A stretch of DNA of 30,818 nt from a virus. The notes beneath the pieces were generated by a model. It was not told the DNA's origin. It did not search any database and saw only the letters and a list, made by a program, of their open reading frames with translations. Location of the stretch: the IMG/VR virus record IMGVR_UViG_3300000101_000091, positions 1 through 30,818 of that record, one strand, 5' to 3'. Below, piece after piece: positions 1 to 30,818 of the stretch. The position numbers were made by a program, and so were the translations under genes. The first letter of the stretch is position 1. The number at the start of each line of letters is the position of its first letter.

Positions 1-965
1 CCCATAAATGCATCAGGAGTAATTACTGAAGCACTATCGTTTAATCCTGTTTCAAGTGCCCATCTATTTGCACTAGAATCATAAGCAAAAGCTTGTCCTT
101 TACCATCTGGATCATCGTCTATTTGATTAATAATAATACCACCATCAATAGCACCATTTGAGCCAGACGCTAATATAATAAACTGATCTGCAACTGCCAA
201 AGAAGATGCACTAACTATTGATCCATTTACTATTAAATTACCTCCAACAGAAGCATTTCTAGAAATTGTAATATCTTGACCGATTGTAACATCATCAGGT
301 AAACTAAGAGTTGCTTTTACATCATTACCAACTTTAGTTATTGCTGTTGTTATTTCATTTGCAGTACCAAGAATTTGTAAATCATCTGCTGTTAAAGATA
401 CATCTTGGGTTCCACTATCACCATCTACAGTTAAAGTAGTAGCAAGTCCTGTTAAATCTGATCCATCACCTTGGAATGAACCACTAAATGATCCACTAAA
501 TAATCCATCACCACTTGCAGCACGTGAAGCACTTGTAGCTGTATCAGCAATACTTGCAGTTGCTGTTGAACTTAATGTTGAAGCTAGAGCTGCAATTGAA
601 GCACTTGTTGCTGTCCTAGCATCTGAAGCTAAATCTGCAAATGATGCCGTTGCGGCAGGGGATAAAGTTGTTGCTCTTGCAGCTACAGAAGCTGAGGTAG
701 CGGTTACGGTAGGTGCTAAAGCGTTTGCACGTAAAGCAACTGAAGCTGTTTGAGCATTTACAGCTGTTGAAGCTGATGTAGCTGTTACTGTTGGAGCTAA
801 AGCATTTGCTCTTAGAGCAACTGATGCTGTTTGAGCATTTATTGAAACAGAAGATGATGCTATTGTTCCTTCTACTGTTCCTGTAAATGAACCTGTAAAT
901 GAACCTGTAACTGAGCTTAACTCTGCATTAGATCCAGATACTATTATTTTTCTCCACGCTGCCAT
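1..965 (-). CDS. Tail-fibre-like protein, C-terminus beyond window edge
   Basis: The reading frame starts with ATG at 965 and stays open to base 1, giving 321 visible residues with no stop. It begins AAWRKIIVSGSNAELSSVTG, an N-terminus of a kind I associate with fibre proteins of marine phages. Low-complexity Ala/Ser/Thr/Val sequence follows, with two near-identical 27-residue repeats at residues 43-96. Next comes a Gly-Ser-Phe motif run (around residues 155-175, ending GDGSDLTGL) that recurs in the fibre at 1366-3039. The rest looks like beta-structured fibre sequence. Its position at the end of a run of fibre genes supports a virion fibre or tail-spike role. No receptor-binding tip is visible because the gene is cut by the window edge. 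There is no Shine-Dalgarno sequence before the start. Confidence 0.8.
   Translation of the reverse strand, partial: MAAWRKIIVSGSNAELSSVTGSFTGSFTGTVEGTIASSSVSINAQTASVALRANALAPTVTATSASTAVNAQTASVALRANALAPTVTATSASVAARATTLSPAATASFADLASDARTATSASIAALASTLSSTATASIADTATSASRAASGDGLFSGSFSGSFQGDGSDLTGLATTLTVDGDSGTQDVSLTADDLQILGTANEITTAITKVGNDVKATLSLPDDVTIGQDITISRNASVGGNLIVNGSIVSASSLAVADQFIILASGSNGAIDGGIIINQIDDDPDGKGQAFAYDSSANRWALETGLNDSASVITPDAFM
678..839 (-). repeat. Two tandem 81-bp coding repeats in the partial fibre gene
   Basis: Residues 43-69 and 70-96 of the partial fibre are near-identical 27-residue units, each containing NAQTASVALRANALAPTVTA. A third, degenerate unit follows. The DNA copies differ at several synonymous positions, so this is not a very recent duplication. 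Confidence 0.85.
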
Positions 966-987
966 ATTAATGTAATTTTAATTTATT

Positions 988-995
988 ATAAATAT
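988..995 (-). promoter_or_regulatory. Intergenic ATATTTAT motif
   Basis: Coding-strand ATATTTAT begins immediately after the TAA stop of the gene at 996-1373 and lies 22 bases before the ATG of the partial fibre gene. The plus strand reads TATAAATA, the T4 late-promoter consensus, but points away from the gene. One of 14 such sites; function unproven. Confidence 0.4.
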
Positions 996-1373
996 TTAAA
1001 TTCCTACAAAGAATTGAGAAGAACTATAATATAACCCACCACTGGTTAGGGTTGGAGTTCCTTCATATTCAGAAAGTTTTAGGATTCCTTCATTGTTAAT
1101 TGTTATACTTGCACTAGCATTACCTGCTAAAAAAACATTTTCACTTAATGAAGATGAAATTTCTAATTTTGCTGATGCGGATACTGTTCCTATACCTACT
1201 CTAGAAGCATTTTTTTGGATTAACATAATTGATTCATTAGTTTCACCATTTATAAATTGTACATCTTCAGTACTACCTACAGTTTGTAATCTTATGGAAC
1301 CCGTTATATCAAAACTATCTGCTTTAAGAAATATAGAACCAGATGCCGGTACTATTCTTATATTTTTAGCCAT
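996..1373 (-). CDS. Small fibre-associated virion protein
   Basis: This 125-residue protein is rich in Ser, Ile and Gly and contains SRVGIGTVSASAKLEIS, a pattern common in phage fibre and tail-tip proteins (RVGIGT followed by S/T-P/A-x-x-x-L). It has no signal peptide, membrane segment or enzyme motif. Its start overlaps the stop of the S74 fibre gene by eight bases (ATGGCTAA), so the two are probably translationally coupled. It may be a fibre tip subunit or a short accessory fibre; which one cannot be decided from sequence. It ends in an aromatic stretch, SSSQFFVGI. Confidence 0.7.
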   Translation of the reverse strand: MAKNIRIVPASGSIFLKADSFDITGSIRLQTVGSTEDVQFINGETNESIMLIQKNASRVGIGTVSASAKLEISSSLSENVFLAGNASASITINNEGILKLSEYEGTPTLTSGGLYYSSSQFFVGI

Positions 1374-3039
1374 CTATTTTAGACTTAAGTGAATCTACTT
1401 CGTCTTTTAATTCTTGTATACTTTTTATTAATACAGAAATTAATTTACTATATTTAATTCCTTGCATTGTTCCATCTATATTTAATGATACAAATTCGGG
1501 ATATATTAAATTTACTTCTTCTGCTATTAGTCCTTTGTCATGATCTCCACTATCTTTCCATTCAAAATCGACAGGTCTTAATTTATAAACATTTCCTAAT
1601 TCATCGGACATGCCTTCAATATTATTTTTAAACCTTAATGCTGATGTTTCTGTTAATGATGTTACAAATGCGGATCCTGTTACTGATAATGAACCTGTAA
1701 TTTGTGCAGAACCACTAAATGGAAAAGCACCACCACCTCCACCTAAACTACCAGTAGTATACGATACTACTCCTGAAGATGTATTATAAGAAAGTATACC
1801 TGGAAGATTATTATTTTGAACAATACTAGAAGTAGCAATGTTAAGACTTCCTGATAATGTTGTACTACCACTAATAAGTAAACTACCTGTTAATGCTGTA
1901 CTGCCACTTACTCTTAATGCTAACCCTGTACTTCCTGTTATTAATAATGTTCCTGATATTGCGGCTGAACCTGTAAATGGAAAGCCTTCAGCTAATCCTG
2001 TTAATAAAGATCCATCTCCTTGATATGATCCACTAAAGGAACCACTAAATATTCCATCCCCACCATTTGCATGAGAAGCTGTTGTAGCAAAATCTGCAAT
2101 TGAAGCTGAAGTAGCTCTATTTGCAAATGATGCTGTTGCTGTAGTATGAGATGCTGAAACAACCCCTGTTAACCCTGATCCATTTCCTATAAACGAACCG
2201 CTTACTGTTCCACTTACAAATAAACTTCCTGTAAATGCTGTACTGCCACTTACTCTTAATGCTAAATCCCCGCTACCCGTAATATTTAATGATCCTGATA
2301 TATCTGCAGAACCTGTAAATGGAAAAGGATCAACACCAGATGTACCACTTGTACCAGATGTACCTGAAGTACCGGCTGGTCCTATATCTCCTGATAAATT
2401 AATTGTCCAACTTGATGCAGTTCCACTTCCACCTGTCCTAGTTACATTTACTGTAAGGTTAGTTCCAGCATAGTTAGTAACTTTACCAGCCATAAAATTA
2501 GCATTGTCTGCAACAGAAACTATAACTGCGGTTTGACCTATAGTCCAAGCTAAATTTGGTGCTACTACAAAGGTTAAAGAACCTTGAGCTATAGTTTGAT
2601 TTGTAGTTGAAGTTGTAGCATATATTCCTCCATCAGCACCAGAAGTACCTGAAGTACCATTTGTACCTGATGTACCTGATGAACCAGAAGTTCCAGATGT
2701 ACCTGAAGAACCGGAAGTTCCTGAAGAACCTGATGTACCTGATGTACCTGATAAACCTGAAGTTCCAGATGTACCAGATGTACCAGATGTACCAGAAGTT
2801 GAATTTCTTTGAGTAAAATTTACTGCACCACTACCTGTATCATACGAGAGCATGAATGGGGCACTAGGGGAATTAGTTATACTACCACTTCTTATACCAA
2901 AACTTCCTGTAATATCAACAGAACCTGATACAATTATGTCATTATTGTCAGTACCATCAAGTGCTTCGATTATCCTTAGAACTTGTTCTGCACGAATTAT
3001 ACTTCCACTCGCTATTCCTGAGGTGCTTATTGTAGCCAT
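1366..3039 (-). CDS. Collagen-like tail fibre with C-terminal Peptidase_S74 chaperone
   Basis: This 557-residue fibre protein has a clear module order. Residues 1-80 are an N-terminal module homologous to that of the fibre at 7036-8682 (shared ISTSGIxSGSII and VLRxIxAL). Residues 81-137 are a Gly-X-Y array, mostly Gly-Thr-Ser. Residues 138-220 are a beta module ending SSWTINLSG, followed by a short second array (223-235). Residues 240-400 hold two beta-repeat units of about 110 residues with the shared motif LALRVSGSTA. Residues 464-557 are an intramolecular chaperone of the endosialidase/Peptidase_S74 family (TSALRFKNNIEG, then KGLIAEEV and a C-terminal coiled coil). In that family the domain helps trimer folding and is then autocleaved, here probably near Ser-466. 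The gene lies directly downstream of the glycosyltransferase gene, which suggests it is a substrate. Confidence 0.9.
   Translation of the reverse strand: MATISTSGIASGSIIRAEQVLRIIEALDGTDNNDIIVSGSVDITGSFGIRSGSITNSPSAPFMLSYDTGSGAVNFTQRNSTSGTSGTSGTSGTSGLSGTSGTSGSSGTSGSSGTSGTSGSSGTSGTNGTSGTSGADGGIYATTSTTNQTIAQGSLTFVVAPNLAWTIGQTAVIVSVADNANFMAGKVTNYAGTNLTVNVTRTGGSGTASSWTINLSGDIGPAGTSGTSGTSGTSGVDPFPFTGSADISGSLNITGSGDLALRVSGSTAFTGSLFVSGTVSGSFIGNGSGLTGVVSASHTTATASFANRATSASIADFATTASHANGGDGIFSGSFSGSYQGDGSLLTGLAEGFPFTGSAAISGTLLITGSTGLALRVSGSTALTGSLLISGSTTLSGSLNIATSSIVQNNNLPGILSYNTSSGVVSYTTGSLGGGGGAFPFSGSAQITGSLSVTGSAFVTSLTETSALRFKNNIEGMSDELGNVYKLRPVDFEWKDSGDHDKGLIAEEVNLIYPEFVSLNIDGTMQGIKYSKLISVLIKSIQELKDEVDSLKSKIDG
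2335..2373 (-). repeat. Short Gly-Thr-Ser triplet array
   Basis: Residues 223-235 of the S74 fibre are four Gly-Thr-Ser triplets plus a glycine, immediately after the WTINLSG beta module. The DNA unit is nine bases, for example GGTACATCT. Confidence 0.85.
2629..2799 (-). repeat. Collagen-like Gly-Thr-Ser/Gly-Ser-Ser triplet array
   Basis: Residues 81-137 of the S74 fibre have glycine at every third position, with Thr-Ser, Ser-Ser, Thr-Asn or Leu-Ser between. The nine-base unit varies in its third codon positions. The array could change length by slippage or recombination with the arrays in the neighbouring fibre genes. Confidence 0.9.
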
Positions 3040-3063
3040 TTATTTTCTATAGATTATTCTATA

Positions 3064-3071
3064 ATAAATAT
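3064..3071 (-). promoter_or_regulatory. Intergenic ATATTTAT motif
   Basis: The motif shares one base with the TAA stop of the glycosyltransferase gene and lies 24 bases before the start of the S74 fibre gene. Same core as the other 13 intergenic sites. Confidence 0.4.
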
Positions 3072-5383
3072 TAAACAAGGCTGCTAATAACGCCTTCTAT
3101 TACGATTTCGGGAGAGATTTTTTTAGTACATTCAAATTGTCTAGGAGTGTTTTTATGGGACGGACACCAATCCCAATCACCAGCATCTAACTTATGATTA
3201 TTAAAACAAGAATTGCATACATTTTTGTTTATAATCCTAGTTATTTTAGAAGAAAATTCAGTCCATTCCGAACTAAATCCTGAAATCATTACAACTGGTT
3301 TTTCTATAGCCCAAGATAACCAAGCTAAACCACTTGACACTCCTATATATAATTCTGAATGGTGTAATATACTTACTATATCTTCTATAGGATGATCACC
3401 TGTAAAATCTATAATATTTTGTAATTTTTTTCCTTTTGGAAGTTTTGAATTATGAAAATCATCATTATGCCCTTCATGTGAAATTAAAATTACTTTATAA
3501 TTTAAAGTATTGTTAATATAATTAATAACATCTTGCCATCCTGTAGGATGTTGCCAATATTTAGCTCCTGCTGAAGCGTGGGGTGAAATACAAATGTATT
3601 TTTCCTTACATGGTCTATCTTTTATTTTATATTCTATTTTAGGTATAATTTCTTTATATTCTAAGCCTAAAATATTAGTTGCAGTTTGTTGTAAACTAAA
3701 TGATTTGGGATCCTCAGGTTGTTTAAATTTATCTAAAATATCCGTTTCATTTTCATAATACCATCCTAGTTCATACATAGCGTATAAATTAGGAACTTCA
3801 ATACCAGGTTCTTCAAATGTTAATTCGGGATATTTATTTTTGAAAAATTTATTCCAAAAAGTAGAAACTATTAAATGACACTTGTGTTTTTTCTTAAATT
3901 CTAAGGCATATGGAAACCAAGCTAAAGTATCACCTAATGATTTTGAACCACAGGCAATATAAATACGTTTATTAGCAGCATCATACTTATGAGAAGCAAT
4001 AAGATTTCCTTGTAAATCTTTTAATTGAATATCCCAATTAATAAAATATTTGAAATAGGTTTTACCCCAATGGTTATTTTTTAAAGTTACAGAATATTCG
4101 TTTTTACCAGTATCTTGATTAATAAAATCAACTTTATATTTTTGTTTAGCATTTCTTAAACAAACATAAGGACCATCTACAAAATTTATTTCTAAATAAG
4201 GTAATGATGGCGTTGGATTTATTTGGATTTGTTGTAATCTTTTATATGCTTTTTGTGCTTGATTTTTCCAAGAAAAAGTGTTTCTTATTACTTTTGAATT
4301 TTTTAAATGCCATTGTTTCCAATCAGCATAATTTTCATATGAATCTTTTATTTGAGATACTAAATGCTCTAAATCAGGTGTGTAGAAGTTGCCTGGAATG
4401 TTGTGTTCATAGGTTAAATCTTTGCCATTTGTAGCTGGTTCTTCACCTATTATATCTACTCCTAATCCTTTACCTTTAGTAAATTCAAGTTGTCCTGAAC
4501 ATTTAGTGTAAATTGAAGGTGTTCCACAAGCTAGGGATTCAATTAAAGGTAAATTCCATCCTTCAGCACGGGCACAAGATATTACTACATTAGCATTTTG
4601 TAATAATTTAACATATTGTTTTCTATCTAAAAATTTTAATATTTTTATTCTACTATCTTCTAATCCATAATGTTTTAAACGTTCTTCTGTAGTTTGCATT
4701 CCATCTACAGGATATGGATTTTCAACATTTAATAATAATTCAACATTTGGATTATCAGGAAAAGCTTCTAAAAATCCTCTAATACTTTCTTTTATACCCT
4801 TTCTATAATCCCATCTACCTACTATAACAAATTGAAATTTTAATTGTTTAGCTGGTCTTGATGGTGGTTTAAAAGTAGTTCCATCTACTCCTTCAGGTAC
4901 AACAAATATTTTATCTTTAGGATATCCTTGTTCTATAGATATAGACTTTTGCCATTCTGTAGGTACCCAAAGTTCATCTAAGTTTAAAAGTTGTTGAAAA
5001 AATTGAGGTGAATAACGTGTTGATTCCCAAACATTGTACCCTATTTTATACCCATCATAATCATCATAAAATAAATGGTGATCATGTTCATTTAAAATTA
5101 TATTAATATCAGCTGTAAAATTATCATCATAAGAATATATAGGTTGCCATATTCTACTACCATCATCTTCAAATAGTACTTGTTGATGAAGCATTTTCTT
5201 CATCTGAGATGTTAGGTATGGTTCTTTATCATGAGGTGTTAAATTATAACCTTGCCATTTTTTTCCTACTGTAAAATTTCTAATTTTAACAGGAGTAAGT
5301 TTATCTAAAGCTGTAAAAAAAGATTGTGCATGATTTGCATAACCTGTAGTGCCAATAAAACTTGTAGCAGCGAGTATATTCAT
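3071..5383 (-). CDS. GT4 glycosyltransferase fused to TibC/Aah-type O-heptosyltransferase
   Basis: This 770-residue protein has two glycosyltransferase halves. Residues 1-385 are GT4/GT-B: a glycine-rich N-terminus (GTTGYANHA), VVPEGVD, FVIVGRWDYRKG, and the E-x7-E nucleotide-sugar motif in ARAEGWNLPLIESLACGTPS (Glu274, Glu282). Residues 400-770 match the autotransporter O-heptosyltransferase family (TibC, Aah). They include KSLGDTLAWFPYALEF (481-496), SPHASAGAKYW (600-610), GVSSGLAWLSWAIEKPVVMI (681-700) and a terminal cysteine finger, Cys723-x2-Cys726-x13-Cys740-x11-Cys752, as in the iron-binding finger of TibC. TibC-family enzymes transfer heptose from ADP-heptose to serines of repetitive adhesins. 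Here the gene sits between fibre genes rich in Gly-Thr-Ser arrays, so virion fibres are the likely acceptors. The sugar used is not determined by sequence. There is no signal peptide, so it acts in the cytoplasm. Confidence 0.9.
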   Translation of the reverse strand: MNILAATSFIGTTGYANHAQSFFTALDKLTPVKIRNFTVGKKWQGYNLTPHDKEPYLTSQMKKMLHQQVLFEDDGSRIWQPIYSYDDNFTADINIILNEHDHHLFYDDYDGYKIGYNVWESTRYSPQFFQQLLNLDELWVPTEWQKSISIEQGYPKDKIFVVPEGVDGTTFKPPSRPAKQLKFQFVIVGRWDYRKGIKESIRGFLEAFPDNPNVELLLNVENPYPVDGMQTTEERLKHYGLEDSRIKILKFLDRKQYVKLLQNANVVISCARAEGWNLPLIESLACGTPSIYTKCSGQLEFTKGKGLGVDIIGEEPATNGKDLTYEHNIPGNFYTPDLEHLVSQIKDSYENYADWKQWHLKNSKVIRNTFSWKNQAQKAYKRLQQIQINPTPSLPYLEINFVDGPYVCLRNAKQKYKVDFINQDTGKNEYSVTLKNNHWGKTYFKYFINWDIQLKDLQGNLIASHKYDAANKRIYIACGSKSLGDTLAWFPYALEFKKKHKCHLIVSTFWNKFFKNKYPELTFEEPGIEVPNLYAMYELGWYYENETDILDKFKQPEDPKSFSLQQTATNILGLEYKEIIPKIEYKIKDRPCKEKYICISPHASAGAKYWQHPTGWQDVINYINNTLNYKVILISHEGHNDDFHNSKLPKGKKLQNIIDFTGDHPIEDIVSILHHSELYIGVSSGLAWLSWAIEKPVVMISGFSSEWTEFSSKITRIINKNVCNSCFNNHKLDAGDWDWCPSHKNTPRQFECTKKISPEIVIEGVISSLV

Positions 5384-5417
5384 AACGGTTAAATATAATA
5401 ACTTTTATTGGATTATC

Positions 5418-7031
5418 CTATAATTGTGATGATTTTTTTGGTTCTAATATTTCTAATTTACCTTGGTTAAATCGTTGGGCATGTACTATATAATAACAAT
5501 TAGGTTTACCACATTCACATCCTATTTCAATTTGTTCTCTTGTAACAGATTTTACAAAATGTTGACAAGCATTTCCTATTGGTGTAAGTTGTACTGTAAT
5601 ATCAGTATCATCTACAGGTAAATCTTTCCAATAATCTGGAAGATGAATAACATCACTAACATTTAATTTTCCTCTATGATATATTCCACGTTCCGGCCCT
5701 TCTAACGATGAATGTACTAAATAATAACCAGGCATTGTAGGATGGTTTATTTTAAAGTTTTTGGTTGCTGCACTTAAAGTACCTTGTACAAAAATATCCC
5801 CTACAACAGTTAAAAGACTTGAAGTAGTACCAGATGATGTAACAAATGTTAAATCTTGATTAACTCTAACAGCATCGGATCCAGATCTAACTAAAGATAA
5901 AAGTCCAGAAGATGTTGATCCTGAAATATCAAAACCTGCCCCACTAGTACCTGATGTACCAGATGTACCTCCACTTTGTCCTGATAAGTTAATTATCCAA
6001 TTAGTGTATGTTCCAGATCCAGCAAGTTCTGTACAATTAAATGTTAAAACACCTGTTGATGCATTATAAGCAGTAACATTACCTAACATATAAATTGAAG
6101 GTAATCCATTTGGAGTTACTATTACAAACATTCCATTAGAATAGGCTAAACCTGCTCCTAATGTTAGTGTTTTTAAACCTGTAGTAACTGTTAAAGCAGT
6201 AGTTGATGTTGTTTTGTATGTTGCTCCACTAGTACCAGATGTACCGGCAGTACCAGAGGTACCACTTGTACCAGATGTACCTGATCCACCTCCTCCACCA
6301 CCACTAGTTGATCCTGATAGTAAAGTAAAATATTGATTTAAGCCAATATTAAAACCTGCAAAATCTGAACCAATAGGTAATCCTTCTAATCCTGGTGTAG
6401 CTTTAGAAAATTCGGGAGATAATGAGCCTGTAGTAGTTAAATCTACTATTGCTATATTTGTTTCAGCAGTTTGGATTGTGTCACCTGAATCTGCTTCTAT
6501 TCCATCTTCTCCCCATTCTATAAAAAATGATAATTTTGCAGTTTGAATATCTCTTTGAACAACTTCACTTACATTATATATGTGTTGTCTTCCAGTTACA
6601 GTAGCATTATTACTTTTAGCTTGAGCTAAAACTGCAAAACTAGAAGATGGGCTACCTGTAACAGATCCTGTAATATCTAAAACAGATAATTTATTTTGAG
6701 GATCTACAAAACTTGCTGAAGTAACTAAATATGAACCAGAAGGTGTAGAAAAACCTATTGTATCATCTGTAGCACTAGAAACAGCATTTTCAGATAAAGT
6801 TATAGAAGTATAATCTGATGCAAAGGCTGTAATATATGCACTAGTTGGTATAGCTCCCGCTACTGAAAATACAGATTGAGAAATTCTAAGTAAAGTAGGA
6901 TCTCCGGTGTAGGTTATACTAGAAATAGTAGGTGATCCTGCAGCAAAATTACCTTCTAAAATAACAATATTTTGGTTATTAATAGATTGCGCTGTAATCG
7001 ATCCAAAAAACTGTTGGTTTACATATGCCAT
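5418..7031 (-). CDS. Collagen-like tail fibre with EGPE-type C-terminal domain
   Basis: The 537-residue protein has a unique N-terminal beta region (1-245), a Gly-rich hinge (244-249), a Gly-Thr-Ser array (251-269), a beta module (271-350) ending TNWIINLSG, a second short array (354-364) and a C-terminal domain (424-530). The C-terminal domain contains KNFKINHP, SLEGPERGIYHRGKL, LPDYWKDL, ITVQLTPIG and a final YYIVHAQR. I recognise this combination from fibre proteins of T4-like marine phages. A cysteine cluster, CECGKPNC at 505-512, lies inside it and may bind metal. The N-terminus differs from those of the two paralogous fibres, so it may attach elsewhere on the virion. It lies directly upstream of the glycosyltransferase and is a plausible substrate. 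Confidence 0.88.
   Translation of the reverse strand: MAYVNQQFFGSITAQSINNQNIVILEGNFAAGSPTISSITYTGDPTLLRISQSVFSVAGAIPTSAYITAFASDYTSITLSENAVSSATDDTIGFSTPSGSYLVTSASFVDPQNKLSVLDITGSVTGSPSSSFAVLAQAKSNNATVTGRQHIYNVSEVVQRDIQTAKLSFFIEWGEDGIEADSGDTIQTAETNIAIVDLTTTGSLSPEFSKATPGLEGLPIGSDFAGFNIGLNQYFTLLSGSTSGGGGGGSGTSGTSGTSGTAGTSGTSGATYKTTSTTALTVTTGLKTLTLGAGLAYSNGMFVIVTPNGLPSIYMLGNVTAYNASTGVLTFNCTELAGSGTYTNWIINLSGQSGGTSGTSGTSGAGFDISGSTSSGLLSLVRSGSDAVRVNQDLTFVTSSGTTSSLLTVVGDIFVQGTLSAATKNFKINHPTMPGYYLVHSSLEGPERGIYHRGKLNVSDVIHLPDYWKDLPVDDTDITVQLTPIGNACQHFVKSVTREQIEIGCECGKPNCYYIVHAQRFNQGKLEILEPKKSSQL
5940..5972 (-). repeat. Short Gly-Thr-Ser array
   Basis: Residues 354-364 of the EGPE fibre, just after its WIINLSG beta module. 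The order (beta module then short triplet array) is the same as in the other two fibres. Confidence 0.8.
6225..6281 (-). repeat. Gly-Thr-Ser triplet array
   Basis: Residues 251-269 of the EGPE fibre, preceded by a hexaglycine stretch. It is shorter than the arrays in the two paralogous fibres. Confidence 0.85.
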
Positions 7032-7035
7032 ATTC

Positions 7036-8682
7036 TTAGAATGTTACTCTAATCATATTGTTAACTAAAGATGTAAGTCCTGATATATTAAATCTATTAA
7101 AATTTGAGGATGTATTTAAAGTTATTACAGCAGATGTATTTTGAACACCATCACTTAATTTAAAGGCTTGAGTTATGGGTGGGTTTTGGTTTACTAAACT
7201 ACTATTAGCACCTGCTCCATTAGATATAGAGGTTGGTAATATTAATAAAAATGAAGTTGTGTTTTTAGTTCCTGTTACTACATTTATTGAATTTATTTGG
7301 CAATTTCCAGAATTAGGTGCAGTAATAGTTACTCCCCCTTCAGAAAATGAACTAGCCGAAAATGCTGGTATATAAGCACCTTGTGTACCTGATGTAGCTC
7401 CAGAATTTGGTACAGTACAAGTTAATGTATTTGCATCTGTAGCTGTAACTTGAACATAATTATAATCAGTACTTACATTTCTTATAATAACATGATTACC
7501 TGTAGATAAACCATGTGCTGTAGATGTAATTGTTAAAGTTGTAGTTGCTCTACTCCAAGTTAAATTTCCAGTAACAGCTCCAGTAGATAAAATTTCTATT
7601 CTACCATCTACTCCTGAATTTCCGTTATCTAAAGCTTCATATCTAATATTAGGAGTAAAAACAGTAACTAATGAAATTCCTGATGAACCACTAGATCCAG
7701 ATGTTCCGGATGAACCATTTGTACCACTTGTTCCATTTGTACCACTTGTACCTGAAGTACCAGATGTACCTACCGCTCCCGCAATACCACTAGTACCTGA
7801 TGAACCAGAAGATCCATTTGTACCACTTGTACCTGAAGTACCTACAGCTCCTGCAATTCCACTTGTTCCAGATGAACCACTAGATCCTGATGAACCACTA
7901 GATCCAGATGTTCCGGATGTGCCTGCAGCTCCTGCTCCCCCATCAGAACCACTTGTACCAGAAGAACCATTAGTTCCACTTGTTCCATTTGTACCTGAAG
8001 TACCAGATGTACCTGATGTACCTGGTAGGGATTCTAATGATATAGTCCAATCACCAAATGTTCCACTTCCTCCTATTACCGTAACACCGACAACAAGAGT
8101 AGTTCCAGAATATGATGTTACACTTCCTAACATTTTGTTAGCATTATTAGCATCTGATGAAATAGATACACTTTGTCCTGCTGTAAACCCTAAATTTTCT
8201 TGTGTTGTAAATGTTTTTGCACCTACTGCTATGTTAGTAGAAGTAGTTGAAGTACCTAAATATGAAAATCCAGAAGTACCGGATGTACCAGTAGCACCAC
8301 TTGTACCTGATGTACCACTACTACCTGAACTTCCAGTTAAACCTGAAGTACCAGATGATCCAGTATTACCTGAGGTACCATTTGTACCACTAGTACCATT
8401 TGTTCCGCTCGTACCTGAAGTACCATTTGTACCACTTGTACCCGAAGTTGAATTAGTAGTATAAATATCTCCTGAAGAAGTATTGTATGCTAAAATAACT
8501 GCTTGATCTGCTACATTTATTATACTAGCAGTAGCAATTCTCATTGTTCCAGAAACATTTAAAGAACCAGAAACAACGAGATCATAAGAACCTGTTCCGT
8601 TTAAAGCATCTATTGGTCTTAAAACGTGGATTGGTTCTATTATACTTCCACTCGATATGCCTGATGTACTTATTTGTGTCAT
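7036..8682 (-). CDS. Large collagen-like tail fibre
   Basis: The 548-residue protein starts with the same module as the S74 fibre (ISTSGISSGSII, VLRPIDALNGTG, residues 1-75). It then has a triplet array (81-138), a beta module (139-218, ending FGDWTISLE) and a long second array (221-335) of about 38 Gly-X-Y triplets. Inside the long array the unit GTSGIAGAVGTSGTSG occurs twice, a recent internal duplication. The C-terminal 210 residues are beta-rich, with STAHGLSTGNHVIIRNVS and an Asn/Ser/Thr-rich end, and no S74 domain. Such arrays form trimeric rods in bacterial and viral collagen-like proteins. The tip probably binds a receptor, but nothing identifies the target. It begins the fibre operon, behind an ATATTTAT motif. 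Confidence 0.88.
   Translation of the reverse strand: MTQISTSGISSGSIIEPIHVLRPIDALNGTGSYDLVVSGSLNVSGTMRIATASIINVADQAVILAYNTSSGDIYTTNSTSGTSGTNGTSGTSGTNGTSGTNGTSGNTGSSGTSGLTGSSGSSGTSGTSGATGTSGTSGFSYLGTSTTSTNIAVGAKTFTTQENLGFTAGQSVSISSDANNANKMLGSVTSYSGTTLVVGVTVIGGSGTFGDWTISLESLPGTSGTSGTSGTNGTSGTNGSSGTSGSDGGAGAAGTSGTSGSSGSSGSSGSSGTSGIAGAVGTSGTSGTNGSSGSSGTSGIAGAVGTSGTSGTSGTNGTSGTNGSSGTSGSSGSSGISLVTVFTPNIRYEALDNGNSGVDGRIEILSTGAVTGNLTWSRATTTLTITSTAHGLSTGNHVIIRNVSTDYNYVQVTATDANTLTCTVPNSGATSGTQGAYIPAFSASSFSEGGVTITAPNSGNCQINSINVVTGTKNTTSFLLILPTSISNGAGANSSLVNQNPPITQAFKLSDGVQNTSAVITLNTSSNFNRFNISGLTSLVNNMIRVTF
7678..8022 (-). repeat. Long collagen-like Gly-X-Y array
   Basis: Residues 221-335 of the large fibre: glycine at nearly every third residue with Thr-Ser, Thr-Asn or Ser-Ser, plus Gly-Ile-Ala and Gly-Ala-Val interruptions occurring twice in the same context. 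Almost every non-glycine position can carry an O-linked sugar. There is no proline, unlike typical collagen. Confidence 0.9.
8269..8442 (-). repeat. Collagen-like Gly-X-Y array
   Basis: Residues 81-138 of the large fibre, mostly Gly-Thr-Ser, Gly-Thr-Asn and Gly-Ser-Ser. It follows the N-terminal module shared with the S74 fibre at the same residue number (81). Confidence 0.9.
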
Positions 8683-8703
8683 TTTGGATTAATTGGTATA
8701 TTA

Positions 8704-8711
8704 ATAAATAT
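8704..8711 (-). promoter_or_regulatory. Intergenic ATATTTAT motif
   Basis: Lies in the 36-base gap between the gp15-like gene and the first fibre gene, 21 bases before the ATG. It may start the fibre operon transcript. Confidence 0.4.
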
Positions 8712-8718
8712 TACGTTT

Positions 8719-9618
8719 TTATACAACTGTTTCCTTAAATATAGTTTTAGTTACACTATAAGATTTTGGATCAGGACCAGCCATAGCTGCTTTAATACCT
8801 GTAGGTATAATATACCCATTTACTAAAACATTCATAGTTGACCTATTAGCTCTATCTGAGCCACTTTCAAGTAATATAGGTGTATTAAATGTATCTATAT
8901 TAGCTCTAAACATAAACCTTTCAGGATCACCCCAGTATGAACGAGCAGCGAATTCTATGGCTTCTATTATTTCATTTGCTTGGGTTGTATAATCAGTAAA
9001 TACGGATAATGTATAATTTAAATCGATATAGTCAGGAATTACACCTAATATATAGGATTTTTCAACTTTTTGATCTCTTAATACATTAAAATTATCATAA
9101 ATATTGTTTCTTGAATATTGAGTTTCAAAATATTCTACATTACTTACTTTATTTCCATCTAATTTATTTCCTAAAGTATTATTTTTACTAAAGTTTTCTC
9201 TTTTAATCATAACAAGAGGCACCATAGTTTTACCATTTCTGTCTCTATAAAAACCATCAGCCTGCATAGATTTCCATCTTTCAGGAGAACCATATATAAC
9301 AGGAACTTCTATTTGTCTATTATTTAAAGTAACTGTTGGTTTAATTGCTTTTTCTAAATAATACACCATTGCATTATCTATATCTTGTAAACCTATAGAA
9401 AAAGGTTTATTTTTTATTTCATCAACTGAAGATTGTTTTGCATCTTTAAATGAAACTTGTGTAGCTCTATTAAATTCGGGTTGTCCTGGTTTTAATATAG
9501 TAGAAGATACATCATTAGGATTACCTGCTACCTCTACATTTGTATCAGGGTTCACATATGGTTCAGGAAGTTTAGACATAAACTCTCTTCTGGTAAATGG
9601 TCTAGGTTTAAATTCCAT
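8719..9618 (-). CDS. Tail completion/sheath stabiliser protein, gp15-like
   Basis: A 299-residue protein with no membrane segment. It contains IEVPVIYGSPERWKSM (around residue 100) followed by a short variable stretch and VPLVMIKRENF, then a region describing a tail-like fold (LNYTLSVFTDYTTQANEIIE). This order resembles the tail sheath stabiliser gp15 of T4-like phages, where a VPxxYG motif precedes a conserved hydrophobic strand. That assignment is by pattern and position only. The start overlaps the stop of the gp14-like gene (TAATG), so the two are translationally coupled. It is the last gene before the fibre locus. Confidence 0.6.
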   Translation of the reverse strand: MEFKPRPFTRREFMSKLPEPYVNPDTNVEVAGNPNDVSSTILKPGQPEFNRATQVSFKDAKQSSVDEIKNKPFSIGLQDIDNAMVYYLEKAIKPTVTLNNRQIEVPVIYGSPERWKSMQADGFYRDRNGKTMVPLVMIKRENFSKNNTLGNKLDGNKVSNVEYFETQYSRNNIYDNFNVLRDQKVEKSYILGVIPDYIDLNYTLSVFTDYTTQANEIIEAIEFAARSYWGDPERFMFRANIDTFNTPILLESGSDRANRSTMNVLVNGYIIPTGIKAAMAGPDPKSYSVTKTIFKETVV

Positions 9619-10109
9619 TATAATCTTTGTTCTTTAATACCCCATTTCTCTGGTCTTGACCAGTAACAATTCACTATTATTGAATGACTTTCTCCAAAGT
9701 CATCTACTGTTTCACTATATGGATACGAAGGATCTTTACCAACTACTAGTTGATTTTCTACTAAATTATTAACTTCATAATAATCTTCATTCCATACTAT
9801 TACATCTCCTATTTCAGGAAATACATTTTGTTGTGTTAGATCGTATCTAAAAAATCGAGCTGATAGTGTTCTATTTCTATCTATTCCAAAGTCATCATCA
9901 GTTACAGTTTGTTCGCCTCTATCTAGCAAACATTTAATTAAAACAGGGCCTATCAACGTTTTACTTTGCGCTTCGCCGTAAATATTGGCGGGTGTATCAT
10001 CAAGTTTTACCTTGTAGTATCCTACCTGTTGTTCGATGATTTTATGTAATAGTTCTGTGTTTAATCCCCGAAATAATCTAACATCTCTTGCTTTTCCGTA
10101 TAATGCCAT
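9618..10109 (-). CDS. Neck protein, gp14-like
   Basis: This 163-residue protein starts ALYGKARDVRLFRGLNTELL and has VGYYKVKLD, NIYGEAQSKT and IGDVIVWNEDYYEVNN, a pattern of head-tail connector (neck) proteins in T4-like phages. T4 gp14 is longer (about 256 residues), so this would be a short version. It lies one base after the gp13-like gene and overlaps the gp15-like start (TAATG). The T4 order 13-14-15 is therefore kept, which supports the calls mutually. Confidence 0.6.
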   Translation of the reverse strand: MALYGKARDVRLFRGLNTELLHKIIEQQVGYYKVKLDDTPANIYGEAQSKTLIGPVLIKCLLDRGEQTVTDDDFGIDRNRTLSARFFRYDLTQQNVFPEIGDVIVWNEDYYEVNNLVENQLVVGKDPSYPYSETVDDFGESHSIIVNCYWSRPEKWGIKEQRL

Positions 10110-10110
10110 A

Positions 10111-11268
10111 TTATGCTATATAAATTGGAATTGGGACTTGTTCTAAAGTTGTTACCATAGCAACAGCTTCTTCTGCTTTTCTTTGTAATTGTGATCTTCT
10201 AGAATTTTCGTCTAAATCATTTCTTAATTTTTCAATTAATGCAGCTTTTAAATCAGTAGCAGAAGATAATAAAGCATCTTGATTTAAAGTAACTTCGGCA
10301 CCAGGAATTGGAACTTGAGAGTATTTACCTCTAATATATCCTAATAATTCTTTAGCTAATGCTAAAGTATATTCAAAAATCCAATATCTACCAGGAGCAT
10401 TTATAAAATCGTAATTTGGGTTTTCGTATGGTACTGTAGACATATCCGTTACTAGATTACTTCCTGAAAATTGAGGTCTAATAGGTGAATTTCTTTCGTC
10501 CACTAAAATATACTGAAAACGTAATTGTCCTCCATCACTAGTTGGTATAGGAAATATTTTTAGTTGGTTATTTACTAACTCAAATGAAAATCCTGATCGC
10601 CTAATTGTATCATTCAATTCAATAGCTTGGATTACAGAAACATCATAATAAATAGGCATTAACATAAAATTAATTGCCGGAGAATAGTTTCCAAATCCAA
10701 ATACATCTAATAATTGTTGGGAACCATATCCTGTACCTGCATAAGGATCAAAATATTTTACAATAGCAGGTGTATTTTCATAAAAAATACGTTTTACTTC
10801 AATAGATCCTGTAATTCCTTGACTATCTTTCCAAGCATTTAAATCATAATCTTGTTGATTACAATTCATTGTTATTGATCCTGAATACCAGTCTATATAC
10901 CCACCTGCACCTGCTTCTGATCCATAATCTTCAGCAATTCTAATTATATTACCTAAATTAGGTTGAATTACACTTCTATTTAATGAAGAACCTGTACTAA
11001 ACGCTTCTAAAGTTATAAAATTATTTCGTATTTGATATAAATAAAGCTCATTACCATATGTAGTTACTGCTTCTTCAAAACAAGCATATAATGACCCACT
11101 ACCCATTTCTATATCAACAGTAGGATATCCTAAACGAGTAGCACAAAATTCTGCTACTTTATCAGCATCTGTTTGAAAAGCTGCTTCGTTATCATAGAAT
11201 CCAAATGGAGTTTGTCCAGGGACAAAATTTGATGTTCCGGTCCATATTATAGGTGATTGTTCTGCCAT
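10111..11268 (-). CDS. Neck/head-tail connector protein, gp13-like
   Basis: A 385-residue structural protein. Recognisable parts are an N-terminal segment LGYPTVDIEMGSGSLYACFE, a Gly/Ser/Tyr-rich middle, and a C-terminal helical region (YWIFEYTLALAKELLGYIRG, then PIPGAEVTLNQDALLSSA) seen in connector proteins of marine T4-like phages. There is no enzyme motif. It follows the small virion protein at 11289-11738 and precedes the gp14-like gene by one base. The gp13 name rests on order and general resemblance rather than on a diagnostic motif. Confidence 0.55.
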   Translation of the reverse strand: MAEQSPIIWTGTSNFVPGQTPFGFYDNEAAFQTDADKVAEFCATRLGYPTVDIEMGSGSLYACFEEAVTTYGNELYLYQIRNNFITLEAFSTGSSLNRSVIQPNLGNIIRIAEDYGSEAGAGGYIDWYSGSITMNCNQQDYDLNAWKDSQGITGSIEVKRIFYENTPAIVKYFDPYAGTGYGSQQLLDVFGFGNYSPAINFMLMPIYYDVSVIQAIELNDTIRRSGFSFELVNNQLKIFPIPTSDGGQLRFQYILVDERNSPIRPQFSGSNLVTDMSTVPYENPNYDFINAPGRYWIFEYTLALAKELLGYIRGKYSQVPIPGAEVTLNQDALLSSATDLKAALIEKLRNDLDENSRRSQLQRKAEEAVAMVTTLEQVPIPIYIA

Positions 11269-11280
11269 GTTAATTTATAT

Positions 11281-11288
11281 ATAAATAT
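11281..11288 (-). promoter_or_regulatory. Intergenic ATATTTAT motif
   Basis: Directly follows the TAA stop of the 149-residue gene and is 12 bases before the ATG of the gp13-like gene. The plus strand reads TATAAATA. Confidence 0.4.
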
Positions 11289-11738
11289 TTATGTTGTTGC
11301 AATTATATACTCTATTTCAGCACTACTACCCGTTGGAGGTGATACAGGTTCAACTTTTATTGAAGCTATGTCTCCATAAGAAAATACAGCATCACTACCA
11401 GATAAAATACTTCCTGTAATATTAGATGTAGATAACATAAATGAATCACCAGGAGTGACTTTAAAATTTAATTGTTCAGTTGATGAAGATACTTTTAAAT
11501 TTATTGATGCAGTTGTATCAATATTAGTTATTCTAGCATATTTTAAACTGCTAGTTACGAAAGTTCCTGCTCCATCAACATCTGATAATGAAAATATAGT
11601 AGTTTCAGATCCTGAAAATGTGTTTAGAATTCTATTATCAGTATAATTAATCCCAGAAATAATTTTATTAACTTGAGATCCTCTTTGAACACCATTTAAT
11701 TTTATATTTTCTATTATTTGTACGGTAAAATCGGCCAT
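11289..11738 (-). CDS. Small virion protein, Ser/Thr-rich
   Basis: A 149-residue beta-rich protein (residues such as YARITNIDTTASINLKVSSS and IASIKVEPVS). It has no signal peptide, membrane segment or enzyme motif. I do not recognise the family with certainty. Its place between PhoH and the neck genes, and its composition, suggest a minor capsid or neck-surface component. It is flanked on both sides by ATATTTAT motifs, so it may be expressed separately. Alternatives are a decoration or tail-tube accessory protein. Confidence 0.6.
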   Translation of the reverse strand: MADFTVQIIENIKLNGVQRGSQVNKIISGINYTDNRILNTFSGSETTIFSLSDVDGAGTFVTSSLKYARITNIDTTASINLKVSSSTEQLNFKVTPGDSFMLSTSNITGSILSGSDAVFSYGDIASIKVEPVSPPTGSSAEIEYIIATT

Positions 11739-11753
11739 GAGTTATGTTTGATT

Positions 11754-11761
11754 ATAAATAT
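11754..11761 (-). promoter_or_regulatory. Intergenic ATATTTAT motif
   Basis: Directly follows the TAA stop of phoH and lies 15 bases before the ATG of the 149-residue virion gene. The plus strand reads TATAAATA. Confidence 0.4.
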
Positions 11762-12496
11762 TTACCTTTTTTGTGTTCCACTACTACCTGCGGTACCTAC
11801 TATTTGTTTTTTAGTATATGCATCATTGTAATAATTAACTAAATCTTCTACTATATCATCCCTATTATTAGTTTGTAAAGTTATAGATTCCATGTTTTTA
11901 ATTCTCTTAGCAGCATTATATAAAAACTTAAATCCTGAATCAGATTTGTTTTTTAAGTCTACTTGAAATGTATCACCACATACTACCATTTTAGAATTTT
12001 TACCAATACGAGTAACAATCATTTCCATTTGTTCATGAGTTACATTTTGAGCTTCATCTACTATTATTAATGAATTTAAAAAAGTTCTACCTCTCATAAA
12101 TGATACGGGGACAATTTCTATATCTCCATCTTGAATACATTTTTCTATTTTAACTTTATCATACAACAAATACATATTTTGGTAAATTGGTTGTACCCAT
12201 GGATCCATTTTTTCTCTCATATCACCAGGTAAAAAACCTATTTCTTCTTTTGAAACAGTTGGTCTAGTTATAATTACTTTATCATATATTCTTCTAAATA
12301 AACCATCTAATGCAATGTTACATGCTAATAAAGTTTTTCCAGAACCTGCTTGTCCTGCTAAAAGGGTTATTGTATTCTCTAATATTGTTGCTTTAGAAGT
12401 TTTTTGTTCTTCATTTAATTGTAATTTAAATTTAATGGGGTTTTTAACAATTCTTTTGGGGGTATAAACTTTATCTGTATAAGGTTTACTTGGCAT
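11762..12496 (-). CDS. phoH: PhoH-like P-loop ATPase
   Basis: This 244-residue protein has the PhoH family signature: Walker A GQAGSGKT (48-55), VIITRPTVSKEEIGFLPGD (74-92), Walker B LIIVDEAQN (143-151) and VVCGDTFQVD (171-180). PhoH proteins are predicted ATPases/RNA-associated helicase-like proteins. They are common in marine phages, where their role is unsettled. The gene sits between structural genes, is preceded by an intrinsic terminator and an ATATTTAT motif, and is followed by another such motif, so it may be its own transcription unit. The C-terminus ends in GTAGSSGTQKR, unlike cellular PhoH. Confidence 0.93.
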   Translation of the reverse strand: MPSKPYTDKVYTPKRIVKNPIKFKLQLNEEQKTSKATILENTITLLAGQAGSGKTLLACNIALDGLFRRIYDKVIITRPTVSKEEIGFLPGDMREKMDPWVQPIYQNMYLLYDKVKIEKCIQDGDIEIVPVSFMRGRTFLNSLIIVDEAQNVTHEQMEMIVTRIGKNSKMVVCGDTFQVDLKNKSDSGFKFLYNAAKRIKNMESITLQTNNRDDIVEDLVNYYNDAYTKKQIVGTAGSSGTQKR

Positions 12497-12538
12497 AAAC
12501 TATTTTTTAATTAAACAATCAGTTAAAAGCGTTCAAGT

Positions 12539-12546
12539 ATAAATAT
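12539..12546 (-). promoter_or_regulatory. Intergenic ATATTTAT motif
   Basis: Lies right behind the terminator that ends the 457-residue gene, 42 bases before the PhoH ATG. Terminator then motif is the order expected if the motif starts a new transcript. Confidence 0.45.
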
Positions 12547-12573
12547 AAAAAACCCATCTTGTAGGATGGGTTT
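12544..12573 (-). terminator. Intrinsic terminator after the 457-residue virion gene
   Basis: On the minus strand the stem AAACCCATC / GATGGGTTT (12550-12573, loop of six bases) is followed by a run of T. It is 41 bases past the stop of the gene at 12614. On the plus strand the hairpin is followed by TCTTTT, so it could also work in reverse. Confidence 0.88.
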
Positions 12574-12613
12574 CTTTTAAAATTTTAGTAATGTTTTATT
12601 ACTTATTTATTAA

Positions 12614-13987
12614 TTATGTATTTAAAGTAGTTCTTTCTCTTGGTAATGCTATTAAAGTAGTATCATATTGTAAATCTGCATATTCTCCATCTTCATCATC
12701 AACAATATTACCACCGGCGCCAAAGTATTTACTTCCACCATTATCTGCTGTCCATAACGAATTTCCTCTAAATAATAAAGTATCTTGACCACCTCCATTT
12801 AAAGATCCTGTAAGGAATGCTGCTGAAGTTAATGTTATTCTTGATCCGGAATTTTGATTACCAAAGAAATTATCTGGTAAATCAATTGTATCACCTACAG
12901 TAAGAGATCGATTTCTATATAAATCATCTCCATTTGTACTTGTCATGGAAGCAGTTACAGTTGTTAAAACTCGAGAGCTGTTTACTGTACCTGAAACTAT
13001 AACTAAACCAGATGCAGATATATATAATCTGTTTGATGCAGAAACAAATAATGAAGATGAGAAACTTCCACTAAAAGAACCTGAGTTCAGGTTAGCAGCT
13101 ACTGTCATAGGAAAGGCATCAAAAGTACCATTTGTATCACCTACAGTAGTTGCAGCAATAAATGGAGACAAACATTTAAAAGTTTGTGCATTGTTTCCTG
13201 TACCTGTTAAATTAACTTTAGCTAAAGTAGAGGGATCTTGATAAAAAGGATTACCTGTGAAATCATCCTCATTACTAGGCTGAATTACTCCCAATGAAAA
13301 TTGTGAAGCAATTGTTTCTCCTTGTAATACATAATAAACACCTCCATCAGTAAGACCTGTTAAAACTGTTCCTCCTTCAGCTGAATATTGAACTTTATTA
13401 CCTCTTTTAAAATTGTTTATAGCACCTGTAAATTCAATACTATTATTTGCAGTGTCAACCTGTGAAGTTGCTACTACAATACTTGAAGCAGAAGCTGCTG
13501 ATTGTGAATATGCAAATGTTAATGTTTCTGAAGGTGTATTAAATGCTCCTTGGTAACTAAATATTATTTCGGTACTACCTCCACCATTTGTATTATTATT
13601 TGGAACTACAACTGGTATACCTCCTGAAACTCTAACTGGTCTATTATATGTTAAGACTATTGAAGCTTCATCAGATGCGCCCGTAAATCCTTCTGTATAT
13701 CTGTAAAATCCTGTAGCCGCTGATACAGCACCTATATATTGTACTACACCTGTAATTTGAGCAGTATTTCTACTAGCACCAGCACCTGAACCACCACCTT
13801 GAGCATTAATTAAAGCTTCATTATGCACATTAATAGAATGAATACTTTCTTCTATCATTCTATCTTGGGATAATTGTAATTTTTTATATTTCTGAATCAT
13901 TTCTGCTTCAGATAAATTTTTATTTTCGTTTAGCCTTTTAAAAGATTGCCAATCTGGTAAATTTGGTGCAAAGAGGTTTGAATGCAT
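12614..13987 (-). CDS. Virion surface/decoration protein
   Basis: A 457-residue protein. It starts with a helical, charged segment (1-60), which may anchor to the capsid, then a Gly-rich hinge (GGGSGAGASRN, about 65-75), then beta-rich domains. One resembles Ig-like or strand-repeat domains (SIVLTYNRPVRVSGGIPVVV). Another (about 180-280) has the pattern DTANNSIEFTGAINNFKRG followed by GGVYYVLQGE, a module seen in marine phage structural proteins. There are no transmembrane segments. The gene lies alone between two terminators, directly behind the major capsid gene, as expected for an abundant head decoration protein. I do not know a gene name for it. Confidence 0.7.
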   Translation of the reverse strand: MHSNLFAPNLPDWQSFKRLNENKNLSEAEMIQKYKKLQLSQDRMIEESIHSINVHNEALINAQGGGSGAGASRNTAQITGVVQYIGAVSAATGFYRYTEGFTGASDEASIVLTYNRPVRVSGGIPVVVPNNNTNGGGSTEIIFSYQGAFNTPSETLTFAYSQSAASASSIVVATSQVDTANNSIEFTGAINNFKRGNKVQYSAEGGTVLTGLTDGGVYYVLQGETIASQFSLGVIQPSNEDDFTGNPFYQDPSTLAKVNLTGTGNNAQTFKCLSPFIAATTVGDTNGTFDAFPMTVAANLNSGSFSGSFSSSLFVSASNRLYISASGLVIVSGTVNSSRVLTTVTASMTSTNGDDLYRNRSLTVGDTIDLPDNFFGNQNSGSRITLTSAAFLTGSLNGGGQDTLLFRGNSLWTADNGGSKYFGAGGNIVDDEDGEYADLQYDTTLIALPRERTTLNT

Positions 13988-14013
13988 GTTTTATGAATTT
14001 GATTTTTACATCG

Positions 14014-14021
14014 ATAAATAT
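14014..14021 (-). promoter_or_regulatory. Intergenic ATATTTAT motif
   Basis: Located behind the gp23 terminator and 26 bases before the ATG at 13987. The plus strand reads GATAAATA. Confidence 0.4.
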
Positions 14022-14029
14022 ATATAAAA

Positions 14030-14057
14030 ACAAAAAACCCGCCTTTACAGACGGGTT
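14030..14057 (-). terminator. Intrinsic terminator after the major capsid gene
   Basis: Minus-strand stem AACCCGTC / GGCGGGTT (one T-G pair), loop TGTAAA, followed by TTTTTTGTTTTT. It is 38 bases past the stop of gp23. It is the strongest terminator in the window and fits the need to end a highly expressed capsid transcript. Confidence 0.92.
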
Positions 14058-14095
14058 CTTATTTAAAAAAAGTATTATTGTTTAACTTTATGTAA

Positions 14096-15805
14096 TTATA
14101 TTACATTTAAGTCAGCAACAAGTACTTTACCATAAAATTCAGGACGTACCATTTTCTTAGCATAACGCGTCATGATACCTTTTCTTGGAGTGAAGGTATT
14201 AGGATCGTACACTAGAGGTGTCATGATTAATGGGATATATGGAGCATAAACAGCACCACTTTCTAGGAATTGATTTCCTCTAAAGCCCATTAAGATTGTG
14301 TTCTCAGTCATGTATGGGTTTTTGTACACTTTATATCGGCTATTTAATGCACCAATCTTCTGTACACCAAAGGCATAAGTTGATTTAGCAGCATCGCCAT
14401 CCGTATCAGCAGCAAATCCTGGAATTGATTCCAATACTGTAGCTACTGTTGGAGAAATTACCATAAAGTTAGCTCCACCTCTTAGTGTTCTTTGGTGGAT
14501 TTCGTTACTAATTTTCTGTAATTTAATACCAAGTGTTTGGAACCAGCTCATTTGAGTATAATAAACACCAGCGGTGTTAGAATCAAATGCTGTTCCAGCA
14601 TTATTAAGTTGGTTACCAACTTGAGCCGACCACACTGCAGTGATAGGAGCATTTTCAATTAACATTGAAAGAATTTCAAGATCAATTTCCAATGAGATGT
14701 ATTCTGAAAGGATTGAAGTCAATTCAGCTTCAGCATCTAAACTATGGAAAGCATTTAAATCTTGAGAAAATTCTGGTGTCCATTGAGCTTTTAATTTTCT
14801 AGTTTTCGCAGAAATAGTTTCTGATCTTAACTGAACATTAATCTCTGGGATTACAATGTTATCACAATTAGTACAGTTACTTCCAGATACACCATTTGTA
14901 TTGTTGTGCATATTAGCGTTAGGAACGGCGTCCGTACTACCAGCTTCGAAATCACCTCTTGAATTAAACGATGTTTTCTTGTTATAGAATACACTACCTG
15001 TACCGTTTGCTAAATGAGCAGCTGAACCACTAAATACAAATTTAATAGCACCACCTGATTCAGTAACAGCTGTAAAGGCTGGTAATTGAGCAGCTAATGG
15101 TGATTTTTCACCATCAATTGTTCCAGATGTAAAGATAAATGCTTGAGCTGCATCTAGATCTACTAAACTGTCATTTAGGAATAAAGATCCTGTATCAACA
15201 GTAATAGTTTTAATTGCGGCAATAGCATTACCTACAACAGCAGCAGCAGAAGCAGAATATCTTGAATCAAAGTTTACGTCTACCCAAGTTCCAGAAACTA
15301 CTGTAAACCCGTTAGATGAAGAGAATTGGTTCATTGAGTAACCATATCTTCCAGAGCCATATAGACCACCTGAAGCAGCATTACCAAAGTTTTCTGTTAG
15401 ATTACCATAAAGTGAATCTCCAGTGTTAAATGGTTTTTTGTTATTTCCATACTGGAAATCTAGATAAAATACTAGACCAGCAGGTAAAGACATTGGCTGT
15501 ACAGAAACAAATTCTTTAGCAGCGATTTGTCCGAATACTTTACGTACAAGAGGCAATGCTACAGCAGCGTATTGTCCACCAGTTCCGTCAGTCCATGTAC
15601 CTCCGGTTCCAGTCGTTGAAGCTTCAACAACGAGTTGTTTAGCTTGGTTTTCAAGCATGATTGCCATGTTAGATTTATCAGTATCATTACTGATTCCTTC
15701 TAGCAATCCTGACTTGCCCCACTTCCCTGCAAGTTTAGCAGCATCTTTTTGTACTGACTTGTATGGGTTAGCGGTTTCTAATAGTTGATTTACTACGTTT
15801 GACAT
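14096..15805 (-). CDS. 23: Major capsid protein, gp23-like
   Basis: The 569-residue protein carries the gp23 pattern: LAGKWGKSGLLEG (25-37), NQAKQLVVEA (53-62), VALPLVRKVFGQIAAKEFVS and LPAGLVFYLDFQYG. T4-like gp21 cleaves after hydrophobic-x-Glu. The site VVE-A at 61/62 fits, which would leave a mature subunit of about 508 residues. A Cys pair (NCTNCDN) lies mid-protein. It follows scaffold (gp22) and protease (gp21) in the order 21-22-23, as in T4. The start has no Shine-Dalgarno sequence (AATTTAAAAAATG). A strong terminator follows. Confidence 0.96.
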   Translation of the reverse strand: MSNVVNQLLETANPYKSVQKDAAKLAGKWGKSGLLEGISNDTDKSNMAIMLENQAKQLVVEASTTGTGGTWTDGTGGQYAAVALPLVRKVFGQIAAKEFVSVQPMSLPAGLVFYLDFQYGNNKKPFNTGDSLYGNLTENFGNAASGGLYGSGRYGYSMNQFSSSNGFTVVSGTWVDVNFDSRYSASAAAVVGNAIAAIKTITVDTGSLFLNDSLVDLDAAQAFIFTSGTIDGEKSPLAAQLPAFTAVTESGGAIKFVFSGSAAHLANGTGSVFYNKKTSFNSRGDFEAGSTDAVPNANMHNNTNGVSGSNCTNCDNIVIPEINVQLRSETISAKTRKLKAQWTPEFSQDLNAFHSLDAEAELTSILSEYISLEIDLEILSMLIENAPITAVWSAQVGNQLNNAGTAFDSNTAGVYYTQMSWFQTLGIKLQKISNEIHQRTLRGGANFMVISPTVATVLESIPGFAADTDGDAAKSTYAFGVQKIGALNSRYKVYKNPYMTENTILMGFRGNQFLESGAVYAPYIPLIMTPLVYDPNTFTPRKGIMTRYAKKMVRPEFYGKVLVADLNVI

Positions 15806-15842
15806 TTTTTAAATTTTAAATGTGTTAATAATTGTTTTTAAA

Positions 15843-17093
15843 TTAGTTGATAATACCAGCTAATTTTTGCATTCTAGCAACAAAATCATCTCCTTCAACA
15901 ATTGGTTGTTTTTGTGGTGCTACACCTGCTGCTTTAGAAGCAAATCCTCTATTTTCTTGGATTGGTTTCTTAGCATCATTTGTAATACTATCTTTAATTG
16001 TTTCAAAGATGTTTTTTACTTCTTTAACTGTTTCAGCACGGTCAAAAGCATTAATTACTTTTACTTTTTGTGCCTCAGTTAATGTTTTGTTACGGAATAA
16101 TTTGTTTACATAAAGAAGTTTAGCGTTTAAAAGATTAACTTCATTTAGTTCTGATTTGAGAGTTTTGATTACTTCAATCGCTTCATTTAATTCAGCTTTT
16201 GTTTCACCCATAGTTTCCATTTCAGCTTGAGAAGGCATTTTTTCTTCGTCCATGTCAGCTTTTTTAGCTTCGTCCATGTCCGCGTCTTTCTTTTCATCAA
16301 TTTCAATTTCTTCTTCATCAGAAGTCATTTCAATTTCTTCGCTTTCTTCACCACCACCCATTACGTCAGTAATAACGTCACGGATAATGTCTCTTAATTC
16401 ATCTACTGTAATTTCTCCAACTTCGTCTTCGTCGTCAGCTTTACCAGCTTCTTTGCCTTTTTCGTATTCATATTTGTCTACGTCGGCTCTTTCGTCTTCA
16501 GATTCGTCTTCTTCTGTTACTGTAGGTTCTGCTGTTTCACTAGTAGTTTCTGCAGCTTCTAATTCAGCAAGTAGTTCATCTAGATCGATTTCTTCAATTG
16601 CTCCTTCTTCAACTTCAGCGGTTTCTTCGAATTTGTCTTTTTCGATTTTACGCGTCACGCCTCCGATAGAAGAATCTCTCTTTCCATCTAAATAACCTTC
16701 TTCTTCTGCATCAGTACGAGCATCCTCGTTTTTAGCGTCGTCATCATCCATGCCTTCTTTCTTAATAGATTTTAGTGCATCTTTGATGTCTGCCTTAGCG
16801 TCTTCGATACCATCTTCGTATCCTTCTTCTTCGGCATCTGTACGAGCATCTTCGTTAGTTACTGATTCATCAGTATTCTCTTTTGCTTCGTCCATGTCCT
16901 TGGCTTTTGCCTCGTCCATGTCGTCTTTTGCTTCATCCAAATCATCAGCTTCTTCTGATAGTTTTTTTTCTAACATAGATTGAATCTGTGGAGTAAAGGC
17001 TTCTTCTAATGCTAGCTTAGCGTTTGCAAGAGCCGTTTCACGGATCTCCTTAGCTTCAGCGACAGCATCGTTGAAAAACTTTGTGTTTGACAT
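15843..17093 (-). CDS. 22: Prohead scaffold core protein, gp22-like
   Basis: A 416-residue, highly acidic, Glu/Asp/Lys-rich, coiled-coil protein. Its position between gp21 and gp23 and its composition are those of the T4 scaffold gp22, although T4 gp22 is shorter (about 270 residues). Residues 80-92 and 122-134 are repeats sharing NEDARTDAEEEGY, and the motif DMDEAK occurs several times. The C-terminal 120 residues (from about 295) form a more typical helical region: NEAIEVIKTLKSELNEVNLL, then KLFRNKTLTEAQKVKVINAF. The scaffold is expected to be degraded by gp21 during maturation. It is preceded by a structured 130-base leader. Confidence 0.9.
   Translation of the reverse strand: MSNTKFFNDAVAEAKEIRETALANAKLALEEAFTPQIQSMLEKKLSEEADDLDEAKDDMDEAKAKDMDEAKENTDESVTNEDARTDAEEEGYEDGIEDAKADIKDALKSIKKEGMDDDDAKNEDARTDAEEEGYLDGKRDSSIGGVTRKIEKDKFEETAEVEEGAIEEIDLDELLAELEAAETTSETAEPTVTEEDESEDERADVDKYEYEKGKEAGKADDEDEVGEITVDELRDIIRDVITDVMGGGEESEEIEMTSDEEEIEIDEKKDADMDEAKKADMDEEKMPSQAEMETMGETKAELNEAIEVIKTLKSELNEVNLLNAKLLYVNKLFRNKTLTEAQKVKVINAFDRAETVKEVKNIFETIKDSITNDAKKPIQENRGFASKAAGVAPQKQPIVEGDDFVARMQKLAGIIN
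16692..16856 (-). repeat. Coding duplication in the scaffold gene
   Basis: Two copies of a segment coding NEDARTDAEEEGY, 126 bases apart, in the acidic part of gp22. Confidence 0.7.
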
Positions 17094-17226
17094 TTTTAAT
17101 AAAATTTTGGTGTGATTACTTATTAGAGAAGTAATATAAGGTTTTATATATTGAGTGAGGTATTATTGGGAATACCTATCTTATCTGTAGATAAATATAT
17201 AAAGAATTAAAAAAAATGAGGAGTAC
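17094..17226 (-). promoter_or_regulatory. Structured leader of the scaffold/capsid transcript
   Basis: This 133-base gap contains an ATATTTAT motif (17191-17198) and, in transcript order, three perfect inverted repeats: TTATC/GATAA (17181-17194), AGGTATT/AATACCT (17158-17177) and ATTACTT/AAGTAAT (17115-17135). None has a T-run, so none looks like a terminator. The arrangement suggests a folded 5' leader before gp22 and gp23. Its role is not known. Confidence 0.4.
17191..17198 (-). promoter_or_regulatory. Intergenic ATATTTAT motif
   Basis: Located 29 bases past the gp21 stop and 97 bases before the gp22 start, the longest leader of any such site in the window. Plus strand GATAAATA. Confidence 0.4.
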
Positions 17227-17847
17227 TTAATTAATGCAGCAAATACCTGATTGTGTGCAAATTATATCGGAAATTATTGAATTTAATTTACTGTATTTAG
17301 TATTATTTTTTGGAGTATACCCTTCATTCAACCCAATTGGTTTAAGAAAAGCTCCATGTGTAGAAGGTGTTGATACAAAATCCCAACATAATAATTCAAA
17401 GTCATCTTGAACTTCTACTCTACCTTCACCTAGTGGTTCAACTGAACCCATACCACGTGACGAAATACCAACGGTAATACTGTTATTAAATAATTCTCTT
17501 AATATATTACCCGACGGTGTAGTTAAAACTTCAATTTTACCCATTAAATCGTTTCCATCCCACCATAATGACTTAATGTTATGAGATGCATTTTTTAAAT
17601 TTATAACAGCTGATTCTGGGTGGTCTAATTCACCTAATGCTCTGTTTTCAGCAATAGGTCCATCAATATATTTATCAACTTCCTTTTTTAAAACGTCATA
17701 AGGATATGTTCTACCATTATGATTAAATTCTTCAGCACGTTGAACAACGCCCTCAACAATCATATTCTTACTACCTCCAACACCCTCAACAATTTGGGAT
17801 TTTTTAGGTGTAAATATGGAATATTCTAATAATAATGATTTTTTCAT
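17227..17847 (-). CDS. 21: Prohead core protease, gp21-like
   Basis: A 206-residue serine protease of the T4 gp21 type. The likely catalytic His is in ALGELDHPESAVINLKNASH (about residue 95), and the likely catalytic Ser is in ITVGISSRGMGSV. QDDFELLCWDFVSTPST also matches the family. It cleaves scaffold and capsid proteins after hydrophobic-x-Glu. The start overlaps the stop of the preceding gene (TAATG), a coupling seen several times in the window. The last 15 residues include CTQSGICCIN, an unusual cysteine cluster of unknown role. T4 gp21 is of similar length. Confidence 0.93.
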   Translation of the reverse strand: MKKSLLLEYSIFTPKKSQIVEGVGGSKNMIVEGVVQRAEEFNHNGRTYPYDVLKKEVDKYIDGPIAENRALGELDHPESAVINLKNASHNIKSLWWDGNDLMGKIEVLTTPSGNILRELFNNSITVGISSRGMGSVEPLGEGRVEVQDDFELLCWDFVSTPSTHGAFLKPIGLNEGYTPKNNTKYSKLNSIISDIICTQSGICCIN

Positions 17848-18674
17848 TATTTGTCTGCTATTTTAATATAGGCTTTAGGATCTTTCTTTTGTAGTTCAAG
17901 AGCAGTTTCTGCATCAGGAGCTTCTATAGTTTCATTATTAAATCCTTTAATAGAATCTAATTGAAATTCTCCATCACTTAAATCCATAAGACTTTTTTTT
18001 AGTTGCTCTTTAGATAAATTACCTTCTCTCCATTGAGCTATTTCATCTGCAATTGCAGATTTTGTTGTTTTATCCATAGCTTCATTTACATCTTCTTTTT
18101 CTAATCTGCGCGCTTCTACTCTATCTTTTAATTCGTTAATATCAACCTCATATCTTTTAGCATATTTTTCATAAATAGCATCACGATTTTTACCTAATTC
18201 AGCTATATCATCTGGTGTAGCTTCATTTGTATCGTATTTTTTAGCATACATTGTATAGGTTTGTTCATCTAAAAAAGAGGTTTTACCTTCTTTCATGATT
18301 TTACCATTAGTTTTCTTTAATGCTTCAATTGATTTTTTATTTACTTCAATATCATACATACTATCGCCTTCCATTTGATAACCTACCATTTTTTGGTAGT
18401 ATTGAGCGTCTTTAGTAAGATTTTTTAAGACTTTTTTAGATGCTTTTTTAATAGTATTAGTATCTAAATCCTCTTCCATCCAATCGCCAACGGCATTGTT
18501 AGCCATGTTCATTTCAATTTCTAATCCTCTTGAATATTCATAAGGATTAACCATATCAATGGTTTTGGCTATGATTTGCACGCCGTCTTTGTAAGATTCA
18601 TCTATTTTTTTATCAGTATCTGCTGTATAATTAGATGTGTCTTGAAGTTTTTTATAAAGATCTTTTAATTCCAT
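17847..18674 (-). CDS. Head-region protein of unknown function
   Basis: A 275-residue, charged, mostly helical protein without signal peptide or membrane segment. It contains NPYEYSRGLEIEMNMANNAV, a pattern I associate with proteins next to the prohead protease in marine T4-like phages, but I know no function. It sits where T4 has genes 67 and 68 (small prohead core proteins), so a core or scaffold accessory role is possible. It starts just behind an ATATTTAT motif, only four bases from the ATG, and its stop overlaps the gp21 start. Confidence 0.65.
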   Translation of the reverse strand: MELKDLYKKLQDTSNYTADTDKKIDESYKDGVQIIAKTIDMVNPYEYSRGLEIEMNMANNAVGDWMEEDLDTNTIKKASKKVLKNLTKDAQYYQKMVGYQMEGDSMYDIEVNKKSIEALKKTNGKIMKEGKTSFLDEQTYTMYAKKYDTNEATPDDIAELGKNRDAIYEKYAKRYEVDINELKDRVEARRLEKEDVNEAMDKTTKSAIADEIAQWREGNLSKEQLKKSLMDLSDGEFQLDSIKGFNNETIEAPDAETALELQKKDPKAYIKIADK

Positions 18675-18678
18675 GTAT

Positions 18679-18686
18679 ATAAATAT
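18679..18686 (-). promoter_or_regulatory. Intergenic ATATTTAT motif
   Basis: Directly follows the TAA stop of the 45-residue gene, and only four bases separate it from the ATG of the 275-residue gene. At this spacing it cannot be a promoter for that gene unless the message is leaderless. Confidence 0.35.
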
Positions 18687-18824
18687 TTACTTTCCTTGAC
18701 CTCTGTAAGCCTTAGAATAATTTTTACTGCCTTTTAATTTTGATAACTTACTTTTAGCGTGAATACCAGGTCTTTTTGTTCTTGCTTTAGACTTATATGT
18801 GCCTAAATTTAATGATTTTGCCAT
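18687..18824 (-). CDS. Small basic head-region protein
   Basis: A 45-residue Lys/Arg/Ser-rich protein, starting AKSLNLGTYKSKARTKRPGI and ending SKNYSKAYRGQGK. Its ATG overlaps the TAA stop of the preceding gene (TAATG), which supports real translation. Small basic proteins of this kind occur next to prohead genes in marine T4-like phages. It may be a prohead core component, or bind DNA or the acidic scaffold. T4 gp67, in the comparable position, is about 80 residues and acidic, so they are not obviously the same. Confidence 0.75.
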   Translation of the reverse strand: MAKSLNLGTYKSKARTKRPGIHAKSKLSKLKGSKNYSKAYRGQGK

Positions 18825-20332
18825 TACTCGGTTAAGCCTTTAATACGGTTATTTAATTCTGTTAATTTATTTGATATATCACCAAGAGCATTTTTAGTAC
18901 GTTTCAGGTATGACATACCTTCATTACTTTGTTTTAACTCATTTTTCATTCTCTCAGTATGGCTTACTACTTTTAATACTTCATTTAATCTTTGTCTAAT
19001 TTCTCTAACGGCTCTATGTATTTGTTCTGTAGGTGTACGTAATTTAGCTGATTTTTTAAATGATGAATACCGAGCTTCTGATATATTGTTTCTTTCATCT
19101 AATACGGCAGGATATTGGCCTCTAAAAGCAGATACTATTTCATCTTGTACATTTTCGTCTCTAAGACTTATAATCATTTGTGCAAAATTAACCTCACCAA
19201 ATTCTTTAACAACATCAGCTAAAATTTCTTTAGAAACCCCTAATCTTTCGTTTAATGATTTTACTACACTATAAACTACAAAAGGTTCATTACCATATCC
19301 TTTTTCAATATTTACTTTAATTTTTCCATTAGATAGTTTTTCAACTTCTTTTTTGGTTACTTGTGGATCTTTATTTGCGTAATAAAAGTTACTTTTAATC
19401 TTACCAGACGAACCTTGTGGTTGGTTAAAGTTTTTAACTAATTCTCCACTGTCATATCCAACACCACCTATATTTACTACGTTTCCTGAAGAACTATAGT
19501 AAACATTCATTTTTGGGTTTGCATCTAAAATAACTTGAGTAAGGTATTTGTAATCAGCTTGTTCGTTTATGTTTTCGTTTGTTGGTTTAAATCTTTTATA
19601 AGCTTCGGGTTTGGTTTTTCTAATATGAGTTCTATATTTATTAAATACATCTCTTATTTCATCATTTATATCATCAATAACAGCGTCATCAGTTTTTCTA
19701 GCTAATGTATTTAAAAAATTTCTTAATTCTTCAAATTCTTTGAATACTGTATCATATGCTGGGATATAATCTATATCCCATGAAATTTGACCGGTTTGGT
19801 CATCAATATTTGTAATAGTATATTTTATTCCACCTTCAATATCAGTATCTCCGACCTTAGAATTACCTTTAGCAAATTTAGCTAATTCTGAAACAGAAGC
19901 AGCATCTTGTGTATCCATATCATATCCCGTATTATCACCAGCATTAGCTTGACTATCTGTAAAATCTGTTACAGGATTCCACTTTTTATATTTTTGATCA
20001 GCATTCTTATTAATACCAGCAAGATATTGATCAATTGATTTTTCAAACAATTTAACGTAATCTATTGCTTTTGATTTTCTATTTGGGATAGAAGGACTAA
20101 GTGTAGTAAAAGGTTCAGAAACATCAACTTGTTTTGAAACAGGTGAAGTTTTAACTACATTAGGTTGGCCTTGTTTTAACTTAGAAAAATTAGTTTTCTT
20201 TTCAGTTTTTTTATTTTTAGATTTAAATGCCTTTGGAGTAGCATATTGCATTCCAGTACCAGCTACAAAATTAGCACCCGTCCCAGTAGTGCTCATTTCT
20301 TTTTTTAATCCTTTTAAACTTAATTTTTTCAT
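18824..20332 (-). CDS. Head-region protein of unknown function
   Basis: A 502-residue protein. The basic N-terminus (1-70, many Lys) carries a Gly/Thr-rich segment, STTGTGANFVAGTGMQYATP. The middle is mixed alpha/beta. The C-terminal 100 residues are helical: RTPTEQIHRAVREIRQRLNE and SYLKRTKNALGDISNKLTEL. Similar C-termini occur in marine T4-like phages near the portal gene. It overlaps the upstream gene by four bases (ATGA) and the downstream small basic gene by one. An internal virion or prohead role is inferred from position only. Confidence 0.65.
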   Translation of the reverse strand: MKKLSLKGLKKEMSTTGTGANFVAGTGMQYATPKAFKSKNKKTEKKTNFSKLKQGQPNVVKTSPVSKQVDVSEPFTTLSPSIPNRKSKAIDYVKLFEKSIDQYLAGINKNADQKYKKWNPVTDFTDSQANAGDNTGYDMDTQDAASVSELAKFAKGNSKVGDTDIEGGIKYTITNIDDQTGQISWDIDYIPAYDTVFKEFEELRNFLNTLARKTDDAVIDDINDEIRDVFNKYRTHIRKTKPEAYKRFKPTNENINEQADYKYLTQVILDANPKMNVYYSSSGNVVNIGGVGYDSGELVKNFNQPQGSSGKIKSNFYYANKDPQVTKKEVEKLSNGKIKVNIEKGYGNEPFVVYSVVKSLNERLGVSKEILADVVKEFGEVNFAQMIISLRDENVQDEIVSAFRGQYPAVLDERNNISEARYSSFKKSAKLRTPTEQIHRAVREIRQRLNEVLKVVSHTERMKNELKQSNEGMSYLKRTKNALGDISNKLTELNNRIKGLTE

Positions 20333-21177
20333 ACCATCTCAATTTCAGATGAAAGTTCAAGATATTGCAATAAAGCAACTAAATGATCATCTTTTAAATT
20401 TTTAGTTCTTAATATTGGTTTGATTAGATTAATAACTTCTTGTATTTTAATTTTAAGAGCTGGGCTTTCTATTTTGGAGATATTTTCGTTTAATACTTTT
20501 GAAATAATATTAAATTTTTTATTTAAAAATTCTTTTAATTTGGGGGCATCAGTAGCACTATTAATATATTCTTTTAATACTTCTTTTTGATCTTTAGTTA
20601 ACCCATCAAATTTAGTATTATATTTTTCTAACATAATTTTATATGCTAAAGAACGTGTACCTTTATCTAATTGAGTTAACTCTTCAACTAATGGTGATAG
20701 AGAAATTTTAGAATTAGGGTTTGAAGTAATATATTCTAATATTGTAATTTTGGATGTAATAATAGATTCAGGATTTCTGAATTTTTTATTATTATAAGAT
20801 TCAAATAACACATATGTAGAAGCTAAAAGTTTATAATTTTGAATCTTAGCCCCAAAAAAATCATTAATATCAAAATTATTCTTAATTTCTTTTATTAAAT
20901 TGTATTTTTCTTTAGATAGTTTATCTTTATCCAATCTTCTAGATAAATCAAGTACTGTAGATAGTATTGATTCAGCTTTACCTTCTGATAAAGATGTTGA
21001 ACGGTTAAGGGTTTGGTATAGTTTATTTTCGTTAGCTAATTCACTTTTAGTAAAATATTTTTTTACTAAACTTGCTGCTTTTGAATTACTATTAGACATT
21101 GTATCTGATGTGATCTTTCTTACTAAAAGTTCAAAAAGAACACCAGTGTTTTTATACTTGTTGTGTTTTATTTTCAT
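20329..21177 (-). CDS. Conserved phage head-region protein
   Basis: A 282-residue, Lys/Asn/Leu-rich, all-helical protein starting KIKHNKYKNTGVLFELLVRK. I recognise this N-terminus from proteins adjacent to the portal gene in marine T4-like phages, but no function is known to me. No membrane segment or enzyme motif is visible. It lies 32 bases behind the portal gene, with an ATATTTAT motif in the gap, and overlaps the next gene by four bases. Confidence 0.7.
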   Translation of the reverse strand: MKIKHNKYKNTGVLFELLVRKITSDTMSNSNSKAASLVKKYFTKSELANENKLYQTLNRSTSLSEGKAESILSTVLDLSRRLDKDKLSKEKYNLIKEIKNNFDINDFFGAKIQNYKLLASTYVLFESYNNKKFRNPESIITSKITILEYITSNPNSKISLSPLVEELTQLDKGTRSLAYKIMLEKYNTKFDGLTKDQKEVLKEYINSATDAPKLKEFLNKKFNIISKVLNENISKIESPALKIKIQEVINLIKPILRTKNLKDDHLVALLQYLELSSEIEMV

Positions 21178-21196
21178 AAGTAGTGCGCTACTGTCT

Positions 21197-21204
21197 ATAA
21201 ATAT
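21197..21204 (-). promoter_or_regulatory. Intergenic ATATTTAT motif
   Basis: Located in the portal-to-282-residue-gene gap, 19 bases before the ATG. The plus strand reads TATAAATA. Confidence 0.4.
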
Positions 21205-21209
21205 TGTAA

Positions 21210-23147
21210 TTATTTTACTTCTTCACGTATTTGGTCTTCATCTAGTAAATTTTCCTTTTCAAATAAATTTACTTGTGTTTTAGGGAACATTTTCTTTAAA
21301 GTCAATTCATTTTGTGCAAATATAGCTTTTGCAGCAAGGTTTTCTTCTCTAACAAATTTCTTTTTAGATTCACGTAATCCCGGTCTATCTTCTGCTTGAG
21401 TTGAAGATGTCATTGTATCAGAACCTGTAACATCTTTTCCAAGATTACTATCTTGGTGCCCATAATCGGATGGACTTTCAGATGGTCTTCCTTGATCTAA
21501 TGCAGTTTCAGGATAATTTTTATCATCAGTAGCATATCCTGATGGAACACCTTTACTACCTGGATATCTACCAGAACCATATAATGATGCTAATGAATGA
21601 GGTGTACCATAAGCTTCACCTGATTCAGCGGGATCATTTCCTTCGGTTTCAATTTGGTTTTCTCTAAATTTACGTTTTTGGTCTTCAATAATTAAATCTC
21701 TGTATTCTTGATATTGATCTTCACTAAAGTGGAAAATATTATCATAAATCCAATCAGTAGGCATTAGTTTTTGATCTAACATAGAAGCTGCTAGTTCTAC
21801 TTTTTCTTTCATAAGTGCAATTCTTTCCTGATCATATATGATAGAAGGAGTAGTTAATGAAAGTTCAAAGTTAGTTAATGACGCACCATCATAACCTTGA
21901 GCGTATAAATGCACTAATGCAATTTTAGTTAATTCGGATACTAGTATTTTTTGTATACGTTCAACTGTACGAGCAAACCGTATATCTTCAGCAGCTAACG
22001 TTGCCTTACCATTTAAATCGGCTTCATATCCTAAATAAGCTTTTGGTACTTTTAAAGCAGCAAATAGTTTATCTCTTAAATATGTTACATCCTCAATCGC
22101 AGCATAATCTAAACCTTTTGTAGTTTCAATTCTTGTAGTTGCATCACCACCTCTAACAGGGATATAAAAATCCTCTAGGATGTTTTGCATGTTGAATTTT
22201 AAATTATACTCACCAGTTTGTGGATCAACATATGGTGTTTTTTTCATTTTATTAATCATTCTTTGCATGTACCCTTCTACTTCAGCAGGAGGTATATTAC
22301 CTACATTTACAAAGAATGTTCTTTTTTCAGGTGCTCTAACAATTCTATGGATTAACATTGCGTCTTCCATCAATGTCATTTGTTTCCATATTTTACGAGC
22401 AGGTTCTAAATAAGATCTACCATAAGGTAAATAATTAAAATCTGATAGTAATCTAAAGTGAGCCATTTCATAATTATCAAATACAATTTCATCACCTGTA
22501 TTAACACCCATACCCGGAGATACCATTTGAAATCCTAATGGATTTTCTGATACAGAATAACTTGGATCATACTTAAATTTAACGTCTGATGGGTTAGCAG
22601 GATCAGTTCCTTCTACTCTAATTATAGTATATGAAGAAAAAGGAACAACATTATATACTCCAAACTTTTCTGAAATTTCTAATTTTAGATAAAAATCTCC
22701 ATATTTTAACATATTTCTAGTCCATGACCATAAATTAAACTCAATGTTTAATACATCATAAAATAAATTATATAATATTTTTTGTATTGTTTCGTCTGCA
22801 GATCTAATTTGTAACACTTCATTAAAATCATTCCTAAGAGTAGATTCATCAGAAACAATATCTAACGTTGAAGCAACAATAGAATCCGTATCCATAGCTT
22901 CATAATCAGTATACAACTGAATCCTAGTAGATGGGAAGTTGACCTGCTGCATCATATTATAGTTCAAGCCACCTGTAGTACTATACAATTTATTAAATCT
23001 ATCGTATAGAGAGTTTGTTTGTAGTTGTCCTAAAGATTGAATTTGTTCAGAATCAATTACTTTTAATTGATTTCCTCCAACGTTTCTTATTACAACGTCT
23101 GTAGAAAATAATCTTCGTAATCTACTAAATAATGATGTGTTTGCCAT
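21210..23147 (-). CDS. 20: Portal protein, gp20-like
   Basis: The 645-residue protein is the T4-like portal vertex protein. Typical segments are YTDYEAMDTDSIVASTLDIV, RSYLEPARKIWKQMTLMEDA, HRIVRAPEKRTFFVNVGNIP, DFYIPVRGGDATTRIETTKG and DIRFARTVERIQKILVSELT. The dodecameric portal is the DNA entry channel and docking site for terminase. A Gly/Pro/Ser-rich C-terminal extension (about 525-600: PHSLASLYGSGRYPGSKGVP) makes it longer than T4 gp20 (524 residues). It lies 25 bases behind gp17, with an ATATTTAT motif between. In T4 the sheath and tube genes 18 and 19 lie between gp17 and gp20; here they are absent. Confidence 0.95.
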   Translation of the reverse strand: MANTSLFSRLRRLFSTDVVIRNVGGNQLKVIDSEQIQSLGQLQTNSLYDRFNKLYSTTGGLNYNMMQQVNFPSTRIQLYTDYEAMDTDSIVASTLDIVSDESTLRNDFNEVLQIRSADETIQKILYNLFYDVLNIEFNLWSWTRNMLKYGDFYLKLEISEKFGVYNVVPFSSYTIIRVEGTDPANPSDVKFKYDPSYSVSENPLGFQMVSPGMGVNTGDEIVFDNYEMAHFRLLSDFNYLPYGRSYLEPARKIWKQMTLMEDAMLIHRIVRAPEKRTFFVNVGNIPPAEVEGYMQRMINKMKKTPYVDPQTGEYNLKFNMQNILEDFYIPVRGGDATTRIETTKGLDYAAIEDVTYLRDKLFAALKVPKAYLGYEADLNGKATLAAEDIRFARTVERIQKILVSELTKIALVHLYAQGYDGASLTNFELSLTTPSIIYDQERIALMKEKVELAASMLDQKLMPTDWIYDNIFHFSEDQYQEYRDLIIEDQKRKFRENQIETEGNDPAESGEAYGTPHSLASLYGSGRYPGSKGVPSGYATDDKNYPETALDQGRPSESPSDYGHQDSNLGKDVTGSDTMTSSTQAEDRPGLRESKKKFVREENLAAKAIFAQNELTLKKMFPKTQVNLFEKENLLDEDQIREEVK

Positions 23148-23161
23148 TTTATGTATATATA

Positions 23162-23169
23162 ATAAATAT
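23162..23169 (-). promoter_or_regulatory. Intergenic ATATTTAT motif
   Basis: Located in the 25-base gap between gp17 and gp20, 14 bases before the portal ATG. Confidence 0.4.
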
Positions 23170-23172
23170 TAA

Positions 23173-24759
23173 TTACCCCAATAACCAAGTAATATCCTCA
23201 TTTTCACCATGGGGGTTTTCCATTTCGTAAGGATTTTTAAATGCACTGTTGTTTCCTGAATAGATGTTGGGTGCTTGATGATGTGAGGAATTAATTCCTC
23301 CTAATGTAGCACGAGCCATATCTACACCTTGTTGTTGAAAGTGTAATGCTGTATCTCTTAAAAACACACCTATACCAAATGCCATAGTTAAATCATCGTT
23401 ATACCCACTTAAGGCTTGTGCCTTTCCATTCTTCCATACAAATGTTCTTAATTCTTCTAATAGTCGTTTAGAACGTATTGTAATTGATTTCTCATGAAGA
23501 TACGAAACCATTTTGGATATAACAAGTGGTCTCGTCCTCATTGATGTAGTAAATCCAGGCACCATACCTTGACCATTTTCATATCTTGTTAAGTATTGAT
23601 CAGCATTGGACATTGTTACATCCATTTTAGGAGAATAATATAAATTACGATACCCTCTATCTATTAATACTTGTATTACTGCCCAACCTATATTAGCATT
23701 TTCAACTACTAACATAGCGTCATTATATTCTGTTGCTACTGCAAATAAAACATTACCGTAATCTTTAGTTGGTATTTGAGCTTTAAACTCAGCAACTTGG
23801 GTTGCAGTTTCTATATCTATTACATGAAAAGCTGAAAAGTCATTACCATCTCCACGAGCAACATCCGCTACTACCATATAGGATCTAGAGTAATCTGGTA
23901 TTTCCCATATCCATAAATTACCACCTATTCCTCTACGTTCAACCGGTTCTTGAAGAAATGTACTTTCATAAAAGTTTAATATATCCGGTTCTATAACTGT
24001 ATCTCCTGAGGTACTAAAGTCACAGTCACATTCCTGTGCTGCCATTCTATTACCTAATATTATATCTTGTTCATCTCTCCATTCTTTACTACGTTCTGGA
24101 TGTACAGTCCATGGTAGTCTAATAGGAATAAATGTATTTTCTCTTGCTTCTGCTTTAGCCCATGTTGAATGAAACCAATTACCTGTACCATAAGGTGTTG
24201 ATAATGCAATACATCTCCCACCAGTTGCTAATGTTTGTTGAGCAGAGGCAAATATTTCGTCAATACCATCAATAAAAGCAGCCTCATCTATTAATAATAA
24301 AGAAACGGCTTCTGAACGTCCAGCATCTGATGAGGCTGAAGTTGCTTTAATTTGTGAACCATTAGCTAATCGTAATGATAATTTATTATGTTCAACTGTT
24401 TTTATTTGCAACCATTTTGGTAAATTATCATACGCAAATCGTACTTTAGTTACCATGTTTTTAGCTGTTTCTTGCTTTGTAGCAATACATAAAACATTCT
24501 TATCTTTTTGAAATAACATCGTCCATAAGGAAAATGCTGAACATAAAGTTGATATACCTAATTGACGTGATTTGTTTATAATAAGATAATCTTCACCTTG
24601 CATGTGGCGAAGTACTTTTTCTTGAAAAGGATATAAATTAAATTTGATTCGTCCTTGTTTAGGATTTTGAATCATATAATACTTTTTCATAAAATACACA
24701 GGATCTTTAGCGCATTTTATAAATTCGGATTTTATTATATCTTTTAAATCTTCAGCCAT
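23173..24759 (-). CDS. 17: Terminase large subunit, gp17-like
   Basis: The 528-residue motor and nuclease that packages DNA into the prohead. ATPase half: Q-motif-like YPFQ, Walker A SRQLGIST (64-71), Walker B LLLIDEAAF (154-162) and coupling motif ALSTPYGTGNW. Nuclease half (RNase H-like): Asp299 in VVADVARGDGNDFS, Glu353 in VVENAN and the Asp pair 455-456 in GYNDDLTMAFG. All key residues are present. T4 gp17 is 610 residues. The start is one base after the stop of the preceding gene, with no Shine-Dalgarno sequence. No small terminase (gp16) is recognised nearby. Confidence 0.96.
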   Translation of the reverse strand: MAEDLKDIIKSEFIKCAKDPVYFMKKYYMIQNPKQGRIKFNLYPFQEKVLRHMQGEDYLIINKSRQLGISTLCSAFSLWTMLFQKDKNVLCIATKQETAKNMVTKVRFAYDNLPKWLQIKTVEHNKLSLRLANGSQIKATSASSDAGRSEAVSLLLIDEAAFIDGIDEIFASAQQTLATGGRCIALSTPYGTGNWFHSTWAKAEARENTFIPIRLPWTVHPERSKEWRDEQDIILGNRMAAQECDCDFSTSGDTVIEPDILNFYESTFLQEPVERRGIGGNLWIWEIPDYSRSYMVVADVARGDGNDFSAFHVIDIETATQVAEFKAQIPTKDYGNVLFAVATEYNDAMLVVENANIGWAVIQVLIDRGYRNLYYSPKMDVTMSNADQYLTRYENGQGMVPGFTTSMRTRPLVISKMVSYLHEKSITIRSKRLLEELRTFVWKNGKAQALSGYNDDLTMAFGIGVFLRDTALHFQQQGVDMARATLGGINSSHHQAPNIYSGNNSAFKNPYEMENPHGENEDITWLLG

Positions 24760-24760
24760 A

Positions 24761-25165
24761 TTATTTTAGTATAAAAATAACACCTGCTGCAATTAAAATG
24801 CCTGTGCCTCCAAACAATTTAGTTTTTAATTTTTGTTTTTTTAAATCAGTTTGAAGATTTCTAGATAATTCTTGAGAAATAGCTAATTGATCTTGTTTAG
24901 TATACAAAATATTTTCGAAGTTTAAAGATTTAGTATTTAAACTAAAAATAATACTGTCTTTTAAAAATAATTTTTGTTCTAAAAGGTTAATTTTAGTATT
25001 AACTAACGATAATTCTGTTCTATAACTATCTCCTATTAAAAGATCTTTAATAATGAGTTTTGCTATTGGTTTTTCTAATTGAATCGAGATACTGTCCATA
25101 GCGATTTGTGAAAAACAGCTCCAGCTCGTCATCATTAAAAAAATCAACATCTTTAACTTTTTCAT
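24761..25165 (-). CDS. Exported coiled-coil protein with C-terminal membrane segment, spanin-like
   Basis: A 134-residue protein with an N-terminal Sec signal peptide (KKLKMLIFLMMTSWSCFSQ). The ending CFSQ is typical of flavobacterial exported proteins. Cys17 could instead be lipidated, but the preceding residues are not a good lipobox. Residues 50-115 are predicted coiled coil by heptad pattern. Residues about 117-133 (LFGGTGILIAAGVIFIL) form a C-terminal hydrophobic segment. A protein spanning from export signal to C-terminal membrane anchor resembles a unimolecular spanin. It overlaps the previous gene by 119 bases in another frame, the classic arrangement of Rz/Rz1. The lysis role is inferred. 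No holin or endolysin is recognised nearby. Confidence 0.7.
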   Translation of the reverse strand: MKKLKMLIFLMMTSWSCFSQIAMDSISIQLEKPIAKLIIKDLLIGDSYRTELSLVNTKINLLEQKLFLKDSIIFSLNTKSLNFENILYTKQDQLAISQELSRNLQTDLKKQKLKTKLFGGTGILIAAGVIFILK

Positions 25166-25433
25166 CTATTTGATTTTTTAATTTTATTATTTTTCCATCC
25201 TGTAAAGATAATTCATCATCTAAATTAGATATTTGAGAATTTAAGTCCCCAATTTTTACATTTAATGTTGAATTGACCCCATGTAAAGAGTCAATTTTAA
25301 TTTCTAAATCAGTAATTTTAAGATTATAATCTGTAACATATTCTTCATCTCCCCCAAATAAAAGGTATCCTAATGAACAAGCTAGGAGGATAATAATTAA
25401 TATGTAATATATTCTTTCTTTAAATCTTAACAC
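25047..25433 (-). CDS. Membrane-anchored coiled-coil protein, i-spanin-like
   Basis: A 128-residue protein with an N-terminal transmembrane segment (residues 8-27, IYYILIIILLACSLGYLLFG) followed by a periplasm-facing coiled coil (about 40-95). LLAC at 16-19 could also act as a lipobox, so a lipoprotein is an alternative. The overall plan (one N-terminal membrane helix plus coiled coil) is that of the inner-membrane spanin Rz. Its 3' third overlaps the start of the next gene by 119 bases in a different frame. It overlaps the upstream gene by 14 bases. Function not proven. Confidence 0.7.
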   Translation of the reverse strand: MLRFKERIYYILIIILLACSLGYLLFGGDEEYVTDYNLKITDLEIKIDSLHGVNSTLNVKIGDLNSQISNLDDELSLQDGKIIKLKNQIDEKVKDVDFFNDDELELFFTNRYGQYLDSIRKTNSKTHY

Positions 25434-25728
25434 CTTTTAATTTTTCGTATTCTTTTTTAGCTGCCTGAAATTCAGGGGTTAATTTTTTTAATCTTTGTTT
25501 AGCTAACTCTTTATTTTTAGGGCTCTCAAAGCTTTTATACATATCTAGCTCTGTTTTCATTAAATCTTTAAGACGTTTATAATCTTTAACAATTTTATCA
25601 GATTTATTTAATTTTTTATTTAAAGATTTATTACCAGCGGGTGCTTTTTCGGCAGCCTCATCAGAATCAATATCCTCTGTAAGTAATGCCTTAGATGTCC
25701 ATTGTTTTATACTAAAATTGTCTTCCAT
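25420..25728 (-). CDS. Small charged helical protein of unknown function
   Basis: A 102-residue, Lys/Glu/Asp-rich protein with no membrane segment or Cys. Heptad-like hydrophobic spacing in the second half (KRLKDLMKTELDMYKSF, KRLKKLTPEFQAAKKEYEKL) suggests a helical hairpin. I do not recognise it. It begins 15 bases after an ATATTTAT motif and is the first gene of the unit leading into the spanin-like pair and the terminase. Confidence 0.65.
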   Translation of the reverse strand: MEDNFSIKQWTSKALLTEDIDSDEAAEKAPAGNKSLNKKLNKSDKIVKDYKRLKDLMKTELDMYKSFESPKNKELAKQRLKKLTPEFQAAKKEYEKLKGVKI

Positions 25729-25743
25729 ATTATGTATTTGATT

Positions 25744-25751
25744 ATAAATAT
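25744..25751 (-). promoter_or_regulatory. Intergenic ATATTTAT motif
   Basis: Directly follows the TAA stop of the kinase gene and is 15 bases before the next ATG. Plus strand TATAAATA. Confidence 0.4.
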
Positions 25752-26282
25752 TTAAATTTTTGTAACATCTAATATTTGTGATATACGTTCCCCTGTTGTA
25801 CCTTTTAATATATTTACATTTTTACACCTATGACCATAAGTGTTTAATATTCTTAATACAGACTTATCAATTAAATCTCTATATTCTAAATTAGTTTCTC
25901 TAACCCCATTATCCTCCATTTTAGTTCCTAAAGGATCAATATAAAATATATAATCATACTCGCCTACAAATACTCTAGCATAATCTTCAAAATATTCTTT
26001 ATCTTTAAAATCAATTGTAGATGAACAACTTGTAAATGCCATAACATCTATTACAGTTCTATCAGTTATTATCCATGATTTCATTAATTCAGTAACTCTT
26101 TCTGCTAAAAATACAGTTTGACCTTTTAATGTAGAATCAGTATTCAATGGAATACCTAAACCTTTTAAATACTCACTACGTTCCGTAGCAAATTCAAAAC
26201 GACTAAAACGATCTAATTTTTTTAATTCATTTACTAATGTAGTTTTACCTACACTCATTGTACCACATAAACCTATTTTCAT
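25752..26282 (-). CDS. P-loop small-molecule kinase, AAA_28/NadR-like
   Basis: The 176-residue protein has a Walker A motif at its N-terminus (GTMSVGKTT, 7-15) and a DRTVIDVMAFT motif (74-84), as in the kinase domain of NadR (ribosylnicotinamide kinase) and related AAA_28 proteins. It also has a hydrophobic strand YDYIFYIDPLG, as in dNMP/nucleoside kinases. It lies seven bases after a nucleotidyltransferase gene. In NadR, an adenylyltransferase and a kinase domain are fused in that order, so the pair could be a split NadR in NAD salvage. Equally it could phosphorylate a sugar or nucleotide. Substrate unknown. Confidence 0.8.
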   Translation of the reverse strand: MKIGLCGTMSVGKTTLVNELKKLDRFSRFEFATERSEYLKGLGIPLNTDSTLKGQTVFLAERVTELMKSWIITDRTVIDVMAFTSCSSTIDFKDKEYFEDYARVFVGEYDYIFYIDPLGTKMEDNGVRETNLEYRDLIDKSVLRILNTYGHRCKNVNILKGTTGERISQILDVTKI

Positions 26283-26289
26283 AACTTAT

Positions 26290-26715
26290 TTATTTTAATA
26301 ACCAACTACTTGATTGGATTTTACCACCCAATCCTTCTATTAAAGATATACCAAGTTCTTGACATATCCTAGCTTCTGGTATGGAATCGTTATTTTGATC
26401 ACCACCATTTGCAAATGATATTTGATATTTAGGATCATTAGCTATTGATTTAACATAAAGTGCTCTTAATGTTTCACTTACTGTTCTATCCTCATCAATA
26501 GCTATCATGGAAAAATTCACCATTTTAAGACTGCTTACTATAAGTAAACGTTCATCTTCTCCCATAAATTCTTTACTACCTTTTAATCCACGTTGCAAAT
26601 CACTATTAACAATAACCCATAACTCATCACCCTGTAATTTTGCTTTATTAAAAAGCTCAAGATGACCTTTATGTATCGGGTTAAAATATCCTGATACTAT
26701 TATGGCTGTTTTCAT
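26290..26715 (-). CDS. HxGH nucleotidyltransferase, RfaE/HldE C-domain-like
   Basis: The 141-residue protein is a complete single-domain nucleotidyltransferase. Its HxGH motif is in SGYFNPIHKGHLELFNKAKL (HKGH, 15-18), ISFANGGDQNN lies at 99-109, and the C-terminal SSSWLL (135-140) is in the place of the family's S-T/S-S motif. The pair NGGDxx...IPEARICQELG is more like the heptose-1-phosphate adenylyltransferase domain of RfaE/HldE than like NMN adenylyltransferases, but I cannot exclude NadR-type activity or glycerol-phosphate cytidylyltransferase. It would use ATP or CTP to activate a sugar or NMN. The start overlaps the preceding stop (TAATG). A link to the TibC-type transferase at 3071-5383 is suggestive. 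Confidence 0.8.
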   Translation of the reverse strand: MKTAIIVSGYFNPIHKGHLELFNKAKLQGDELWVIVNSDLQRGLKGSKEFMGEDERLLIVSSLKMVNFSMIAIDEDRTVSETLRALYVKSIANDPKYQISFANGGDQNNDSIPEARICQELGISLIEGLGGKIQSSSWLLK

Positions 26716-26975
26716 TAAAATCTAGATTGTACTTGGGGATTTTTTTCTGGTGGCACACCACTTCTATCTTTTCTAAATTCCATCCAATCTTCACGAGTTT
26801 GTTGAATTCCATATAAGTAATATTCTGCTTTTTTCTTCATTGAAGATGGGTATTTTAGAGCAGGACCATTCCAGTTATGTAATTTATTATCGAAAAATGA
26901 AATTGTAATTCCGTCAGGAGTAGTAATTGATCTTGTTGACCATTCTTTTTTTACTTTAGACATATAATATAACAT
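26715..26975 (-). CDS. Small protein with LHxxxGPA motif
   Basis: An 86-residue protein with ITISFFDNKLHNWNGPALKY and AEYYLYG. This order resembles the phage and giant-virus repeats of type WYxNGxLHRxDGPA, of unknown function. It may be a single degenerate unit. A second ATG (MSKVKK) 12 bases downstream is an equally good start. It overlaps the nucleotidyltransferase start (TAATG), so the two are coupled. Whether it assists that enzyme is unknown. Confidence 0.65.
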   Translation of the reverse strand: MLYYMSKVKKEWSTRSITTPDGITISFFDNKLHNWNGPALKYPSSMKKKAEYYLYGIQQTREDWMEFRKDRSGVPPEKNPQVQSRF

Positions 26976-26986
26976 TTAAATTAGAC

Positions 26987-26994
26987 ATAAATAT
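26987..26994 (-). promoter_or_regulatory. Intergenic ATATTTAT motif
   Basis: Located 11 bases before the first ATG of the small LHxxxGPA gene (23 before the second). The plus strand reads CATAAATA. Confidence 0.4.
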
Positions 26995-27023
26995 ACGAAA
27001 TTTGTATGTGGGATCAAAATTTA

Positions 27024-27173
27024 TTATGAGAGATTTTTATTTAATTTATCATATCTAGATGAAATTTCTCTTCTTAAATCTAAAAACATTTCTATTTCTT
27101 GTTGTTGTTTTTTATCAAAAAACGATAAATCATTATAGTGAAAAAGGAAATATCCATCAACAGCAATTATCAT
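27024..27173 (-). CDS. Small protein of unknown function
   Basis: A 49-residue protein, MIIAVDGYFLFHYNDLSFFD, then a charged helical tail. The frame is open further upstream to 27284, but that start would overlap the C-terminal coding region of the FAD gene by 98 bases. The ATG at 27173, 13 bases after that gene's stop, is the more economical choice. There is no recognised domain. Upstream of 27173, GATGAG could be a weak ribosome binding site. Confidence 0.5.
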   Translation of the reverse strand: MIIAVDGYFLFHYNDLSFFDKKQQQEIEMFLDLRREISSRYDKLNKNLS

Positions 27174-27186
27174 TTCATCTAACTCA

Positions 27187-28488
27187 TCATTTGATAAGGT
27201 CTTCGGCAACGTAGATTCCTTGTGCCCCGCTAACTGTAATTCCTCTAGCGCTAAGGGCATCTCCGACAAAGTGGACATTTTCATATTTTGTTAAGCTTAA
27301 ATTATTATAATTTACTAATGGTTCTGGTGATAAATATTTAACTTCCGGTATATAAATTCCCCAATCATTATTTAATGTTGGGAATACTATTTTCATATCC
27401 GATATAAAATCATCTATATATTTAAAATATCCCTTAAAATGATTTCTTACAATACTAAATTCTTTTTTATTAATTTGTACAGCAGATACATCTATACCTT
27501 CAGATGTAGTAGAAGGTTTACGAGTTGGGCTATAATATAAACCAGTACCTTCTTTATTTACTGATTGTACAACATTTCTTGACCAATCAAATGGTTTTTC
27601 AATACCCTTAATTTCCATTAATATACCAAAATTAGTCATATCATTACGGAATGCTTCATCTTTTTTAGCATGGCCATTGTAACTATGATCTCCATATGTT
27701 TGTTCTACGGCCACATAAGCTGCATTATTGTTAGTACAGAATGAACGAAGCGATACGCCCTCATCCTCAAATTTGCGATAAAGTTTAAAATCGTAAGATA
27801 CATCTATTAATTTTTGGAAATGTTTTTGTGGTGCTTCAAATCGTACACCGATTTGTACTGATTTAGCTTCAGTTGGTAATTCATATTTTTCAGCTAATTG
27901 TTTACCAAAGTCGATACCTGATTTACCTACACCAAAAATTAATTTATCATATGGTAAAATCATTTGAGATTTTTCATCTTCTGATTTCACTGTATTTGAT
28001 TCAAAATCTACATCAGATACTTTAGTTTCCCATTTAAATGTTACCCCATTATTAACTAAATAATCAAACCAATTTTTACCAATTTCGTGTAAATAATCTG
28101 TACCAACGTGCCATACAGGAAATAAACGTAAACCAAAGTGTGGTTTAATAAAATCAGGTTCGGCTATAGGGTTAGAAACTTGTACTTCTTCAGGTTTAGG
28201 GTGAAAACGTTTAAAGTTAGTGATCACTTGATCCATTAACTCCATTGCTTTTTCATCACCTGTATATTTTGTTAGTTGACCACCAATTGCTGTATGATAT
28301 GTTAATTTACCATCTGACCAACCACCAGCTCCTAAGAACCCTGTCATTACATCTTCATATGGTCTTTCATATGGATTCTTACCCATATCAATAATGGTAA
28401 TTTTACCATCAAAGTTGTTATCAACTAATTTAGTAGCAGCATTTACATTTGCTACTCCTGCTCCAATCATTACTACGTTTTTTGGCAT
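27187..28488 (-). CDS. FAD-dependent dehydrogenase-like protein, COG2509 type
   Basis: The 433-residue protein has an N-terminal Rossmann FAD-binding motif (VVMIGAGVANVNAA, 5-18, third Gly of the GxGxxG replaced by Asn), GAGGWSDGKLTYHTAIGGQL (53-72), IFGVGKSGIDFGKQLAEKY and a C-terminal FAD-contacting motif, VGDALSARGITVSGAQGIYV. This is the pattern of COG2509 FAD-dependent dehydrogenases, usually 450-530 residues in bacteria; their substrate is not known. There is no signal peptide. It follows a terminator and precedes small genes and the nucleotidyltransferase/kinase pair. It may serve cofactor or precursor metabolism, but the reaction is unknown. Confidence 0.82.
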   Translation of the reverse strand: MPKNVVMIGAGVANVNAATKLVDNNFDGKITIIDMGKNPYERPYEDVMTGFLGAGGWSDGKLTYHTAIGGQLTKYTGDEKAMELMDQVITNFKRFHPKPEEVQVSNPIAEPDFIKPHFGLRLFPVWHVGTDYLHEIGKNWFDYLVNNGVTFKWETKVSDVDFESNTVKSEDEKSQMILPYDKLIFGVGKSGIDFGKQLAEKYELPTEAKSVQIGVRFEAPQKHFQKLIDVSYDFKLYRKFEDEGVSLRSFCTNNNAAYVAVEQTYGDHSYNGHAKKDEAFRNDMTNFGILMEIKGIEKPFDWSRNVVQSVNKEGTGLYYSPTRKPSTTSEGIDVSAVQINKKEFSIVRNHFKGYFKYIDDFISDMKIVFPTLNNDWGIYIPEVKYLSPEPLVNYNNLSLTKYENVHFVGDALSARGITVSGAQGIYVAEDLIK

Positions 28489-28520
28489 TTATTTTTGTTT
28501 TTAACACGTTAATATACGAA

Positions 28521-28548
28521 TAAAAAGGGGCCCATCCAAAGATGGGCC
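28521..28548 (-). terminator. Intrinsic terminator in the gap before the FAD gene
   Basis: Minus-strand stem GGCCCATC / GATGGGCC with a TTTG loop, followed by CCTTTTTATT. It is 74 bases past the stop of the 575-residue gene and ends before the FAD gene. An ATATTTAT motif lies upstream, so it could also end a short RNA. Confidence 0.92.
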
Positions 28549-28610
28549 ACAGCTCCTATATAATTTTTTTAATCGCGACAGGCTATGAATCTGTCTGTAT
28601 GTTATTTTAT
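28524..28610 (-). ncRNA. Possible small RNA between motif and terminator
   Basis: Between the ATATTTAT motif (28616-28623) and the terminator hairpin lies a stretch with a stem-loop, GACAG / CTGTC (28577-28595), an A-rich stretch and AGGAGC. There is no open reading frame of use and no tRNA fold. Only the motif-then-terminator layout suggests an RNA. It may simply be the 3' end of the 575-residue gene's message. Confidence 0.25.
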
Positions 28611-28615
28611 ATATT

Positions 28616-28623
28616 ATAAATAT
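28616..28623 (-). promoter_or_regulatory. Intergenic ATATTTAT motif
   Basis: Shares one base with the TAA stop of the 575-residue gene. It is the only motif site in the window followed by a terminator before the next gene. The plus strand reads TATAAATA. Confidence 0.4.
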
Positions 28624-30350
28624 TAAATAATTATTTTACCACGGGGTTTTGGGTTTGAACCTAATCTAGACTTAGCCATTTTACCTCCGGGTTTATTTGT
28701 AAAAATAAGGGGCATTGTTATTCCATTTACAGTTTGTAAAGCATCTGTAAAATAGTAATCTCCAGATCTTTTTTTAATATGCATAAATATATTTTCATAT
28801 TTTTTAGCAAATTCATCTAATGGTATTACCTCACCATTAGTAATAATATTATTACCTTCTGTTTTATATTCAACTTCCATAGGACCAATATAGTAACCAT
28901 CAACAGGACCTCCCATAGCTTCATTACCTCTTAACATATCATCAATTAAATTTGTAGGTACTTCTCTATTTACATCTTTAAAAGTAGGAGTTAAATATAA
29001 ATTAGTATCATAAGTAATATTAGGATTATCATTAAATATTTTTTTATAATAATTATAAGCATCTTCATAAAATTCTTTTACAAATTGGCCTAAATCACTA
29101 CTTATTTGTGTAACACCACCTAAACCACCACCAGCAATACTAGGGGTTGCTATTCCTTTAGCAGATAATAAATAAGGTTTATTTCCTTTTCTAATTAATC
29201 TTAAATCAGCATAAGCCTCAGCTCTAGGTGGATCAGGTTGTTTTTCTGCCCTTTCAATATTTGGAATTTTATATCCATTAGCTCCAATTAAATTTTTAAC
29301 CCCTTTAATACTATTAATAGCATCAATAAGACCTCTTTCTTGACGTTCTGATGTTTGAGCTTTATTACCCCCAGTTCCACCTAAGTCTTTGGTTTTAGTT
29401 ATTTCTTTAAATGAAATTAAATTACCTTTACTATCTTTAAAAAACTTAAAGTTATTAATACTTTTACCTCCTACATTTCTAATATCATCTACTTTTTGAT
29501 TAGCAAATAAATCAGCATAAGTAGGATCTACAAAAGTTAAAATTTCTTGATTACCATCTTCTAATGTAAATGGATCTTTACTAGAAACTTTATCTGCAAT
29601 AATAGATAATCTATATAATTTTCGGGATTCACTTGAAATATCATTCCAAGCTAAAGATTTTTCTTTTAAAATTTTAAATTTAAGAGGTGACTTTTTTTTT
29701 TCTATACTCTCTTTAACAATCTTAATTTTTTTCTCCCCCATCATTTTCCTTGCCCTAGCTGCTGGTGTCATTTCATCTGGATCCATATATGTTCTTGAAC
29801 CTTTAGGATCTACAAAAGGACGATCATAATCGTCTGTTTCTGTATCTTTTTCTTTTACTTCAGATAAATCTTCTTCATCACCACCTCCATCATCTGTAAT
29901 ATCTACATCAGTTTCAGTTTCAGTATTAGTAACAGTAATATTATCTTCTTGATCGTCAGGACCTTCAGCTCCTGGAGGTTTACCCATAGTAAGTAAATCT
30001 GCAATTGCTTTAGTTGCGTATTCTTCTGCTCCTAAATCTAATAAATAATATTTTTTACCTTGGATTTTAGCTATATAAGAATCTTTTGCATACATTAGGT
30101 AAAAGAACTGACCATTATGGAGTAGGACTTTAAATGTAGTTGGCTTAGGAGCCATAACATATATCCCCATAACATAATCTCCAAAATGTTTAGTCATTAA
30201 ATCAGTTAAAGTATCGTTAAGTGATGGATACTTTTTAAGAATATAGGCCATTGGATCATCTTCAAACGTAATAACTTTTTCAGCTTGTGTTTGGATGAAA
30301 TCCTCTACCTCTTGTTCTAATAGATTTAATATAAATTCTTTACTCGCCAT
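28623..30350 (-). CDS. Phage protein of unknown function, possible PD-(D/E)xK-like motif
   Basis: A 575-residue protein from the ATG at 30350 (MASKEFILNLLEQ). An earlier ATG at 30467 would overlap the upstream gene by 128 bases, whereas 30350 overlaps by 11. The N-terminal 120 residues are helical. An acidic, low-complexity linker (about 125-180) follows. The C-terminal half contains ERQERGLIDAINS (335-347), then RAEAYADLRLI (375-385) and YLLSAKGIATPSIAGGGLGG (393-412). The spacing E..D..SxK resembles a PD-(D/E)xK nuclease core, and I recall similar Lys-Gly-x-(x)-Pro-Ser-x-Gly-Gly-Gly motifs in T4-like phage proteins. Both are tentative. It is Lys-rich at the end, with no membrane segment. 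Confidence 0.7.
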   Translation of the reverse strand: MASKEFILNLLEQEVEDFIQTQAEKVITFEDDPMAYILKKYPSLNDTLTDLMTKHFGDYVMGIYVMAPKPTTFKVLLHNGQFFYLMYAKDSYIAKIQGKKYYLLDLGAEEYATKAIADLLTMGKPPGAEGPDDQEDNITVTNTETETDVDITDDGGGDEEDLSEVKEKDTETDDYDRPFVDPKGSRTYMDPDEMTPAARARKMMGEKKIKIVKESIEKKKSPLKFKILKEKSLAWNDISSESRKLYRLSIIADKVSSKDPFTLEDGNQEILTFVDPTYADLFANQKVDDIRNVGGKSINNFKFFKDSKGNLISFKEITKTKDLGGTGGNKAQTSERQERGLIDAINSIKGVKNLIGANGYKIPNIERAEKQPDPPRAEAYADLRLIRKGNKPYLLSAKGIATPSIAGGGLGGVTQISSDLGQFVKEFYEDAYNYYKKIFNDNPNITYDTNLYLTPTFKDVNREVPTNLIDDMLRGNEAMGGPVDGYYIGPMEVEYKTEGNNIITNGEVIPLDEFAKKYENIFMHIKKRSGDYYFTDALQTVNGITMPLIFTNKPGGKMAKSRLGSNPKPRGKIII

Positions 30351-30711
30351 ATGCTGCTTTAATAGCTCCACAAACACGTTTTGCAGTTTCCTCAGATCCG
30401 TATCTTTCTTCTTGGTCTCTAAGACATTTTTCAAAAGGATAAGAACCTTCAGCCATTCTTTTACCAAGGGCTTCCATTACTCTTTGCTTTTGCTCACCTA
30501 TGTTGTGTTTCTTTTTAAAATATCCTTTTTCTAAACCTTCATCTGTACTATCTAGATCGTTATAAAAATTCTCACGTTCATCGTCTGTCATTTCGTCATT
30601 CGATTTTGGAGTACCATCTGGGTTTGTTGGGCCTACAGCTTCTTCTACGTACTTGGAATGTGCTCCAAGATTATTTTCGTTGATAAAGCCTTTTAAGTCA
30701 AAGTTGTTCAT
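30340..30711 (-). CDS. Small conserved phage protein with C-terminal Cys pair
   Basis: A 123-residue acidic/charged protein. The C-terminal end PFEKCLRDQEERYGSEETAK, then RVCGAIKAAYGE, has two cysteines 17 residues apart and ends in a helix (Cys-x-x-Ile-Lys). Similar C-terminal helices with two Cys occur in phage head-associated proteins, but I do not know the function. The gene starts 19 bases after the preceding stop, with no Shine-Dalgarno sequence but an (A)nT-rich leader (repeated AAAAT). It overlaps the next gene by 11 bases. Confidence 0.65.
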   Translation of the reverse strand: MNNFDLKGFINENNLGAHSKYVEEAVGPTNPDGTPKSNDEMTDDERENFYNDLDSTDEGLEKGYFKKKHNIGEQKQRVMEALGKRMAEGSYPFEKCLRDQEERYGSEETAKRVCGAIKAAYGE

Positions 30712-30730
30712 TTTATTTTTATTTTTATTT

Positions 30731-30818
30731 TTAGTTTAATGGAGCTAATTCTCTTGGATCAAATGAAATTTTATCACCATAAAAATCATCACCTTTAAGT
30801 AAACCATTATATATATAC
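30731..30818 (-). CDS. C-terminal end of a gene cut by the window edge
   Basis: The frame is open from the window edge to a TAA at 30731-30733. It codes at least 28 residues, including GLLKGDDFYGDKISFDPREL and ending APLN. The codon usage and A/T-rich composition fit the neighbours. It is too short for a function. Confidence 0.6.
   Translation of the reverse strand, partial: YIYNGLLKGDDFYGDKISFDPRELAPLN

Follow-up and report, generated by a model that had tools for sequence, protein, structure and literature searches.

A phage GT4-TibC fusion protein encoded among Gly-Thr-Ser-tract fibre genes and its probable role in fibre O-glycosylation

Introduction

The closest described relatives of the enzyme analysed here are the TibC/Aah-type glycosyltransferases (BAHT; TIGR04414; structures 4rap and 4rb4). 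In TibC, Arg286 contacts the adenine of the ADP donor and its Ala mutant is inactive, while a beta-hairpin thumb with Phe265/Val266 builds a dodecamer ring; in Aah, Ser294 allows binding of both ADP-heptose epimers (PMC4358343). Glycosylation of collagen-like proteins has precedents elsewhere. In Clostridioides difficile, SgtA attaches the initial sugar to Thr (or Ser) within the Gly-Pro-Thr tract of BclA3 (PMC7157674). L230 of mimivirus hydroxylates Lys of a collagen-like protein of the virus and adds Glc to the hydroxylysine, and the glycosyltransferase B736L of chlorovirus NY-2A binds GDP-mannose best (PMC9614988). According to the account of Freeman et al. (2023) given in PMC12619734, mycobacteriophage virion proteins are glycosylated at the C-termini of the capsid and tail-tube proteins.

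The phage enzyme described below shares with TibC and Aah the fold, including its N-terminal beta-barrel, the catalytic Asp/Lys/Trp residues, the four-cysteine finger and the location of its gene beside that of a likely substrate. It differs from them in being fused to a GT4 domain, in having lost Arg286, in the length of the thumb and in its partner, which is a fibre with Gly-Thr-Ser (GTS) tracts rather than an autotransporter; it also falls into a separate, well-supported clade. The gene of SgtA likewise adjoins that of a collagen-like protein, but SgtA is an O-GlcNAc transferase of the GT-A fold that uses UDP-GlcNAc and serves a spore surface, not a virion. L230 is a virus-encoded enzyme acting on the virus's own collagen-like protein, but it is unrelated and belongs to a eukaryotic virus. 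Both systems offer an analogy for the fibre-tract glycosylation proposed here. Mycobacteriophage virions provide the likeness of glycans on phage virion proteins. We know of no TibC domain reported in the mycobacteriophage system.

TibC-type protein O-glycosylation and virion glycosylation are known separately; their combination, the fusion to GT4 and a tract substrate are undescribed in the literature that we searched. A sequence-only reading of this DNA had pointed to no described phage virion O-heptosylation system. Virion glycosylation by phage glycosyltransferases has already been described in mycobacteriophages, though a full-text literature search found no report of a phage TibC-type enzyme.

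Results

The fusion gene lies among co-directional fibre genes

The window (the whole stretch of DNA analysed, 30,818 nucleotides) is a 30.8-kb viral record from a marine T4-like phage with terminase, portal, protease and Gp23 capsid genes (Pfam/PHROG), and its fibre region lies on the same strand as these genes. The relevant features are as follows.

3071..5383, minus strand: GT4-TibC fusion glycosyltransferase, 770 aa, ATG start
4214..5383, minus strand: N-terminal GT4 half of the fusion, GT-B fold, residues 1-390 (PF00534; EX7E at 274-282)
3074..4198, minus strand: C-terminal TibC/Aah-type half including the N-terminal beta-barrel, residues 396-770 (TIGR04414)
3125..3217, minus strand: four-cysteine finger, residues 723-753 (residue mapping)
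1366..3039, minus strand: fibre gene 3' of the fusion, 557 aa, likely substrate (PF01391, 36.8 bits; tail fibre PHROGs)
5418..7031, minus strand: gene 5' of the fusion, 537 aa, likely substrate (GTS tracts at residues 248-271 and 355-363)
7036..8682, minus strand: collagen-like fibre gene, 548 aa, likely substrate (PF01391, 79.8 bits; tail fibre PHROGs)
996..1373, minus strand: Ser/Thr-rich protein, 125 aa, kept 3' of the fibre across the window clade
3..965, minus strand: fibre-like protein, at least 321 aa, truncated by the contig end, 27% Ser+Thr
8719..11268, minus strand: three conserved genes (299, 163 and 385 aa) marking a syntenic slot

Both genes flanking the fusion bear GTS tracts, in agreement with the sequence-only reading. 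The fibre encoded at 1366-3039 has them at residues 83-136 and 220-237 and ends in a Peptidase_S74 chaperone (PF13884, 33.9 bits), and the fibre at 7036-8682 carries four (residues 81-140, 221-277, 281-301 and 305-337). The product of 5418-7031 belongs to phrog_17490, a PHROG annotated as of unknown function. The proposed collagen-like character of the locus was borne out in part: the Pfam Collagen model scored above its cut-off in 1366-3039 and 7036-8682 and below it in 5418-7031, despite the GTS tracts of the latter. The sequence present for the fibre-like protein at 3-965 contains no triplet tract.

The fusion gene starts 34 bp after 5418-7031 and ends 31 bp before 1366-3039, with all three genes co-directional. 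We found no sign of a fusion-specific promoter, in that promoter-like sites in the region were not in excess (28 found versus 44.5 expected), which is consistent with a single operon and falls short of proving one. Further upstream, the 385-aa protein of the slot was identified as a head-tail adaptor (phrog_211). The 385-, 163- and 299-aa genes precede the fibre genes in the window, and in the other fused clade (L029, L038, L057) their homologues immediately precede the fusion itself, so both fused clades occupy one slot in the genome, in front of the tail genes.

The two halves are a GT4 and a TibC/Aah-type domain

The N-terminal half matched PF00534 with 46.4 bits (cut-off 26.4) and, over residues 3-386, phrog_2170 (1.6e-34); E274 and E282 of its EX7E motif are invariant across 49 aligned homologues. 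By fold, residues 1-390 match GT4-type enzymes, the best relative being chlorovirus B736L (3oy2; Z 33.5 over 352 residues). B736L is the nearest solved fold and, like the phage protein, a virus-encoded GT-B enzyme, but identity is 14% and B736L lacks a TibC fusion. We also considered that this half might be a fused form of the GT4 proteins of standalone TibC operons (see below) and dropped the idea, because a profile of the fusion GT4 gave no match to them.

The C-terminal half scored 305.8 bits with TIGR04414 (hepto_Aah_TibC; cut-off 200), covering positions 15-370 of the 374 in the profile, and matched the TibC chains 4rap/4rb4 in PDB at E of about 4e-53. In an AlphaFold2 model built from 49 homologues (mean pLDDT 86.7, pTM 0.58, the angle between the halves being unsure), residues 394-770 superimpose on TibC (4rb4/4rap) with a Z score of 37.8 and 2.7 Å over 358 residues, and the N-terminal beta-barrel is present. 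The motif GDTLAWFPYALEF starts at residue 484. A 770-residue fusion of GT4 and TibC/Aah types at 3071-5383, with this motif and a finger formed by Cys723/726/740/752 as its autotransporter-type signature, had been proposed from the sequence; all of these elements proved to be exactly as described, and the comparison with TibC by profile and by structure, with the cysteine finger kept, supports the assignment.

An LPS-type GT9 heptosyltransferase was rejected as an alternative identity, all corresponding models scoring below their cut-offs (RfaQ 37.4 of 467 bits, heptsyl_trn_I 30.6 of 185.3, heptsyl_trn_II 21.2 of 134.6 and heptsyl_trn_III 27.7 of 170.2). In the opposite direction, the LPS-type GT9 proteins of 369 gammaproteobacterial genomes reached less than 40 bits on TIGR04414; the match of the fusion is thus not a generic GT9 match.

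Catalytic residues are kept and the donor arginine is lost

We mapped the functional residues reported for TibC (PMC4358343) onto 80 phage fusion sequences. D485, K608 and W688 correspond to the TibC catalytic base Asp110 and to the sugar-binding Lys230 and Trp305, and C723, C726, C740 and C752 to C339, C342, C358 and C370 of the TibC iron finger; all seven are invariant in 80/80. Ser604 takes the place of the sugar-binding Thr226 (T in 67 and S in 13 of the fused homologues), and S683 occupies the position of TibC Pro300, with Ser as in Aah (Ser294). Judged by the retained catalytic residues and cysteines, the enzyme looks active.

The position of TibC Arg286 is Ile669 here, and it is I, V, T, L or S, never Arg, in all 80 fused homologues. 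The arginine is retained in 66/77 unfused bacterial and 67/74 unfused viral homologues collected in a profile scan. Because it has been lost, an ADP-heptose donor cannot be assumed for the fused form. The thumb region is also remodelled: it measures 52 residues in 38/38 autotransporter-type enzymes, 56 in the window clade and 42 in 36/39 other fused proteins, and TibC Phe265/Val266 align with the hydrophobic pair I657/I658, although the alignment there is unsure. The difference in thumb length from the autotransporter clade fits an altered substrate shape. Given the loss of Arg286 and the remodelled thumb, both substrate and donor may be unlike those of TibC.

The fusion recurs in phages together with standalone relatives

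Scanning viral contigs yielded 183 relatives, and the same GT4-TibC fusion is present in all 80 loci kept of these, which excludes a chance arrangement. One carrier is an isolate, Microcystis phage Mel-JY01, whose record annotates the protein as an FkbM methyltransferase only; its fusion has the order GT4-FkbM-TibC (L082), and tract ORFs are located 1.7 kb upstream and, in a short form, 1 kb downstream of it. Variants include a fusion with an extra segment in its middle (L082, where the FkbM label is the record's own), one ending in a PIG-L deacetylase (L022) and one preceded by FkbM and a DXD-type glycosyltransferase (L106). A profile scan confirmed at least 588 stretches; most of the relatives newly kept from it are standalone enzymes, roughly 400 aa long. 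The gene order around the standalone phage form is tract fibre, GT4/GT25-like protein, GT4, TibC and a tail-sheath-like gene, the last label being our reading of the sequence.

The enzyme predicts tracts better than tracts predict the enzyme

In the window clade, a tract gene is located within 27-46 bp of the fusion in 12/12 scored loci. The distant fused clade is mixed: ten loci have giant tract genes 67-68 bp upstream of the fusion, and nearby tracts are absent from 16/26 loci with long upstream flanks. Part of the fused clade is surrounded by other glycosyltransferases, oxygenases and sugar-nucleotide genes, the nearest 8 kb being free of tracts. Even among 20 fused-clade records, nearly all picked for lacking tracts within 8 kb, tracts are present in seven, among them every one of the four records above 50 kb; a reversed-pattern control gave zero, and none of 26 randomly drawn viral records (32-269 kb) contained GTS tracts. 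Of the 23 standalone phage TibCs with 7 kb or more of sequence upstream, 20 were accompanied by a tract gene.

We also performed the reverse test, where loci were chosen for tract DNA alone. A TibC-like gene was present in 7/108 such loci, versus 0/70 random and 0/71 tract-free capsid loci (p = 0.043 and 0.0026), and the stretch examined held none in the other 101. A general link between tracts and glycosyltransferases was discarded, since glycosyltransferase families were about equally frequent among the neighbours of tracts and among random viral ORFs (about 4 against 3 of 120). With most tract loci devoid of the enzyme and glycosyltransferases not enriched beside tracts, the tracts evidently do not need a TibC-like enzyme: the enzyme is a good predictor of tracts, and tracts are a poor predictor of the enzyme.

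Bacterial relatives fall into two groups with different neighbours

Scanning bacteria revealed two kinds of TibC-like relatives. In Methylobacter luteus, Methylobacter BlB1, Methylomicrobium RS1, Polaromonas and several gammaproteobacteria, the TibC-like gene adjoins genes for tract proteins, which are small, secreted or lipoprotein-like, have a (G-T/S-S)n tract as their hallmark and may be encoded on either side and on either strand. The tract is at most two genes from the enzyme in 12/12 tract-bearing chromosomal loci (expected 4.3; 0/20,000 permutations). TIGR04414 exceeded its cut-off in 2/369 gammaproteobacterial genomes, with a tract gene beside the enzyme in both, one of them being M. 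luteus, on which the draw of 369 genomes was centred. Conversely, the strict tract pattern occurs in four of these genomes, and the enzyme is present in one of the four.

A tree of 163 TibC-like domains (quick method, SH-aLRT support) has a fully supported branch that parts 38 bacterial rows, TibC included (clade A), from the 125 others. All loci of clade A have Arg286 and none has GTS tracts nearby; among ten large Gly/Ser-rich neighbours scanned in this clade, eight contained an autotransporter beta-domain. The second group comprises all viral rows together with the tract-linked bacteria, and a small GTS-tract protein is encoded no more than two genes away from 11 of its 13 chromosomal bacterial genes, as sorted from phage-like contigs by our own judgement. 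Since the neighbour is the substrate class in clade A, where this is known biochemically, the neighbouring tracts point to the substrate in the second clade. The tree evidence amounts to one deep split and is to that extent of limited independence; the diversity of gene orders inside the second group carries more weight. Because the donor arginine and an autotransporter partner were both looked for and both found missing, the fusion is a TibC-like sister branch, not BAHT proper.

Discussion

The protein combines two domains of established fold with intact catalytic residues, its gene is tightly packed with co-directional fibre genes, and its clade is recurrently paired with tracts. We consider it probable that this is a phage-encoded cytoplasmic protein O-glycosyltransferase that coats the phage's own fibres with sugar before assembly, with Ser/Thr of the GTS tracts as acceptors. 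Fibre Ser/Thr had been suggested as the target from the window itself; this suggestion gains strength because enzyme and tract are found together again in several gene orders of phages and, separately, on bacterial chromosomes. The fusion protein would be made together with the fibres from one operon. In the cytoplasm, its TibC-like half would most likely act first, moving a sugar from a nucleotide-sugar donor to tract Ser/Thr hydroxyls, and the GT4 half would most likely extend this by a second sugar, an activity, a choice of acceptors and an order of the halves that we infer. The glycosylated fibre would then be assembled, and candidate benefits are protection from proteases, solubility or stiffness of the stalk, tuning of adsorption and evasion of host factors.

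O-chain modification has been proposed for glycosyltransferases in the pelagimyophage tail-fibre host recognition cluster (PMC7029224). The fusion enzyme might similarly alter the surface polysaccharide (LPS/O-chain) of the infected cell and block superinfection; in part of the fused clade its gene does sit amid other glycosyltransferases, a PseB-like dehydratase, a PIG-L deacetylase domain and a flavin enzyme, in loci whose lack of nearby tracts also fits such a role. We regard this chief rival as unlikely: the TibC half has the four-cysteine finger and the beta-barrel that LPS heptosyltransferases are missing, it scores 306 bits on TIGR04414 where LPS-type GT9 proteins stay below 40, its gene is inside the probable fibre operon, and the bacterial enzymes of its clade are encoded beside tract proteins. 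A slightly smaller chance attaches to glycosylation of fibres on segments other than tracts, for example Ser/Gly-rich beta-repeats resembling the strand-loop-strand acceptors of AIDA/TibA. Known TibC substrates are beta-helical repeats (PMC4358343), and the neighbouring fibres also bear Ser/Thr-rich non-tract repeats, and the tract-less 3-965 product has 27% Ser+Thr; on the other side, the bacterial partners are short secreted or lipoprotein-like chains with the tract as their main shared feature, and the tract-pairing clade is separate from the one associated with beta-helical autotransporters. That the gene serves DNA modification, in the phage or in the host, or that it is a moron unconnected with the fibres, we judge very improbable, even though phage glycosyltransferases often glucosylate DNA (PMC12619734). 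Enzymes of the TibC family act on protein, the fusion has no DNA-modification genes beside it in the window, and the close spacing of the tract gene holds in every one of the 12 close relatives scored.

The nature of the sugar is a question within the fibre-glycosylation explanation rather than a competitor to it. A true ADP-heptose:protein O-heptosyltransferase would be a special case, with a likelihood that overlaps that of the general explanation, and we see it as a reasonable candidate that falls somewhat short of an even chance. Retention of the catalytic Asp, Lys and Trp speaks for heptose, as does S683, the counterpart of Aah Ser294. The replacement of Arg286 by Ile669, and by other non-arginine residues throughout the fused homologues, speaks against it, and so does the HldE nucleotidyltransferase domain (TIGR02199), which exceeded its cut-off in 0/17 enzyme-bearing records tested, so that the supply of a heptose donor would rest on the host. 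As a source of phage-made heptose we rejected the protein encoded at 26290-26715, which resembles HldE domain II weakly (48.5 of 181.5 bits) and lies 20 kb away. With the arginine lost from every fused sequence examined and the HldE domain generally absent from records of the family, the designation O-heptosylation, as given in the sequence-only reading, is not supported.

Extending the fibre-glycosylation explanation to the family, we tentatively suggest, with rather less confidence than in fibre glycosylation itself, that the TibC branch common to phages and bacteria is a dedicated O-glycosyltransferase of Gly-(Thr/Ser)-Ser tracts that travels with the tract as a portable module, and that its fused forms have moved away from ADP-heptose and build at least a disaccharide. 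Such a module would give sugar-coated fibre stalks in phages and would act on small secreted proteins in bacteria.

If the proposed function is true, phages would own O-glycosylation machinery for their tail fibres, which determine host range, and the common and so far unexplained Gly-Thr-Ser tracts of aquatic phage fibres would be explained. The prediction concerns a simple pair, one enzyme and one repeat peptide. The loss of Arg286 in the fused form is a clear sequence marker for a possibly changed donor, and the TibC family would extend from autotransporter adhesins to a second class of substrates.

Variation of the fusion and its surroundings

In Microcystis phage Mel-JY01 (L082), the GT4 and TibC halves of the fusion are separated by about 480 amino acid residues. 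Annotations on the opposite strand overlie part of its upstream ORF carrying the Gly-Thr-Ser (GTS) tract (about 1-3052, PP395634.1). A frame antisense to the window's own tract is most likely an artefact of the repeat codons, not a gene. In three relatives (L015, L050, L081) the fusion is followed directly by a tandem copy: another gene, or part of one, of TibC-like type and ~292-297 residues long.

L082 (PP395634.1) 4747-8430: GT4-TibC fusion, 1227 aa, annotated in the record as methyltransferase FkbM
Window 7919-8464 (+): open frame, 181 aa, Pro/Val-rich, antisense of GTS tract
L015 2286-3179, L050 10292-11179, L081 3397-4275: second TibC-like gene or fragment
L055 6968-7791, L022 7068-7791: adenylylsulfate-kinase-like and NMN-adenylyltransferase-like genes, or HAD-like protein, with 72-aa protein, immediately upstream of fusion
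Window 26290-26715 (-): CTP_transf_like protein, 141 aa

The set upstream of the fusion in L055 and L022 represents a possible activated-sulfate or nucleotide route. Genes for 2OG-Fe(II)/PKHD-type oxygenases, identified by profile in L053 and by sequence likeness in L068, L076, L106 and L160, lie a few genes away from the TibC-like gene and might hydroxylate fibre tracts or sugars. For the window's CTP_transf_like protein, HldE domain II was the nearest named match behind the general superfamily model, at 48.5 bits, below the cut-off of 181.5; it may be a nucleotidyltransferase, of the sugar-nucleotide kind or another.

Hosts and bacterial counterparts

Contigs L273, L274 and L296, binned as flavobacterial or other MAGs, resemble phage pieces carrying the enzyme/tract module; this binning weakly hints at Flavobacteriales among the hosts of such phages. 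TibC-like genes of methanotrophs and other gammaproteobacteria adjoin small secreted or lipoprotein-like proteins with (GTS/GSS)n tracts (L275, L277, L279, L280, L282, L285-L289, L292, L515), some with Asp-rich ends. Enzyme and small tract protein would constitute an apparently undescribed bacterial enzyme/substrate pair.
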